Made by a program: the position numbers and the translations under genes
Assembly: GCF_013358405.1 (NCBI RefSeq)
Contig: NZ_CP054836.1
Coordinates: 3,720,001-3,784,000, forward strand
Direction: 5' to 3'
Source: Oricola thermophila
GTDB taxonomy: Bacteria; Pseudomonadota; Alphaproteobacteria; Rhizobiales; Rhizobiaceae
DNA: 64,000 bases
The notes under the pieces: generated by a model
What the model was told of the DNA's origin: nothing
What the model saw: only the letters and a program-made list of their open reading frames with translations
The model's database searches: none
Shown: one piece after another, positions 1 through 64,000 of the stretch
Numbering within the stretch: position 1 is the first letter of the stretch
Layout: every line of letters starts with the position of its first letter

Positions 1-2
1 GC

Positions 3-110
3 CTGACCGACCGGATCCTCGTCGACGACACGGCGGGAGACTACCGGGTCCTGTTCTCCTTCAACGGCGAGGACATGCGCATCCACGGCACCCGCACCGC
101 CGCCGGCTGA
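3..110 (+). CDS. C-terminal end of an unidentified protein (partial)
   Basis: An open frame enters from the left edge and stops at TGA 108-110. The visible 35 residues end in GEDMRIHGTRTAAG, and I recognise no domain. It is convergent with the DUF2461 gene, whose stop lies 3 bp away, which suits a real gene end. Only the frame and codon use support it, and no start is in the window. Confidence 0.4.
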   Translation: MTDRILVDDTAGDYRVLFSFNGEDMRIHGTRTAAG

Positions 111-113
111 CGT

Positions 114-779
114 TCAGCCGAGCTCGTACAGGAAGCGCCACAGCGGCATCAGCTTCTCGAAGCGTTCGAGGCAGCGGTCCGCGAGACCGGGCCGCGTCGC
201 CGCCTCCGGCCCGTCGAAATCGCACCAGGCGCCAAGCCCCTTGCGCAGCGCCAGTTCCGCCCAGGGATGGTCGGCCGGAAAGCCGGCCGGAAGCCGCTTG
301 AGCGCCGGTTCCGACAGGCGGCAGCCGCCGGCTTCGAGCTCCGCCAGCAGCGCGCCCAGGTCGTCGCCCGCCGAGCCGGCGATGGCCTGGCGATAGGCCT
401 CCAGCACCGGCGCGGCGAACTCGAACACGCCGCAGCCGACGGTGCAGTAGTCCGGCGAGAGACCGAACATGAAGGCCGGCGGGCTCATGCCGTCGTCGGC
501 CGGTAGCCATGCCATGTGGAGATGGGTGTTGTAGGGCGTCTTGTCCTTCGAGAAGCGGATGTCGCGGTTGATGCGGAAAATCTTCGGCTTCAGCGCCGTT
601 CCCGACATCGCCTCCAGCGCGACCGCCATCGTCCCGGCGAAGGCCGACGCCGGCGCCTTCACATGCGCCTCGTAGTCTTCTCCGTGCTCCCGGAACCATT
701 CACGCGTGTTGTTGTCCCGCAGATCCGACAGGAAGCGCAGGGTCTCTCCGGTGAAACCGGCGTGTTCCTCGTCCGTCAT
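114..779 (-). CDS. DUF2461 (TIGR02453) family protein
   Basis: This is a 221-aa protein of the DUF2461/TIGR02453 family. The family signature is visible near the N terminus (LRDNNTREWFREH) and as FRINRDIRFSKDKTPYNTH around residues 68-86. The biochemical role of the family is unknown. It is a cytosolic protein with no signal peptide or membrane segment. Its start overlaps the stop of the upstream TfoX-like gene by 4 bp (ATGA), so the two are very probably one translationally coupled transcript. Confidence 0.88.
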   Translation of the reverse strand: MTDEEHAGFTGETLRFLSDLRDNNTREWFREHGEDYEAHVKAPASAFAGTMAVALEAMSGTALKPKIFRINRDIRFSKDKTPYNTHLHMAWLPADDGMSPPAFMFGLSPDYCTVGCGVFEFAAPVLEAYRQAIAGSAGDDLGALLAELEAGGCRLSEPALKRLPAGFPADHPWAELALRKGLGAWCDFDGPEAATRPGLADRCLERFEKLMPLWRFLYELG

Positions 780-1129
780 CGCTCTCTCCCCGGCTTCGGC
801 GGCAGGGTGGTGACGAAGGCGAGCGCCATGGAGACCAGTTCGCGCATCGTGGCGTCGTCCACCGCTTCGCCGGCATGGACGAAGCCGCCCATGCGGCGGC
901 CGCCATTCACCATCGGCACGGTGCCGGGCAGGGCGAGCGCCGCTTCCTGCTGCGCCTTGCCGACGCGGAACAGCAGCTTGCCCTCGCCGGTCCTCTCGCG
1001 ATGCGCGCCGCCGATCATGTTGCCGTCGAGCATGAAGCAGATGCCGCCCATCATGCGCCTTTCCGAAAGGCCGGGCAGGCCGTCGAGTGAATTCCGCATG
1101 CGCGAGGCGAGTTCTTCGTCATGGGCCAT
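776..1129 (-). CDS. TfoX/Sxy N-terminal domain protein
   Basis: This 117-aa protein matches the TfoX/Sxy N-terminal domain, recognisable by SERRMMGGICFMLDGNMIGG and the following R/K-V-G motif. ATG 1129 is chosen because the upstream open frame (to 1285) is arginine- and proline-rich and does not look like protein. Full-length TfoX regulates competence in gammaproteobacteria. Stand-alone N-terminal domains such as this are common in Rhizobiales and have no assigned function. It is the first gene of a two-gene unit with DUF2461 and is divergent from the glycerate kinase gene. Confidence 0.85.
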   Translation of the reverse strand: MAHDEELASRMRNSLDGLPGLSERRMMGGICFMLDGNMIGGAHRERTGEGKLLFRVGKAQQEAALALPGTVPMVNGGRRMGGFVHAGEAVDDATMRELVSMALAFVTTLPPKPGRER

Positions 1130-1262
1130 GCGACAGTCTAGCGCGAAACGGGGCCGCCGCACAGCCGCGCGGTAATGGTGCGGCCGGGTTTGACTTCGCG
1201 GCGAAACGGGGCGACAGACAGGCGGCCGGCGGACGGGCCGTCGAGGAGGACGGAGAGACGCG

Positions 1263-2552
1263 ATGACGAAGGAGACGGAAAGCACGACGCTGGCCGGGGA
1301 CGCGGAGACGATTTTCAGGGCGGGCGTGGCCGCGGCCGATCCGTTTCATGCCGTCGCCGCCGCGCTGGAGGCGCATGACGGCGAGTGGTCGCAGGCCGGA
1401 CGGATCCACCTCGTCGCCGCCGGCAAGGCCGCGGTTCCGATGATGCGCGCCGCGCTCGACACCCTGCCGCATGCCAAGGTGGCGCAGGCCTTCGCCGTCA
1501 CCAATTACGAGAATGTCGCCGAAATCGAGGGCGCCGAGGTCGCCGGCGCGTCGCACCCGCTGCCCGACGAAAACGGCGCCGCCGCCGCGCGACGGATCGA
1601 GGAAATCGCGCATGATGCGGCGACGAGCGATCTCGTCATCTGCCTTGTTTCCGGCGGTGCCTCGGCGCTGCTGCCCGCGCCCGCCGACGGCATCACGCTC
1701 GCCGAGAAGATCCGTGCCAACGACCTGCTGCTGAAATCCGGTGCCGACATCGTCGCCATGAACACGGTGCGCAAGGCCCTGTCGCGGCTCAAGGGCGGCG
1801 GGCTGGCGCGCGCCATCCACCCGGCGCAGGGGCTGGCGCTGATCCTCTCCGACGTGCCGGGCGACGACCTCGCCATCATCGCCTCGGGGCCGACCGTGCC
1901 GGACCCGGCGGCACCCGGCGAGGCGCTGGAGATCGTCAGGCGCTTCGGCCTCGAGGCGGACATGCCGGCCAGCGTCATGGCGCACCTGGAAAAGCGCGCC
2001 GCGGCGCCGAAGGGCACATTCGTCCAGACGACGGAGAACATCCTCGTCGGCTCCAACCGCATCAGCCTGCAGGCGACGGAGAACGCCGCCCGGCAGCTCG
2101 GCTACGAGACGGTCATCCTCTCGGAATGGCTGGAAGGCGACGTGCAGGAGGCGGTGGAGGCGCTGCACGCGGCGGCCCTGCGCGCCCCGCGCGGGCAGAA
2201 GACCGCGATCCTCGCGGGCGGCGAGACCAGCGTGCAGGTCACGGGCCGGGGCAAGGGCGGGCGTAACCAGGAGATGGCGCTGCGCTTCGCCGTGCTGTGC
2301 GAGGCGAGCCCGCTGTCGCGCGACTGGGCGTTTCTCTCGGGCGGCACGGACGGGCGCGACGGCCCGACCGACGCGGCGGGCGGCATCGTCACGGCGGAGA
2401 CGGTTCCGGCGCTGGAGGCGAAGGACCTGTCGGTGGATGCCCATCTTGCCGACAACGACGCCTTCCACGCGCTCCAGGCGGCCGGCGCGCTGCTCGTCAC
2501 CGGCGCGACCGGCACCAACGTCGCCGACCTGCAGGTGCTGCTGCTGGGGTAG
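1263..2552 (+). CDS. Glycerate 2-kinase, MOFRL family (TtuD/GckA type)
   Basis: This 429-aa protein has the two-domain architecture of class II glycerate kinases. The N-terminal DUF4147 domain includes VAAGKAAVPM and the LVSGGASALLPAP loop. The C-terminal MOFRL domain includes AILAGGETSVQVTGRGKGGRNQEMALRFA and FLSGGTDGRDGPTDAAGG. The family phosphorylates D-glycerate to 2-phosphoglycerate using ATP, in the serine-cycle, glyoxylate or tartrate routes. Older annotations call it hydroxypyruvate reductase. A strong GAGGAGG ribosome-binding site precedes ATG 1263. No other glycerate or tartrate gene is adjacent, so the source of its substrate cannot be told here. Confidence 0.93.
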   Translation: MTKETESTTLAGDAETIFRAGVAAADPFHAVAAALEAHDGEWSQAGRIHLVAAGKAAVPMMRAALDTLPHAKVAQAFAVTNYENVAEIEGAEVAGASHPLPDENGAAAARRIEEIAHDAATSDLVICLVSGGASALLPAPADGITLAEKIRANDLLLKSGADIVAMNTVRKALSRLKGGGLARAIHPAQGLALILSDVPGDDLAIIASGPTVPDPAAPGEALEIVRRFGLEADMPASVMAHLEKRAAAPKGTFVQTTENILVGSNRISLQATENAARQLGYETVILSEWLEGDVQEAVEALHAAALRAPRGQKTAILAGGETSVQVTGRGKGGRNQEMALRFAVLCEASPLSRDWAFLSGGTDGRDGPTDAAGGIVTAETVPALEAKDLSVDAHLADNDAFHALQAAGALLVTGATGTNVADLQVLLLG

Positions 2553-2572
2553 AATCTATTCTTGGAAACGAG

Positions 2573-3178
2573 TTACCAGTGACAGGCTTCTCGCAATGGT
2601 GCGATTGCCTCTTCCAGCCCGGTAATATTGAAAGTCGCGGTGAATGGATTCTCGCCAAATGGCGTCATGCGAACTACCATCACTGACTTCCCAAACATTT
2701 GTTTGATTACGGGGATGGACCGGCTACCTGTCCACAGTCCAAGTGAGCGATTGTTTGTGGACTCATAGCCCCGAACTGTTTGGGCTTTGTCGCTATCCAG
2801 CCGGTATGTGATGTTCCCATAATCATTGTAGTCACTGGAGGTCATGTGGCAGCCGGTATGAAAAATCAGTGCCGTGGTATTCTCGACGCAGCGAACTAAA
2901 AGCCGAATGTGATCACCATTGTTCCATCCACAGTTCACAACCCCTTGGGATTTGACGCTCAAAAATACATTCACGTGATCAGTCAATTTTGACGTCTCTT
3001 TCGTCACATCCCAATTTTCGATCGCTGGGGTAATCCGTTCTCTTTTAGGTGTGCGCCCAGCCTCACGATCGTAACAAGCCAACCGATCTAGGTCGTTTGC
3101 GATAGAAATACATTGTTCTTTGGCGCGTGCATTCAGCGCCGCCAAAAGCAAGAATGCAATTGCAATAAGCAACCTCAA
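2573..3178 (-). CDS. TagO/VasI-like protein (type VI secretion accessory family), orphan
   Basis: This 201-aa protein has an N-terminal signal peptide (hydrophobic residues 3-16, ARA at 17-19). Family features of the T6SS-associated TagO/VasI proteins (PF11319) are NDLDRLACYDRE at 28-39, a TDHVNVFLSV motif at 66-75, LLVRCVENTTA at 93-103, ITYRLDSDKA at 123-132, a short IPVIK strand, and the conserved end ATFNITGLEEAIAPLREACHW. In TagO the family acts on the periplasmic side of T6SS assembly. No other T6SS gene is in the window. The gene is conspicuously AT-richer than its neighbours (long AT-rich stretches at 2700-3200), which suggests horizontal acquisition. The function here is inferred from family only. 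Confidence 0.75.
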   Translation of the reverse strand: MRLLIAIAFLLLAALNARAKEQCISIANDLDRLACYDREAGRTPKRERITPAIENWDVTKETSKLTDHVNVFLSVKSQGVVNCGWNNGDHIRLLVRCVENTTALIFHTGCHMTSSDYNDYGNITYRLDSDKAQTVRGYESTNNRSLGLWTGSRSIPVIKQMFGKSVMVVRMTPFGENPFTATFNITGLEEAIAPLREACHW

Positions 3179-3248
3179 AGGAATCTCCGAGAGTAAATCG
3201 GATCACCAGAAGCCTAAATCTAAAGCCAACTCTTCAATATTATCAATA

Positions 3249-4433
3249 CTACCGCGACAGTTCCCGCGTCGCCTCTTCCAGGCCCTTCAGCGTCAGCGGA
3301 TACATGCGCCCGCCCATGATCTCGGAGAGCATCCGCGTCGACTGCGTGTAGTGCCAGCGATCCTGCCGCTCGGGATTGATCCAGACCGATTTCGGGAACT
3401 TCTCGATCGCGCGGGCCATCCACACCGCGCCGGGTTCCTCGTTCCAGTGCTCCACCGAGCCGCCGGGCATGGCGATCTCGTAGGGGCTCATCGCCGCGTC
3501 GCCGACGAAGATCACGCGGTAGTCGGAGCCGTAGGTGTTGAGCACGTCAATGGTCGGGATGCGCTCGCCGTGGCGGCGGCGGTTGTCCTTCCACACGCTC
3601 TCGTAGAGGCAGTTGTGGAAGTAGTAGTATTCCATGTGCCTGAACTCGGCGCGGGCGGCGGAGAACAGCTCCTCGACGACGCGGACGTGGTCGTCCATCG
3701 AGCCGCCGACGTCGAAGAACATCAGCAGCTTCACCGCGTTGCGCCGCTCCGGGCGCATCTTCACGTCGAGATAGCCGTGCTCGGCGGTGGAGCGGATGGT
3801 GCCGTCGAGGTCGAACTCCTCCTCGGCGCCCTCGCGCGCCCAGCGCCTGAGCCGCTTCAGCGCCACCTTGATGTTGCGCGTGCCCAGCTCCACCGAATCG
3901 TCGAGATTGCGGAACTCGCGCCTGTCCCAGACCTTGACGGCGCGGCGGTGGCGGCTCCCGTCCTGGCCGATGCGCACGCCCTCCGGGTTGTAGCCATAGG
4001 CGCCGAAGGGCGACGTGCCGGCGGTGCCGATCCATTTCGAGCCGCCCTGGTGGCGGCCCTGCTGTTCCCTGAGACGCTCCTTCAGCGTTTCCATCAGCCT
4101 GTCGAAGCCGCCGAGCGACTCGACCAGCTTCTTCTCCTCTTCCGTCAGGTGCTTCTCGGCGAGCCTGCGCAACCATTCCTCAGGCAGGTTCGCCGGATCG
4201 ACCGCGCCCTCGCCGGAGACCGCCTCGACGCCGCGGAAGACATGGGCGAAGACCCGGTCGAAACGGTCGATGTGGCGCTCGTCCTTCACCAGGGTGGCAC
4301 GGGCGAGATAGTAGAAGGCCTCGACATCCCAGGTGACGAGGTCGGCCTGCATGCCCTCCAGCAGCGAGAGATACTCGCGCAGGGAGACGGGAATCTTCGC
4401 GGCCTTCAGCTCGAGGAAGAACGGTATGAACAT
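3249..4433 (-). CDS. CoxE-type VWA domain protein
   Basis: This 394-aa protein has an all-alpha N-terminal half (charged, residues about 60-140) and a C-terminal von Willebrand A domain of the CoxE family. The MIDAS-like loop reads FFDVGGSMDD, so the canonical DxSxS serine is replaced by glycine. ATG 4433 is chosen because MFIPFFLELKAAKIPVSLREY is the usual family start. CoxE/VWA proteins normally work with MoxR AAA+ ATPases in metal-centre or complex maturation. The likely MoxR partner is at 10348-11190, about 6 kb away, rather than next door. Confidence 0.88.
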   Translation of the reverse strand: MFIPFFLELKAAKIPVSLREYLSLLEGMQADLVTWDVEAFYYLARATLVKDERHIDRFDRVFAHVFRGVEAVSGEGAVDPANLPEEWLRRLAEKHLTEEEKKLVESLGGFDRLMETLKERLREQQGRHQGGSKWIGTAGTSPFGAYGYNPEGVRIGQDGSRHRRAVKVWDRREFRNLDDSVELGTRNIKVALKRLRRWAREGAEEEFDLDGTIRSTAEHGYLDVKMRPERRNAVKLLMFFDVGGSMDDHVRVVEELFSAARAEFRHMEYYYFHNCLYESVWKDNRRRHGERIPTIDVLNTYGSDYRVIFVGDAAMSPYEIAMPGGSVEHWNEEPGAVWMARAIEKFPKSVWINPERQDRWHYTQSTRMLSEIMGGRMYPLTLKGLEEATRELSR

Positions 4434-4467
4434 GGCTTGCTTGTAGAGCGCGGCGGCGGCGCTGTCA

Positions 4468-4962
4468 TCACCGGTCCCGCGCCGCGTATCGCGCCTTCGC
4501 CGCTTTCCGTCGTTCCCGGCTCTCGACAGGCCATTCCTCTTCCAGCCGGTAATATTGCGGGAAGGCGCGGGCGTCCTGCGGCAGCACCACCCAGGGCAGC
4601 TTGCTTTCGGTGAAGATATGGACGTCGGGCGTAAGGGCCCCCGGGTCCTCAAGCGTGCCGACCCGCACGAAGCGGATCGCCGGCCCGGCGCCGGAATAGA
4701 CGCTCCATACGGCCACCCGGCATTTCGGGCAGCGGCTGACCAGCTGGCCCCTGCCGCTCTCCGACGGCGTGAGCACCTCTTCCGGCACGCCCGATTCCAG
4801 CTCCACCTCCTCGGCCTCGATCATGGCATTGATCGCGAAGGCCGAACCCGTTTCGCGCTGGCACCAGGTGCAATGGCAGCAATGCACGAACATCGGCTTC
4901 GCCTTGAGCCGGAAACGGATTTCGCCGCAGGTGCAACGTCCCTGCATTTCATCCTCCTCCAT
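4468..4962 (-). CDS. GFA / CENP-V fold zinc protein
   Basis: This 164-aa protein belongs to the glutathione-dependent formaldehyde-activating (GFA) fold family. The zinc cysteines appear as CTCG (about residues 10-13), CCHCTWCQ (28-35) and CPKC (78-81). Substrate-side residues of true Gfa cannot be confirmed, and most members are uncharacterised. It lies 34 bp upstream of the CoxE-type gene on the same strand, so co-transcription is possible. The start may be at residue 6 (MQGRC) instead. Confidence 0.88.
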   Translation of the reverse strand: MEEDEMQGRCTCGEIRFRLKAKPMFVHCCHCTWCQRETGSAFAINAMIEAEEVELESGVPEEVLTPSESGRGQLVSRCPKCRVAVWSVYSGAGPAIRFVRVGTLEDPGALTPDVHIFTESKLPWVVLPQDARAFPQYYRLEEEWPVESRERRKAAKARYAARDR

Positions 4963-5332
4963 GCCGTCGTCTCGGAAGACCCGGGAGGTTCGTGCAGATT
5001 GCTGCCGGAATCAAGCTCCGTGACAGGCGCGGGGGCGATGCGGGGCGCGATGCCGGCGACCGGCCGCCGTAGCCATCACGGGGCGTCATCCTCGGGCCTG
5101 AGCCGGGGACCACGGATGACGGCGCACGGGGGCTGTCGCTGATCGCGGGCATCGCTGCGGGCGGCAACTTCGTTGAACATGCGGCGCTGCCGAACCGGAT
5201 TCCGTGGATGAAGGAGGCCGCCCCGTTGGATAAATCGCGCCAATTCTCCCCGGAATCCCGGCATTTCCGCGAAAACTTGTCCACCGCATCCGGCCTTCTC
5301 GTACCCTTGTCCGCGCGACCACGGAGAGGGCC
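4963..5332. other. Intergenic region with palindromic element and conserved leader of the duplicated gene
   Basis: No gene is supported in these 370 bp. The first part (about 5000-5160) carries a small palindromic intergenic element, listed separately. From about 5223 the sequence resembles the region upstream of the second copy of the duplicated gene near 40.5 kb, including a shared GGCATTTCCGCG block at about 5259-5270. That shared block is probably part of the gene's promoter or leader. Confidence 0.55.
5084..5121. repeat. Palindromic intergenic element
   Basis: CGTCATCC at 5084-5091 is matched by its reverse complement GGATGACG at 5114-5121, with a partly complementary GC-rich centre (TCGGGCCTGAGCCGGGGA). 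Short elements of the form GTCATCCTCGGGC...GGATGAC are scattered between genes in many Rhizobiales genomes. I did not see a second copy in this window. Confidence 0.55.
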
Positions 5333-6146
5333 ATGGAGTTCGACTGGAAACGGGCGGTGGAGCGGAACCTGGACGATCTCTTGCGGATCGTCGCGCACCT
5401 GTTTTTCATGGCCGGGATCAGGACGGGCCGCTCGCTGGTCTTCCTGCCGCGCGGGCTGCGCACGCGCATCCTGTCGGTCCTGCGGCCCGCCGAGTTCGCC
5501 GCCCGGCGACTGATCGTCATGGCCGCCTGCAAGCTGGAACGGGACGTGACGCTTTCACCGGAACGCAACGCGGGTCGGCCCGACGCGAACGCGCAGCCGG
5601 AAACAGCGCCCGAAGACGGGACGGACAGGGAGCCGGGCGCAGAGCCGTCCGACGCCGAGCTGCTCGACCTCTACCGCGACCGTCCGTCCTTCCAGCTCTT
5701 CGACCCGTGGAAGCGCTACGCACCATTCCTCTTCGATGTCACCGGGCTGGACGGGCCTTTCGGCCATGTCTTCCTCGAATATGACGATGCGGAAGAAGGC
5801 TGGCCCGGTCCTTACGCCGATCCCGACGAGCTTGTGGATGCCCGTGGCATCTCGCGCCGCATCCGGGCACTAGCGCTCGCGCTGGACGATCTCGACGGAC
5901 AGGCCGCCCGCCTCGCCCGCTGGAAGGCGCGTTTCGAGCGGGCCATCGAGCGCATCCGCGCCGCCGACGCGGGCGAGATCGCCGGCCTGTCGCCCGACGC
6001 CGTGCGCAGGCCCGCACCATGGCGCTTCCGCCCCTTCCGGCCCGGCCTGCCGCCGGGCTGGCGAAGGCGCCCGCGAGACGAGATCGGGGAGGTGCTGAAG
6101 GAATGCCATATGCTGGCGCTCGACGCATGGAACACGTCGTGAGCGG
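5223..6146 (+). repeat. Long inverted repeat, copy A
   Basis: This segment (leader plus the 269-aa gene) is present in inverted orientation at about 39664-40597. Similarity starts about 110 bp upstream of the start codon and ends a few bases after the stop codon (both copies read GAACACGTCGTGAGCG). The boundaries are by eye. Recombination between the copies would invert the intervening 33.5 kb. Confidence 0.7.
5333..6142 (+). CDS. Conserved hypothetical protein, paralogue A of a duplicated gene
   Basis: This 269-aa protein has no domain I recognise. Residues 1-75 are well conserved with the paralogue at 39668-40480 and contain an amphipathic or hydrophobic stretch (LLRIVAHLFFMAGI) that might touch a membrane. 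Residues about 79-105 are an acidic, variable linker. Residues 106-269 are almost identical in both copies (for example the RPSFQLFDPWKRYAPFLFDVTGLDGPFGH stretch in shortened form DPWKRYAPFLFDVTG) and include a helical section around 160-200. The C terminus (RDEIGEVLKECHMLALDAWNTS) is shared. Function is unknown. Confidence 0.72.
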   Translation: MEFDWKRAVERNLDDLLRIVAHLFFMAGIRTGRSLVFLPRGLRTRILSVLRPAEFAARRLIVMAACKLERDVTLSPERNAGRPDANAQPETAPEDGTDREPGAEPSDAELLDLYRDRPSFQLFDPWKRYAPFLFDVTGLDGPFGHVFLEYDDAEEGWPGPYADPDELVDARGISRRIRALALALDDLDGQAARLARWKARFERAIERIRAADAGEIAGLSPDAVRRPAPWRFRPFRPGLPPGWRRRPRDEIGEVLKECHMLALDAWNTS

Positions 6147-6288
6147 AAGGCGACAGGTCGTGCCCGACAGACCGGCTTCGGAAGCGAAGCGCGGGGCGGT
6201 TGCCGCGCGCCCGTGCAGGTGGCGGAGGCGGATTTTCTCCTGCAGGGCGTCAATGCGACGCCTGGCACGAATAAATGTAAGCGATTAC

Positions 6289-6744
6289 TTACCTTGTATA
6301 CTTGATGAAGGGCGTCTTCGTGCCGATGCGGTCGTAAAGACGCCGCGCGGTCTCGTTGAAATCCTGCGTCAGCCAGTAGACCGAAGGGCAGCCTTCGGCA
6401 TCGGCGGCGGCATAGACCGCCTCGATCAGAGCACGCCCGATGCCGCGGCCCCGTACATGCGGATCGGCGTAGAGATCCTGCAGGTAGCAGACATTCTCGA
6501 TCTTCCAGCCGTGCCGGTGGAACAGGAAGTGGACGAGTCCGACGGGGCGGCCGTCGAGACAGGCGACCGAGCCGCGGAACTCGTTTTCCGCTCCCGCATT
6601 GCCGGCCAGCATCCGCTCGAAGGACGAGGCATAGACCTCCTCGGGCACCGCGCTCTCGTAGAATTCCAGGTAGGCGGTCCACAGGCGCCGCCACGCGGCC
6701 TCGTCGCCGCGCCGCAGCGGGCGGATTTCGATGCCCTCAGCCAT
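6289..6744 (-). CDS. GNAT family N-acetyltransferase
   Basis: This 151-aa GNAT-fold protein has the acetyl-CoA binding loop [21 protein letters not shown] (shortened: [11 protein letters not shown], about residues 97-107), followed by a C-terminal [18 protein letters not shown] motif that usually contributes to the substrate side. The substrate is unknown. Its start overlaps the end of metA by 8 bp, so it is probably co-transcribed with metA and therefore under the same SAM-II control. Confidence 0.88.
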
Positions 6745-7669
6745 TGCCGCGATCCTTCCCGATCTCCGCCAGGTCGTAGGGGGTGGTCTGGTAGACCTGG
6801 TTTATCCAGTTGCCGAACAGGAGGAAGGCATGGCTGCGCCAGCGGTTGAGCGGCGTCTTCTCCGGGTCGTCGTCGGGGAAGTAGTTCACCGGGATGTCGA
6901 TCGGCGTGCCGTTGGCGACGTCGCGGAAATATTCCTCCGCCAGCGTCGTCGAATCGTATTCGACATGGTTGAAGATGTAGAGCCGGTTGCACTTCTTCTC
7001 GGAAATCAGGCACAGCCCGGTCTCCGGCGATTCCATCAGGATTTCCAGTCCCATCTCCGGCCTGATGTCCTCGCGGCGCACCTCGGTCCAGCGCGACACC
7101 GAGATCTGGAAGTCGTCCGAGAATCCGGCGAGATAGGGGGAGGCCGGGGCGAGGTTCCTGTGCCGGTAGACGCCGAAGGCCTTCTTCGGCAGCGTGTATT
7201 TCGGCACGCCGTGGAAATGCCAGATCGCCGCCATCGCGCCCCAGCAGATGTTGAAGGTCGAGTGGACGTTGGTCTCGGTCCAGTCGAGGATCCGCTTCAG
7301 CTCGTCCCAGTAGGTTACCTCCTCGAAGGGCAGTGTCTCGATGGGCGCGCCGGTGATGATGAAGCCGTCGAACTTGCGGTGCTTCACCTCCTCCCAGGTG
7401 TGGTAGAAGGAGATCAGGTGTTCCTCCGGCGTGTTCTTGGGCTGGTGGCCGCCGACGCGGACGAGCGTCAGTTCCACCTGCAGCGGCGTCGAGCCGACGA
7501 GGCGCGCGATCTGCGTCTCGGTCTTGATCTTGTTCGGCATCAGGTTGAGCAGGCCGATCTGCAGCGGCCGGATGTCCTGGCGCAGGGCCGTCGTGTCGTC
7601 CATGACCATCACGCCCTCGCGCACGAGGATGTCGCGGGCGGGAAGCTGGTCGGGAATGCGGATCGGCAT
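6737..7669 (-). CDS. metA: Homoserine O-acyltransferase (probably O-acetyltransferase), MetA family
   Basis: This 310-aa MetA-family enzyme activates homoserine in methionine synthesis. The catalytic cysteine is Cys142 in [10 protein letters not shown]. The His235/Glu237 pair is in FNHVEYD. Residue 111 is glutamate (GAPIE). In the characterised Bacillus enzyme Glu111 favours acetyl-CoA, whereas E. coli MetA has Gly111 and uses succinyl-CoA, so O-acetylation is the better prediction. ATG 7669 is chosen because a GGAG ribosome-binding site lies 8 bp upstream. The in-frame GTG at 7678 would overlap that site. A SAM-II riboswitch and a terminator precede the gene. Confidence 0.95.
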
Positions 7670-7686
7670 TGCGTTCACTCCAAAAC

Positions 7687-7716
7687 AAAAAAGCCGGCAG
7701 CGATTTCCGCGGCCGG
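7687..7716 (-). terminator. Rho-independent terminator in the metA leader (riboswitch expression platform)
   Basis: On the minus strand a CCGGC/GCCGG stem extended by a GCG/CGC segment is followed directly by six U residues (A run at 7687-7692 on the plus strand). It sits between the SAM-II aptamer and the metA ribosome-binding site. It therefore looks like the off-switch that stops transcription when SAM is bound. Confidence 0.65.
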
Positions 7717-7743
7717 TCGGACGGTCTTTCCACCTGATCGTCG

Positions 7744-7800
7744 CGGCCTTTTAGCGAGTTCTTTAACGTGGCTGCAAGCCGGCCGGCCAAATCACCACGA
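7744..7800 (-). ncRNA. SAM-II riboswitch
   Basis: Read on the minus strand, the sequence shows the SAM-II layout. The P1 stem is CGTGG...CCACG. The conserved GATTT follows its 5' strand and TTGCAG leads into its 3' strand. After P1 comes GTTAAAGAA and then the conserved CGCTAAAAGG. The loop GGCC can pair with the terminal GGCC to form the H-type pseudoknot. SAM-II aptamers bind S-adenosylmethionine and repress methionine biosynthesis genes in alphaproteobacteria. The position, 75 bp upstream of metA, is the classical one. Confidence 0.92.
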
Positions 7801-7805
7801 AAGCG

Positions 7806-7834
7806 GATTTACTTTCCCGGTGTCGATCCGTCAA
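7806..7834 (-). promoter_or_regulatory. Putative sigma-70 promoter of metA
   Basis: On the minus strand TTGACG (7834-7829) is separated by exactly 17 bp from TAAATC (7811-7806). Transcription would begin within a few bases of the SAM-II aptamer, which is the expected geometry for a riboswitch leader. Confidence 0.5.
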
Positions 7835-7874
7835 TCTGTAGCCGCGTGCAACCGTGGCCGAGGAGGGGCAGACA

Positions 7875-9164
7875 ATGGCGGGCAGGGACGCAGGGTGGAT
7901 CGACTGGGGACGGCAATATCCGGCGGCGGGCTGCCGGATCGAGACACCGTCGAACGTGGAGGAAATGCGGGAAATCGTCGCCGCGGACCACGGCCCGGTC
8001 CGGGCCGTCGGCGCCGGCCATTCCTTTTCCCCGCTGGTCGCGGACGCCGAAACCCTCGTCAGCCTCGACAGTTTCAAGGGCATCGAGGCGATAGACAGGG
8101 AAAAGGGAATTGCACGGGTGCGTGCCGGCAGCCGGCTGCACGAGCTGACGGCGGCGCTGCACGAGGAGGGGCTTGCCTTCCGCAATCTCGGCGACATCGA
8201 CGCGCAGTCGATCGCCGGCGCGACGGCGACGGCCACCCATGGAACGGGCGTGTCGCTGCCCTGCCTGTCGGCGGAGATCGCCGGTCTGGAGATCCTGCGC
8301 GCCGATGGCAGCATGGTCGAAATCGACGGCGAGCGCGACCCGGACCTGCTCGCCGCGGCGCGCGTATCGCTCGGCGCACTCGGCATCGTTACCCGCATCG
8401 ATTTCCGGGTCGTCGAAGCTCACCGGCTGCACCGGCGGACATGGTCGATGCCGCTCGCCGAGGCGCTGTCCTCCGCGCAGGATCTCTGGCGCACCCACCG
8501 CAACTTCGAGTTCTACTACATCCCCTTCTCGGACTACTGCCTCGCCATCAGCCACGACCTGACCGACGAGGCACCGCGCGCCGGCCCGAAGGGCGACGAC
8601 GATGCCGCGGTCCATGACCTGCGCCGGGCGCGCGACCTGCTCGGCTGGTGGCGCTGGCTGCGCAGGCTGGTGATCCGGCGGGAGCTCGCCCGCTTCCCCG
8701 AGGAGGACGCGGTCGACTACAACTGGAAGCTGCTCGCTTCCGAGCGCAACGTTCCCTTCCGCGAGACGGAGTACCACCTCCCGGTCGACACCGCCCTCGA
8801 TGCGCTGAAGGAGGCTGTCGCGATCATCGAGGCAAGATGCCCGGAGGTGTTCTTCCCGATCGAGGTGCGCCAGACGGCGGGCGACGATTCCTGGCTCAGC
8901 CCGTTCCAGGGCGGCAACCGGATTTCCGTCGCGGTCCATTCCTGGTGGAAGGACGGCCACGCCGTCCTGCAGTCGCTGGTCGAGCCGGTCTTCCTGGCTG
9001 CGGGCGGGCGTCCGCACTGGGGCAAGATGCACGGGCTGGGACGCGAGAAGCTGGAGGCGCTCTATCCCGATTTCGCCCGCTTCGACGAGCTGCGCCGCGA
9101 GTGGGATCCGCAGGGTCGGTTCGTCAACGACCACCTGGCAACGATCTTCGGGGTATCGCGATGA
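7875..9164 (+). CDS. FAD-linked sugar-lactone oxidase (D-arabinono-1,4-lactone oxidase family)
   Basis: This 429-aa VAO-family flavoprotein has an N-terminal FAD-binding (PCMH) domain with VRAVGAGHSFSPLV and GATATATHGTG. Its C-terminal ALO domain ends with the typical HWGKMHG...LYPDFARFDELRREWDPQGRFVNDHL. Family members oxidise aldonolactones or alditols with oxygen. Which substrate is used here cannot be told. ATG 7875 has an AGGAGGGG ribosome-binding site; the in-frame GTG at 7854 would place that site inside the gene. Its stop overlaps the start of the PLP enzyme gene by 4 bp, so the two are coupled. Confidence 0.9.
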   Translation: MAGRDAGWIDWGRQYPAAGCRIETPSNVEEMREIVAADHGPVRAVGAGHSFSPLVADAETLVSLDSFKGIEAIDREKGIARVRAGSRLHELTAALHEEGLAFRNLGDIDAQSIAGATATATHGTGVSLPCLSAEIAGLEILRADGSMVEIDGERDPDLLAAARVSLGALGIVTRIDFRVVEAHRLHRRTWSMPLAEALSSAQDLWRTHRNFEFYYIPFSDYCLAISHDLTDEAPRAGPKGDDDAAVHDLRRARDLLGWWRWLRRLVIRRELARFPEEDAVDYNWKLLASERNVPFRETEYHLPVDTALDALKEAVAIIEARCPEVFFPIEVRQTAGDDSWLSPFQGGNRISVAVHSWWKDGHAVLQSLVEPVFLAAGGRPHWGKMHGLGREKLEALYPDFARFDELRREWDPQGRFVNDHLATIFGVSR

Positions 9165-10351
9165 GCGGCGGAGAGAGGGACTATTTCGCGACGCTGGACG
9201 CCGCGCTGAAGACGGCCGGCATCGCGCAGCCGGTCATGGTGATCGACCGCGACCGGCTGGACGCCAATCTCGACGCGCTTGCCGCGGTGGCGCCGCCGGA
9301 CAAGGCACTGCGCATCGTCGCCAAGTCGCTGCCCTCGCCTGCGCTGCTGCGTCATGTGACCGAAAGGCTGAAGACCGACCGGCTGATGACATTCTCTGTC
9401 GCGATGCTGAAACAGCTGCACGGCGCGCTGCCCGGCATGGGGCACCTGCTCGGCAAGCCGGTGCCCGTGGCGGCGGTGGCGGCCTTGATGGAGGGCGAGC
9501 CGGGCCTGCGCAAGCTCGCCACGGAGGTCGTCTGGCTGGTCGATACCGTCGGGCGCATCCGCCAGTACGACGAGCTGGCGCGGGCGCAGGGCGTGGTCCT
9601 CAATGTCGCTGCGGAAATCGACGTGGGGTTGCGGCGCGGCGGATTCGACCCGCAGCGGAATCTGGCCGAGGGGATGGCCGCGCTCGCAGCTGCCGACGGG
9701 CTGCGTTTTGCCGGCATGATGGGCTACGAGCCGCACCTTCCGGCACTTCCATCAGCCTTCGGGATTCGGGCCCGGGCCGAGCGCGACTTCCGTTCCGGTT
9801 ACGGCCGGGCGCTGGAAATCGCGCGGTCGGTTTTCGGCGAGGAGACGGTCGCGGGCGCGATTCGCAATTCCGGCGGCAGCAAGACCGTGGCCGCCCGCGC
9901 CGGGGACGATTTCATTAACGACCTGTCGGTCGGCTCGCTGCTGCTGAAGCCGCTCGACTTCGACCGGGTGGAGCGGCCCGCCATGCGGCCGGCCGCCTTC
10001 ATCGCCACGCCGGTCCTGAAGAAGGGGCCTTTCCGCATTCCCGGCTTCGGCGACACGCGCTTCATGCAGGTCCTGCTGGAGGGCGGCGCCCGCGAGGCGG
10101 TGTTCATCCATGGCGGGCACTGGCTGGCGAAACCGGTGCATCCGCCGGGCCTCGGCTACAGCAGGCTGGTCGGACGGTCCTCGAACCAGGAGATACTGGT
10201 GTCGCGCGGTCCCGTCGCCGCCGACATCGACGATTTCGTCTTCATGCGGCCGCAGCAGAGCGAGGCGGTGCTGCTGCAATTCGGCCCGCTGGCCGTCTTT
10301 TCCGGCAGCGAGGTGGTCGGTACGTGGGAAACGTTCCCGCCGACCGCCTAG
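9161..10351 (+). CDS. PLP-dependent alanine racemase-fold enzyme (amino acid deaminase/aldolase type)
   Basis: This 396-aa protein has an N-terminal alanine-racemase-like TIM barrel. The likely PLP lysine lies in RIVAKSLPSPALL (about residue 51). It has the FAGMMGYEPH motif and a C-terminal D-serine dehydratase-like domain with metal-type residues (FIHGGHWLAKPV). It resembles D-threonine aldolase / D-serine deaminase relatives. Substrate is unknown. The ATGA overlap with the preceding FAD oxidase suggests that both act on a related substrate or pathway. Confidence 0.82.
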   Translation: MSGGERDYFATLDAALKTAGIAQPVMVIDRDRLDANLDALAAVAPPDKALRIVAKSLPSPALLRHVTERLKTDRLMTFSVAMLKQLHGALPGMGHLLGKPVPVAAVAALMEGEPGLRKLATEVVWLVDTVGRIRQYDELARAQGVVLNVAAEIDVGLRRGGFDPQRNLAEGMAALAAADGLRFAGMMGYEPHLPALPSAFGIRARAERDFRSGYGRALEIARSVFGEETVAGAIRNSGGSKTVAARAGDDFINDLSVGSLLLKPLDFDRVERPAMRPAAFIATPVLKKGPFRIPGFGDTRFMQVLLEGGAREAVFIHGGHWLAKPVHPPGLGYSRLVGRSSNQEILVSRGPVAADIDDFVFMRPQQSEAVLLQFGPLAVFSGSEVVGTWETFPPTA

Positions 10352-11190
10352 CTGCCGCGCTGGCGGGCGAGAAAGGCGAGGCGCTCGAAGAGGTGCACGT
10401 CCTGCTCGTTCTTGAGCAGCGCGCCGTGCAGTTTCGGCAGGGCGTTCTTCGCGTCGGCGCGCAGGTCCTCCGGCTGGACGTCCTCGGCGACGAGGAGGCG
10501 GATCCAGTCGAGGGCTTCGGAGGTGGACGGCTTCTTCTTCAGGCCGGCGACCTCGCGGATCTCGTAGAAGCGCGTCAGCGCGGCCCGCACCAGTTCCTTC
10601 TTGATGCCGGGATAGTGGACGTCGACGATCGCCTGCAGGGTCTCGAAGTCCGGGAACCGGATGTAGTGGAAGAAACAGCGACGCAGGAAGGCATCCGGCA
10701 GTTCCTTCTCGTTGTTGGAGGTGATGATGACGATGGGGCGCTGCTTCGCCCTGATCGTCTCGCCGGTCTCGTAGACGAAGAACTCCATGCGGTCGAGTTC
10801 CTGCAGCAGGTCGTTGGGGAACTCGATGTCGGCCTTGTCGATCTCGTCGATCAGCAGCACCGTCTTCCTGTCGGCTGTGAAGGCCTCCCACAGCTTGCCG
10901 CGCTTGATGTAGTTGGAAATGTCCTCGAAGCGCGGATCGCCAAGCTGCGAGTCGCGCAGGCGCGAGACGGCGTCGTACTCGTAGAGGCCCTGCTGGGCCT
11001 TGGTGGTCGACTTGACGTGCCACTCGATCAGGTCGAGGTCCAGCGCGGCGGCGACCTGCCTCGCCAGTTCCGTCTTGCCTGTGCCCGGCTCTCCTTTGAC
11101 CAGCAGGGGCCGTTCCAGCCGGATCGCGGCGTTGACCGCGACGGTCAGGTCCTTTTCGGCGACATAGGCGTCTGTGCCTTCAAACAGCAT
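10348..11190 (-). CDS. MoxR family AAA+ ATPase
   Basis: This 280-aa MoxR ATPase has Walker A GEPGTGKTE (about residues 33-41), Walker B VLLIDEIDKAD and a sensor-1 region IVIITSNNEKELP. The start MLFEGTDAYVAEKDL has a GGGAAG ribosome-binding site; the longer frame upstream is not family-like. MoxR ATPases act as chaperones together with VWA proteins. The CoxE-type protein at 3249-4433 is the probable partner. The gene end overlaps the convergent PLP enzyme gene by 4 bp. Confidence 0.93.
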   Translation of the reverse strand: MLFEGTDAYVAEKDLTVAVNAAIRLERPLLVKGEPGTGKTELARQVAAALDLDLIEWHVKSTTKAQQGLYEYDAVSRLRDSQLGDPRFEDISNYIKRGKLWEAFTADRKTVLLIDEIDKADIEFPNDLLQELDRMEFFVYETGETIRAKQRPIVIITSNNEKELPDAFLRRCFFHYIRFPDFETLQAIVDVHYPGIKKELVRAALTRFYEIREVAGLKKKPSTSEALDWIRLLVAEDVQPEDLRADAKNALPKLHGALLKNEQDVHLFERLAFLARQRGS

Positions 11191-11411
11191 GGATTTCTTC
11201 CCGTTTGTGTTTCCGGTCTTAGGGCCGCCCGACGTATCCCGCAAGCTGGCAGGCAGCCGACCGTATTGTGACGGATCGCACATCGCGTGCCGCGCCGGTT
11301 GGTTAATGAACACCTGCCGGGGTGGGGGCTACTACCACCCAACCGGTGGCGGGAGGTCTTGTGCCGGTTCCTGATGCCCCAAGAACGGTGCGGGACCTCC
11401 CAACTTTCGCC

Positions 11412-12293
11412 TCAGCGCGTCGGCACGGGTACATCGCCCCGATAGTCATAAAACCCGCGCTTGGTCTTGCGGCCGAGCCATCCTGCCTCGACATACTTCA
11501 CCAGGAGCGGGCAAGGCCGGTACTTGGAATCGGACAGTCCGTCATGCAGCACCTGCATGATCGCCAGGCAGGTGTCGAGACCGATGAAGTCCGCCAGTTC
11601 CAGCGGTCCCATCGGGTGGTTGGCGCCAAGCTTCATGGCGGTGTCGATGGCCTCGACCGAGCCCACGCCCTCGTAAAGCGTGTAGATCGCCTCGTTGATC
11701 ATCGGCAGCAGGATCCGGTTCACGATGAAGGCCGGGAAATCCTCCGACATGGTCGTCGTCTTGCCGAGCGAATGCGCATAGGCCTTCGACGCCTCGTAGG
11801 TAACGTCCTCGGTGGCGATGCCGCGCACCAGCTCGACCAGTTTCATGCGCGGAACCGGGTTCATGAAATGAATGCCCATGAAGCGCTCCGGCCGGTCGGT
11901 CGCCGCGGCAAGTCGCGTGATCGAGATCGAGGAGGTGTTGGACGCCAGCATCGCCTCCGGTTTCAGAACCGGGCAGAGACGGGAGAATATATCGCGCTTG
12001 ACTGCCTCGTTCTCGCTCGCGGCCTCGATGACGAGGTCGCAATCGGCCAGTTCGTCCAGCGTGCCGACGGGCGTTATGCGCGCAGCCGCCTCGTCTGCAT
12101 CGACCTTCGCGAGCTTTCCCGATTCGACGGCCTTGGACATGGATTCGACAATCTTCGCCTTGCCGGATTGGGCGGCCTCGAGCGTGATGTCGCTCAGAAT
12201 AACCGCATAGCCGGCCGTCGCGCTGACCTGCGCTATTCCGCAACCCATCTGTCCGGCGCCGATCACGCCGACCTTCCTGATGTTTCCCGTCAT
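11412..12293 (-). CDS. 3-hydroxybutyryl-CoA dehydrogenase
   Basis: This 293-aa enzyme reduces acetoacetyl-CoA or oxidises 3-hydroxybutyryl-CoA with NAD(P). The Rossmann motif is GVIGAGQMGCGIA at residues 8-20. The catalytic region reads ASNTSSISIT and GIHFMNPVPRMKLVE, with the catalytic His in the latter. The C-terminal dimerisation domain has NHPMGPLELADFIGLD. ATG 12293 follows an AAGAGGA ribosome-binding site; the upstream extension is not conserved-looking. It is a stand-alone gene here, likely used in PHB or butyryl-CoA metabolism. Confidence 0.93.
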   Translation of the reverse strand: MTGNIRKVGVIGAGQMGCGIAQVSATAGYAVILSDITLEAAQSGKAKIVESMSKAVESGKLAKVDADEAAARITPVGTLDELADCDLVIEAASENEAVKRDIFSRLCPVLKPEAMLASNTSSISITRLAAATDRPERFMGIHFMNPVPRMKLVELVRGIATEDVTYEASKAYAHSLGKTTTMSEDFPAFIVNRILLPMINEAIYTLYEGVGSVEAIDTAMKLGANHPMGPLELADFIGLDTCLAIMQVLHDGLSDSKYRPCPLLVKYVEAGWLGRKTKRGFYDYRGDVPVPTR

Positions 12294-12373
12294 GTCCTCT
12301 TCCCGCGTATCTGACGCCGCTGTTTGTCGCATTCTGCGATTGCTGCGTTGCAATGTAAACCGGACTTGTGCAG

Positions 12374-12739
12374 TCACTCCGGATCAAGGCCCAGTTCGCG
12401 GCGAAGTTTTCGCGACAGCCTGGCGGCCACGATGCGGTGACTTTCCGAGATATACGCCTTCAGTGCCTCGTCATCCATCGTCTCGGAAGACACGCGCTGG
12501 ATCCAGGTCATGCCGCGCGACGCGAGATAGGGGGCCGGGCGAAGTCCGGGTTGTTCCCGCAGGATCTCGAATGCCGCCTCGGAAACCTTGAATGTGACTG
12601 CCGGTTCCTCACCGTCATTCCAGCCGGCGATCGCGAACACCTTGCCGCCGACCTTCCAGACATGGGCACCGCCCCATTGCACGACACGTGTCGTGCCGGG
12701 CAGCCCGGCGCAAAACCTGTTGTAGTCATCCAGTCGCAT
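12374..12739 (-). CDS. MmcQ/YjbR family protein (CyaY-like fold)
   Basis: This 121-aa protein belongs to the MmcQ/YjbR (DUF419) family. Signatures are the GTTRVVQWGGAHVWKVGGKVFAI core (key part VWKVGGKVFAI) and the final YISESHRIVAARLSRKLR segment. Members are predicted DNA-binding proteins with a double-wing motif; no enzymatic role is established. It lies upstream of the dehydrogenase gene on the same strand with an 80-bp gap, so it may have its own transcript. Confidence 0.88.
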   Translation of the reverse strand: MRLDDYNRFCAGLPGTTRVVQWGGAHVWKVGGKVFAIAGWNDGEEPAVTFKVSEAAFEILREQPGLRPAPYLASRGMTWIQRVSSETMDDEALKAYISESHRIVAARLSRKLRRELGLDPE

Positions 12740-12771
12740 GGCCAGATGCTAGCCGATCGCGACATCCTTCC

Positions 12772-14148
12772 CTAGCCGTTGAATTCGACGGTCACGCCAC
12801 TCGTGACAAGTCTTGCCAGTTCCGCGGCATCCCAGTTCGTCAGCCGCACGCAGCCGTGCGAACTGGTCTTGCCTATGCGGTCCGGAGCGGGAGTGCCGTG
12901 AATGCCGTATGTCGGTTTCGACAGGGCAATCCAGATAGAGCCGACTGGCCCGTTCGGTCCCGGCGGAATGGTCAGGACGCCCGTGTTGCCGCCCTGCACG
13001 AAATTGATTCTCGGATTGTACGTGTAATTCGGGTCGAAAGCGACGCGCTCTACCTGCACGGTCCCCGACGGCGAAGGGGTGTCGGATGAACCGATCGTTG
13101 CCGGGTAGGCTGCCACAAGTCGGCCGGCTGCATCGTAGGCACGGACCTGTCTGGTTGCCTTGTCGACTTCGATGCGGGTCACCGGCGTTTCGACATTGTT
13201 GCCGACCGCGGCCACCCGGATGACCGTGCCAGCCCTGCTCAGGTCCTTTCCCTCGTTGATCCTCTCCAGAAAGGCCTGAGCCATGTGGAAGCGCTCAGCG
13301 AGCAATTCGGCGGGAGAGGTGTAGGACATCGCGGGCAGTGTTGCCTTTTCCGCAAAGTCTGTCGGGATCGTACTCGCGAACGGACCGGCGACATCCGCCG
13401 TGGTGATCGTGTATTCGGCAAAGGCATTTCCGCCGGTGCGGGCGAGTTCGGTGCTCAATGCGGCCTCATCGGTTGTCGTCAAGGCAACTCCGGTCAATTC
13501 CGCCGCAGCCGCGACCGCCTTCCTCACATTGCTGCCCATGCGGCCGTCTATCACTCCCGGCGAGAATCCGAGACGGTCGAGCAACACCTGCAGCCTGGCG
13601 ACCGCGGTTTCGTCCTCGGAGATTGTCGGATCTAGGGGGCGGATAGCCGCGGTCTGTGTGCCTTGCCGGTTGTCGATCAGGGGATCCGGCAGGGATGGTT
13701 CTGCGGGCGTCTCGCCCCATGTGTTCGAGAGCCCCCGGTCGACCGGGGCCGGGCGCTCATTTCCACCGGAATTCCCGAGCGGGGTGCGCTCCACCGTTTG
13801 CGGTGCAGGTACGGCATTTGCGCGCGGCGGGGAATCCGGGATGTTGCGTTCATAGGAGCGGGGAGCGGGAGGAAATGCATTCCTTCCCGGAGCGGGGGAA
13901 CTGGCGAGAGGAGGCAGCACGCGCTCGATCATATTTCTCAGCGGCTGGGGCTCCTCGATCGCGATGATTCGATTGGTGCGGCGGTCGAAATAGACACGCC
14001 TATTGTGCCTGTCGATGAAGGAGCCGATATCCGCCTGTGCAAGCCGAACGGCCGGATTTGCCGGTTCGGCCACCCCGGCAGTCGGCAATGCGAGGATCGT
14101 GGCGAAGAGAAGAGCGGTCAGACAACCGGCCGAAATCGGTGCGTTCAT
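12772..14148 (-). CDS. Periplasmic L,D-transpeptidase (YkuD) with peptidoglycan-binding domain
   Basis: This 458-aa exported protein has a signal peptide (residues 1-27, cleavage near GVAEP). A proline-rich linker spans about 75-170. A putative PG-binding-1 domain follows at about 180-225 (VARLQVLLDRLGFSPGVIDGRMG). The C-terminal YkuD catalytic domain has GIHGTPAPDRIG and SHGCVRL with the nucleophile Cys at about 433. It forms 3-3 cross-links or anchors proteins in the peptidoglycan, a common cross-link type in Rhizobiales. ATG 14148 is chosen at the signal peptide; the frame upstream is not protein-like. Confidence 0.93.
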   Translation of the reverse strand: MNAPISAGCLTALLFATILALPTAGVAEPANPAVRLAQADIGSFIDRHNRRVYFDRRTNRIIAIEEPQPLRNMIERVLPPLASSPAPGRNAFPPAPRSYERNIPDSPPRANAVPAPQTVERTPLGNSGGNERPAPVDRGLSNTWGETPAEPSLPDPLIDNRQGTQTAAIRPLDPTISEDETAVARLQVLLDRLGFSPGVIDGRMGSNVRKAVAAAAELTGVALTTTDEAALSTELARTGGNAFAEYTITTADVAGPFASTIPTDFAEKATLPAMSYTSPAELLAERFHMAQAFLERINEGKDLSRAGTVIRVAAVGNNVETPVTRIEVDKATRQVRAYDAAGRLVAAYPATIGSSDTPSPSGTVQVERVAFDPNYTYNPRINFVQGGNTGVLTIPPGPNGPVGSIWIALSKPTYGIHGTPAPDRIGKTSSHGCVRLTNWDAAELARLVTSGVTVEFNG

Positions 14149-14297
14149 GGTCAAACCTTTTCGGGCGGCGCCTGCAGGACGGGCGGGTTTCGCGGGCGCG
14201 CGGTTTCCGTTGTCCCGAGCCGAAAAAACGTGTTGGCGCAAATAGAGGCATGAGAATGACCGACCCGGCCGAAGCCGGGTCAGAACCGGAGGTTGCA

Positions 14298-16919
<2,622 letters not shown>

Positions 16920-17060
16920 TTCGGTCTCCAATCCACCGGCAGCCTTCCGAAAGCGCTGGCCGGTTCATCGTTGACAGGCTCCCGACAGGCGGCAAGCCAT
17001 TGTTCTAACGGGATATGGTGACGTCCGGCGGCAAAATAAAGAGCCGCACCGCAAAAACGA

Positions 17061-17089
17061 AAAACCCGCGCCGATCCTGGCGCGGGTTT
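17061..17089 (-). terminator. Rho-independent terminator after the DUF4167 gene
   Basis: AAACCCGCGCC (17062-17072) and GGCGCGGGTTT (17079-17089) form a perfect 11-bp stem with a 6-nt loop. On the minus strand it is followed by T-rich sequence (TTTTTCGTTTTT). It lies 26 bp past the DUF4167 stop and separates that gene from clpB. Confidence 0.85.
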
Positions 17090-17114
17090 CCATTTGGGGT
17101 CGGGAAGGAGAGGT

Positions 17115-17783
17115 TCAGACTTCCGCGATCACGGATTCTCCGGTCTCGGAAGACGTGTCGCCGCCCTCCTGCGCCGAGTCCTCGGTCGCACCGCGCGGCT
17201 TGCGCGTGCGGCGCGGCGTAGACCGCCGGGTCGACTTGCCGGAAGCAGCCTGTTCCTGCTCCTCTAGCGCGACTTCTACCGGGGTCTCTTCGATTACGGG
17301 TTGCGGCGCTTCTGCCGCATCGTGACCGTTGGCCCGGACGTCTGTCTGCGCGCCCGTTTCTTCCCCGGTTGTGGCGGTTTCGCTCGCTGGCGCGGTCTCG
17401 CTGTCCGGCTTGGACTCGTTGCGCGCTCTCGGCTCGCGGCGCTTCCGCTTTTCCTCATCCGGCTGGGCAACGGTGTCGTCGTCGCCGTCCTCGGCCTGCG
17501 CCCGCTCCTCGCGCTGGGTCTGCATCTGTGCTTGGGCGGCCATGATGATCCGGTTATAGTGTTCGGCGTGCTGCAGGTAATTTTCGGCCATCACGCTGTC
17601 GCCGGACGACAGGGCGTCGCGCGCGAGCGCAGCGTACTTGTCGGCAATCACCTGGGCGTTGCCTCGAATCTTAACGTCGGGGCCGTTGCTTTCGTAGTTG
17701 CGGGAAAGCGGGTTCTGGTTGCGCCGATTGTTGCCGCCGCTGTTGCGGTTGCGCTGGCGACGACCTTGCTGTTGTGGTCTCAT
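17115..17783 (-). CDS. DUF4167 domain protein
   Basis: This 222-aa protein has a conserved N-terminal DUF4167 domain (residues 1-85: Q/R/N-rich start, then GPDVKIRGNAQVIADKY and the MAENYLQHAEHYNRI helix). A long disordered acidic and basic tail (90-222) ends in an RRSTPRRTRKPRG basic patch. The domain is specific to alphaproteobacteria. The basic N terminus and the conserved position beside prmC-prfA hint at RNA or ribosome association, but no function is established. Confidence 0.88.
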   Translation of the reverse strand: MRPQQQGRRQRNRNSGGNNRRNQNPLSRNYESNGPDVKIRGNAQVIADKYAALARDALSSGDSVMAENYLQHAEHYNRIIMAAQAQMQTQREERAQAEDGDDDTVAQPDEEKRKRREPRARNESKPDSETAPASETATTGEETGAQTDVRANGHDAAEAPQPVIEETPVEVALEEQEQAASGKSTRRSTPRRTRKPRGATEDSAQEGGDTSSETGESVIAEV

Positions 17784-18070
17784 CAGACTCTCATGTTGCC
17801 ATTTACAGTGCTACAGGTTGCGCATCGCGCCTGTTCATGCCGTGACAAGGATTTCCCCATACCTCATCCGGGCGAGTAAATTGTTTGTTTGCGTGCCTCA
17901 GTGCCGATCTCGCACAATTAGCCGGCGAAAGGCGGGTGTCCGCACGGGAACGTTCAGTTTTACCGTTGGGTGTCGGACCGGCGACCGGATTTTCACTATC
18001 GCCAATAGTTAGGTAGACTCACAATGCTGCATTGCCAAGTGATTTTTTCACGACAGGGCACAAGTTTATG

Positions 18071-18943
18071 TCATTTCACAAAAAAAAGTGCCCGAACATG
18101 CCCGCCGTAGTCCTTTCGCCGGCCGATTCTCCGGTATCCGGCGGAAACGAACAGATTCGTCACCTCCGGTGCCTGGTCATGCCCGATTTCAACCGCGATC
18201 GCCCCGTTTTCGGCCAGGAAGGGAGCTGACCTTTCCGCCAGCACGCGATAGGCATCCAGCCCGTCCCTGCCACCGTCAAGCGCCTGTAGCGGGTCATGTT
18301 CGCGCACATCCGGGTCGAGCCCGGGAATGTCATCGCTCCGGATGTAGGGCGGATTCGAGACTATCAGTTCGAACTGGCCCGTGACTTCCTCGAACCAGTC
18401 GGAGCGGATAGCCGTGAAGCGGTCCGCGAGCCCGAGAAGCGAGGCATTGGCCTGCGCCACCATCAGTGCCTCGGCGGAAATGTCGGTGCCGGTTGCGGTC
18501 GCGCGCGATACTTCGGCGAGCAGCGCGAGCGCGATGGCCCCCGAACCGGTGCCCATGTCGAGGATCCGGCAGTGCCCGTTTCGTGCTACGCGGTTCCTGA
18601 CCAAGGGGAGCACGAGATCGACCAGCGTCTCGGTGTCGGGCCGTGGAACGAGCGTTGCTGCAGTCAGTTGGAGCGGCAATCCGTAGAATTCGCGCTCGCC
18701 GATAATGCGATGAACCGGTTCGCGCGCAAGCCGGCGTTCAACGCAGGTCCTGAACCTTTCGATCTTCTCGGTCGGCACGAGCCGGCCAGGCTCCGTGATG
18801 CGGGCCAGCACCGTCAGGCCGGTGGCATGTTCGAGAAGCAGGCTGGCATCGAGATCGGGCGAAGGTATGCCGGCTTCGGCAAGGCGTGTCCTCGCCGTTC
18901 GGTACAGTTTCTCGGCCGATTCCGGTGCGATCGCCTCGTTCAT
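18071..18943 (-). CDS. prmC: Release factor glutamine methyltransferase PrmC
   Basis: This 290-aa SAM-dependent enzyme methylates the GGQ glutamine of release factors. It has an N-terminal five-helix domain, the SAM motif [16 protein letters not shown], and the catalytic NPPYI motif (about residue 190). The gene begins inside the last codons of prfA (4-bp overlap), so substrate and enzyme are made from one coupled mRNA. Confidence 0.97.
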
Positions 18944-20013
18944 GCGTGCTCTTCCGTCAGCAATCTTGCCTGGTGGTCGGCGATCAGCGGATCGATCACG
19001 TCGTCCAGTTCGCCCTCCATCACGCGATCGAGCTTGTACAGCGTCAGGTTGATGCGGTGATCCGTGAGGCGTCCCTGCGGGAAGTTGTAGGTGCGGATGC
19101 GCTCGGAGCGATCCCCGGAACCGACCTGAAGGCGCCGTGCTTCCGCGCGTTCCTCCGCCGCCTTCTGTCGTTCTGCATCGTAAAGCCGGGCACGGAGAAT
19201 TTCCATGGCGCGGGCGCGGTTCTGGTGCTGCGACTTTTCCGACTGGACCACGACGATGCCGGTCGGAATATGGGTGATGCGAACAGCCGAATCGGTCGTG
19301 TTGACATGCTGACCGCCGGCACCCGATGCACGCATGGTGTCGATCCGGATGTCCTGTTCGCGGATATCGACATCCACATCCTCGGCCTGAGGCAGGACTG
19401 CCACGGTGGCCGCGGAGGTGTGGATGCGGCCTCCGGCCTCCGTTTCCGGTACACGCTGGACGCGATGAACCCCAGACTCAAATTTCAGCCGCGAAAAGAC
19501 GCCGCGACCCGATACAGAGGCAATGATCTCCTTGTAGCCGCCGGCATCGCCTTCGGACGCGGAAATGACCTCGACCTTCCAGCCGCGGCTCGATGCGTAA
19601 CGCTCGTACATGCGAAACAGGTCGCCGGCGAAAAGGGCTGCTTCCAATCCGCCGGTACCTGCGCGGATCTCGAGAATCGCGTTTTTGGTGTCGGCCGCAT
19701 CCTTCGGCAACAGGAGGACCTGTATCTCCTTTGCCAGTTGCTCAATGCGACCCTCCACTTCCGCCAGTTCCATCTCCGCGAGCTCGCGCATTTCCGCTTC
19801 GGTGTCCTTGCCGGCGACAAGTTCCTTCAGGTCGTCTCGTTCTGTCGAGGACGCCTGGTATTCGCGGATCTTGCCGACGATTTCTTCAAGTTCGGCATAT
19901 TCGGAAGCGAGCTTGACATAGGTCTCACTGTCCGGACCGCTCGCCATCTGGGTTTCCAGCATGGCGAAACGCTTGACCATCTGGTCCATCTTGTCGGCGG
20001 GAAGTTTGATCAT
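18940..20013 (-). CDS. prfA: Peptide chain release factor 1
   Basis: This 357-aa class I release factor has the catalytic GGQ in [13 protein letters not shown]. The codon-recognition P-x-T appears as PET in [16 protein letters not shown], which marks RF1 (UAA/UAG) rather than RF2. Length and domains are complete. It is followed by prmC with a 4-bp overlap and preceded by ptsP at a 24-bp gap, so ptsP-prfA-prmC may form one operon. Confidence 0.97.
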
Positions 20014-20037
20014 GCGGGGGCGGCGCGTTCAGGCTCG

Positions 20038-22314
20038 TCAGTTGTAAGGAATGTCATGCTTGTCCGCGAATTCGCGTATCACAGGCTGCATATCGGTGGC
20101 GATACCGTCGTTTTCAATTGCCGTATCGATAACGGCGCGCAACTCGGCCAGATTGGTGGCCAGCAATGCCGCCTTGACCGGGCCGATCGACGCGGCCGAC
20201 ATCGACAGGTCGCGAATGCCGATGGCGGCCAGTGCCATGGCAGAGAGCGGCTTGCCGGCGAGTTCGCCGCAAAGTGAAAGCGACACGCCATTCCTGGCAG
20301 CGGCTTCCGCCACCGATTTGAGCGCGCGCAGGAAAGGCCGCGACAGTGGCTCGAAACGCGCGGCGATCTGCGGATTGCCGCGATCGGTGGCCGTAAGGAA
20401 TTGGAACAGGTCATTGGAACCGATGGAGACGAAATCCACGGCCTTCATGAGGGCATCGAGGTCGAAGAGCAATGCCGGAACTTCCAGCATCGCGCCGATG
20501 TGCAGCCGAGTCGGCAGGCCGTGGCCGAATCGCGAAAGGTGCTGCACCTCGCGATTGATGATGGATCGCGCCTGCTCGATCTCGCCGATATCGGTCACCA
20601 TCGGCAGCATGACCCGGAGTTCACGCCCTGCGGATGCTTTCAGAAGCGCCCGCATCTGCGTCCGGAAAAGTCCGGGGCGATCTAGCGAAAGCCGGATGGC
20701 GCGCCAGCCAAGTGCCGGGTTTTCCTCGTGCGGCGCGCTTCGGAAATAGGGCAGAACCTTGTCCCCGCCGATGTCGAGCGACCGGAAAATTACCGGCTTC
20801 GGGCCTGCCGCCTCGATTACCGAGCGATATAGAGATTCCTGCGCTTCGGCACGCGGAAAGGTATCGGCGACCATGAATTGCAGCTCGGTTCGGAACAGCC
20901 CGATTCCTTCGGCACCGGATTCGTCGAGCTGTGGCAGATCAACGAGCAGTCCGGCATTCATGTGCAGGTGGAATGCTTCGCCGTCCCTCGTCACCGACGG
21001 CTTGTCTCGCAGGTCGCGATACTCCTGCTGCCGGCGAGCCCGGAAGCGGACCTTTTCCGCATAGGCGGCCTCGACATCGGGTTGCGGACGAAGATGAACA
21101 TCGCCCGACAGACCGTCAACGATGATGGGATCCGCGTTTTCCGACAGGGCGACTATGCCCTTGACCTGGCCGACAACGGGAATCCCCATGGCCCGGGCGA
21201 CAATGACGACATGGCTCGTCGGCGCGCCGTCCTCGAGAACGAGGCCGCGCAGGTTCTTGCGCGGATAGTCCAGCAGTTCCGCCGCACCCATGGTGCGCGC
21301 AACGACTATCGTGTCCGACGGGAGCTTCTCTTCCCGGGTTGCAATGTCCTCGCCCATCAGCTCGCGCAGCAGACGGTTGGCGAGATCGTCGAAATCGTTC
21401 ATTCTCTCGCGGAGGTAGGGGTCGTTGACCGCCGACATCCGCGCGCGCATGTCGCTTTGAACCTTTTCCACCGATGCCTCGGCCGTCAGGCCGTTGCGGA
21501 TCGCTTCCTCCAGCCGCCGCACCCAGCCCTTGTCGTGGGCAAACATGCGGTAGGTCTCCAGCACGTCGCGGTGCTCGCCCTCGAAAGCCACCTCGCGTCG
21601 CGAAAGCATGTCGTCGATGGTCAGGCGCAGCGAACTCAGCGCCGCGGCGAGGCGTTCAATCTCCGCTTCGGAATCCTCGTTGAACAGGTCGGTGACGACG
21701 ATGCGCGGTTCGTGCAGGACTACGTGACCGAGACCAATACCCTCCGCGAGCGCGCGCCCGCTGGATGTCACTGGCCGGTTCAGGTCGAGTTCGACACCGT
21801 CATGGGACAGGCGCTTCAATTCCCCGGCGGCGATCAGTTCGCCGATCACCATGGCGACTGTTTCGAGCGCCTCCACCTCGTCCTCGCCATAGGCACGATG
21901 GGCTTCGTTCTGGACGACAAGGACGCCGAGGGTCCGACCGGCACGCAGGATCGGCACGCCGAGGAAGGAGTTGTAAACCTCCTCGCCGGTTTCCGGCAGG
22001 TACTGGAAGGCTGGATGCTTCTGCGCTTCGGCAAGGTTGAGCGGGCGCGCGGACGACGCGATGGTGCCGACGAGGCCCTGGCCGAGGCGCAGCGCCGTCT
22101 GGTGTACCGCCATGGGGTTGAGGCCGACCGTGGCGTAGAGTTCCAGCACGCCGTCGGCCCGTAGCACATAGGCCGAGCAAACCTCGGCGACCATGTTCTG
22201 GGCGATCTGACGCACGATCCGGTCGAGCCGCTCCTGCGGCTCCATCGGCTCCGCCATGATCTCGCGGAGACGTTTCAGCAGTACACGTGGTCCGGCATCT
22301 GCCTCACGAAGCAA
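20038..22314 (-). CDS. ptsP: Nitrogen PTS enzyme I (PtsP, EI-Ntr)
   Basis: This 758-aa protein has an N-terminal GAF domain (about 20-165) fused to the enzyme I domains. The phosphohistidine loop is GAPTSHVVIVARAMGIP. The PEP-binding barrel contains GIGLFRTELQFM, SLDIGGDK and the SIGSNDLFQFLTATDR motif, ending in LCGELAGKP. It starts the PtsP-PtsO-PtsN phosphorelay that senses nitrogen state and regulates K+ transport and other targets. The start appears to be TTG 22314 with GGGAG 8 bp upstream. Confidence 0.96.
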   Translation of the reverse strand: MLREADAGPRVLLKRLREIMAEPMEPQERLDRIVRQIAQNMVAEVCSAYVLRADGVLELYATVGLNPMAVHQTALRLGQGLVGTIASSARPLNLAEAQKHPAFQYLPETGEEVYNSFLGVPILRAGRTLGVLVVQNEAHRAYGEDEVEALETVAMVIGELIAAGELKRLSHDGVELDLNRPVTSSGRALAEGIGLGHVVLHEPRIVVTDLFNEDSEAEIERLAAALSSLRLTIDDMLSRREVAFEGEHRDVLETYRMFAHDKGWVRRLEEAIRNGLTAEASVEKVQSDMRARMSAVNDPYLRERMNDFDDLANRLLRELMGEDIATREEKLPSDTIVVARTMGAAELLDYPRKNLRGLVLEDGAPTSHVVIVARAMGIPVVGQVKGIVALSENADPIIVDGLSGDVHLRPQPDVEAAYAEKVRFRARRQQEYRDLRDKPSVTRDGEAFHLHMNAGLLVDLPQLDESGAEGIGLFRTELQFMVADTFPRAEAQESLYRSVIEAAGPKPVIFRSLDIGGDKVLPYFRSAPHEENPALGWRAIRLSLDRPGLFRTQMRALLKASAGRELRVMLPMVTDIGEIEQARSIINREVQHLSRFGHGLPTRLHIGAMLEVPALLFDLDALMKAVDFVSIGSNDLFQFLTATDRGNPQIAARFEPLSRPFLRALKSVAEAAARNGVSLSLCGELAGKPLSAMALAAIGIRDLSMSAASIGPVKAALLATNLAELRAVIDTAIENDGIATDMQPVIREFADKHDIPYN

Positions 22315-22389
22315 TTGGTTCTCCCTGCACGCATCGGTTTGCGCGTCCGGATCGGCCGGACGCTCGGTCCTAAGGCATAGCCGTCGGGG

Positions 22390-23643
22390 CTAGAGCTTGT
22401 CGAGACCGTAGACGTCGTGCAGCGTGCGCACGGCCAGTTCGCAGTAGGGTCCGTCGATCAGGATCGAGATCTTGATCTCGGACGTGGTGATTGCGCGAAT
22501 GTTGATGCCCTTTTCAGCCAGTGCCCTGAAGGCTATGGCAGCAACGCCGGCATGGCTGCGCATTCCAATGCCGATGACCGATACCTTGACCAGGCCGGTT
22601 TCCGACTGGACCGCCTCGTAGCCCACCTCGTCCTTAATCTTTTCCAATGCCAGCAGCGCCTTGTCGACATCGCCGCTCGGAATGGTGAAGGTCATGTCGG
22701 TGAACTTGCCGTCGCCGGACACGTTCTGGACAATCATGTCCACATTTATGCCGGCATCCGCCAGCGGGCCGAAGATTGCGGCGGACACGCCCGGACGATC
22801 CTGCACGCGGCGCAGCGATATCTGCGCCTCGTCGCGGGTATAGGCGATGCCGGTGACGTTCTGCTTTTCCACGATCTCTTCCTCATCACATATCAGCGTG
22901 CCCGGCGGATTGTCGAAATCGTCCATCCCGGGGGCGTAGGGCTCATCGAAACTGGACCGAACGAAGGTGCGTACACCGTGCACCATGGCCAATTCGACAG
23001 AACGAACCTGCAGCACCTTGGCGCCAAGCGAGGCCATCTCCAACATTTCCTCGAACGAGACCTTTGCAAGGCGCGTCGCCTTCGGCTCGATGCGCGGATC
23101 GGTCGTGTAGACGCCGTCCACATCGGTGTAGATGTCGCAGCGGTCCGCATTTACCGCGGCGGCGATGGCAACTGCCGATGTGTCCGAACCGCCGCGCCCG
23201 AGCGTCGATACGCGGTTGTCGGGCGCAACGCCCTGGAAGCCGGCGATGACGGCGACCTGGCCAATCCCGAAGCGTTCGATGAGCCGTTCGCCATTGATCT
23301 CGGCTATGCGCGCAGCACCGTGTGCGTTGTCCGTCTTCACCGGAATCTGCCAGCCCTGCCAGGAACGGGCATCGACGCCCATCGATTGCAGGACGATGGC
23401 GAGCAGGCCGGCGCTCACCAGTTCGCCCGATGCGACGATGGCATCGTATTCGCGCGCGTCATGCATCGGCGATGCGGCGCGCGTAAGCTCCACGAGCTCG
23501 TTTGTCTTGCCCGCCATGGCGGAGACCACGACCGCGACTTCATGGCCGCAATCGACCTCGCGCTTGACGTGACGTGCCACGTTGCGGATGCGGTCGATAT
23601 CGGCGACGGACGTGCCGCCAAATTTCATGACGATGCGGGCCAT
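22390..23643 (-). CDS. lysC: Aspartate kinase
   Basis: This 417-aa enzyme makes aspartyl-phosphate for the lysine, methionine and threonine branches. It starts with [15 protein letters not shown] (substrate motif KFGGTS) and has the catalytic [14 protein letters not shown] and [13 protein letters not shown]. Two C-terminal ACT domains (about 265-417) provide feedback control by lysine and/or threonine. ATG 23643 gives the usual family start; the longer frame upstream overlaps the divergent ubiG leader. Confidence 0.97.
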
Positions 23644-23830
23644 GGCAGATGGTGTGCTCGGCGAGTGTTGCTGTTGTTGCGCCGGATTTGCCCGGCGGAT
23701 CGCGCGCTGCATATCGAATCGCGGGCGAAGCCGCAAGTTCGCCCTGACGGAGGGTGCGACCGCGGCGCCACTTGACTTGAGCGGCCGATCGCCCGAGTTG
23801 AAGGGTAGGACAAGGACAGGACGGTCACGA

Positions 23831-24574
23831 ATGGACAGCGGAGCAACGACCATCGACGCCGGCGAGGTCGAGCGTTTTTCGAGAATGGCCGCGGACTGGT
23901 GGAACCCTGCCGGCAAGTTCAGGCCGCTGCACAAGTTCAATCCGGTCCGCCTGAAATATATCCGCGATACGGTGATCGAGCATTTCGGACTAGACCCGAC
24001 CGCGTCGCGGCCGCTTGCCGGCCTGCGGTTTCTCGATATCGGGTGCGGCGGCGGACTTCTTTCGGAGCCGATGGCACGTCTTGGCGCCACGGTCGTCGGC
24101 GCGGACGCATCGGAAACCAATATCGAGATCGCCAGGATCCATGCCGCGCAATCGGGCCTCGACATCGACTATCGCGCCACCACCTCGGAAACGCTCGAGG
24201 CGGAGGGCGAAACCTTCGATGTCGTGTTGAACATGGAGGTGGTCGAGCACGTCGCCGACGTGGACCTGTACATGAAATCCTGCGCCGCGATGGTGCGTCC
24301 CGGCGGACTTATGATCGTCGCGACCATAAACCGGACGCTGAAGGCCTACGGTCTTGCCATCATCGGTGCCGAGCATATCCTGCGCTGGCTGCCGAGGGGC
24401 ACGCATCAGTACGAAAGACTGGTCACGCCGCAGGAACTGCAGTCGGCGCTTGCCGGGACGGGCCTCGACATCGTCAGGCGCACGGGGGTCAGCTACAATC
24501 CCTTCGCCGACGAATGGCGCCTGTCGAAAGACATGGACGTCAACTACATGGTGGTCGCGGAACGCGGGAAGTAG
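23831..24574 (+). CDS. ubiG: Ubiquinone biosynthesis O-methyltransferase UbiG
   Basis: This 247-aa class I methyltransferase performs both O-methylations of ubiquinone synthesis. Diagnostic are [22 protein letters not shown] (key part DWWNP...LHKFNP), the SAM loop [18 protein letters not shown], and LNMEVVEHV. It is divergent from lysC with 187 bp between the start codons, which must hold both promoters. This neighbour pair is conserved in the order. Confidence 0.96.
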
Positions 24575-24586
24575 CCGCGCCGCCGG

Positions 24587-25015
24587 TCAGTTGAGTTCTT
24601 CGGGCAGATCCGGCAGTGGCAGGACCTCGACCCCCTCGTCGAGCAGGCTTGCCACCTCATCGGGTGTCGCCTTGCCGTAGATGCCGCGCGGGTCGCTCTC
24701 TCCGTAATGGATCTTGCGCGCTTCCTCGGGGAAGCGCTCACCGACATCCTCACCATTCTTCTTCACCGCGCGGGCCATTTCCTGGAGCTTGGCCATGATC
24801 TCGCGCTGGGCGCCATTGCCGGTCGCGACGGCGACCTCCTCGCGCTTGCGGGCGGTCGACACGTTCGGCGCCATCAATGCCTTGGAAATGCGGGTGGAGC
24901 CGCAAGACGGGCACTCCAGGAACCCGCGCTTCTTCTGGGTCTCGAAATCGCCGGTATTTCGGAACCATGCCTCGAAGTCATGGCCCTGGTCACATATGAG
25001 CGAAAACTTGATCAC
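24587..25015 (-). CDS. DUF1178 family protein
   Basis: This 142-aa protein starts at GTG 25015 (family start MIKFSLICDQGHDFEAWF). It carries a CxxC pair (ECPSCGS) that, with Cys9 and the adjacent His, could bind zinc. The C-terminal part has the family EARKIHYGESDPRGIYGKATPDE (key part IHYGESDPRGIYG). Function is unknown. It lies 13 bp downstream of the nitrilase-family gene and is convergent with ubiG. Confidence 0.9.
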   Translation of the reverse strand: MIKFSLICDQGHDFEAWFRNTGDFETQKKRGFLECPSCGSTRISKALMAPNVSTARKREEVAVATGNGAQREIMAKLQEMARAVKKNGEDVGERFPEEARKIHYGESDPRGIYGKATPDEVASLLDEGVEVLPLPDLPEELN

Positions 25016-25028
25016 GATCGTGCTCCAG

Positions 25029-25874
25029 TCATCCCCCTAATTCTGCGTCCGACAGCTTAAACGGACGTATATTTTTCAGATTGGGTATCTTGCGCCGGGC
25101 TTCAAGAACCTCGTCGAGATCGATGGTGGCGGTGACGATCCCCGGCTCGTCATCGTCCTTCTCGGCGACTACGCGACCCCACGGGTCGATGATCATGGAA
25201 TGGCCGTAGGTTTCGCGTCCGTCCCGATGGGTTCCGCCTTGGGCGGCGGCGACGAGAAAGGCCCCGTTCTCTATGGCGCGGGCGCGCAGAAGTACGTGCC
25301 AGTGGGCTTCGCCGGTCTGGCGGGTGAAGGCCGCGGGCAGGGTCAGAATCTCCGCGCCGGCAAGCGCCTGCCGGCGAAAAAGGTCAGGAAAGCGAACGTC
25401 ATAGCAGATGGCCATGCCCAGGCATGCATTGCCGATCCCGACCGTGAAGGCGTGTTCGCCGGGCCGGTAGATCGCGGATTCGCGCCAGCTCTCGCCGTTG
25501 TCGAGATCGACATCGAACATGTGGATCTTGTCGTAGGCGGCGCGTCTCTTTCCGTCGGGTCCGAACAGAAAGGCACGGTTGGCGACCATCTCGCCGCCGA
25601 GCGCTATCGGCGTCGAGCCGACATGCAACCAGATCCCGAGTTCGCCCGAAAGCGCCGCCGCCGTCGCCACGATCGGATCCTCATCCTCCGGGAATATCGA
25701 TTCGAGCAATGCGCCGCGATCTTTCTGGATCAGGCCGGTCATTTCCGGCGACTGCACATAGGTCGCGCCGCTTTGGGCGGCTTCGCGAACGAACCGCTCG
25801 AAATCGTCGCGATTGGCGGCGATCCCGGTCCCGGACCGCATCTGGATGGCGGCGCATTTGAGTGTGCGAGGCAT
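25029..25874 (-). CDS. Nit-family carbon-nitrogen hydrolase (probable deaminated glutathione amidase)
   Basis: This 281-aa nitrilase-superfamily enzyme has the Glu-Lys-Cys triad: Glu in VQSPEMTGLI, Lys in AAYDKIHMFDVD, and Cys in GMAICYDVRFPDLF. Similarity to Nit1/NitB proteins suggests hydrolysis of deaminated glutathione, a metabolite-repair role. Its place next to glutaredoxin is consistent with glutathione metabolism. ATG 25874 is taken as the start, 2 bp after the grx stop; a TTG at 25880 is an alternative. Confidence 0.9.
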   Translation of the reverse strand: MPRTLKCAAIQMRSGTGIAANRDDFERFVREAAQSGATYVQSPEMTGLIQKDRGALLESIFPEDEDPIVATAAALSGELGIWLHVGSTPIALGGEMVANRAFLFGPDGKRRAAYDKIHMFDVDLDNGESWRESAIYRPGEHAFTVGIGNACLGMAICYDVRFPDLFRRQALAGAEILTLPAAFTRQTGEAHWHVLLRARAIENGAFLVAAAQGGTHRDGRETYGHSMIIDPWGRVVAEKDDDEPGIVTATIDLDEVLEARRKIPNLKNIRPFKLSDAELGG

Positions 25875-25876
25875 GG

Positions 25877-26134
25877 TCAACTGCTCAGCAGGTTATCAAG
25901 TTTGCCCGCGCGGTCGAGGGCATAGAGATCATCGCAGCCACCGACATGGATGTCACCGATGAAAATCTGCGGGAAGGTGGTTCCGCCATGAGAGCGCTGG
26001 ATCATTTCGCGTTTCAAAGCCGGGTCCGTGGTGGCGTCATGTTCCACATACGCCGCTCCCTTCCGATCGAGAAGCCGTTTCGCGGCGATACAAAATCCGC
26101 AGAACCGACGTGTGTAGATGGTGACATTGGCCAT
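25877..26134 (-). CDS. grxC: Glutaredoxin 3 (GrxC type)
   Basis: This 85-aa dithiol glutaredoxin has the active site CGFC at residues 12-15. The glutathione-binding TTFPQIFIGD motif contains the cis-proline, followed by HVGGCDDLYALD. It reduces protein disulfides and glutathione mixed disulfides in the cytosol. The start MANVTIYTRR at 26134 has an AAAGGA ribosome-binding site. It lies between comF and the nitrilase gene in a likely operon. Confidence 0.95.
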   Translation of the reverse strand: MANVTIYTRRFCGFCIAAKRLLDRKGAAYVEHDATTDPALKREMIQRSHGGTTFPQIFIGDIHVGGCDDLYALDRAGKLDNLLSS

Positions 26135-26194
26135 TGAAACATTCCTTTCCGACAGCGCTATATATGTGCGCCGCAATTTCCTGAAAAGACCGCC

Positions 26195-26962
26195 CTAGTA
26201 TGCCGCCGGCCGCCGCGTGACGCCGGCAAAGTGGGGGACCACGCGCGAAAAGGTCAAAACGTCGACATGGGCAGCGCCCCCGCGCAATAGCGCGCGGGTC
26301 GCCGCTCCCAGTGTCGCGCCGGTCGTATAGACATCGTCGACCAGCAGGACCGACCGGCCGCAGACGGCGATCTCGTGGCCGGGCGGTACGCGAAAGGCGC
26401 CTCGCACATTGGCCTGGCGCTGTTTCGCGGTCAGACCGACCTGCCGGCGGGTCGGCCTGATCCGGACAAGCGCGGCGGGTTCGAAGGCGATACCGCCTTC
26501 CGCGGCGATCATGCGCGCGAGTTCTGCCGACTGGTTGTAGCGACGCGCCAAGTAGCGTCGTTTGTGCAGCGGTACGGGCACGACCACGTCGCACTCTTCC
26601 ACCAGCAATCGGCCGGCGCGCAGCATCCATCGCGCCATCCAGGGCGCGAGTTCCGGCTGGTCGCCATATTTCAGCCGTTGCACCAGCTGGCGGGCGATGC
26701 CGTCATGCAGTACCGCGGCGCGGGCGCGGCGCCAGGGCTGAGGGTTGGCAAGCGCCTCGGCGCTGACCATGTCATCGCCGAAATCGTGCTGGAACGGGGT
26801 GCCGGTGACCGTGCATATGGGGTCGGCGATGAAATGAATCTGCCCCCAGCATTCGGGACACAGCGTCCCGCGTGCGGCAACGTGAGTGCGGCAGGCGAGA
26901 CAGGTGTCGGGAAACAGTATCGAGGCGACCAGGCGACTTGCCTTTTGCACCGCGTTCTGCAT
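26195..26962 (-). CDS. comF: ComF family phosphoribosyltransferase-like protein
   Basis: This 255-aa protein has an N-terminal zinc-finger-like double CxxC (CLACRTH...CPECWGQ). It has the HKRRYLARRYNQSAELAR motif and the PRPP-binding loop VLLVDDVYTTGATL. ComF proteins support natural transformation in some bacteria and are near-universal. The enzymatic reaction is unproven. ATG 26962 begins a family-like N terminus (MQNAVQKASRLVASILFPD). Confidence 0.92.
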   Translation of the reverse strand: MQNAVQKASRLVASILFPDTCLACRTHVAARGTLCPECWGQIHFIADPICTVTGTPFQHDFGDDMVSAEALANPQPWRRARAAVLHDGIARQLVQRLKYGDQPELAPWMARWMLRAGRLLVEECDVVVPVPLHKRRYLARRYNQSAELARMIAAEGGIAFEPAALVRIRPTRRQVGLTAKQRQANVRGAFRVPPGHEIAVCGRSVLLVDDVYTTGATLGAATRALLRGGAAHVDVLTFSRVVPHFAGVTRRPAAY

Positions 26963-27007
26963 GTGAACTCCAGGAAAAGTAACGTGAACAGTGTTACAGA
27001 TGCCGGC

Positions 27008-27859
27008 ATGACCGTCAAAACCATCATAGACTTGGGCCAAGTGCGGGCCAACCAGCGCCGCGCGGTCCGAATGGCGGCGGACGGCGCCGATTTCCTGTTC
27101 AGGGCGACCGCCGACGACCTGGCGTTGCGGCTGTCGGCGGTGACGCGGAAATTCGAGCGCGGAATCCTGTTCGTGCCGGATTCCGTGCCGGACAGCATTC
27201 TGCCGGAGATCGCCGGCCTCGAGAGATGGCGGGATCCCGGTGCCGGAGACGAGGTGCTGGGCCTGGAACCGGAAAGCCTCGATCTCGCGATCAGCCTGCT
27301 GACCCTGCACGAAACGAATGACACGCCCGGCGTTCTTGCGCAGATCCGCCGCGCGCTGAAGCCCGACGGGCTGTTTCTTGCCTGCGTTCCCGGCGGCGCG
27401 ACGCTGGCGGAATTGCGGGACAGCCTGTTGGCGGCAGAGGTGGAACTCACAGGCGCGGCGAATGCGCGCGTGCTGCCGTTCATGGACGTGCGCGACGCCG
27501 GCGGATTGCTGCAACGGGCTGGGTTTGCTCTGCCGGTAGCCGATACGGAGCGACTGACTGTCCGTTACGATACGATGTTCGACCTGATGCGTGACTTGCG
27601 GTCGATGGGTGCCACCAATACGCTGGCGTCGCGCAGCCGCCGTTTCGCCTCTCCCCGGCTCTTCCAGATGGCGGCACAGCACTATGCCGGGAACCATGCC
27701 GACGCGGACGGACGGATCCGCGCCACATTCGAACTGTTGTGGATGTCGGGTTGGGCGCCGCACGAATCGCAACAGAAGCCGCTCAAGCCGGGCAGCGCCA
27801 CGAAACGCCTCGCCGATTTCATCGGGGACAAGTCAATCCCGACGCGGGGCGGGCGCTAG
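27008..27859 (+). CDS. SAM-dependent methyltransferase, NDUFAF5/BioC-like
   Basis: This 283-aa class I methyltransferase-fold protein contains LDLAISLLTLHETNDTPGVLAQIRRALKPDGLFLACVPGG, of which SLLTLHETNDTPG and LKPDGLF are the motif IV/V signatures. The glycine-rich motif I is degenerate (RGILFVPDSV instead of DxGxGxG). Bacterial homologues of NDUFAF5 share this. Whether it still methylates is uncertain. It is divergent from comF with only 45 bp between start codons and overlaps the convergent pilin gene stop by 4 bp. Confidence 0.85.
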   Translation: MTVKTIIDLGQVRANQRRAVRMAADGADFLFRATADDLALRLSAVTRKFERGILFVPDSVPDSILPEIAGLERWRDPGAGDEVLGLEPESLDLAISLLTLHETNDTPGVLAQIRRALKPDGLFLACVPGGATLAELRDSLLAAEVELTGAANARVLPFMDVRDAGGLLQRAGFALPVADTERLTVRYDTMFDLMRDLRSMGATNTLASRSRRFASPRLFQMAAQHYAGNHADADGRIRATFELLWMSGWAPHESQQKPLKPGSATKRLADFIGDKSIPTRGGR

Positions 27860-28023
27860 TTCAGGCTCTTGGTGATCTCGGAATTGTTGTCCGACCAGAG
27901 CCACCTGACCGCTTCGAGAGCAAAGCCGATGCTACCGACGATGACAACCGACAGCACGGTGGCGATGATCCCGTATTCAACCGCGGTGGCCCCCGTCTCG
28001 TCGGCAATGAATGAATTCAGCAT
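27856..28023 (-). CDS. Flp/Fap-type (type IVb) pilin, 55 aa
   Basis: I found this short gene by reading the minus strand. The product has the Flp prepilin layout: a short polar head, then ETGATAVEYGIIATVLSVVI with the conserved Glu-Tyr pair after the glycine processing site, and a single hydrophobic segment followed by a polar tail. A GGGAG ribosome-binding site precedes ATG 28023. Flp pilins are processed by a TadV-type peptidase and assembled by a tad system, but no tad gene is in the window. The stop codon overlaps the convergent methyltransferase stop. Confidence 0.85.
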   Translation of the reverse strand: MLNSFIADETGATAVEYGIIATVLSVVIVGSIGFALEAVRWLWSDNNSEITKSLN

Positions 28024-28144
28024 CGTACCACTCCCACAACATGCTACCGTGGTAAACGCACGTTATTAACGGCGTGTTGTGGAGAGGGTGACGTAACGTT
28101 ATTTTTGGCGACTGTGTAATCGAACCGTTGCCGAAGACGGTTAA

Positions 28145-28465
28145 TCAGCAGTCACCCGTGCGCCTGCCGTTCGTGTGGATGATGCACATCGAACCGGGAT
28201 CGTTCTGCAGGACACTTCGGCGGATCGTATATTGGCGGGCGTTGTTGCGGATCGCGCCAGCCGTGGTGCGGTCGAGTCCGCCATAGACCACGGAAGCGGT
28301 AATGTCGGAGGATCCGCCTCGGTCGAGAAGCGGCGTCAGGAACATTGCGATTGCGACAGCGAGCGACCCGAAGAGAAGCGTGATCCGAATCATGCCCAGA
28401 CCGGCTTCCGACACCGGAGAGCCGGATTGCGGGCGGATCTGTGCCCAATCACGATCATCACGCAT
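28145..28465 (-). CDS. Small single-pass membrane protein, hypothetical
   Basis: This 106-aa protein has an N-terminal polar region (1-25) and one transmembrane segment (about 25-42, MIRITLLFGSLAVAIAMFL). An extracytoplasmic tail contains two cysteines (CIIHTNGRRTGDC at the end) that could form a disulfide. ATG 28465 has a GGGAA ribosome-binding site. It lies immediately upstream of the orphan Flp pilin in the same direction (121-bp gap) and may be functionally linked, but I know no characterised homologue. A weak hairpin (28123-28142) follows its stop. Confidence 0.65.
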   Translation of the reverse strand: MRDDRDWAQIRPQSGSPVSEAGLGMIRITLLFGSLAVAIAMFLTPLLDRGGSSDITASVVYGGLDRTTAGAIRNNARQYTIRRSVLQNDPGSMCIIHTNGRRTGDC

Positions 28466-28579
28466 TTCCCGATACCCCTTTTTGCCGACCAGACAATCCC
28501 CGTTTGCCCACCCGCGTAAACACACGCCAGCTTCATTTAAAATCGCACATTGAAATAAATGTTTGATTAACGACGTTTG

Positions 28580-29014
28580 TTAGCTGCCGCGAAAGGGTGG
28601 CAACAAGTCCTGAATTATTGGAACCAGCGGCAAATCTGCCGGTGGCATGGGGTAGTCACGCAATGCACTTGCACGCACCCATTTGAGCTTCTGGCCCTCG
28701 CGCGGGACCGGCATGCCCTGATACTTGCGGCACACGTAGAGCGGCATCAGCAAATGGAAGTCATCGTAGGCGTGGCTGGCAAAGCTCAGCGGCGCCAGGC
28801 ATGGTTTCTCCGTGACGATCCCCAGTTCCTCGAAAAGTTCCCGGACGAGGGTGTCTTCCGGCGTTTCGCCGGCTTCCACCTTGCCGCCCGGGAACTCCCA
28901 CAATCCGGCCATCGCCTTCCCCTCCGGCCGCTGGGCCAGAAGGATCCGGTTGTCGGTGTCGAGCAATGCGCAAGCGGCAACCAGCAGCAACGGCTTGTCG
29001 GCGGTATCATTCAT
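28580..29014 (-). CDS. mutT: Nudix hydrolase, MutT (8-oxo-dGTP diphosphatase)
   Basis: This 144-aa protein has a complete Nudix box (GGKVEAGETPED...RELFEELGI, about residues 42-65). It fits MutT, which removes 8-oxo-dGTP from the nucleotide pool. The C-terminal SALRDYPMPPADLPLVP is typical of MutT. It is the last gene of the parvulin-argJ-GNAT-mutT run, 7 bp after the GNAT gene. Confidence 0.92.
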   Translation of the reverse strand: MNDTADKPLLLVAACALLDTDNRILLAQRPEGKAMAGLWEFPGGKVEAGETPEDTLVRELFEELGIVTEKPCLAPLSFASHAYDDFHLLMPLYVCRKYQGMPVPREGQKLKWVRASALRDYPMPPADLPLVPIIQDLLPPFRGS

Positions 29015-29021
29015 GCGCCGG

Positions 29022-29774
29022 TCAGTCGCCTTTCTTGCGATACACATAGGTGTAGGCGGTTGCGAAGCCGAGCCGCTCGTAGAGGCTGACCGCCGGCTTG
29101 TTGGCGCTTACAACCTGGAGCCAGGCCCGCTGCGCGCCCTGCGCGGCGGCCCACCGCAATGCGACGCGGACGATGGAGCGTGCATATCCCTTGCCCTGCT
29201 GGTCGGCCCTCACGGCCACGTCGAACAGTCCGGCCAGATCGTTGTCATGGACGCAGAGCGCCGATGCCACGGGCCCGCCTTCGTCCTCCAGGACAAACAT
29301 GCCGCTCGGAGGCCGGATCGACTCGACAACTTCGGTCAAGCCAGCCTTTCGGTCCGCTTCCGCCTGGCGAATGGCAATCGATGCATCGACATAGCGGCCT
29401 ACATCCTTGAGCGGGATCTGGTCGAGACCGCTGTCCAGATCGATATCCTTCAGGTTCGCGATCATGACCCGGGTTTCGTCAAAGCGGCGCCAGCCATGAG
29501 CGTCGAAATGGGCACCGAGCTGAAGAGGCGCCAGCGGCGACAGGCGAAAGACGAGCGGACGGCCATAGGCGCCGAAACGCTTGGCCGCGCGGTTGATGCG
29601 CGTCTCTATGTCGCGATGATCGGCCGGATCGAGCGGGTTGACCGAATTCAGTCTCTTTGAGGGATGTCCGGCCGTAAGGCGCACGGCCCAGCTGCCGTCA
29701 TAGTGTACCGATGCGGCCGGCCATGCCCTGAATCCGACCGCTTCCAGACGCCTGACGAGTGCTAGATCCGTCAC
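29022..29774 (-). CDS. GNAT family N-acetyltransferase
   Basis: This 250-aa protein has an N-terminal degenerate GNAT-like half and a C-terminal active-looking GNAT domain with FDVAVRADQQGKGYARSIV and SANKPAVSLYERLGF. GTG 29774 is chosen because an AGGAG ribosome-binding site lies 8 bp upstream. The ATG at 29810 would overlap argJ by 32 bp. The substrate is unknown; conserved linkage to argJ does not prove a role in arginine synthesis. Confidence 0.88.
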   Translation of the reverse strand: MTDLALVRRLEAVGFRAWPAASVHYDGSWAVRLTAGHPSKRLNSVNPLDPADHRDIETRINRAAKRFGAYGRPLVFRLSPLAPLQLGAHFDAHGWRRFDETRVMIANLKDIDLDSGLDQIPLKDVGRYVDASIAIRQAEADRKAGLTEVVESIRPPSGMFVLEDEGGPVASALCVHDNDLAGLFDVAVRADQQGKGYARSIVRVALRWAAAQGAQRAWLQVVSANKPAVSLYERLGFATAYTYVYRKKGD

Positions 29775-29778
29775 CGGC

Positions 29779-31014
29779 TCAACTCCTGTAATCGCCGTTG
29801 ATCGCGACATACTCCTTGGTGAGATTGCAGGTCCACGCCGTGAAGCGGCCGTCGCCCAGGCCGATATCGGCGCGGATCACGATCTCGTCGTTTTTCATGT
29901 AGGCGCTGGCCTCTTCCTCGGAATAGCCCGGAACGCGCTCGCCCTCGGAAGCGACAAGCAGGTCGCCGAACCAGATTGCCAGCCGGTCCCGGTCGGCCGG
30001 CTCTCCGGCCTTTCCGACGGCCATCACCACCCGGCCCCAGTTGGCGTCTTCGCCGGTGATCGCCGTCTTCACGAGGGGGGAATTGGCGATCGCCATCGCG
30101 ATATTCTTGGCCGATACGTCCGATACCGCCCCGGTCACGTCCACACGCACGAGCTTGGTGGCTCCCTCGCCGTCACGGACGATCATCAGCGCCAATTCGT
30201 GCAGGCAATCTCCGAATGCGGTCGCGAATTCCGCCAGACGCGGGTCGGCCGGGTCGGTTATCGCGGGAGCATCTTTCGCCTGCCCCGTGGCGAACGCCAG
30301 CAGCGTGTCCGAAGTCGAGGTGTCGCTGTCCACCGTGATCGCGTTGAATGTCGTCGGCGTGAAACGTTCAAGCAAGGCACGCAGTACATTCGCGGAAAGC
30401 GCCGCGTCGGTCGCGACATAGGCCAGCATGGTCGCCATGTCTGGCGCGATCATGCCTGCACCCTTCGCGATGCCGTTGATGGTCACGGTGGCATCGCCGA
30501 GGTTCACCCGGCGCGTAACCAGCTTCGGGAACGTGTCGGTGGTCATAATGGCGCGTGCGGCGTCCACCCAGCCATCGGCCCGGGCACTGGCGGCCATGCC
30601 GTTCAGGTGGCGTTCGAAATGGGAATGATCGAGCGGCTCGCCGATCACGCCGGTCGAGGAAAGGAAGACCTCTCCCTCGTCGCAGCCGGCCGCTTCCGCC
30701 GCTGAGCGCGCCGCGACAGCCGTGGTATGGCGTCCCTTGCTGCCGGTGAACGCGTTGGCATTGCCGGCGTTGACGACAAGAATCCTTGCCTTTCCGCCGG
30801 GCAGGTTCTCCCTGCACAGCTCCACCGGCGCGGACGGACACCTGGAGCGGGTCAGCACACCGGCGACGGTGGTTCCCGTCTCGAAAAGCATTGCCAGGAG
30901 GTCGACGCGATCCTTGTACTTGATGCCTGCCTTGACAGTCGCGATGCGAACGCCGGGAACGACCGGCATCTCGGGTAGCGAAACGGGTGCTAGCGGCGAA
31001 ACGGTACCGGACAT
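29779..31014 (-). CDS. argJ: Glutamate N-acetyltransferase / amino-acid N-acetyltransferase
   Basis: This 411-aa precursor of the ArgJ Ntn-hydrolase-like enzyme cycles acetyl groups in arginine synthesis and may also make N-acetylglutamate from acetyl-CoA. Self-cleavage is expected between Ala194 and Thr195 in [14 protein letters not shown], giving alpha and beta chains, with Thr195 as the nucleophile. The oxyanion-type STGVIG motif is at about 120-125. It lies 21 bp downstream of the parvulin gene and 4 bp upstream of the GNAT start, in one operon. Confidence 0.97.
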
Positions 31015-31035
31015 GGGAAGATTTCCAGAAAGGCT

Positions 31036-31941
31036 CTACTGGGCGGACTGCTGGGAGGCTTGCGCCCTTTCATAGGCCTCCTTGAGGTCCGGATCGGTAA
31101 TCTCGATCTCGGCCGCCTCGCGCAGCTCGCTGAGGACCTCGAAATAACGCTCCCGCAGCAGGACCGAGCGAATCTGGTTCTCTACCTCGCTGAAGGCCGG
31201 CGGCTGAACCTGGCGCTTGTCCTCAACCTTGATGACATGCCAGCCGAACTGCGTCTGCACCGGTTCGGTGGTATGAGCGCCGACATCGAGGGCGAACGCC
31301 GCTTCCTCGAATTCCGGTACCATCCGGCCGCGGGTGAAGTAACCGAGATCGCCGCCATTCGGTCCGGTCGGCCCGGTGGAATGCTCCTTCGCCAGCGCCT
31401 CGAAGTCGCCGCCATTGTCGAGTTCCTCGATGACCGCTTTCGCTTCATCTTCCGTCTCGAGAAGAATGTGGCGTGCATGTACTTCGTTCTGCGGTGGCGT
31501 GGCGGCTACTTCCTTGTCGTAGCGGGCACGGACGTCCTCGTCGGTAATCTTGTTGACGACCTCGTCGCGGAAATAGGCGTTGTGCAAGGCGCGTTCGCGC
31601 AGGAACGCCAGGCGGTCGATGAACTCCTCGGTCTTGTCGAGGCCTGCCGCTTCGGCCTTGGCAGCAAGTGCGCGGATGTCGATCAGGGCGGCAAGTGCGG
31701 CGGCGCGGCGATCCTCCGGCGGGACCTGCCCGAACTGATCCTGCAGGTCGCCCAGGGTCATGGCGAGATCGCGCTCGGTGATGGGGGCGCCGTTCAACGT
31801 GCCGACGACCTTGTTGGTTTCGTCCTGGGCCGCAGCCGGCAGGGCAATTGCGCCGATCGTCGCCAGCGCCATGACAGCGCGCCGGACGGCCGGCATTGCG
31901 GGAACTGCGGATCTGCTGCGGAGTAGGCTGGAAAACTGCAT
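31036..31941 (-). CDS. Periplasmic parvulin-type peptidyl-prolyl isomerase
   Basis: This 301-aa exported protein has a signal peptide (hydrophobic 21-36, cleavage near PAAAQ), a SurA-like N-terminal helical chaperone region (about 40-145) and a parvulin domain (VHARHILLETEDEAKAVIEEL ... STGPTGPNGGDLGYFTRGRMVPEFE ... FGWHVIKVED; key residues are the ARHIL and GDLGYF motifs). It assists folding of exported proteins, fitting its place divergent from secA. Confidence 0.93.
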   Translation of the reverse strand: MQFSSLLRSRSAVPAMPAVRRAVMALATIGAIALPAAAQDETNKVVGTLNGAPITERDLAMTLGDLQDQFGQVPPEDRRAAALAALIDIRALAAKAEAAGLDKTEEFIDRLAFLRERALHNAYFRDEVVNKITDEDVRARYDKEVAATPPQNEVHARHILLETEDEAKAVIEELDNGGDFEALAKEHSTGPTGPNGGDLGYFTRGRMVPEFEEAAFALDVGAHTTEPVQTQFGWHVIKVEDKRQVQPPAFSEVENQIRSVLLRERYFEVLSELREAAEIEITDPDLKEAYERAQASQQSAQ

Positions 31942-32030
31942 CGAAAACTCGCTTGGCTGCGTTTGAACCGTTCGCTTCGAAGTGACCGTGAGCCCCCGGA
32001 ATACGCCGTCTTTCAGGCTATGCGGCGACG

Positions 32031-32059
32031 TTGACATCACTATTTGCCCCTCTTATCTG
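32031..32059 (+). promoter_or_regulatory. Putative sigma-70 promoter of secA
   Basis: A consensus -35 TTGACA (32031-32036) is separated by exactly 17 bp from TATCTG (32054-32059). It leaves an untranslated leader of about 120 bp before secA ATG 32188, a size that would allow leader-based control, though none is identified. Confidence 0.55.
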
Positions 32060-32187
32060 TCCTTTGCTATCGCGTCCACCTCCGAAACGTGGGGAGCGGG
32101 GCGCCATGGCCCCGGGAGAAGACGCTTACACGTGAATTTCAAAGGCCCGGCGAGAGCCGCGGCCCATTCGAAGAGAGGACCATTTTC

Positions 32188-35052
32188 ATGGTCAATTTCG
32201 GCGGCCTAGCCCGCAAGATTTTCGGTTCCGTCAACGACCGCCGCCTGAAGTCCCTGCAGCCCAAGGTTGCTGCCATCAACGCGCTGGAAAGCGAGATGCA
32301 GGCGCTGAGCGACGAGCAGCTGCGTGCAAAGACGGATGAGTTTCGCGCGCAGATAGCCGAAGGCAGGTCCCTGGACGACCTGCTGGTTCCGGCGTTCGCT
32401 GTCGTGCGCGAAGGCGCGAAGCGCGCACTCGGCCTCAGGCCGTTCGACGTCCAGCTGATCGGCGGCATGGTGCTGCATGAAGGTTCCATCGCCGAAATGA
32501 AGACGGGCGAGGGCAAGACACTGGTCGCGACCCTGCCGGTCTATCTGAACGCGCTTGCCGGTCGCGGCGTCCATGTCGTCACGGTCAACGACTACCTTGC
32601 CCAGCGCGATGCCGAGTGGATGGGCAAGCTTTACAACTTCCTCGGTCTCTCCGTCGGCGTCATCGTCCATGGCCTGGACGACGCGCAGCGCAAGGCGGCC
32701 TATGATTGCGACGTAACCTACGGCACCAACAACGAGCTGGGCTTCGACTATCTGCGCGACAACATGAAGTACGAGCGCGCGCAGATGGTGCAGAGGGATC
32801 ACGCGTTCGCGATCGTCGACGAGGTGGATTCGATTCTCATCGACGAGGCGCGTACGCCGCTGATCATCTCCGGTCCGCTCGACGACAAGTCCGAACTTTA
32901 CATTACCATCGACAAGTTCATTCCCAAGCTGTCCGCCGAAGACTACGAGATCGACGAAAAGCAGCGCACCGCGACCTTTACCGAGGAGGGTACCGAGAAG
33001 CTGGAGCTGATGCTGGCGGAAGCCGGGCTGCTCAAGGACGGCGGGCTGTATGACGTCGAAAACGTCGCGATCGTGCATCACGTCAACAACGCGTTGAAGG
33101 CGCATACGCTGTTCCAGCGCGACAAGGATTACATTGTCAGAAACGACGAGATCGTCATCATTGACGAGTTCACCGGCCGCCAGATGCCCGGCCGTCGCTT
33201 TTCGGAGGGCTTACACCAGGCGCTCGAGGCCAAGGAGGGCGTGGCAATCCAGCCGGAGAACCAGACCCTCGCCTCGGTGACGTTCCAGAACTACTTCCGC
33301 ATGTATGACAAGCTGGCCGGCATGACCGGCACGGCGGCGACGGAGGCCGAGGAGTTCGGAAACATTTACGGGCTCGACGTGGTCGAAATTCCGACCAATC
33401 TGCCGGTGCAGCGCATTGACGAGGACGACGAGGTCTATCGCACGGTCGAGGAAAAGTATGTCGCCGTGGTGATTGACATCATCGCCGCGCAGAAAAAGGG
33501 CCAGCCGGTACTGGTGGGCACGACCTCGATCGAGAAGTCGGAGTTGCTGTCGTCGATGCTCGGCGACGTGAAAAAGCTCAAGCAGATTCGCGATACTGTC
33601 CAAGGCCGCGTTGACGCCCTCAAGCCCGGGAAGGAACCCGAGCTTCGCGAATATCTCGAAACCGCAGTTGCGAATCTCGATGCGGCCATCAAGGCGGGCG
33701 GCGTAAAGCATGAGGTTCTGAACGCGCGCCAGCACGAGCGCGAGGCGCATATCGTCGCGCAAGCCGGCGTCCCGGGCGCGGTGACGATCGCGACCAACAT
33801 GGCCGGTCGCGGCACGGACATCAAGCTCGGCGGCAATGTCGAGATGCGCATAGCCGACGAGCTTGCCGATGTGCCGGAAGGCGAGGAGCGCGACCGCCGC
33901 ATAGCCGAGATCGAGGCAGACGTGGAACGGCTCAAGCAACAGGCGCTCGCGGCAGGCGGCCTCTACGTGCTCGCCACGGAAAGGCACGAAAGCCGACGCA
34001 TCGACAACCAGCTGCGCGGCCGGTCCGGGCGCCAGGGAGATCCGGGGCGCTCCAAGTTCTTCCTGTCGCTGCAGGACGACCTCATGCGTATCTTTGGGTC
34101 GGATCGCATGGACGGAATGCTGCAGAAGCTCGGGCTCAAGGAAGGCGAGGCGATTGTCCATCCCTGGATCAACAAGGCGCTGGAAAAGGCCCAAAAGAAG
34201 GTCGAGGCCCGCAACTTCGACATTCGCAAGAACTTGCTGAAGTTCGATGACGTGATGAACGACCAGCGGAAGGTCGTGTTCGAGCAGCGCAAGGAACTCA
34301 TGGACGGTACCGGACTGTCTGACACGGTCACGGAAATGCGCCATGAAGTCATCGAGGAGATGGTCGCCAAGCATATCCCGGAGAAGGCATATGCCGACCA
34401 GTGGGATATAGAGGGCCTGAAACAGGCGACGGTGGCACTGCTCAATATCGACGCGCCGGTCGACGAGTGGGCCGCCGAGGAAGGCATCGCGGATGACGAT
34501 ATCCGTGAAAGGCTTATCGAGGCGGCCGACAAGGCCGCGGCCGAACGGGCCGAGCGTTTCGGCCCGGAGATCACGGAGTATGTCGAGAAGTCGATCCTGC
34601 TGCAGACGCTTGACACGCTCTGGCGCGAGCATCTCGTCAATCTCGATCACCTGCGCTCGGTGATCGGTTTCCGCGGCTATGCCCAGCGCGATCCGCTGCA
34701 GGAATACAAGCAGGAAAGCTTCGAACTGTTCCAGGCCATGCTCGCCAACCTTCGCCAGGCGGTTACGGCGCAGCTCATGCGCGTCGAGGTCGTGCGCGAG
34801 CAGGCGGAAGCGCCGCCGCCGGAGATGCCGGCGATGGAGCCGCATCATGCCAACGCGACCACCGGCGAGGACGAGTTCGGGGCCGCGGCGCCCGAATACG
34901 GAGCGGCGATCGTGAGCGGCCAGGTCGATGCCGCCGACCGCGATCCGAACGACCCCTCTACCTGGGGCAAGGTCGGGCGCAACGAGGCGTGTCCCTGCGG
35001 GTCCGGAAAGAAATACAAGCATTGCCACGGCGCCTTCGCCCCGACGGCGTAG
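32188..35052 (+). CDS. secA: Preprotein translocase ATPase SecA
   Basis: This 954-aa motor of the Sec pathway has Walker [21 protein letters not shown] (Walker B/DEAD region) and the second RecA-like domain [14 protein letters not shown]. It has helical wing and scaffold domains and a C-terminal zinc-binding SEC-C motif [14 protein letters not shown] for SecB or membrane binding. ATG 32188 follows an AGAGGA ribosome-binding site and yields the usual start [13 protein letters not shown]; the open frame upstream is a leader. Confidence 0.98.
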
Positions 35053-35056
35053 GCAT

Positions 35057-35080
35057 CCGCGGGGAGGCGTGGCCCCGCGG
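35057..35080 (+). terminator. Hairpin after secA, possible terminator
   Basis: CCGCGGGG (35057-35064) and CCCCGCGG (35073-35080) form a perfect 8-bp GC stem with an 8-nt loop, starting 4 bp after the secA stop codon. There is no U-tract, so it may protect the mRNA end or act with Rho instead of as an intrinsic terminator. Confidence 0.45.
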
Positions 35081-35235
35081 CGCCCGGGATGGCTGCGCGC
35101 GGTCCCGGCGAAGTCCGCTCAATCCCGTGCTTGCGGCAGACCGACGACCGTCGATGCAGGGAATGCCAACGCTTTCTTAAGCCCAACCCGCTATTTCTCG
35201 GCAAGATTTGACCATCAGCCAGCGGACTTGCCGTC

Positions 35236-36645
35236 TTGCGTTTTTCTGCCATCGAAACAGCAGAGCATTGGCTCTCCACACCGTTGTTCGAGCGGGTGCG
35301 GCCATTCGCCTCGCGCATCGACGCAATAGCCAGCGGGGAGGATGATGCCGCAGTGGCCCAGCGCATGGCGGTCGTCGCCTTCGCGATCCGGGTTGCCAGT
35401 GCCGGGCTCCTGTTTCTATCCCAGGCCATCATCGCGCGATGGGCGGGAGCATTCGACTATGGAATCTATGTCTTCGTCTGGACCGCGATGATCATCCTGG
35501 GCAGCCTGTCCTGCCTCGGTTTCCAGACGGCGGTCATCCGGTTCCTGCCGGCCTATCGCAAGAATGGCGAGACGGACCTGCTGCGCGGCCTGATGACAAC
35601 CAGCCGCCTCTTCGTGCTCGCCGTGGCGACGCTCATCGCCGTCGCGGGCGCGGCCGTCGTGTGGCTGCTCGGCGAGCGTATCGAGTCCTACTATGTCGTG
35701 CCTTTCGTGCTGGCATTCACCTGCCTGCCCATGCTCGCGCTCGGCGAGGTGCTGGAGGGGATCGCGCGGGCGAACAACTGGCCGATTCGCGCGCTGGCCC
35801 CGACCTATATCGTCCGCCCCACCCTCATGCTCGCGATCGTCGCGGCAACGCACGTGCTGGGATTCGAGGCGACGGCTTCCGCCGCGGTGTTCACGGCAGT
35901 GGTGGCGAGCTACCTGACCACCATACTGCAACTCTTCGTCGTCTCCCCTGACCTGGGGGGTACCGTCCCGCCCGGCCCGCGCAAAACCGACCTGGGCCAG
36001 TGGGTCACGGTCGCGCTGCCGATCTTCCTGGTCGAGGGCTTCTTCTTCATGCTCACAAATGCCGACGTGCTGATGGTCGGCTTCTTCCGCTCGCCGGAGG
36101 AGGTCGCCGTCTACTACGCCGCGGTCAAGGTTCTCGCGCTCGCGCATTTCGTGTTCTTCGCGGTGAAGACCGGCGTCGCGCAGCAGTTCGCCGCCAACAC
36201 CGCCCCGGAGGAACGGGCCGCGCTGCGCGCATTCGCCGGCCAGACCGTCGGCTGGACATTCTGGCCGACCCTGGCGATCGGCGTCGTGATTCTCGTGTTC
36301 GGAAAATTCCTGCTGTCGTTGTTCGGATCGGGCTTCACCGAAGGGTATCCCCTGCTTTTCGTCCTTATCGCCGGGGTGGTCGTGCGGGCCAGCGTCGGGC
36401 CGGCCGAAAGCCTGCTCAACATGACCGGGCACCAGAATGCCTGTGCGGCGATTTTCGCCATCGTCCTGCTGCTCAATATCGTTCTCAACATGCTGTTCAT
36501 ACCCGTCTACGGGCTGATGGGAGCTGCCGCGGCGAGCGCGATCGCCACGGTGCTCGAGGCCGCGTTGTTGCTGCTGTTTTCATATCGTCGGGTCGGCGTG
36601 GTGATGTTCGTGTGGACGCCGAAACGGAACGCGGAGGCGGCCTGA
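35236..36645 (+). CDS. Polysaccharide flippase (MOP/Wzx-like membrane protein)
   Basis: This 469-aa polytopic membrane protein has about 12-14 hydrophobic segments from residue 44 on, with the MOP superfamily layout (first segment VVAFAIRVASAGLLFLSQAIIARW, shortened AGLLFLSQAIIARW). It probably flips lipid-linked sugars across the inner membrane. The start is uncertain: TTG 35236 gives a 43-residue soluble head, and ATG 35365 would start just before the first helix. The following acetyltransferase gene starts at its stop codon, so they form a pair, probably for an exopolysaccharide. Confidence 0.85.
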   Translation: MRFSAIETAEHWLSTPLFERVRPFASRIDAIASGEDDAAVAQRMAVVAFAIRVASAGLLFLSQAIIARWAGAFDYGIYVFVWTAMIILGSLSCLGFQTAVIRFLPAYRKNGETDLLRGLMTTSRLFVLAVATLIAVAGAAVVWLLGERIESYYVVPFVLAFTCLPMLALGEVLEGIARANNWPIRALAPTYIVRPTLMLAIVAATHVLGFEATASAAVFTAVVASYLTTILQLFVVSPDLGGTVPPGPRKTDLGQWVTVALPIFLVEGFFFMLTNADVLMVGFFRSPEEVAVYYAAVKVLALAHFVFFAVKTGVAQQFAANTAPEERAALRAFAGQTVGWTFWPTLAIGVVILVFGKFLLSLFGSGFTEGYPLLFVLIAGVVVRASVGPAESLLNMTGHQNACAAIFAIVLLLNIVLNMLFIPVYGLMGAAAASAIATVLEAALLLLFSYRRVGVVMFVWTPKRNAEAA

Positions 36646-37913
36646 TGCACACATCCCCACTGTTGCGGCAGGACATCGAGCCGACCGACGCCTTCGTGAT
36701 CCCGGCGCGTATGCAGACGGAGGCCGGGCCGCAGGAGACAAGCCGCCTGATCAAGGGCGACCGCCGACTCGTCATCTATCCGGCCGACAGCGGCTTCGAC
36801 ATCCTCGAGGACATCGACCGGGTGACGGACTACGCGCTGGAACCGAACATCTTCTTCGCGCCGCGCTTCCTCGTGCCCGCCATGCCTCGCGTCGACAACC
36901 GCGACGTCCGGCTGCTGCTGTTGCAGGACGGAACGGAGGCCGATGCCGAGACGCGCCTGCTGATGCCGTTCTCGGTGGAGAAGTCCGGCTTCAGGATCGG
37001 CCCGGAGGTGATGCGGGTGTGGGCGAACGAATTCGGCCCGAGCGGCGTGCCGATCGTCGAGCGGCGCGAATCCTCGCGCATCATCGACGACCTGCTGGCG
37101 ACACTGGCCGATCCCGGCCTTGCTCTGCCGAAAATTCTCGTCCTGCCCGACGTCATGATGGACAGCGCCGTGATCCGGACGCTGCGCGGCGTCGCGATAG
37201 GGCGCGGACTGCCGGTACTGACGACGGGATCGGTCCAGCGGCCGTTCCTGCAAAGCGAACTCGACAGCATCGATTACCTCAACGCGAACATCAGCAAGCG
37301 GAGCCTGCGAAACTTCAGGCGGCTGCGGCGCCATCTCGAGGAGATGGGACGGTTCGAATACGAGATCGCACGGTCGCCGCGGGACGTGCGCATCGCCATG
37401 GAGGAATTCCTGCTGCTGGAGAATGCCGGCTGGAAAGGCCGGCAGCGGACCTCGCTGGCCGCCGACCGCTACCGCGCAGCCTTCGCGCGCGAGGCGGTCA
37501 ACAACCTGGCCGAACGCGACCTCGTGCGCATCCATGCCTTCAAGCTGGACGGTCGGGTAATCGCCTCGCTGATCGTCTTCGTGCAGGCCGGACATGCATG
37601 GACATGGAAGACGACCTATGACGAGAGCCTCGCCCAGTATTCGCCGGGCACGCTGCTGATCATGCAGTCCACCGAGGTGCACCTTGAGGATCCGAACATC
37701 CAGGTGACCGACTCCTGCGCCGTCGAGGACCACCCGGTGGTGGGGCGGCTGTGGTCGGAGCGGCGGGAGTTCGCCACAATGGTGATCGGGCTGCGGCCCG
37801 AACTGGACCGCGAAGCGCGCCAGATCGTGCAGCAGATGGAACTGTACCGCTCCACGCGCAACGCGGCCAAGACCGTGCGCGACCGGCTGAAACAGGCGGT
37901 GAAGCGGCGCTAG
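36645..37913 (+). CDS. BioF2-like acetyltransferase domain protein (GNAT fold)
   Basis: This 422-aa protein has a C-terminal GNAT_6/BioF2-like domain (about 225-400), as found with cellulose or exopolysaccharide synthesis proteins. Supporting text includes LENAGWKGRQRTSLAADRYRAAF (key NAGWKGR), FKLDGRVIASLIVF and WKTTYDESLAQYSPGTLL. The N-terminal 200 residues are unassigned. The start codon overlaps the flippase stop (TGATG), so the two are coupled. Role in glycan modification is inferred from this pairing. Confidence 0.75.
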   Translation: MHTSPLLRQDIEPTDAFVIPARMQTEAGPQETSRLIKGDRRLVIYPADSGFDILEDIDRVTDYALEPNIFFAPRFLVPAMPRVDNRDVRLLLLQDGTEADAETRLLMPFSVEKSGFRIGPEVMRVWANEFGPSGVPIVERRESSRIIDDLLATLADPGLALPKILVLPDVMMDSAVIRTLRGVAIGRGLPVLTTGSVQRPFLQSELDSIDYLNANISKRSLRNFRRLRRHLEEMGRFEYEIARSPRDVRIAMEEFLLLENAGWKGRQRTSLAADRYRAAFAREAVNNLAERDLVRIHAFKLDGRVIASLIVFVQAGHAWTWKTTYDESLAQYSPGTLLIMQSTEVHLEDPNIQVTDSCAVEDHPVVGRLWSERREFATMVIGLRPELDREARQIVQQMELYRSTRNAAKTVRDRLKQAVKRR

Positions 37914-39562
37914 CCGCCGCCGCGCCCGCGTTCCTTCTCCGCTTCCTCGCGCGCCCGCTCGCGAAAGACGCGGCGAATCACCTTGCCCGTCGTGGTCAGC
38001 GGCATCCCGGAGACGAACTCGATCTCGCGCGGGTATTCATGCGCGGACAGCCGTTCCCTCACATGGTCGCGAATCGCTGCCTTCAGTTCCTGCGACGGTT
38101 CCGCGCCCTCGCGCAGCACGACATAGGCCTTGACCAGCTCGCCGCGCACCGGATCGGGCTTGCCGACGACGGCGGCGAGCGAGACGTCCGGATGGCCGAC
38201 CAGGCAGTCCTCGATCTCGCCGGGGCCGATTCGGTAGCCGGCCGACGAGATCACGTCGTCGTCGCGGCCGACGAAGAAGAAGTAGCCGTCGGCGTCCATC
38301 ACGCCGCGGTCGCCGGTCAGCATCCAGTCGCCGACGAACTTCTCGCGGGTGGCGTCCGGGTTTCCCCAGTATTCGAGAAACATCACGGGATCGGGCCGGC
38401 GCACGGCGATCTCGCCCTGTTCGCCGGGCGGCAACTCGTTGCCCTCCCCGTCGATGACCGCGACGCGGTGGCCGGCGACCGGCCGTCCCATCGAGCCGGG
38501 GCGGACGACACCGAGCGCATCGCAGGCCGAGAGGACGAGATTGCACTCGGTCTGGCCGTAGAACTCGTTCACGGTGACGCCGAGATTCTCCCGCGCCCAG
38601 GCAAGGGTGCCGCGGCCGAGCGCCTCGCCGCCGGAGCCGACGGTGCGCAGGTCCAGCCTGAAATCGCGGGCGCGGGAGCCGAGCGCGGCCAACATGCGCA
38701 GCGCCGTCGGCGGCATGAAGGCGTTGCGGATGCGGGCCTTCTCCATCAGGGCCAGCGCCCATTCCGGATCGAAGCGGGCGGCGCGGGCGGCGACAACCGG
38801 CACCCCGCAATAGAGGCCCGGCAGCAGGACGTTCAGCAGCCCGCCCGCCCATGCCCAGTCCGCCGGCGTCCATAGCAGGTCGCCGGGCCGCGGCAGGAAC
38901 TCGTGATGGGTCTGCACGCCCGGCAGGTGGCCGAGCAGGACGCGATGGGCGTGAAGGGCGCCCTTGGGATGGCCGGTCGTGCCGGAGGTGAAGATCATCA
39001 GGGCCGGGTCGTCGGCGGCGGTGTCCGCGGCGGCAAAGCCCGGCCGGGCATCGTCCAGGAGAGCGTAGAAATCATGCGCTCCCGGCGCGCCGCCGACGCA
39101 GACGACCGCGCGCAGTTGCGGGAAATCCGCATCGGCCCCGTCGAGTTTCGCCATGCCTTCCGGATCGAGGACGATGGCCTTCGCGCCCGACAGGTTCAGC
39201 CGGTAGGCGATCGCTTCCGGCCCGAAAAGGACGGCCATCGGCACGGCGACGGCGCCGAGCTTGTAGACGCCGAGATGGGCGATCGCGGTCTCGAAGCGCT
39301 GCGACAGCAGGATGGCGACGCGGTCGCCGCGCGTCACGCCGAGGCGGGCCAGCGCGGCGGCGAAACGGTCGGACCTTTCCGCCAGCTCGCCGCGGGTCAG
39401 CGTGACCGGCTCGCCGTCCGTCCAGTCGACGATCGCAGGGGCAGCGGGATCGCGCCGCGCCGGTTCGTCGGCACAGGCCGTCCCGATGTTGAAGCGGTCC
39501 GGAATCCTCCAGCGGAAGCGGGAATGGAGGTCTTCATGGGAAACGGGATCGTCCGGCAACAT
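37910..39562 (-). CDS. AMP-dependent acyl-CoA synthetase (medium-chain type)
   Basis: This 550-aa ANL-superfamily enzyme activates a carboxylic acid to acyl-CoA via acyl-AMP. The phosphate-binding loop is MIFTSGTTGHPKGA. The adenine site is EFYGQTECN. The hinge is GRDDDVISSAGYRIGPGEIE, and the catalytic lysine lies in TTTGKVIRR. The overall layout resembles acetyl/medium-chain (MACS-like) synthetases. The fatty or aromatic acid substrate is unknown. It ends convergently with a 4-bp overlap with the BioF2-like gene. Confidence 0.93.
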   Translation of the reverse strand: MLPDDPVSHEDLHSRFRWRIPDRFNIGTACADEPARRDPAAPAIVDWTDGEPVTLTRGELAERSDRFAAALARLGVTRGDRVAILLSQRFETAIAHLGVYKLGAVAVPMAVLFGPEAIAYRLNLSGAKAIVLDPEGMAKLDGADADFPQLRAVVCVGGAPGAHDFYALLDDARPGFAAADTAADDPALMIFTSGTTGHPKGALHAHRVLLGHLPGVQTHHEFLPRPGDLLWTPADWAWAGGLLNVLLPGLYCGVPVVAARAARFDPEWALALMEKARIRNAFMPPTALRMLAALGSRARDFRLDLRTVGSGGEALGRGTLAWARENLGVTVNEFYGQTECNLVLSACDALGVVRPGSMGRPVAGHRVAVIDGEGNELPPGEQGEIAVRRPDPVMFLEYWGNPDATREKFVGDWMLTGDRGVMDADGYFFFVGRDDDVISSAGYRIGPGEIEDCLVGHPDVSLAAVVGKPDPVRGELVKAYVVLREGAEPSQELKAAIRDHVRERLSAHEYPREIEFVSGMPLTTTGKVIRRVFRERAREEAEKERGRGGG

Positions 39563-39663
39563 GGCAAAGCTGATGCATTGTTTCGGAATCCAGTCAAGCG
39601 CCGCGCGGCATCGGCCCCGCGGCGGCCGGGCGGGGATCGCGGTTCGCGCATTCCGGCGACACC

Positions 39664-40597
39664 GCGCTCACGACGTGTTCCAGGCGTCGAGGGCCAGGGT
39701 GTGGCATTCCTTCAGCACCTCCCCGATCTCGTTTCGCGGCCGCCTTCTCCATCCGGGCGGCAGGCCGGGCCGCAACGGGCGGAAACGCCATGGTGCGGGC
39801 TTGCGGACGGCATCCGGCGTCATGCCGGCGATCTCGCCTGCGTCGGCGGCGCGGATTCTCTCGATGGCCCGCTCGAAACGGGCCTTCCAGCGGGCAAGGC
39901 GGGCGGCCTGGCCGTCGAGATCGTCCAGCGCCAGTGCCAGCGCCCGGATGCGCCGCGACAGTCCGCGGGCGTCCACCAGCTCGTCGGGATCGCGCTCCGG
40001 GGCGGGCCAGCCTTCTTCCGGGTCGTCGTATTCGAGGAAGGCATGGCCGAAGGGGCCGTCCAGCCCGGTGACGTCGAAGAGGAAGGGCGCGTAACGCTTC
40101 CACGGGTCGAAGAGTTGGAAGGACGGACGGTCGCGGTACAGGTCGAGCAGCTCGGCGTCGGACGGTTCTGCGTCCGGCTCCCTGTCCGTCCCGGCCTCTG
40201 GCGCGATGTCCGATTGACCCTCACGGCTGCCTTCTGGCCGCTCGCCGCGTTCCGGGGAAAGCGCCACGTCCCGCTCCAGCTTGCAGGCGGCCATGACGAT
40301 CAGTCGCCGGGCGGCGAACTCGGCGGGGCGCAGGATGGCGAGAATCCGGCTGCGCAGGGAACGCGGCAGGAAGACCAGCGACCGTCCGGTCCTTATCCCC
40401 GCCACCAGGAACAGCTGCGTGACGATCCGCAAGAGATCGTCCAGGTTCCTTTCCACCGCCCTTGTCCAGTCGAACTCCATGACCTTCTCCGTGACACCGG
40501 GGAGAAGGGTAAGGGAGGCCGTTGCGAGGTGGATAACTTTGCGCGGAAATGCCGGAAATTCGGGAAATCGGCGTCGAAATTATGCAACGGAACGGGC
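39664..40597 (-). repeat. Long inverted repeat, copy B
   Basis: This is the inverted counterpart of about 5223-6146. It contains the second paralogue and about 110 bp of similar leader, including the shared GGCATTTCCGCG block (reverse-complemented near 40537-40550). It lies directly next to the prophage left end. Boundaries are by eye. Confidence 0.7.
39668..40480 (-). CDS. Conserved hypothetical protein, paralogue B of a duplicated gene
   Basis: This 270-aa protein matches the protein at 5333-6142 along its whole length, differing at about ten positions in the first 78 residues and in the acidic linker (79-105). The C-terminal 160 residues differ at only a few positions. The absence of stops and the mostly conservative differences suggest both copies are under selection or recently converted. 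No domain or function is recognised. It is the last chromosomal gene before the prophage. Confidence 0.72.
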   Translation of the reverse strand: MEFDWTRAVERNLDDLLRIVTQLFLVAGIRTGRSLVFLPRSLRSRILAILRPAEFAARRLIVMAACKLERDVALSPERGERPEGSREGQSDIAPEAGTDREPDAEPSDAELLDLYRDRPSFQLFDPWKRYAPFLFDVTGLDGPFGHAFLEYDDPEEGWPAPERDPDELVDARGLSRRIRALALALDDLDGQAARLARWKARFERAIERIRAADAGEIAGMTPDAVRKPAPWRFRPLRPGLPPGWRRRPRNEIGEVLKECHTLALDAWNTS

Positions 40598-40822
40598 GGG
40601 TGAGGGTAAATCTCCTCTCTCGGGAGACACGGAGGAAGCCGGGCCTTGCCGGCGTGGCCGGTCGCATGCACCGCGACAAGGGATACAGGTCGGAGAAGAA
40701 TGGTGCCTCTGGCCGGCGCGTTAGACGCCCTGAAACGCAAAAAATGTCAATAAAAACAATGATCGCTATTCGGGAATGTTGCCCGTTTTGTTGCCCGTTT
40801 TCGATCGCTAGACCCGGCGAAG
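40598..40822. other. Junction between chromosome and prophage (no gene)
   Basis: Together with the leader of copy B this makes 342 bp without a supported gene (40481-40822). The stretch 40738-40810 is AT-rich relative to both sides. It carries a perfect 12-bp tandem repeat GTTGCCCGTTTT at 40778-40789 and 40790-40801. No complete tRNA gene is present. It is the best candidate for the left attachment region, but the other end lies outside the window. Confidence 0.5.
40778..40801. repeat. Tandem 12-bp direct repeat at the prophage left edge
   Basis: GTTGCCCGTTTT occurs twice head to tail (40778-40789, 40790-40801), 22 bp beyond the stop codon of the last phage gene. It could be an integrase arm or core site, or part of a late transcript end; position is the only argument. 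Confidence 0.6.
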
Positions 40823-41395
40823 CTATCCGGTCGGGCCGGCACGCGCAATCCGCTCGATCGCGGTGCGCAGCTTTTCAATGTCGCCATCATTGACGATCTC
40901 CGCGTCGACCGCGATCGCTCCCTGCTCGGCATCGGTGCAGATGCCGACCGGGCCGTCGACGCCCGGCCGCAGGATGCGCACGATGACCCCGCCGGCGGCG
41001 CGGATCGTCGGCGCTTCATACACAACCGACTCGACGACGATCGGCACGCCGGGATCCGACCGGCTGGCCGCGGCGAGTTCCGCGCCAAGCGTCCAGGCGC
41101 TACCCATTTCGACGCCCATGAACCGGCCGAACCGCTCGAGGAAATGGCGCGGTGGGACGCGATCCGGCAACAGGTCGGACGGCGCGTCGCGCAAATCGCC
41201 GTGAACCATGCGACATGCCTCGTCATGCGTCGCGCCAAGGTGCATGAAATAGCCGATCGCCGCGGCCTTGCCGCCGCCGAATGGATGAATTCGACCATAG
41301 CCGAGCATATCGACAAGGTGATTTGCGGCCTCGGTCTTGCCGACGCCGCGCTTGCCGGTCAGGCCGATCAGCGGCAGAAGGTGGCTTGCCCGCAT
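40823..41395 (-). CDS. Phage P-loop protein, deoxynucleoside monophosphate kinase-like
   Basis: This 190-aa protein has a P-loop GLTGKRGVGKTEA (residues 11-23), followed by a helix-rich lid region and IVVESVVYEAPTI. It resembles the deoxynucleotide/adenylate kinase-like proteins of phages, which raise dNTP supply. It is the last gene of the late operon, downstream of the lysis genes, an unusual place for a nucleotide kinase but common for morons. Substrate unknown. Confidence 0.7.
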   Translation of the reverse strand: MRASHLLPLIGLTGKRGVGKTEAANHLVDMLGYGRIHPFGGGKAAAIGYFMHLGATHDEACRMVHGDLRDAPSDLLPDRVPPRHFLERFGRFMGVEMGSAWTLGAELAAASRSDPGVPIVVESVVYEAPTIRAAGGVIVRILRPGVDGPVGICTDAEQGAIAVDAEIVNDGDIEKLRTAIERIARAGPTG

Positions 41396-41404
41396 TTCGG
41401 ACTC

Positions 41405-41851
41405 CTATTCGGCCGGCGGAATGCGGTGCGCGCCGCTGGCCTGCGCCTCGACAAAGCGATCGAACTTGTCGCCGAGCCTGTTGACCGCGTCGAGGAGTCT
41501 ATCCTCGAGCGCGGCCAGCGCCTCGTTTGTCGGAATCGATCGCGCGACCTCGATCCGAAATGCGTCGAGTTCCTTCGCGCTTTTTGCGCGAACGCTTTCG
41601 ACGCGCTCGGCAACGAGCTTGATCTCGGCCTCTCTTGCCGCGACGTCCGTTTCCAGGTCGTCGATCGCGGAAGCATTCGCCTGCACCTGGTTCCGCACGG
41701 TTCCCCAAGCGACCAGCCCGCCGCCGAGAACGACCGCGACCGTCAGGATCGCCGCCATGTTGATTGTCAGGTCGACCTTGATGCCGCCCTCCTGCGCCAA
41801 GGCCGGCGATGCGGCCAGCATGGCCGCGAACAGCAGAATGCTCCGGATCAT
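41405..41851 (-). CDS. Phage membrane-anchored coiled-coil protein
   Basis: This 148-aa protein has a signal-like N terminus (1-19), a second hydrophobic segment (about 31-50) and a long predicted coiled coil (about 58-125). Its start overlaps the o-spanin candidate stop by 4 bp. It resembles small DUF2730-like proteins of Mu-like phages in layout only. A role in lysis or superinfection control is possible but unproven. Confidence 0.65.
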   Translation of the reverse strand: MIRSILLFAAMLAASPALAQEGGIKVDLTINMAAILTVAVVLGGGLVAWGTVRNQVQANASAIDDLETDVAAREAEIKLVAERVESVRAKSAKELDAFRIEVARSIPTNEALAALEDRLLDAVNRLGDKFDRFVEAQASGAHRIPPAE

Positions 41852-42180
41852 TCGTCGCCGATCCCCCCTTCGCCGGCCAGTGCGGCCATGATGTCGTCAT
41901 GCGCACGCGCGCAGCGCAACGTGCGCGCATTCTGTCGATCGAGCGCATCCCGCTCGCGGTCGAGAATCACGATCTTGTCAACGCCCTCGACAAGCGCGGC
42001 GTGCGGCTCGGTACGCCTGCAATCGTCGGGCAGGCTCGCGGGTTCGATGCCGGCCGCAACCGCGCCGATACGCGCGGAAGCCGTGTCGATCCGCGCGAGA
42101 TCACTCGCCGCGCCGCAGCCAGTCAATGTCGGTGCGATCAAGCAGGCAAGCACGGCCCGCACGTTCCAGTTCCCCGGCAT
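41848..42180 (-). CDS. Putative o-spanin (Rz1-like lipoprotein)
   Basis: This 110-aa protein has an N-terminal signal with lipobox LTGC (cysteine at about residue 22). It starts inside the 3' end of the Rz-like gene in another frame (80-bp overlap), the hallmark of Rz/Rz1 pairs. It is longer than lambda Rz1 and less proline-rich. In the model an outer-membrane lipoprotein contacts the i-spanin to disrupt the outer membrane in the final lysis step. Confidence 0.68.
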   Translation of the reverse strand: MPGNWNVRAVLACLIAPTLTGCGAASDLARIDTASARIGAVAAGIEPASLPDDCRRTEPHAALVEGVDKIVILDRERDALDRQNARTLRCARAHDDIMAALAGEGGIGDE

Positions 42181-42469
42181 AATTCACCCTTTCACTTTCG
42201 CGAATTCGTTCAAGGTCGGCGCGTTCCTTTTCGGCCCTTGCCAGCGCCACGGCATATCGGTCGCGCCATGCTGCGATTGCGTCCCGCTGGCGGCGCAGTT
42301 CCTCGAGTTCCGCCTCGAGCGCGATCATTTCGGCGCGCGCGACATAACCGGCCCGCGCTTCGCGCCGGACGCCGGGATCGTCAATCGAGATGTCGTAAAG
42401 CGAGAAAAGGCCGATGCCGGCAGTGACGCCGGCGGCAAAGGCTATGGCGGCGACTATCCGATCAAACAT
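42101..42469 (-). CDS. Putative i-spanin (Rz-like)
   Basis: This 122-aa protein has one N-terminal transmembrane segment (residues 5-25, IVAAIAFAAGVTAGIGLF) and a periplasmic coiled coil (about 45-100, E/R/A-rich heptads). This is the i-spanin architecture. ATG 42469 overlaps the stop of the 50-aa peptide gene. It forms the pair with the lipoprotein encoded at 41848-42180. Confidence 0.7.
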   Translation of the reverse strand: MFDRIVAAIAFAAGVTAGIGLFSLYDISIDDPGVRREARAGYVARAEMIALEAELEELRRQRDAIAAWRDRYAVALARAEKERADLERIRESERVNYAGELERAGRACLLDRTDIDWLRRGE

Positions 42470-42621
42470 CACGGAACCAGGCGCACGGCGGCGTCGAACA
42501 GGCCGGACGGATCGACGCCCGCCGCCCATGCGCCGACAACGGCGACAAGCGCAATGACCAGCGACCAGACGTCGGCGCGTTTCCAGAACGGGCGCCCGGC
42601 ATTCTCGATTTCATCTTCCAT
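42469..42621 (-). CDS. 50-aa single-pass membrane peptide in the lysis cassette
   Basis: I found this small frame by reading the minus strand between the lysozyme and the i-spanin candidate. The product has a charged head (MEDEIENAGRPFWKRAD), one hydrophobic segment (about 18-36, VWSLVIALVAVVGAWAAGV) and a short tail. It begins 2 bp after the lysozyme stop and its stop overlaps the i-spanin start (TGATG), so it is coupled on both sides. It may be a second holin or an antiholin. Confidence 0.65.
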   Translation of the reverse strand: MEDEIENAGRPFWKRADVWSLVIALVAVVGAWAAGVDPSGLFDAAVRLVP

Positions 42622-42623
42622 TG

Positions 42624-43133
42624 TCACAGCCCCTCGACACAAAGTTCGTATTCGCCGATGCGTTCGGCGTCGCCGGTCGTGCGGCGCAGGACGAGGCCGC
42701 GAATTCGCTTGCCGCCGGCCCGGTTAAACCAGGTCATCGCCTCGCAGCTACCGAGCCAGTCGCTCGACCGCGCGCGGCGGGCGGCTGTCGAACTGCAGAA
42801 GGCACCGGTTCCGATGTTCCACGACAGCGAAATCGCGGCAGCCTGCCAACTGACCGGCGCGGCGTCGAATGTCGCAACGCATTTCCGCAGCGCAGGCACG
42901 AATTCGCGCGTGATCCGGCGATGCGTTCGCTCGTCGCATCCCGCGTCGGTCTCCACCATGCCCGGCCGGACGTTTTGCGTGTCGCCGTCGCAGATGGTCA
43001 GGACGCCGACAATGTCGCGATAAGCGACATATTCGCGACCCTCCCAAGGCTGGATCAGCGCGGTCGTCGCAACCGCGATCGCGCCGGCGAGACCGGCAGC
43101 GCCGGCCAGCGCCTTTCTTGCACGCTTGCTCAT
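42624..43133 (-). CDS. Phage lysozyme (endolysin, GH24), probable SAR or secreted form
   Basis: This 169-aa T4-type lysozyme has the catalytic E-8-D-5-T triad in WEGREYVAYRD...T (Glu at about 31, Asp at about 40, Thr at about 46). The N terminus has a weakly hydrophobic Ala/Gly-rich segment (residues 8-27) behind a KRARK positive patch, typical of a signal-arrest-release anchor. It hydrolyses the glycan strand of peptidoglycan at lysis. ATG 43133 lies 3 bp after the upstream small membrane protein stop. Confidence 0.9.
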   Translation of the reverse strand: MSKRARKALAGAAGLAGAIAVATTALIQPWEGREYVAYRDIVGVLTICDGDTQNVRPGMVETDAGCDERTHRRITREFVPALRKCVATFDAAPVSWQAAAISLSWNIGTGAFCSSTAARRARSSDWLGSCEAMTWFNRAGGKRIRGLVLRRTTGDAERIGEYELCVEGL

Positions 43134-43135
43134 GG

Positions 43136-43351
43136 TCAATCCTCCTGTTCCTGTTGCGCGAGAAGCCGCGCGACGAATGCGGCGGCGGTGACGAGGCCCG
43201 ACGCGGCAGCGAATGCGCCGGGCGGAATGGCGGCCGCCTCGCCGATCAGCGGCAGGGCGACCTCGGCACCGGACAACAGCCCGGCGACGACGATCAGACG
43301 GATTGACCAGGCGCGCCGCAGGACGCGGCGCCAATCGCTCGAAAGGCGCAT
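43136..43351 (-). CDS. Small membrane protein, holin candidate
   Basis: This 71-aa protein has two hydrophobic segments (about 15-35 and 43-65), a positively charged N terminus and an acidic C terminus (QQEQED). It lies immediately upstream of the lysozyme. The topology and place fit a class II holin. No family match is claimed. Confidence 0.68.
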   Translation of the reverse strand: MRLSSDWRRVLRRAWSIRLIVVAGLLSGAEVALPLIGEAAAIPPGAFAAASGLVTAAAFVARLLAQQEQED

Positions 43352-43414
43352 GCGATCTCCTCCGCCGGTCGCCCGGCGATGTTTCGAAATTTCAGCTTCG
43401 TGAAGGTTCGCCGA

Positions 43415-43840
43415 TTACGGCCAGTAACGATCCGCGGCGAAGTCGGCAGGAATGCCGTCGGTGAAATCCCCGACGCCGTCTTTCATGGCCCATGAGACTG
43501 CCATCACAGCCTCGATCCAGGCCATGCCCGCGTCAACAAGCGCGACCATCTGCTCGGGCGTCAGGCTATGCGTCACGTTATCGGCGCCGCGCAGCGTCAT
43601 GACCGGATCCGTTACGCCGGAATCCTGCAGGTCGCGCGCTTTCGATCGCAGCGCGTCCAAAACGATCTGATCCCGCACGGTGCCGGTAATCGGAATGTCG
43701 CCATAGCCGGCGATCGTGAAGGTGTTTCCTGCAGCGATCCGACGGTCGCGCTCGGCATTAACGGCAGCCCACAAGGCCGCCCGCTCCTGCTCCGCCTTCT
43801 TGTCGGCGGTCATGATTATTTCCGGGTCAGGCGCCCACAT
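43415..43840 (-). CDS. Phage protein, DUF4376-like (tail fibre-associated)
   Basis: This 141-aa protein resembles the DUF4376 domain of phage tail fibre and adhesin C termini. It has AALWAAVNAERDRRIAAG followed by a beta section and an alpha-helical end (EQMVALVDAGMAWIEAVMAVSWAMKD, shortened AWIEAVMAVSWAMKD). ATG 43840 is chosen for its GGAGG ribosome-binding site. It follows the fibre-type genes and probably belongs to the host-recognition module. Confidence 0.6.
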   Translation of the reverse strand: MWAPDPEIIMTADKKAEQERAALWAAVNAERDRRIAAGNTFTIAGYGDIPITGTVRDQIVLDALRSKARDLQDSGVTDPVMTLRGADNVTHSLTPEQMVALVDAGMAWIEAVMAVSWAMKDGVGDFTDGIPADFAADRYWP

Positions 43841-44141
43841 AGCCACCTCCATCGTGTCCGGGTAGATCGACCGGCCCGTTCGTCGCGACGACGGGCTCGG
43901 GAAACGCCACGTCATGCGAGGGCATCGGGCCGTGCGGCAAGATCAGCGTGACGCCAATTTCACCGCCTGTCCGCGCGATCGAGCCGATCACAAGATCGCA
44001 AGGGACATCGGCCGCGTCGATCGACGCGCCATCCGGCAAGGATGAAAAGTCGAACTGCTCGCCGTTGACGGTCAGGACATCGCCGGAAACGCTGGCCGTG
44101 ACATGGTCGTCGCGCCGCTGCGGGCAAAATGAAATTCGCAT
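43827..44141 (-). CDS. Small phage protein downstream of the fibre gene, hypothetical
   Basis: This 104-aa protein starts MRISFCPQRRDD with a GGAGG ribosome-binding site. It is beta-rich (VTASVSGDVLTVNGEQFDFSSLP), with a glycine-rich end. The stop overlaps the DUF4376-like gene start region by 14 bp. Its place between a fibre-like protein and a DUF4376-like protein suggests a fibre accessory. I recognise no domain. Confidence 0.6.
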   Translation of the reverse strand: MRISFCPQRRDDHVTASVSGDVLTVNGEQFDFSSLPDGASIDAADVPCDLVIGSIARTGGEIGVTLILPHGPMPSHDVAFPEPVVATNGPVDLPGHDGGGYVGA

Positions 44142-44860
44142 CAGAACCACCTCCCGATTGCGACCGTGTGAACTGTTCGATTGGTTGCAAAAGAGCCGTA
44201 GGAATATGCCCTGACCGCCACTTCTCCGGTGTTTACAGGTGCGGCCGAAACCCAAATGCCATGCGATGCCCTGTCGCAAGCATAAACACCGTAGTCATCC
44301 GATATGAAAGCGGCAGGAAGAACAATCGTCACGGCGGACGCGCTGGCCTTTATGCTCCCGACCGTTGTCTCTATGGTTCCGACGCCAGTCGAGGGAACCA
44401 GGCATATCTGCGTCCCGTCCGCATAACGCACATATTCGCCGTTTGCATTGCTGCCGCGCTCGATGATTGCGCCCGTTGGCACGCCACCCGACTGGCCTAC
44501 TGTGCCAATCAGATCACGGATGGCTGAATCGCCCAACTCCAGGGCGCCGCGCGCCGTCGCGGCATCATCGGCGCCAAACACCGCCGCGCCGGTTGTGCCC
44601 ACGCCGAGAACGGCCAGAACCGCCGCCGCGGTTTCCGCCGCCGCAATGAGCGCGCCCACCGAACCGAAATCATCCGGCTGGATGGCGCTGTCAGCCTTTG
44701 CCCCCTGCGCGGCGCTCGCGTAGAGCGCGCCGGCGACGGCGGTGACGATATCGTGCAGGGTTGCCTTGCGGCAGCCTTCCGAACCGCTGTCGATGACGGC
44801 GAAATCGCCGCCATTCGGGGAGCCCTCGCCGGGCAGATCCTTGATGCGAATTTCTTCCAT
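44141..44860 (-). CDS. Putative tail fibre protein (short)
   Basis: This 239-aa protein has an N-terminal MEEIRIKDLPG...DFAVIDSG attachment-like motif seen in short tail fibres. An alanine-rich helical section spans about 40-120 and a beta-rich receptor-binding-like C terminus spans 140-239. It is likely a trimeric adhesin. Its stop overlaps the next gene start (TGATG). Confidence 0.65.
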   Translation of the reverse strand: MEEIRIKDLPGEGSPNGGDFAVIDSGSEGCRKATLHDIVTAVAGALYASAAQGAKADSAIQPDDFGSVGALIAAAETAAAVLAVLGVGTTGAAVFGADDAATARGALELGDSAIRDLIGTVGQSGGVPTGAIIERGSNANGEYVRYADGTQICLVPSTGVGTIETTVGSIKASASAVTIVLPAAFISDDYGVYACDRASHGIWVSAAPVNTGEVAVRAYSYGSFATNRTVHTVAIGRWF

Positions 44861-44917
44861 GTCCCGTTATACCCGGATGGTTTCTGTTTGGTTTGCCCGG
44901 TAACGCCTGCGCGCGCG

Positions 44918-45844
44918 TCAGGCCGCCGCACCGCCGCGAATTGAGGCCACCAGGCTACCAAAGCCAGCCGGCGTCGAATTCCAGTCGGTCATGGAGGAAT
45001 GGCTGATCGCATAGCGCGTGAAGCTTTCCGCGATCACCCGGTTCGCCCCGCCCTGGACATAGGCCGTAGCCGCCTGTTGCGCGTAGACCTGCGACGCCAC
45101 CGCCACGAAATCCGGCCGCCGCGACCAGTCGAGGGAAATCGAGAAGTCAGCCCGCCAGGAATTGTTTGAATACAGTTCCGGCTCCGCAGTTTCATAGACA
45201 TAGGCGCGCAGCGACGCCCGGTTCGCAAGATTCGTTATCGTCGCGACGTTGCCGGCATCGGTCACGATGCGGGCGACCAGCATGTCGTCGTAGGTGGAAT
45301 CGAAACCTGCATCGGATTCCGCCTTCACGTCAGGATTATAGGCGCCGTCGGCGAGATCCTGCAGGGCAAACCCGTCAACGGGATTCCACCGCAGATGATA
45401 GGTCTTGTTCGCATTCGTCGCGAAGGTCCGGTCGGCGAGATCGAAGTCGCTGGTCGACACGGGGAAAATCCCGCGATGCATGAACTGCACCGCCTCGGGG
45501 ACAAGGATCGTGCCCGCGCCCGGACTGGTTACATTCATGCGGCCGTCACCGGTCATTATCTCGGGAAATATCGGCAACCGGGCACGCGCCTGCGACATCA
45601 GGATATAGGTTGACGATCCGCCGCCGCCCGTCGCAGCGTCAATCAGCGCCTCGATCGCCTTGCGCACCTGCTCGAGATCGGTCGCCGACGGAGTCAGGCC
45701 GGCATGCTCGATCAGGTGCGCAAGTTCGCGCTGCGGATGCTCGATGGCCGCCGCGGGAACGATCGAGCCCTTTTCGCCGGTATTGCGATTGCCGTCGACA
45801 TAGGGCGCGCCGGGCAGCGCGCCGGCGGGTTGATTGTATTTCAT
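44918..45844 (-). CDS. Putative tail fibre / tail-collar protein
   Basis: This 308-aa protein follows the gp48-like gene, the position of fibre genes in Mu-like phages. It contains an N-terminal PAAAIEHPQRELAHLIEHAGLTPS motif (key part PQRELAHLIEHAG) typical of baseplate-attached fibre N termini, a GGGGSS linker (about 98-103) and a beta-rich remainder. ATG 45844 is chosen as the first plausible start after the gp48 stop. Receptor unknown. Confidence 0.72.
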   Translation of the reverse strand: MKYNQPAGALPGAPYVDGNRNTGEKGSIVPAAAIEHPQRELAHLIEHAGLTPSATDLEQVRKAIEALIDAATGGGGSSTYILMSQARARLPIFPEIMTGDGRMNVTSPGAGTILVPEAVQFMHRGIFPVSTSDFDLADRTFATNANKTYHLRWNPVDGFALQDLADGAYNPDVKAESDAGFDSTYDDMLVARIVTDAGNVATITNLANRASLRAYVYETAEPELYSNNSWRADFSISLDWSRRPDFVAVASQVYAQQAATAYVQGGANRVIAESFTRYAISHSSMTDWNSTPAGFGSLVASIRGGAAA

Positions 45845-45854
45845 CGGAAACCCC

Positions 45855-46694
45855 TTAGGACAGGTTTGAAGGCAGGAGGGAGACGACAAGGCCCTTGCCC
45901 GTCTCCGTTACGATCGCCGACCCGTCGCCCGTCTCGAGCGCGAGCCCGATCGGCTGTTCGGCATAGTTGAAAACAACCCGCGTCCAAGCGGGCGCGATCC
46001 GTCGGATTGCGCATTCAAGCCGACCGTTGTCGAAATCGAGAAGCCGCGACACGCCGGTCTCCGCGATCCCGGCCTCGAACTGCGAGGCCGGAACTTCCCG
46101 AACGATTACGACCCATTGCTGTTCCAGGTCGGAATTCGACAATTCGCCGAGCCCGGCGAGCGATGAAACGCCGGCGATGAATGCGTCCGGCTCCTCGATC
46201 GCCACGACGTAGCCGAGCCGGGCAGCTAGCATGACGATGTCGGCCGGCGTAACGCTTGGCAGCCCAGCGACCCGCGCCCGCAATGTCGCCATGCGGTCGG
46301 CCGCGGTCATTTCACCTGTCGAGCATGGATCCGGCAGGCCGAATTCGGCCTCCCATTCCTCCAGGCTGTCGACAATGCTTGCCGACCGCGCCTCCTCGGT
46401 CAGCCGCCATGCCCGCGCATAAAGGTCGGCGAACAGCGCCAGAATTGCGCTTGTCAGCCGTGCGAAAACGCTCGTCAGGGACGGCGCCTCCCCGTCGGGC
46501 GTCCCCCACGCCGCACCGCGCGGCCACAATGCGAGACCCGACGGCAACAGATCGTCGACGGTCGGGGCGGTCAGCGCATCGTCGGCAGTCACATTCGGAT
46601 CCGCGAAATCTGCCGTCGCGTCGATCCATGTGACAGGACCGCCGTCGACCGCATGGAAGTCTGCCCATTCGCTGTTTACATGCCAGGTCGACAT
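45855..46694 (-). CDS. Baseplate/tail protein, Mu gp48 (YmfQ, DUF2313) family
   Basis: This 279-aa protein has the YmfQ/DUF2313 layout: LLPSGLALWPRGAAWGTP, ARAWRLTEEARSASIVDSLEEWEAEFGLPDPC (key EWEAEFGLPDPC), and DRMATLRARVAG with the MLAARLGYVV motif. In Mu, gp48 is the distal baseplate component on which fibres attach. It lies 6 bp after the gp47 homologue. Confidence 0.88.
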   Translation of the reverse strand: MSTWHVNSEWADFHAVDGGPVTWIDATADFADPNVTADDALTAPTVDDLLPSGLALWPRGAAWGTPDGEAPSLTSVFARLTSAILALFADLYARAWRLTEEARSASIVDSLEEWEAEFGLPDPCSTGEMTAADRMATLRARVAGLPSVTPADIVMLAARLGYVVAIEEPDAFIAGVSSLAGLGELSNSDLEQQWVVIVREVPASQFEAGIAETGVSRLLDFDNGRLECAIRRIAPAWTRVVFNYAEQPIGLALETGDGSAIVTETGKGLVVSLLPSNLS

Positions 46695-46700
46695 TTCGCC

Positions 46701-47792
46701 TCACGACCAGGTTATTTCGCCGAGCACAGGCAATTCGCCCGGCTGGAAAACAATATCATCAGCCGGGGACGCGAGAACGTGACTGGCTTCGCCGGCGACC
46801 GTCGAAATCGTTTCGGATATCCACGATCGCGACAGGGTGAACGGATCGTCGGGCAATCCGGGTCGGAGCCGGGTATCGGATCGCGTCGCATCAAAGAATT
46901 CGGCCAATGCCGCCGAAACGGCCGATCGCATCGCAACCGAGTCAGGTGTCAAGCGGATATCCATGTCGACAGGTTTCGCGATCGGCGCGGCCGCAGAGAA
47001 GCGCGCGCGGACCAATCGCTTGTCGGCAATATGCGCCTCGACCGCGGCAAGGTCCGCATCGGTCGGGATGCCATTCTCTCGACCGGCGAAAAGAACCCAT
47101 GCGCCTATATGACCGAAGCCGCCGGAATAGTTGGCGGCCCACGCCGAAACGACGCCCGGAACCTCGAGCGCCCATGCCTCATAATCGGCCAGCGCGCCGC
47201 CCTGCGGCGGCGACGCCTTGCGCTTCAATGCACGTGCGCGCAAAGCCTCGATCGATTCCGTGTCCGCACCGCCGCCAAGCCCGCCGGCCGCAACCGTGAC
47301 GACATCGGAAAGAGTCGGATAGAGCGCAGGATCGGCCAGCAACAATTGCGCGCCTTCGTCGCGGTTCGTATCCTCGCCCCCTGTCTCGGCCGTCACCGAG
47401 GCCGTGAATTCGCCAATCGCGTTGACCGTGAACGGCTCGGCCGTCAGGTAATTCACGCCTGCCGATGTGAAACGGATCCCGGCGGGATATGTCGCATGCG
47501 GCGTTCCGGCGCCCGAAATGTTGCCGGACGCCGGCGACGCCGGCTTGCGCAAAATCCCGTATTCGGCCGCATGCAGGCGGATGATCGCCTCGCTCGTCGC
47601 CGTCGTCAGAAAGATTTGGCGAAAAATCCATTGCAGCCGCAACTCGTATTCATAGCCGAGCAGCGCGACGACCTTCGCGATCACCGAAAGAACATTCTGT
47701 TTCAGGCTGGCGTCGGTACCCGGAAGATATTGCCGGAATGCTCCGCGCAGGCTGGCCGCGATCTCGTCAAGCGAGCGGATTTGATATGCCAT
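46701..47792 (-). CDS. Baseplate J-like protein, Mu gp47 family
   Basis: This 363-aa wedge protein of the contractile baseplate contains PGTDASLKQNVLSVIAKVVALLGYEYE (key PGTDASL), the GGGADTESIEALRARALKRKASPPQGGALADYEAWA block (key ALKRKASPPQGGALADYE) and VPGVVSAW. It is full length for the family. It overlaps the gp46-like gene by 26 bp, an arrangement typical of this module. Confidence 0.94.
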   Translation of the reverse strand: MAYQIRSLDEIAASLRGAFRQYLPGTDASLKQNVLSVIAKVVALLGYEYELRLQWIFRQIFLTTATSEAIIRLHAAEYGILRKPASPASGNISGAGTPHATYPAGIRFTSAGVNYLTAEPFTVNAIGEFTASVTAETGGEDTNRDEGAQLLLADPALYPTLSDVVTVAAGGLGGGADTESIEALRARALKRKASPPQGGALADYEAWALEVPGVVSAWAANYSGGFGHIGAWVLFAGRENGIPTDADLAAVEAHIADKRLVRARFSAAAPIAKPVDMDIRLTPDSVAMRSAVSAALAEFFDATRSDTRLRPGLPDDPFTLSRSWISETISTVAGEASHVLASPADDIVFQPGELPVLGEITWS

Positions 47793-48297
47793 TCAACTGA
47801 TCCCAAAGAACCGCAAACTTCTGGTTGTAGACCTCGGCGCCTGCGCGGCCGTATGCCGTCACCTCGAGATCGAGGCGCCCGGCCGACCGGTTGGCCGTCG
47901 CCGTCACGTCGAATCGGGCGACGGCGCCCTGGTCGACGAGCGTCTGCAGCGCCTCGCGCGCATAGTCCTCCGCCAGCGTCTCGATTTCGGCGGTCAGTGC
48001 GCGGCGACGCAAAATCCACAACTTGGAACCGAGCGGCGGGTCGCCCGGATCGACGCCGAAGCTGTCGCCCGGCCAGCCTCGATTCTCGTCGCCGTCGCGC
48101 AATTCGCTTTCGTCGACGCGACGATCGGTCATGAGGCAGATCAGGACCGCCGTCGCCAGCGCCTGCGTTGCGCGCAGGCCGCCGGGATTCTGTTCGTCAT
48201 CAAGCGATGTCGTCGCAAGGTCGCCGACAATCCCGTTCCAGGCGATATCGGGATCGAGCAACGGCTCGCGTCCCTGTTCGATCGGTATGATCTTCAT
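47767..48297 (-). CDS. Baseplate wedge protein, Mu gp46 family
   Basis: This 176-aa protein has GP46 family features LATAVLICLMTDRRVDESEL, RGWPGDSFGVDPGDPPLGSKLWILRR (key GWPGDSF...LGSKLW) and a beta-rich C terminus. It is the homologue of T4 gp25-like/Mu gp46 baseplate protein. Confidence 0.93.
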   Translation of the reverse strand: MKIIPIEQGREPLLDPDIAWNGIVGDLATTSLDDEQNPGGLRATQALATAVLICLMTDRRVDESELRDGDENRGWPGDSFGVDPGDPPLGSKLWILRRRALTAEIETLAEDYAREALQTLVDQGAVARFDVTATANRSAGRLDLEVTAYGRAGAEVYNQKFAVLWDQLNGISNPLA

Positions 48298-48773
48298 TCG
48301 ACGAAAACCTTTGTCGCGAGATTCGACACGTCCTCCGCGCCGGCCGTGTCGACCGTGCCCTGCGCGGATGCCGGGCGACTGGCCGATGCGCTTCCAAGCC
48401 TGACATTCCCCTCGAGAACGATCTCCGGCGCGACGATATGAATGCCGGTCGCGTGCACGATCCGCATTTCGCTGGCGACAATCGAAACGATGTTGCCGAG
48501 ATGGTCATAAATCGCCGTTCCTCCCGCCTCGATCGAGGGGCGAAGCGAGGGGTTTTCGCCGCCGAACGCATAGGCGGAATCGCGACTCCCGCGCGCCGAG
48601 AACACGGCGGCGATCCCGCCGGCGACGGGATGGCTTGCAAATCCGTGCGGCTCGACCCGGTGCACGCGCTCGAAAGCGTCGCCGGCAAACCCCGTGCCGT
48701 TGACGAATTGCTGTCCGCCGCGATGCTCGACGGTGCCGTCGAGTTCCAGTCGCGTCAGGTTCCCGTCGAACAT
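48294..48773 (-). CDS. Baseplate spike/assembly protein V, Mu gp45 family
   Basis: This 159-aa protein has an N-terminal OB-like part (residues 1-75) and the repetitive beta structure of gp45-type cell-puncturing spikes (IEAGGTAIYDHLGNIVSI, ASEMRIVHATGIHIVAPEIVLEG). Only one residual His-X-His-like motif is seen (THGIHIV in the tip). ATG 48773 has a GAGGGG ribosome-binding site; GTG 48779 is possible. It is shorter than Mu gp45. Confidence 0.87.
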   Translation of the reverse strand: MFDGNLTRLELDGTVEHRGGQQFVNGTGFAGDAFERVHRVEPHGFASHPVAGGIAAVFSARGSRDSAYAFGGENPSLRPSIEAGGTAIYDHLGNIVSIVASEMRIVHATGIHIVAPEIVLEGNVRLGSASASRPASAQGTVDTAGAEDVSNLATKVFVE

Positions 48774-48775
48774 CG

Positions 48776-49831
48776 TCACCCCTCGCGATAGTCAGGCTCG
48801 AGCGTTTCCGGCGACGCCCATGCCGTATTCGACTGGCCGCGCGGGTTTTCGCCGCCGAGCGCGCGCGGATCCTTCAGTGTCAGGCGAGCGATCGTGCCGG
48901 ACATCACGTCCTGCTCGAGCGACGCCGAGGCAATCACCATGTCCTGCGCGATACCGAGCCAGTCGTCGTCGATCGCGACAAGCCAGTTCGGCGACCATAT
49001 CCTGCCGGCGGAATCGCGAAAGCCGGGAACGTCGACGGTGCAGGACACGCCTTGACCGGATGCGCGGCGCGCCTCCCAATCGGCGCGACGCTTCAGCCTG
49101 TCGGACGTTGCCTCACCCTCGAGCGTCAGGATCAGCGGTCGGGCGCGTGACGCCGTACCGCGCGCGACACCCTCCGGCCGCAAGGCCGCGCCGGTCGTAC
49201 CGACCGACGCCTGCCCGCGTACCTTGACCGACGAGAAGTTTCGCGCACCCGACAGGCTGCCGGATGCCTGCAGGATATTGATGCCACGCGCCAGGCGACC
49301 GGCATGCCGCCCCTCCGCCTTGGCCGCCAGTTTCAACCTACCCCGCGGCGTGTCATAGACAAGCACGCCCTGCGCGCGAGCGTCCCGCTCGATCGTTTCG
49401 AACAACGTCTCCCCCGGCCGTATCTTGTGAACAGACTTCACAAGCGTCGCGACGCCGTCGGCCTCGATGCCGATGCCGAGCGTATCGAATTCCCGCGCAA
49501 TATCCGCGAGATCTGCGTCACGCTTCAGCCCGGTCGGATGGTCAATCGAACATTCGGTCGCATCGCATGTTCGTGAAACCCACGTAACCTCATAATCCCG
49601 GTTATTCGCGCCGTGACGGCCGCGCACGTCGCGAACGTAGCCTGTTCCCCACAGTTCACCCGACACGGCTATTTCGGCCGGCTCGTCTGGAATGCACGGC
49701 AGGCCGCCCCCTGTCCACGCGACAGAGAATGTCGCCATCCTGACGACCTGCTCCGCCGAAGCGGATAGCGCGGCGCGCGTGTGCTGCAATGGACGCCCGT
49801 TGACCGTAAACGTAACCGTCTCGGTCGTCAT
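48776..49831 (-). CDS. Baseplate hub protein, Mu gp44 / P2 gpD-like
   Basis: This 351-aa protein has a phage late-control-D/gp44 fold: an N-terminal beta domain (TVNGRPLQHTRAALSASAEQVV), a middle WVSRTCDATECSIDH strand pair, and a LysM-like HKIRPGETLFETIERDARAQGVLVYDTPRGRL region (key KIRPGETLFETIERDAR). It forms the hub at the tail tip. It overlaps the upstream gene by 4 bp. Confidence 0.9.
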   Translation of the reverse strand: MTTETVTFTVNGRPLQHTRAALSASAEQVVRMATFSVAWTGGGLPCIPDEPAEIAVSGELWGTGYVRDVRGRHGANNRDYEVTWVSRTCDATECSIDHPTGLKRDADLADIAREFDTLGIGIEADGVATLVKSVHKIRPGETLFETIERDARAQGVLVYDTPRGRLKLAAKAEGRHAGRLARGINILQASGSLSGARNFSSVKVRGQASVGTTGAALRPEGVARGTASRARPLILTLEGEATSDRLKRRADWEARRASGQGVSCTVDVPGFRDSAGRIWSPNWLVAIDDDWLGIAQDMVIASASLEQDVMSGTIARLTLKDPRALGGENPRGQSNTAWASPETLEPDYREG

Positions 49832-50412
49832 TGTGTGACCGCCTCGAATTGCGTCGGCATCACAAGCGGCGTCGACACGCCGTTGCGGTCGACCAGTTCA
49901 TCGGCTCGACTCGCGTCGCCGTAAAGATCGAAGGCGAGCAAGGTCGATGGCAGCGAAATTCCAGTCTCGACACGCACGACCGGCGCCCGCCGCGCCGCTA
50001 CTGCGGAAAGATGCTCCACCGCCGCGCCGGCGAGCCCGACAAGCCAGTCGACAACGTCGGCGCCGAATTCGCCGGCGACCGAATAGGCGAGATCGGCGCG
50101 CGCGGACATGCGCGAACGTGCCGCCTGCGCATCCTGCCGCGCGGTGAAATCAGCGCGGACAACCGCAAAGCAGGCGACGACAAGACAGGCGACATGCGAA
50201 AACGCATCGACTGGCGGATACCGGTCAAGGGCGGCGATCGTACCTGCCGGATCCGCCGCCTCGCCGACCAGGCGGGCAAGGTCGAGGGCCGCTTGCGCCG
50301 CGCCGGCGTCGCCGGCGCCAGCCGCGACGGCTAGCCGATCGGCCCGGATCGCATCGTCGCCGGAAAGCAGATCGCCGGCAAGCGCGACCAGAATGTCAAT
50401 CGTATCCTGCAT
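49828..50412 (-). CDS. C-terminal half of split Mu gpN (gp43) tail protein
   Basis: This 194-aa protein corresponds in place and sequence style to the C-terminal part of the DNA circularisation/gpN family (FDLYGDASRADELVDRNGVSTPLVMP at the end, key SRADELVDRNGV). The N-terminal half is encoded separately upstream (50425-50886). An AUG with a GAGGTCG-type ribosome-binding site starts it, so this is a true gene fission and not a simple frameshift. The role is probably in the baseplate/hub collar. Confidence 0.75.
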   Translation of the reverse strand: MQDTIDILVALAGDLLSGDDAIRADRLAVAAGAGDAGAAQAALDLARLVGEAADPAGTIAALDRYPPVDAFSHVACLVVACFAVVRADFTARQDAQAARSRMSARADLAYSVAGEFGADVVDWLVGLAGAAVEHLSAVAARRAPVVRVETGISLPSTLLAFDLYGDASRADELVDRNGVSTPLVMPTQFEAVTQ

Positions 50413-50424
50413 GCTCGACCTCGA

Positions 50425-50886
50425 TCAGAAACGGGCGGCAATGGCGGATGCAACGGCCGACAGGTCGACCGCGAACCGCTCGCGCAACAGGCCAAGGCCG
50501 GACGCGGCGAACCCGACCGCATCGGCCGCGACGATGAATTCAAGGTCATAGGCGACATACCCCATGCGATCGCGCCTGCGATTGCGGCTGCATGATGTGC
50601 AATGCGCCATCCGCGCCGGATCCATCGGCAGCACGAGCAGGGCGGCGCCCGCCGCCGAACACGCCGCCTCGAGCGCATGGCCGGCGGCGTCGGAAACGTC
50701 GCCGACAACATAGGCCGAAACCCATATGGTCGGCGTTGCCCGGCCCATATCTTCCGTTAGAACCGTTTCGCCGCCGGAAATTTCGTGCGCGACGACACGG
50801 CGTCCGACATTCGGCGAATCGCTGTCGACGTGAAACGGCACCCCGCGAAACGACGCGGCGCGCAATGATGCCTGCCAGTTCCGCAT
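50425..50886 (-). CDS. N-terminal half of split Mu gpN (gp43), DNA_circ_N domain
   Basis: This 153-aa protein matches the DNA circularisation N-terminal domain (PF07157), with ASFRGVPFHVDSDSPNVGRRVVAHE (key SFRGVPFHV...GRRVVAHE), MGRATPTIWVSAYVVGDVSDAAGHALEAAC and YVAYDLEFI. The C-terminal half follows after a 12-bp gap as a separate frame. A CTSC pair lies in the middle. In Mu the single gpN is about 490 aa; here the two pieces total 347 aa. Confidence 0.82.
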   Translation of the reverse strand: MRNWQASLRAASFRGVPFHVDSDSPNVGRRVVAHEISGGETVLTEDMGRATPTIWVSAYVVGDVSDAAGHALEAACSAAGAALLVLPMDPARMAHCTSCSRNRRRDRMGYVAYDLEFIVAADAVGFAASGLGLLRERFAVDLSAVASAIAARF

Positions 50887-52704
50887 TTACATCCCCCCGG
50901 CGCTTTGTGGCTCGCCCGCATTCGGCATGGTGCGACCGGGTACGCCGGAAACATTCTGCCCCGAAGCGCCTCCGGCAAACCCGGACAAACGGGATTTGAA
51001 GCTTTCGGCGGCCAAGGCGCCGAAGCGGGCCGCGGCGCCCTCGATCGTCATGGCGAATGCGTCGCCCGCCCTCGATCCCGACCGCGTGATTGCCTCGGCT
51101 GCCCGGTTGCCGCCATCTGCAATGCCCTGCTCGACCTTGTCGGCAGCATCCTTCGCGGATGATGCCGTCGCGCTATAAAGATCATCGCTGGTCGTGTGCG
51201 CCAGGTCCGGCGTCGCGCGTGATCCGAAAATCTTGCTTTCGGCCCCCGCTAGGACATTCATGCCGAGATAGCCAGGCTGCACCGCCGCGCGCTCGGCAAG
51301 GCCGCCAGACGGCCCCGAATAGAGACTCGACGGCGGCGCGGCGGGAAGGCGCGGCGGCATCGCTGCAAAGGCCGTCGCCCGGTACATGGCCGGATCCTGC
51401 TTCGCCAACGCTTCGTCGCCGGGGATGACATATCCGCCAGACCGCGCAATCGCATCGCGCTCGGCCGCGCTCTTGTGGAACGTGAACGTCATGCGCTCCA
51501 TCAGCGACGCATTCTGCCAATAGGTCGAGTTCCTGATCGCCCGGTCTTTCGTAAGCGCATTCGATGCGCCCTTCATGGCGGCGACAGCGGTCGGCGCGAT
51601 CGACTTGCCGAAATCCTCCTTCAACGTTCGCCAGGCATTGCCCATTTCATCCATCGCGGATTGCGTGTCCGACTTGATGCGCTCGAGGTCGCGACTGACC
51701 GTCCCGGCCGCATCCGACATCGCCGCTTCATATTCCTTGATCGCATCCTTGTTCCGCAGGATTGCGCGCATGGCGATCAGCATTTGCTTGTCGGTGAACA
51801 GTTGCGGCAGCTTCGCAAGATCGCCGTTGACCGCCTCCTCGGAAAGCCGGATGAATGCGTCGAGAATATCCTCCCCTGCATCGCGTGCCGCTTGCAATTC
51901 CTCGCGCAGATCCACGCCGAACCGCTTCGCGAAATTGTTCGCGACCGTCTGCGATTCCATCTTCGTAAGAACATCCATGAAGGCGGTTGCCGCCTCGCCG
52001 GACGTGCCCGTTTCCCGACGAACGGTTTGCAGCATGGCCGCCAGGCGCCGAAGGCCGGCTTCGCCATCATAGCCAAGCGCGGCGAAGGCCGGGGCGAGCG
52101 ACGGCAGATAGGACGCCATGTCCTTCAGTTCGAACTTGCCCTCCTTGCCGCCCTTGGCGACGATGTCGAACGCGCGCTCCATTTCGCCGGCAGCAATGTT
52201 GAACGAGTTCGCGATAGCGTCGGCCGTCGTCGCCATGTCGAGGAAATCGGCGTCGGCGGCCTGCGCGGCGGACGCAACGGACGGCAGAAGGTCGAGCGCC
52301 TCCTGCATCGTCGCGCCAGCGGCGACCATGCCGTCGAGCGCGTCGACGACGCCCTGCACCGGCGCCTGAACATCATTGGCGATCGAGCGCACGCGCTCGA
52401 GCGCGGCCTCGGTCTCCTCGGCAGATGCGTCGGCCGTGATCCCGATACGGTTCATGCGCCGCTCGATCGAGGCGAAGGATCGCGTCGCGGCCGTCGCGCC
52501 GGCCGTGATCGCTGCCGGTGCGGCATAGGCCAGCATCGCCGTGCGGACGCGGCCCGCTGTCGCGACAATCGCGGATTGCGAGCGATTGTAGGCTTTCGCC
52601 TTGCGGTCGATCTTGTCGAACTCGCTCGACACGCGGCTGAATGCCTGCATGTTGCCAAGCCGCGACGACAGCCGCAGGATCGCCTCGATCGTGCGATTTG
52701 CCAT
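50887..52704 (-). CDS. Tail tape measure protein (TP901-type core)
   Basis: This 605-aa tape measure has the TP901 core (about 60-330: GITADASAEETEAALERVRSIAND, VVDALDGMVAAGATMQEALDLLPSVASAAQA). Its PEPtidoglycan/hydrophobic parts are short. The sequence is alanine-rich, and the C-terminal 200 residues are low-complexity with GGAAS-type repeats. Length suggests a rather short tail (about 0.15 nm per residue, so roughly 90 nm as an estimate). It follows the frameshifting chaperone as usual. Stop codon abuts the next start. Confidence 0.92.
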   Translation of the reverse strand: MANRTIEAILRLSSRLGNMQAFSRVSSEFDKIDRKAKAYNRSQSAIVATAGRVRTAMLAYAAPAAITAGATAATRSFASIERRMNRIGITADASAEETEAALERVRSIANDVQAPVQGVVDALDGMVAAGATMQEALDLLPSVASAAQAADADFLDMATTADAIANSFNIAAGEMERAFDIVAKGGKEGKFELKDMASYLPSLAPAFAALGYDGEAGLRRLAAMLQTVRRETGTSGEAATAFMDVLTKMESQTVANNFAKRFGVDLREELQAARDAGEDILDAFIRLSEEAVNGDLAKLPQLFTDKQMLIAMRAILRNKDAIKEYEAAMSDAAGTVSRDLERIKSDTQSAMDEMGNAWRTLKEDFGKSIAPTAVAAMKGASNALTKDRAIRNSTYWQNASLMERMTFTFHKSAAERDAIARSGGYVIPGDEALAKQDPAMYRATAFAAMPPRLPAAPPSSLYSGPSGGLAERAAVQPGYLGMNVLAGAESKIFGSRATPDLAHTTSDDLYSATASSAKDAADKVEQGIADGGNRAAEAITRSGSRAGDAFAMTIEGAAARFGALAAESFKSRLSGFAGGASGQNVSGVPGRTMPNAGEPQSAGGM

Positions 52705-52710
52705 GATGCG

Positions 52711-52803
52711 CTATTTCCGGTTTTCGCGTTCCCAGGCGGCGGCCATGCCGCCATATGTGACGATCTGCCCGAACGTCAGTCGGCCGACTTCGTCGAACCC
52801 TTT
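52711..52803 (-). other. Putative -1 frameshift extension of the tail chaperone
   Basis: The slippery heptamer A AAG GGT (52803-52797 on the minus strand, in the zero frame of the chaperone) fits X XXY YYZ perfectly. Slipping back one base continues for 29 codons (GFDEVGRLTFGQIVTYGG...) to TAG at 52713-52711, just before the tape measure gene. The extension has good codon use and a GpE/gp42-like sequence, so a 146-aa G-GT-type fusion is predicted beside the 124-aa product. Long-tailed phages conserve such frameshifts in tail chaperones. Confidence 0.78.
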
Positions 52804-53150
52804 TCCGTGCCGCCAGAGGAGGCGGCTTGCGGCGTCGTAGACGCGCGGGCCGTCGCGAAAAAATCACGAATGACCCCGTGAACCGAAAGCGCATCTTTCA
52901 GGTCAAGCACCTGCAGGTCGGCGGCCGTGCGCGGCGGCATGACCAGCCGCTCGGCATAGGCAGCGACGACGTCGTGATGTCGAATGACCATCGGCCGATG
53001 CGTTCCGTCGTCGCCCCCGACCGGCTGCCATTCCTCGATTTCTCCTAGATCGACGAAATCCTGCCATCGCGGTTCGCGGAAGGTCAGCGAGGAAAACGGC
53101 TCGCTGCCTTCGCCATAGGTGCGCGACAGTTCGATGGTTGTGCCCGGCAT
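52776..53150 (-). CDS. Tail assembly chaperone, Mu gp41-like (zero-frame product)
   Basis: This 124-aa protein includes ELSRTYGEGSEPFSSLTFREPRWQDFVDLGEIEEWQP (key SSLTFREPRWQDFVDLGEIEEW), the typical start of gp41-like chaperones, and an AAYAERLVMPPRTAADLQVLDLKDA helix pair. The zero frame stops at TGA 52776, but a -1 slippery site 20-27 bp earlier allows read-through into the extension. ATG 53150 overlaps the tube gene stop (TGATG). Confidence 0.82.
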   Translation of the reverse strand: MPGTTIELSRTYGEGSEPFSSLTFREPRWQDFVDLGEIEEWQPVGGDDGTHRPMVIRHHDVVAAYAERLVMPPRTAADLQVLDLKDALSVHGVIRDFFATARASTTPQAASSGGTEKGSTKSAD

Positions 53151-53521
53151 CACGCGATTTTCCGATATGCTTCGGCCATGATGCCAACGCCCGTTACCTC
53201 GCCGGTCAGCCTGTTGGCCGCAGGTTCACCGGTATAGAATGCCCGCGTGAACTGGTGAATAACCCCGGTGAATTCCTCGGTGATCGAGATATCTCGCCGC
53301 TCGTCGCCCATGAGGGCGGCGAGATCGACATTCTTGTCCGCGAATGCGATTTCGCAGCGCGGCGAGGTCGGCGTCGCGACCCGGTCGGCGCTTCCGTCCT
53401 GGTTTGTCATGCCCTCGATCGACGCCGTCGAGGGATAGACGGTGAAGGTGCCGCGCAGCGAAACATTGCGGCCGGCGGAATCGCGAAATTTCATCACGCC
53501 GCCGAAGTCTTTTCCGGCCAT
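53150..53521 (-). CDS. Tail tube protein (Mu gp40/M family)
   Basis: This 123-aa protein has the Mu-type tube pattern: an N-terminal MKFRDSAGRNVSLRGTFTV strand, CEIAFADKNVDLAALMGDERRDI and a long helix. It forms the inner tube inside the contractile sheath. It lies 41 bp after the sheath gene, the order sheath-tube-chaperone-tape being that of Mu. Confidence 0.88.
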   Translation of the reverse strand: MAGKDFGGVMKFRDSAGRNVSLRGTFTVYPSTASIEGMTNQDGSADRVATPTSPRCEIAFADKNVDLAALMGDERRDISITEEFTGVIHQFTRAFYTGEPAANRLTGEVTGVGIMAEAYRKIA

Positions 53522-53562
53522 TGTGGACTCCTGTTTTCAGCGAAGGAAAGGGCGGGCGCCGA

Positions 53563-55056
53563 TCAGGCGCTCGCGAACTGCGAATAGATGACCGCGTTTG
53601 CGGCGATCACGTCGAGCGGCTGCACCATGTCGAGCGGAGCATGGATGTCGACCCGGTTCGGGTTGTCGGCGTTTCGAGAAACCTCGATCACGTCTGCCGC
53701 CTGGCCGGCGTTCTCGAGGATGCCGCGCAAGACGAGTTCGTCATAGGCGTGCATGAATGTCGCCTTGATGTCGGTCGGCGTCGATACCGTGTCGAGGTTC
53801 GCGGGATTGTCGTCGGCAATCGCCTTCTGCCCGTGTTCATAGGTCAGACGCGAGCGGAAGTACCGCAGCGAATAGACGATCTGTCCGATCTTCTGAATAT
53901 CGCGAAACGTCGTATCCGGCACGTCATTGAAGGTCCGCGCGGTCGTGATGATCTTGTCGATCACGACGTCGCCGCCCGTGTTGACCTTCCATGTCGACAG
54001 CCCCGAACCGAGAAAGGTTTCGCGCGTCGCGTAGTCGAGCCAGCCGGCCCGGTCGCGCGGCGCCTGCAGCCCCTCGACGACAAGGCCCGTCTGGTTTCGC
54101 GATGCGTTGCCCGTTCCGCCATCGGACAGCCACGGCACGATGCGGCCCGCAATCGCCGCCGCCCATTGCCAGACCGGATTCGGAGCGTTCGACGATGCAA
54201 TGACCGGAATGACGGTCAGGTGCCGGTCGTCGAGCCCGAGGCCGTGCGTCGTCAGATTGGAGATCGTGTCGGACATCGGATAGAAAACATGCCCGTAAAT
54301 CTGGCGGTTCCAGGCCCACCGACCGGACACGTCTGACATCAGGTCGGAATAGCGCCCGACATTGGTCGCATCGGAGAACGGCGACACGATCCAGTCGAAT
54401 TCGTCGTCGCCGAGCGCCGCAAGAGCCGCCGAAAGATCCGGCGTTCCCGAACCGGACGTCGGCGCCGCGATCGAAAGCTTGCCCGAGGCGACATTCCCGC
54501 CGTCGAGCGCGGGAACGTGAATATCGATTCCGTTCATGATCGCGCCGTTATGGCGGGGCGTCAGCGTCACGACCTCGTCGGTCGCCGATGCCGTAAAGGG
54601 CAGGCTCGCGCCCGACAGGCCGTTGAAATAGCCATTGACGGCTGCCGCGATCGCGGCGGCGACATCGGAGTCCGCATCGCCGTCGGCGACGGTGAACTGC
54701 ACCGGCTCGCCAGCAATCGAAACGACACCGAGACCGGCCGACGGGACGGAATCAACCGTGATCGTGCGGCTGCCTTTCGTGCCGCTGTCCGGCACCGCCA
54801 TGATCCACAATTCTTGCGCCGGCGCGTTCTGGCGCACAAGCCGAACCATGTCGTCGAGCATGGATCCGGCACCGGCCAGGCGACGCCCCTCGGCGATCGA
54901 CGGGCAGACGGTCGGCGTGTTTGCGTCGATCACGGCGCCGGAATTGGCATGGCCGATCAGGAGCAGGCGGGACCGGCTTTCGAACTGGCCGCCGGAATTG
55001 ACCTCGAATGCGACGAGCGGCGCGACGATATTGCCGGGAATGGTGTTGAATTCCAT
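53563..55056 (-). CDS. Contractile tail sheath protein (Mu gpL family)
   Basis: This 497-aa sheath subunit has an N-terminal IVAPLVAFEVNSGGQFESRSRLLLIGHANSG region (key PLVAFEVNSGG), a central insertion domain, and the C-terminal sheath core with RGWLDYATRETFLGSGLSTWKVN and RDIQKIGQIVYSLRYFRSRLTYEHGQKAIADD (key SRLTYEHGQKAIADD). ATG 55056 has a GAGGA ribosome-binding site. It proves that the tail is contractile (myovirus-like). Confidence 0.95.
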   Translation of the reverse strand: MEFNTIPGNIVAPLVAFEVNSGGQFESRSRLLLIGHANSGAVIDANTPTVCPSIAEGRRLAGAGSMLDDMVRLVRQNAPAQELWIMAVPDSGTKGSRTITVDSVPSAGLGVVSIAGEPVQFTVADGDADSDVAAAIAAAVNGYFNGLSGASLPFTASATDEVVTLTPRHNGAIMNGIDIHVPALDGGNVASGKLSIAAPTSGSGTPDLSAALAALGDDEFDWIVSPFSDATNVGRYSDLMSDVSGRWAWNRQIYGHVFYPMSDTISNLTTHGLGLDDRHLTVIPVIASSNAPNPVWQWAAAIAGRIVPWLSDGGTGNASRNQTGLVVEGLQAPRDRAGWLDYATRETFLGSGLSTWKVNTGGDVVIDKIITTARTFNDVPDTTFRDIQKIGQIVYSLRYFRSRLTYEHGQKAIADDNPANLDTVSTPTDIKATFMHAYDELVLRGILENAGQAADVIEVSRNADNPNRVDIHAPLDMVQPLDVIAANAVIYSQFASA

Positions 55057-55066
55057 GACGGTTTCC

Positions 55067-55288
55067 TCACTTGCGGTTGGCGGTGCCGCGCTTTGCACGG
55101 GCGGAATGATCGGGTTTCGTCTGCGGTCTCACCTCGGCGATGTCGCCGTCGGCCAGCAGGCGCGCGTAGTAATGTTTCGTGATGTCGACGGGCGCGCCGC
55201 TGGCCGGCATGATCCGGCCGCCGCGATCGGGCATCGGTATGCGCGCACCCTGTCGCGTCGGCGCATACAGTTTCGACTTGTGCGTCAT
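55067..55288 (-). CDS. DUF2635 family phage protein (Mu gp38 position)
   Basis: This 73-aa basic protein has APTRQGARIPMPDRGGRIMPASGAPVDITKHYYARLLADGDI (key PDRGGRIMPASGAPVD), the DUF2635 motif, and a basic C terminus. DUF2635 proteins sit immediately upstream of the sheath gene in Mu-like phages. Their role is unknown. Confidence 0.9.
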   Translation of the reverse strand: MTHKSKLYAPTRQGARIPMPDRGGRIMPASGAPVDITKHYYARLLADGDIAEVRPQTKPDHSARAKRGTANRK

Positions 55289-55294
55289 CGTGTG

Positions 55295-56005
55295 TCACTC
55301 CGTTTCGACGGTGAATCCGGTTTGCCCGCCATCGCTGAAATCCACGCCGGCCAGCGGCGTTCGGCCAAAGGCCGAGAAATGGCCGGCCAACGCTTCAAGC
55401 TTCGCGCGCGCCGGCGATGTCGCCGGCAGGATCGCGGACAGCGTCGCGATCGGCTCCGGCAAGCCGCTGGCCTCGTCGAAAGTGTCGTCGGGCAGGGACA
55501 GTTCGAACCGCATCGTCACCCGGTGCCAGCGCGCGCCGATCTGCGGAACGGAAAATGTTTCCTCCGAAACCTGCCTCACATGACGGACAAAGCGGCGGAA
55601 CAGATATCCGCGCTCGGTGAACTGCAGCGCCCGGCGGACCTGCGCGCAAAGCGCGGCCAGCACCAGCCGCGCATCCCAATCGTCGGCCGGCATGGCGTCC
55701 GCAAAGGCGTCGCCGTTTTCATCGGTCGCCGCGACGGCCAGTTCCGCCACCACCTCGAGCGTCGAGACGAGATCGACGTCGTCAGATGCCGCGATGTCGC
55801 CGCGCAATTGCGCGCTTGCGTCGGCGGTGAACAGCGAAACGACCGGCGTGAACTTCTGTTCCGGGTCCAGGTCGTCGATTACAGCCAGGCGCGTGTCGAG
55901 AATACGATCGCCGGCGAGCGTCGGAAAATCTTCGTTCCCCTCGAGCGCGGCCGTCGGGCAAAGTACCTCCAGGGCGGCAAGCCGTGCGCATTCTGCGGAT
56001 AGCAT
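55295..56005 (-). CDS. Putative tail terminator / completion protein (Mu gp37 position)
   Basis: This 236-aa protein lies exactly where Mu carries gp37 (K), the tail terminator, between the head-tail joining protein and DUF2635. Its features are alpha/beta with RVLLALCAQVRRALQFTERGYLFRRFVR-like helical middle (key RRALQFTERGYLFRRFV) and a RFELSLPDDTFDE strand. Sequence identity to a named family is not certain; the call is mainly positional. Confidence 0.55.
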   Translation of the reverse strand: MLSAECARLAALEVLCPTAALEGNEDFPTLAGDRILDTRLAVIDDLDPEQKFTPVVSLFTADASAQLRGDIAASDDVDLVSTLEVVAELAVAATDENGDAFADAMPADDWDARLVLAALCAQVRRALQFTERGYLFRRFVRHVRQVSEETFSVPQIGARWHRVTMRFELSLPDDTFDEASGLPEPIATLSAILPATSPARAKLEALAGHFSAFGRTPLAGVDFSDGGQTGFTVETE

Positions 56006-56008
56006 GCG

Positions 56009-56404
56009 TTACCCCTTGGCGGCCGACAGGCCGAGAATGATGTTTCCGTTTCCGTCCGGGTCGCGCGTCTCGACCTGGTAGGTCGCGCCGGTCCCCGTCC
56101 GAACGATCCGGTCGCCCGTCGCGATTTCCGCGGCCGTCGAAACCGACGCAAAAATTTCAGGCGTCCGGTTCATGAGGCGGTCGCCCGATCGGCTCACAAG
56201 AGGTTGCGCCCGCTCGCGCGCCGCCCGTTCCGTGTCCTGGTAAAAGACCGCGGTGATTTCGACCTCGGGCCGCGTATCGGACGCCGAAAGCCTGCCATGC
56301 GGGCCGCGGGCGCGATCGAACGGTTTCAGGATCGCCGGCTCGCCGAGAACCTTGTCGACCGCATTGCGCGCAAGGCCGGCGAGCCGGGCGAAGTTGCTTG
56401 ACAC
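56009..56404 (-). CDS. Putative head-tail joining protein (lambda FII / Mu gp36-like position)
   Basis: This 131-aa protein starts at GTG 56404 (SSNFARLAGLARNAVDKVLGEPA). The end ATGDRIVRTGTGATYQVETRDPDGNGNIIL (key TGDRIVRTGTGATYQV...PDGNGNIIL) resembles the beta-barrel of FII-type attachment proteins. It follows the DUF2190 protein. The longer frame upstream is arginine-rich and overlaps another gene, so it is discarded. Confidence 0.65.
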   Translation of the reverse strand: MSSNFARLAGLARNAVDKVLGEPAILKPFDRARGPHGRLSASDTRPEVEITAVFYQDTERAARERAQPLVSRSGDRLMNRTPEIFASVSTAAEIATGDRIVRTGTGATYQVETRDPDGNGNIILGLSAAKG

Positions 56405-56412
56405 GGCTGCGC

Positions 56413-56745
56413 CTACAGCGTGTCGCCGAGGCAGATTTCGCCGGTCGTGTCGGCGGACGCGGCGGCGGCGGTGGCGAAGCCGAACAGGGTATTGCCGGAT
56501 GCGGTCTTGTTGAACTCGGTGCCGCCCGACTTCAGATAGACCTTGTCGCCGACACTCCATGCCGTGCCGGCTTCCTTCGTGACGGTGAAAACACCCGCGC
56601 GCACGATCGCGACGTCCTCGCCCTCGGCGGCCGTTGCGGCCGCAAAGCCGCGCAGCGAACCCACGGCGACAGGCTGGCCGGACGTAACGCCGCCGGCAGG
56701 CGCCGGAACCGTGATCGTGTTTCCGGGCTCAACATAGTTTTTCAT
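56413..56745 (-). CDS. DUF2190 family capsid-associated protein
   Basis: This 110-aa protein has the DUF2190 pattern: MKNYVEPGNTITVPAPAGGVTSGQPVAVGSLRG (key GNTITVPAPAGGVTSGQPV), VTKEAGTAWSVGDKVYL and GFATAAAASADTTGEICL. DUF2190 proteins are thought to decorate or stabilise the capsid and lie beside the capsid gene, as here (103-bp gap). Confidence 0.88.
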   Translation of the reverse strand: MKNYVEPGNTITVPAPAGGVTSGQPVAVGSLRGFAAATAAEGEDVAIVRAGVFTVTKEAGTAWSVGDKVYLKSGGTEFNKTASGNTLFGFATAAAASADTTGEICLGDTL

Positions 56746-56848
56746 GGCTCGATTCCCTTGTCAGGAGCGGAAATGGTGAAGCGCGCCGCAGGCGCGTCGC
56801 CGGCGGATCACGCGACCCGCCGACGGCTCGATCGGTCAGGATGCCGGA

Positions 56849-58480
56849 TCAGTTGCCGGGGTTCTTGTAGCCGAACCGGTAATCGGTCGCGCCGACACCG
56901 AAATCGTGTTCGACCGACATCGAAAAGCCCTGGCGGCCGAACGGCTCGTCCATGCGGACGCGCGGGGCTTCGTATCCCTCGAGCATGCCATAACGGTAAT
57001 TCGACCAGCGGGAAGATGCGTCCGGCAGGAGATACCAAGCCTTGCTCGAGATCTGCGCCGTCTCGATCGGCGTCAGGCGGCCCGAGAAGATATTCACGTT
57101 CGACATGGTCGCCGGCGTGATCGAGGCGACCAGCTTTTCGGCCTCCGTGATCTTGTCCGGGCCGCACAGGATGATGTGCGGTTTGTTCTCAAGAAGCGGA
57201 TATCCATTGAGCGATTTTTGCTTGGACATAGACGCTTTACCAAGCGCAACGCTGTCGACCGTGATCGCGGCAGCGGTGCCGATATTGTTGTGGTCGGCAT
57301 GGTAAACCGCCTTGTTGTCGGAAAGCTTGCCCTCCAGCGCCTCCGCGTAGAACATGACCTCCTCGAACAACGCCACCGTGTCGCCATAGGATGCCAGTAT
57401 TTCCGCGATCGCGCCGAGATCGTCATTGATGATCATCTGCCGCGAAACGGAAATCGCGCGGGCATAGGAGAACGCCTGGATCTGCTCGGCCCCTTCGCCG
57501 AAGGTGCCGTGCTTGATTTCGCCGTTCTCGGCGACTTTCGCCAGCATCGGGAAATCGCCGATCTTCACGGTCTTGTGCGGGCGGAAGTCGCGGAAGTCCG
57601 AACGCCTCGCGATGCGGCGATAGGTCGGCTCGGCAAGGGCGTAACGGGCCTCGAGCGCGCGATTGACCGCGCCCTCATAGATCGCCGGAAAGTCGCCGGT
57701 CGAATGCGCCGCACGATCGAACAGGTCGTCGATCGACCGAACGCTGTCGATCCTGCCCTCGTACCCGATCGCCTCCGCGATGAACGACGAGAACCGGCGG
57801 AATTGCATGAACTCGCGCGCGGGTTCTGTCGGGCCGTTTTCCGGCATCGGTGCGCCGAGGCGATAGGACAGCGCCTCGGTAAGCGCATCGCGGCGGGTTT
57901 CATCCTCGTCGCGGATGATCCGCGCCGGGGCGGTCGGATTGCGGCGCGACTGCTCGGCCAGGTGATCGAAGGCGCGAACCCGGAAATCCTCGACACTCTC
58001 GCCGGAACGGACGGCTGCGACGATGTCGTCATGCGCCATGCCTGCGCGGTTGCCGATTTCCATGATTTCCGCCGCCTGCGCACCGGTGAGGCCGCCGGCA
58101 CTGCCGTTGCGCGCGCCGCCGGCGGGCATGTCGCGCCTTTCGTCGTCGGCCTCGGCCGATGCGATCTCCTCGTTTACCGCCTCGAGTTCGCGCAGGATTG
58201 CAGCATGTTCGTCCTCGATCGACCTGACCTGATCGGCCGTCATATCGTCGCGGATCTCCTCGAGCTTCCGCCGCGCCTTTTCCTTCAGCGCAGACGCCTT
58301 TTCGCGCAGCGCGACCAGGCCGACAGCATCCGCGAGGTTGAGATTGGAGAGCGCATCGCGCAGGCCGTCGGCGTTGTCGAGCAATGGCGCGGCATGCGCA
58401 GATTCGGGCATGAGCATGACAACCGCGCCGGCGATCAGCAGGGCGACGGCTGCCAGGTTAAGGAAAGCCATCCTTTTCAT
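56849..58480 (-). CDS. Major capsid protein with scaffold-like N-terminal domain and a signal-like N terminus
   Basis: This 543-aa protein has an HK97-fold capsid domain in its C-terminal half (about 230-543: FRPHKTVKIGDFPMLAKVAENGEIKHGTFGEGAEQIQAFSYARAISVSRQMIINDDLGAI, key VAENGEIKHGTFGEG and SRQMIINDDLGAI; ASITPATMSNVNIFSGRLTP). Residues 55-110 are a coiled coil like the HK97 delta scaffold. Residues 1-31 look like a Sec signal peptide (MKRMAFLNLAAVALLIAG, AHA at 28-30), odd for a capsid. ATG 58480 has a GGAG ribosome-binding site. The S78 protease gene lies just upstream. Confidence 0.9.
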   Translation of the reverse strand: MKRMAFLNLAAVALLIAGAVVMLMPESAHAAPLLDNADGLRDALSNLNLADAVGLVALREKASALKEKARRKLEEIRDDMTADQVRSIEDEHAAILRELEAVNEEIASAEADDERRDMPAGGARNGSAGGLTGAQAAEIMEIGNRAGMAHDDIVAAVRSGESVEDFRVRAFDHLAEQSRRNPTAPARIIRDEDETRRDALTEALSYRLGAPMPENGPTEPAREFMQFRRFSSFIAEAIGYEGRIDSVRSIDDLFDRAAHSTGDFPAIYEGAVNRALEARYALAEPTYRRIARRSDFRDFRPHKTVKIGDFPMLAKVAENGEIKHGTFGEGAEQIQAFSYARAISVSRQMIINDDLGAIAEILASYGDTVALFEEVMFYAEALEGKLSDNKAVYHADHNNIGTAAAITVDSVALGKASMSKQKSLNGYPLLENKPHIILCGPDKITEAEKLVASITPATMSNVNIFSGRLTPIETAQISSKAWYLLPDASSRWSNYRYGMLEGYEAPRVRMDEPFGRQGFSMSVEHDFGVGATDYRFGYKNPGN

Positions 58481-58578
58481 GGATTTCTCCTCTTGTGTGT
58501 TGTCCGGGGCGTAAACAACCGTCGCCCTGCGGCCCCGGTGGAGCGCAGGCGGTGTTCGGAAACTGGATGCGGCTTGCG

Positions 58579-59229
58579 TCAGTCGACGAGGCCGGCGGCC
58601 GCGGCCCGCAGCCGCATGCGGGCACGTGCGGCAGGGCCGGACGGTGCGCCGATCGTGCGGAACTCGCATGCGCTGGTCGGCACCTCGTCGGCGCGCACCT
58701 TTGCGGCCGGATCGGCCGGAACGGAAACGAACGATATTTCGAACGGCTCCCATTCGACGACCCGCCAGACTTTCGGGTCTTTCGACTTGTCGACCTCGAT
58801 CTTCAGGCGACGGTAGCCGCATGACAGCCGCGTGATGATGCCATCGGCGATCTTGCTGAAAATCCGGTCGATCTCCTCGTCGAGACCTTCCTTGGGAAAT
58901 CGAATCTTCGCGAGCCCCTTTCCGCCCTCGATCCATGCGCGCTCGACAACCGCAATCTGCGAATTGATGCCGAACCGAAAATGCGAGTCGAGAACAGGGC
59001 CGCCATTGTTGAGGCGATCGAGCTTTATCGCCTTGTCCGAAACGACCAGTTCCTCGACATAGCGGTCGCCCGTCCAGGGATCGACCCGCGGCACCGCCGC
59101 GCCGGCTGTCCAGACAACCTCGACCGTCCGCTTTTCGGCGTCGATCGAGTTGACCGGCGCCTCGCGCGTCTCGAGCGGGAGATCAGCCGAACCGTTAGTC
59201 GGCATCTTTCGCGTTTGCCTGTCCGTCAT
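58579..59229 (-). CDS. Prohead protease (HK97 family, S78)
   Basis: This 216-aa serine protease processes the capsid precursor. The likely catalytic His83 (LDSHFRFG) and Ser136 (ITRLSCGYRR) are in place, and WEPFEISFVSVPADPAA is the typical following strand. The start at 59229 has an AAGGA site 7 bp upstream and overlaps the portal stop by 35 bp. Protease and capsid are separate genes here, unlike the fusions of some related phages. Confidence 0.92.
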   Translation of the reverse strand: MTDRQTRKMPTNGSADLPLETREAPVNSIDAEKRTVEVVWTAGAAVPRVDPWTGDRYVEELVVSDKAIKLDRLNNGGPVLDSHFRFGINSQIAVVERAWIEGGKGLAKIRFPKEGLDEEIDRIFSKIADGIITRLSCGYRRLKIEVDKSKDPKVWRVVEWEPFEISFVSVPADPAAKVRADEVPTSACEFRTIGAPSGPAARARMRLRAAAAGLVD

Positions 59230-60703
59230 TGGCAGATCCTTTCATCTGTTTTCGCCCGTCTATGTCGAGCGACAGGTGATCCTTGTATTCGTCTACCGCC
59301 TTCCAGAAAGCCGCGGAGTCGGCCACGACCTTGCGCCAGTCGTGACCCCAGGCCGACACGAATTCCTGCGGCGACATGCGACCGGCCCTGACCGCCAGAA
59401 TGTCAGCCTCGAGATCCTTTTTCGGGTCGATAGGCTCGACGGCCGGCATGATGTGATCGAGCGGATAGCCCGCGCGCCGATAAGGGAGCCGGCCGGCAAT
59501 CACCGCCCGGTCGATCACCCGCTGCGCGACCGGCGCGATCAGTTGCGGAACAAGGACGGTCCATTGGATTTGCTCGACCAGTCGCCGAAACTCGATCTTG
59601 CCTGCGCGCAGCGACGAATAGTTCGCCTGGCTCAAATCGCCGGTAAGCTGGTCATATGTCAGCATCGCGCCGGCGGCCATCGCCTGCATCGACGTCTTGT
59701 AGACCTCGCCGAACGCCGTCTGCGACGACGGATTGGCAAAGGATATCTCGTCGTCTCCGATGTCCGCTATCATGCCCGGCTCGATCCGCGTGATCTTCTT
59801 GCCGTCCGCGTCGTCGTGCTGGCGGGACGCAAGCGGGCCGGGACCGCCGGACGCGCCGCGCCGGCGAAAGGCCGCGAAACACGCCTCGACGCGCGCCTTG
59901 ACCAGAGTCGCGTCCATCAACTCTTGCACCTCGCGCGCGTTCAAAAGGATTGCAGCGAACCACGGCACGCCGCGCACCTGGCCGAACCGCAGCGGTCGAT
60001 AGACATGCGACAGGCTTTCCCATTCGACGAGGTTCGACCGGCGCGACGAAAGCGTCATTTCGCCAGGATGATTTTCGAACAGGTGCAGACCGATGCGGCG
60101 CCCCCATTCGCCGAGTTCGACGCCAAGGCGAACGGTTCGCCCCTGCTTGCCGAAGGTGATATCGCGCGTCGTGTCGATCACGTCGCCCTCGAGCCCTTGC
60201 AGCCTGACGGGCACGGTGCGACCGGCATCGGCCAGCGGAATGTCGACATGCCTGACGACGACGTCGCCACCTTCGACCATCGACCGGACGGCAAGCGCCT
60301 GCATGCCGCCCCAATCGAGAACCCCCTCGACATCGGCATTCGCGGACCATTCCTCGAGAACGGCATTGACGCGACGGTCAATGCGATCGGACCCGGTGTT
60401 CGCAGTCGTCACGATGCCGGTTCCGACGACATGCGATGTCAGCACGTCGAGCATGCGAGCGCCGGCCCAGGAATCGCGAACAAATTCGCGCGACCGGTTG
60501 CGCAGTTGTGTCAGCGACGATCCGATTTCGGCATTCGCCGAGGTCGATCGCCCGGACCATGACTTGTTGCGACGGCCGTTGCGCGCGGCGGCATACGCCC
60601 GTTCGTGATTGTAGTGCTCGAGCAGTTCGCGCGCACCGGCCCGGCGCAGGCCGGCCTCCGGCGAGAAAAAGCCGATGACGCGGTCGATCGGGTTCGCCAT
60701 CAT
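59195..60703 (-). CDS. Portal protein, lambda (gpB) family
   Basis: This 502-aa portal has lambda-type hallmarks: the N-terminal LLEHYNHERAYAAARNGRRNKSWSGRSTSANAEIGSSLTQLRNRSREFVRDS (key LTQLRNRSREFVRD), a VEWESLSHVYRPLRFGQVRGVPWFAA core (key RFGQVRGVPWFA), and a YDQLTGDLSQANYSSLRAGKIEFRR region (key LTGDLSQANYSSLRAG). The portal forms the DNA channel of the head. It overlaps the downstream protease gene and the upstream gpW-like gene. Confidence 0.95.
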   Translation of the reverse strand: MMANPIDRVIGFFSPEAGLRRAGARELLEHYNHERAYAAARNGRRNKSWSGRSTSANAEIGSSLTQLRNRSREFVRDSWAGARMLDVLTSHVVGTGIVTTANTGSDRIDRRVNAVLEEWSANADVEGVLDWGGMQALAVRSMVEGGDVVVRHVDIPLADAGRTVPVRLQGLEGDVIDTTRDITFGKQGRTVRLGVELGEWGRRIGLHLFENHPGEMTLSSRRSNLVEWESLSHVYRPLRFGQVRGVPWFAAILLNAREVQELMDATLVKARVEACFAAFRRRGASGGPGPLASRQHDDADGKKITRIEPGMIADIGDDEISFANPSSQTAFGEVYKTSMQAMAAGAMLTYDQLTGDLSQANYSSLRAGKIEFRRLVEQIQWTVLVPQLIAPVAQRVIDRAVIAGRLPYRRAGYPLDHIMPAVEPIDPKKDLEADILAVRAGRMSPQEFVSAWGHDWRKVVADSAAFWKAVDEYKDHLSLDIDGRKQMKGSANDGQANAKDAD

Positions 60704-60897
60704 TGCCCCCCGTCATATTCGGCGAAGGAAACCGACGGCCGTCGCGTTTCGTCGAGCGCGGCCGCGATCACGTCACGCGCCTTCAGCATGTCGGACATGG
60801 AATGATATTCGACCTCGTGATTCTGAAACTTCACGCGGCGCGCACCCGTCGCGATCGCCTCGTCGAGCTTGTCGAGGTCAGCTTGCGTCCAGGCCAT
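60700..60897 (-). CDS. gpW-like head-tail connector protein
   Basis: This 65-aa protein is alpha/beta (MAWTQADLDKLDEAIATGARRVKFQNHEVEYHSMSDMLKAR, key GARRVKFQNHEVEYHS), matching the gpW family that completes lambda heads between terminase and portal genes. ATG 60897 overlaps the terminase stop. A TTG at 60900 is an alternative. The position between large terminase and portal is the canonical one. Confidence 0.9.
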   Translation of the reverse strand: MAWTQADLDKLDEAIATGARRVKFQNHEVEYHSMSDMLKARDVIAAALDETRRPSVSFAEYDGGQ

Positions 60898-62885
60898 CAA
60901 TAATCATCCCAATAGGAACCGATGTCATCGTCGTCGCGATCCGTTCCCCGCGACGCTGGCGAAGCGATCGACGCGGCGTCCGGCGCCGGCGGTTTCTGCA
61001 CCGCGAGCGGATCCGGCGAGAACAGATCCGGCCGCTTCACGACTTCCGGCGCGCACCGATCGGAGGCCAGCGCGGCCCATTCTTCCTGCGTCATGCGTGA
61101 CAAGCCGAGATAGTCGGCCAAAGCGTCGTTATAGATCGTGCAATCGAGAAAATGGTTTTCCTCGCCGTTGCGCACCTTCCAGACGCGACGGACGCGACCG
61201 CGATAGTTTTCGTTCGCGAGGTATTCCGACGTGATCTGCCGGAAATAGACCTCGTCGAGCCATGATCCGAAATGGACATAGCCCGGCGGGTCGGTTTCCT
61301 TGCCAGACTTCTTGCCCTCTTTTCGCAGGTCGTCGTAATGCGCCGCCTTCAGCGGCCAGGTTCCGACCCCCCACACATGGACGCCGTTACGAATGCGCTT
61401 GCCGTTATAGTCGATGTCGACCGCCTGCCCCGTGCCAAGCGCAGGCCGCGACCATCCGTCCAGTCCTTTCAGCGCGAACGCGCCAACCCGGCCGCGAACC
61501 CACGTATAGACGACATGCGACCGGTAGCCGGAATCGACTCCGAACGCATCGACACGACGCGATCCGCCGTAAGCGTCAGGATAGGACCGCTCGAAAACCT
61601 CGGTCAACTTCAGGAACGCGCCGGCATGCGGATCGTTCGTGTCGCCCTCGAGGATCCCGGCATCGACGATCCATTTCTGCCGATCGGGACCGTAAGCCTT
61701 TATTTCGTAGTAGATGCCCCGCAACTGCACGTCGGCCGCGCCGGTCAGGATCAGGCCAAGCGGCGGAATATGCCCCCTGACGAGATCGCCGTCGCGCCGC
61801 TCGAGGAGGCGAACATGATCCGGCGCGTCGCCGCGAACCTCGTAGGGCAGGCCGAGCCAAAGATTGTAGAAGGTCTTTGCCTTGACCGGGTCGCCGTCGA
61901 TCCCGCAGAACTTCTTGGCAATTTCATCCCAGGGCACAAGCGGCGACGACATCGCGTCGAAATGGTAGCTGCGGCCCGCGCCCGGCCGTTCGGCCGTCGG
62001 GATCCATTTGCCCGTCCTGTAGACCGCGTTCTTTTCGTGCCCCTCTATGATCGTTCCGCAGCACGGCGTGACGTAGTGCGCATTATAGGGCGGCTCGTCA
62101 TTGAACCGAAAATGCTCGCGATCGAACTCGAAAACGAACCGGTCGCCGCAGCCCGGACATTTCACGTGCCAACGCCGTTGATCGCCGGCGAGATAGGCCG
62201 CCTCGATCTTCGACGCGCCCTTGATCGTCGGCGTCGACGCCTTAAGCCGTTTCCAGTCGCCCGACGCCAGAAAGGAGATCTGGCGCGCCTCGATCATGTC
62301 GATCGGGTCGCCCTGTCCGTCAAGGTCGTCGGGATATTCGTCGATCTCGTCGAGTAGCGTTTTCTTGATCGTTTTCGATCGCAGGTCGGCCGCCGACGAG
62401 GCGATTGCCAGGATCAGCGACCCGCCGGCGAACTGTTTTGACGTCGCCGTCGAGCCGTCGCCGGATCGCGACGATTGCGGCCTGACCTTTCTTGCCAGGA
62501 CCGGCGACGCCTCGATCGCCGGCTGCAGCTTCTCCTTGTTGAAATCGTAAAGCGCGCCGGATGTCGGCTGCACAAGCATCATGCGGCACGGATCCCGGTC
62601 GATCGAGTATCCGGCCGCGATTATCAGCGCAGTCGTGAACGCCGTCTGCGCGGATTTCATGACCGCCGCCTCGTTAACCGGATTGTCCGGGTCGAACACG
62701 TCGACGATCTCGACCGTGTGCAGCGCCATGTCGCGCCGCCAGAATTCATTCGCGAGCGGGCCGTCGGGCAACTTCAGGTTCTTTTCGGCCCAGTCGGAAG
62801 GCGGCATCGGTGCCGGCGGCGCAACGGCCGTCGACATGGCGCCGGCCATGACGGAAAGCGCAGACCGCGCGAGACTGACCTGCAT
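60897..62885 (-). CDS. Terminase large subunit (GpA family)
   Basis: This 662-aa GpA-family terminase has an ATPase domain with motif KSAQTAFTT at about 77-85 where a Walker A would be expected, and a Walker-B-like LLDEIDEYPDD (about 181-191). A zinc-finger-like CPGCG...CCG segment lies at about 228-270, and a nuclease domain with TGAADVQ and GVDSGYRSH follows at about 385-470. It packages DNA into the head. The A and F in place of the usual G and K of Walker A are notable. Start 62885 is preferred over 62888 by ribosome-binding-site spacing. Confidence 0.93.
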   Translation of the reverse strand: MQVSLARSALSVMAGAMSTAVAPPAPMPPSDWAEKNLKLPDGPLANEFWRRDMALHTVEIVDVFDPDNPVNEAAVMKSAQTAFTTALIIAAGYSIDRDPCRMMLVQPTSGALYDFNKEKLQPAIEASPVLARKVRPQSSRSGDGSTATSKQFAGGSLILAIASSAADLRSKTIKKTLLDEIDEYPDDLDGQGDPIDMIEARQISFLASGDWKRLKASTPTIKGASKIEAAYLAGDQRRWHVKCPGCGDRFVFEFDREHFRFNDEPPYNAHYVTPCCGTIIEGHEKNAVYRTGKWIPTAERPGAGRSYHFDAMSSPLVPWDEIAKKFCGIDGDPVKAKTFYNLWLGLPYEVRGDAPDHVRLLERRDGDLVRGHIPPLGLILTGAADVQLRGIYYEIKAYGPDRQKWIVDAGILEGDTNDPHAGAFLKLTEVFERSYPDAYGGSRRVDAFGVDSGYRSHVVYTWVRGRVGAFALKGLDGWSRPALGTGQAVDIDYNGKRIRNGVHVWGVGTWPLKAAHYDDLRKEGKKSGKETDPPGYVHFGSWLDEVYFRQITSEYLANENYRGRVRRVWKVRNGEENHFLDCTIYNDALADYLGLSRMTQEEWAALASDRCAPEVVKRPDLFSPDPLAVQKPPAPDAASIASPASRGTDRDDDDIGSYWDDY

Positions 62886-63487
62886 CATTCTTCCGGCAAC
62901 AGTGTTTCGATCGGCCCGGCCTGTTCCGCCGCTTCGCCAACGGATGCGATCGCGGCCAGCATGTCCGCAATCTTTTGCCGTTCGGAGCGTGCAATGTCCT
63001 TCAGCACGCGACGCGCGCCGGTCGTTCCTTCCTTGCTGACGGCCGCCGCGATGTCGTCAGCGTACCGGGCGAGGCCGTCGAAGGATTTTGCCAACGCGAC
63101 GCCAATGCGTGTCGCCGCGGCCTCGATCCCGTGTTCGCCGTCGATCGGCAACAGCTTGCGTTCACGCTCGGCAAGGTCGAGCGCCTTCAGCCGCGCCTCG
63201 TATTTGGCGCGCTCGGCCTGATGATCGCGCAGCGCAGGCGACGCCGGCTGGCGCGTCGTCTCGGCCGCCGATTCCTTCGCCGCGTCTCCGACCTCGTCGA
63301 CGGCCCGGTCATAGGCGGCCAGTTCGACCAGGCGCGACCGGCCGCGCTTGCGTGTCTCGATCTTGCCTGCAGCCTCGAGACTGGCAACTCGTTTCGCAGC
63401 GGCTTGGCGTGATACACCCTTCCGCTTTGCTAGCTCGGCGACGGTGATCCAAACGCCGCCGTCATCGGCATCGGCGATCGGATCCAT
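62885..63487 (-). CDS. Terminase small subunit
   Basis: This 200-aa protein has an N-terminal helix-turn-helix (WITVAELAKRKGVSRQAAAKRVASLEAAGKIETRKRGRSRLV, key SRQAAAKRV) and a coiled-coil middle (about 85-125). It fits a small terminase that recognises the cos site, like lambda gpNu1. ATG 63487 is chosen because GGGGAAGG lies 7 bp upstream. The frame could extend to 63508. Stop overlaps the large terminase start. Confidence 0.85.
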   Translation of the reverse strand: MDPIADADDGGVWITVAELAKRKGVSRQAAAKRVASLEAAGKIETRKRGRSRLVELAAYDRAVDEVGDAAKESAAETTRQPASPALRDHQAERAKYEARLKALDLAERERKLLPIDGEHGIEAAATRIGVALAKSFDGLARYADDIAAAVSKEGTTGARRVLKDIARSERQKIADMLAAIASVGEAAEQAGPIETLLPEE

Positions 63488-63620
63488 GCGCAGCCTTCCC
63501 CTTTCCATGTCAACCCGACGGCCGGATCGTCAACCTTGTCAACCCAAGATTCCGGCAGCCTATCTAGCGAAATTCCGGGCTCGCCCCGGCCCGTGCGGCG
63601 GGGGCGGCCCGGAAGGACCC

Positions 63621-63668
63621 GCGCGCCCTCGACCCTCGCCTGAAGCGGGGAACGAGGGGAGGGCGCGC
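63621..63668. other. GC-rich long hairpin upstream of terS, cos-site candidate
   Basis: GCGCGCCCTC (63621-63630) pairs perfectly with GAGGGCGCGC (63659-63668). Inside it CCCTCG (63633-63638) pairs with CGAGGG (63653-63658), with a 2-nt bulge on one side and a 14-nt loop. There is no U-tract. It lies in the 195-bp gap between the gpZ-like gene and terS, where lambda-type phages carry cos, so packaging-site, transcript-end and terminator roles are all possible. Confidence 0.5.
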
Positions 63669-63682
63669 GCACCGCTGCCCGG

Positions 63683-64000
63683 TCAGTCTGGCAGCAGCTG
63701 TTCGGTTTCGTGCAGGACGCGCGGCGCAAGCTTTTCCTCGATCACCTCGGCCAGCACCTCGAGATAAACCCGGTCATTGTTCGTGATGTCGTGCGCCGGG
63801 TTCGGGCCGAACAGTTCGCGGATCGGCAGCCTTGCAGCGCCTTTGCGCATGAACACGCCCCTGTGACCCGACGCCATCGTCGCCAGGAACGCATGACGAT
63901 ACGAACCGCGCGGCCTCACATAGACGCCGCGTGACGTTTGCGTTGCACTAAGCTTCGCAAGAGGTATCCATCCGGATTTGACGATTACCTCGCTCGTATT
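63683..64000 (-). CDS. Minor tail protein Z-like protein, C-terminal part (partial at window edge)
   Basis: The visible 105 residues run open to the window edge and match the C terminus of lambda gpZ-type tail proteins (PF06763). Key parts are IPLAKLSATQTSRGVYV, RHAFLATMASGHRGVFMRKG, ARLPIRELFGPNPAHDI and VLHETEQLLPD. An internal GTG (63919) has been taken as a start by others, but the frame and family both continue upstream to the edge. Its place upstream of terminase, on the same strand, is unusual for a tail gene. Confidence 0.75.
   Translation of the reverse strand, partial: NTSEVIVKSGWIPLAKLSATQTSRGVYVRPRGSYRHAFLATMASGHRGVFMRKGAARLPIRELFGPNPAHDITNNDRVYLEVLAEVIEEKLAPRVLHETEQLLPD

Follow-up and report, generated by a model that had tools for sequence, protein, structure and literature searches.

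The stretch of Oricola thermophila DNA analysed here (64,000 nucleotides of contig NZ_CP054836.1, positions 3,720,001 to 3,784,000; referred to as the window) contains two overlapping reading frames between the genes for a tail tube and a tape measure protein, the second of them in the -1 frame. The question raised by this locus is where ribosomes would pass from one frame into the other. Frameshifted tail chaperone genes are an ordinary arrangement in tailed phages and the phenomenon is well known; in the accessible text of PMC10885494, they are named as a common prediction target. The first-pass annotation had placed a programmed -1 shift of the chaperone gene at the heptamer A_AAG_GGT. The comparison described below supports a -1 fusion well and points to a different site.

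Tail module and overlapping frames

A contractile-tail module was found on the minus strand in the order sheath, tube, chaperone, tape measure, and a protein with a DNA-circularisation domain. The tail sheath gene (53563..55053) matched phrog_165 at 1.4e-121, and the tail tube gene (53150..53521) matched phrog_185 at 4e-9 and Tail_tube at 3.8e-4, just under the cut-off. The tape measure gene (50887..52704) was recognized by PhageMin_Tail at 3.2e-22 and by phrog_34270 at 6e-103. Between tube and tape measure, the zero-frame gene of the tail assembly chaperone (52776..53150, minus strand) extended from the ATG at 53150 to the TGA at 52778-52776 and encoded 124 aa. Its product matched Phage_TAC_7 with an E-value of 0.012 and 16.1 bits (16.1-16.8 across searches), without reaching the 25-bit cut-off, phrog_166 (tail protein) at 5e-4, and phrog_24302 at 2.8e-15. 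The latter was the best PHROG of the chaperone (52779-53150) and is annotated as function unknown; position and site suggest that it is a family of frameshifted tail assembly chaperones.

Two in-frame heptamers were detected by scanning the chaperone gene. A_AAG_GGT was confirmed in the zero frame at 52803-52797, where it fits the X_XXY_YYZ pattern. From there, the -1 frame ran on for 28 codons (FDEVGRLTFGQIVTYGGMAAAWERENRK) to the TAG at 52713-52711, ahead of the tape measure ATG at 52704, as had been described, and the fusion would total 146 aa. The sole other heptamer, T_TTT_TTC at 52863-52857, was located 60 nt upstream and enters the same -1 frame with the same total of 146 aa; fusion length therefore cannot discriminate between the sites. 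Past this T run, the -1 frame comprised 48 codons and the TAG (52711..52857). It was shut by a TGA immediately upstream of the T run and held no start codon earlier than codon 40. The product lengths of 124 aa and 146 aa given in the first-pass annotation were retained; if ribosomes slip at the T run, the fusion would differ in residues 99-118, and KGFDE, proposed there as the junction, would fall inside the -1 tail. The tryptic peptide VYDAASR is predicted to be specific to a slip at the T run, and the Arg-C peptide ASTTPQAASSGGTEKGFDEVGR to a slip at A_AAG_GGT.

The background frequency of such heptamers was determined in the 12 other genes of the module. X_XXY_YYZ occurred in frame at 4 of 4282 codon steps, with A_AAG_GG(C/G) accounting for two of the four, and in-frame T_TTT_TTN did not occur in these 12 genes. 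By simple arithmetic from this rate, at least one heptamer is expected by chance in about 11% of genes of 124 codons, so that A_AAG_GGT by itself is unremarkable.

The T run among relatives

Relatives were gathered via the chaperone protein, via the tape measure protein in IMG/VR, and from named phages. Chaperones from IMG/VR were chosen with profile A1, built from ten zero-frame proteins, at E-values up to 1e-4; the profile ends in Phe-Phe and is biased to that residue pair, not to its codons. The first IMG/VR set consisted of 80 loci, of which 52 had a chaperone match at that threshold and were counted; 10 weak matches (E 0.008-0.25) and 18 loci lacking a match at that level were left uncounted. 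With ten added loci (L006-L012, L014-L016), the first set came to 62. Since L001-L004 duplicate L024 and L036, they do not enter the cluster counts, and L013, a short match from the contig scan, was dropped as not being a chaperone. A second set of 103 loci gave 72 matches and 31 loci without a match; the matches were made up of 50 repeats or near-repeats, 19 new clusters, and three contigs of known exceptions. Clusters were formed at about 85% similarity, which lessens relatedness but does not model it. A class-wide genome search yielded two partial matches (L022 and L023), a scan queried with L057 returned L057 alone, and the -1 tail of the window by itself had no match in the phage collection. 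The tblastn alignment of the window protein to phage PPF1 ended at residue 98, the second Phe.

An in-frame T run was present in 59 of the 62 first-set loci, corresponding to 44 clusters, and in all 19 new clusters of the second set. Overall, T_TTT_TT(C/T) was found in 63 of 65 chaperone clusters, with T as the last base in 34 and C in 29, a run of six or seven T's in every one of the 63, and -1 tails of 40-62 residues. All 12 loci first found by the chaperone protein (L001-L004, L006-L012, and L014; the window's own phage among them) had the run. The three first-set loci without it formed two further clusters. In these, CTT TTT TCC (L045/L046; zero frame 2078-2434 of L045) and GAT TTT TCG (L081; 1380-1805) replaced the heptamer and the -1 tail was open; the site may be a slippery variant or may have decayed.

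In several distant relatives of the tape measure (L073, L074, L062, L089, and L064), a chaperone-like ORF with a weak profile match reached the tape measure gene, and neither a -1 extension nor a T run was detected upstream of that gene. This ORF may encode a related chaperone that is made with no frameshift.

Silent positions were evaluated in the 44 first-set clusters with a T run. Phe-Phe was preceded by Asp, Gly or Ser, encoded in all 44 clusters by a codon ending in T (chance product about 10^-27 from per-locus codon usage). The first Phe codon was TTT in 44 of 44 against 9.8 expected (about 10^-33), and the free last base of the heptamer was T in 24 clusters and C in 20. These figures are conditional on the presence of the run, which is found in 44 of 46 clusters if the exceptions are counted. 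Judged by codon usage, the silent positions strongly favour the T run.

Dual coding was assessed by nucleotide entropy at zero-frame codon positions 1, 2, and 3 in 13 clusters sharing the same 85-nt overlap. Upstream of the T-run site, the values were 0.96, 0.70, and 1.36; between the two heptamers, 1.11, 1.00, and 1.16; from A_AAG_GGT to the zero-frame stop, 0.99, 1.25, and 1.00. Past that stop they were 1.04, 1.30, and 0.92, zero-frame position 2 being the wobble position of the -1 frame. Between the heptamers, the zero frame scored 1.27 BLOSUM units per column, the -1 frame 1.13, and the third frame 0.71, a modest contrast. The pattern fits a constraint that acts on both frames once the T run is reached. 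In 13 of the 44 first-set clusters (the window, 52776-52863, plus 12), exactly 85 nt separate the T run and the zero-frame stop, although protein identity is low in this stretch.

Proposed slip mechanism, rival explanations and possible stimulatory elements

A slip at A_AAG_GGT, alone or as a second site, would take advantage of a heptamer that is in frame, fits the pattern, and recurs in L036 and L204. Together with L024, the window's own phage, these are 3 of the 63 T-run clusters; the alignment of homologues proposed in the first-pass annotation as a check thus showed an open and conserved -1 frame in which this heptamer is not kept. The -1-frame motif GK[GS]F was common to seven clusters, and in L031, L025, and L206 the heptamer was silently changed to AAAGGCT or AAAGGAT although GKGF was kept. 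The zero frame of 29 of the 63 clusters stopped fewer than 60 nt after the T run begins and hence short of the position of A_AAG_GGT, and constraint on the -1 frame was already indicated upstream of that position. In the host genome, 42 tRNA matches were obtained; 30 loci and another 11 stretches were used to type them, one of the loci also containing the remaining match. The types included tRNA-Lys with anticodons UUU and CUU, tRNA-Gly with GCC, UCC, and CCC, and a single tRNA-Phe with GAA. The likely tRNAs at A_AAG_GGT, CUU for Lys and GCC for Gly, would by general pairing rules fail to pair with the third base of AAA and of GGG; Lys UUU and Gly UCC and CCC are also present. A_AAG_GGT was rejected as slip site on conservation; a role for it is very improbable, and the heptamer is probably incidental.

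Slippage of RNA polymerase at the T's, with a base inserted into an mRNA whose ordinary translation then yields the fusion, would be served equally by six or seven T's in all 63 clusters. Polymerase slippage in bacteria is, however, associated with runs of nine A or T in the accessible text of the review PMC5009743, and in L081 the -1 tail is open though the run has five T's only. The X_XXY_YYZ register is a requirement of tRNA slippage, but protein conservation fixes the register too. We give this explanation very little credence. Separate translation of the -1 ORF by reinitiation, with no fusion formed, is the most improbable reading. Among codons 1-27 of the -1 frame, 21 of 63 clusters have an ATG, GTG or TTG and the other 42 have none; the sole -1 start of the window is an ATG leaving 11 residues, and the silent-site bias of the T run would be left unexplained.

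From the comparative evidence, we consider it highly probable that a contractile-tailed prophage encodes here an E/E+E'-type chaperone whose 146-aa fusion arises by translational slippage at T_TTT_TTC. Most ribosomes would stay in the zero frame and produce the 124-aa chaperone. A minority would slip back one base on the heptamer at 52863-52857, where tRNA-Phe (GAA) could re-pair with UUU in both the P and the A site, and would then read the -1 frame to the TAG at 52711, joining 98 zero-frame to 48 -1-frame residues. If the products act like lambda gpG/gpGT and P2 gpE/gpE+E', the 124-aa form would coat the tape measure protein, and the -1 tail of the fusion would recruit tube subunits. The sequences themselves show the two frames, the site, and the conservation of these; that ribosomes slip here, how often they do so, and what each product does are inferences. 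The accessible part of PMC5009743 cites E. coli work in which A_AAA_AAG is more slippery than U_UUU_UUU and U_UUU_UUA, which speaks against an easy slip.

The same text describes upstream Shine-Dalgarno stimulators in dnaX and many IS elements. In the window, GGGGT at 52873..52877 (minus strand) is a tentative candidate for such an element; the best anti-SD energy ahead of this T run is -6.2 kcal/mol, at a spacing of 7-8. Over spacings of 4-11, the anti-SD energy of the 44 clusters lay below that of synonymous shuffles, meaning stronger pairing than expected (0 of 200 reached the observed value), and in a stricter 42-cluster set overlapping the first, 0 of 400 shuffles did so. The signal was not significant in the 19 new clusters (62 of 400 shuffles), nor was it for the window by itself (235 of 1000). 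An upstream Shine-Dalgarno-like stimulator of the T-run shift is therefore put forward tentatively, as one that did not replicate in the new clusters. For this group of phages, a T6 shift driven, like that of E. coli dnaX, by such an element some 7-11 nt before the run, and not by downstream RNA structure, is conceivable and somewhat doubtful. In the accessible portion of the literature on these phages, no account of a Shine-Dalgarno-driven T6 frameshift was found.

Downstream folding of the window gave z values from -0.86 to -3.72 over stretches of 30-70 nt, varying with the stretch chosen. For one downstream 50-nt stretch in the 44 clusters, the mean z was -0.74, with 9 of 44 below -2; four control offsets gave mean values of -0.04 to -0.40, with 1 to 4 of 44 below -2. 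A consensus fold of the window's seven-member subfamily showed no gain over column shuffles (z 0.33, 0.08, and 0.66). With no conserved fold in that subfamily, a downstream stimulatory RNA structure is not claimed.

Likeness to P2, lambda and named phages

Gene E of P2, for which the sequence record annotates a -1 shift, is placed before the tape measure gene like the gene of the window. Its heptamer is T_TTT_TTG (GGT TTT TTG), and the window likewise has six T's after a T-ending codon. The P2 heptamer ends in G, whereas that of the window ends in C; the -1 tail has 57 aa in P2 and 48 in the window; and the zero-frame stop follows the T run after 25 nt in P2 and after 85 nt in the window. The tail profile matched P2 E' with an hhalign probability of 90 (E 1.7e-6 for a single pair), and the zero-frame profile matched P2 E weakly (probability 16). 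Nine of the ten A1 members matched Phage_TAC_7 (PF10109), the Pfam family of E, at E-values up to 1 (best 3.9e-4). Five of the ten tails of A2 matched Phage_P2_GpE (PF06528), the family of E', at E-values up to 1 (best 1.1e-5), the tail of the window not being among them; searched alone against Pfam, the latter gave no match. On architecture, site, and tail, the gene was filed as what is most likely a P2-type E/E+E' chaperone.

The slippery heptamer of lambda is GGGAAAG, unlike that of the window. Lambda G/G-T works in the way proposed for the window, a low-level -1 shift yielding a short and an extended chaperone; the accessible text of PMC5009743 describes the roles of G and GT and gives a higher efficiency in P2. 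That of PMC3931495 lists T6G as the P2 site and T7G or T7C in related phages, and that of PMC3711429 reports measurements of 6% and 7% for two genes belonging to an HK97-like chaperone cluster.

The closest named phages were Rhizobium phages vB_RleM_PPF1 and RR1-A, with the same sheath, tube, chaperone, and tape measure. Each has T_TTT_TTT, followed by a -1 tail of 48 aa in PPF1 and 50 aa in RR1-A, and unlike the window neither has A_AAG_GGT; counted from the first base of the T run, their zero frames stop after 43 and 40 nt. In PPF1, RR1-A, and yong2 alike, T_TTT_TTT is in frame and the -1 tail is open (41-50 aa), although their records contain the zero-frame chaperone gene only (L014 2501-2928, L015 4403-4723, and L016 4439-4825). 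RR1-A carries an additional gene between chaperone and tape measure (L015 4836-5390), labelled tail completion or Neck1 protein, and a gap of about 625 nt was observed at its place in L048, L049, and L051. SfV has T_TTT_TTC and phiKM1 has G_GGT_TTT; an X_XXY_YYZ heptamer was not found in Mu gene 41. In the mostly open-access literature searched on PPF1, RR1-A, and frameshifting, the site was described in no title or abstract.

A perfect-looking heptamer within an overlap of two frames can thus be incidental, and conservation at silent sites separates two candidate sites where fusion length fails. For a phage group whose inspected records (PPF1, RR1-A, and yong2) give the zero-frame gene alone, the likely fusion site and its predicted product can now be named.
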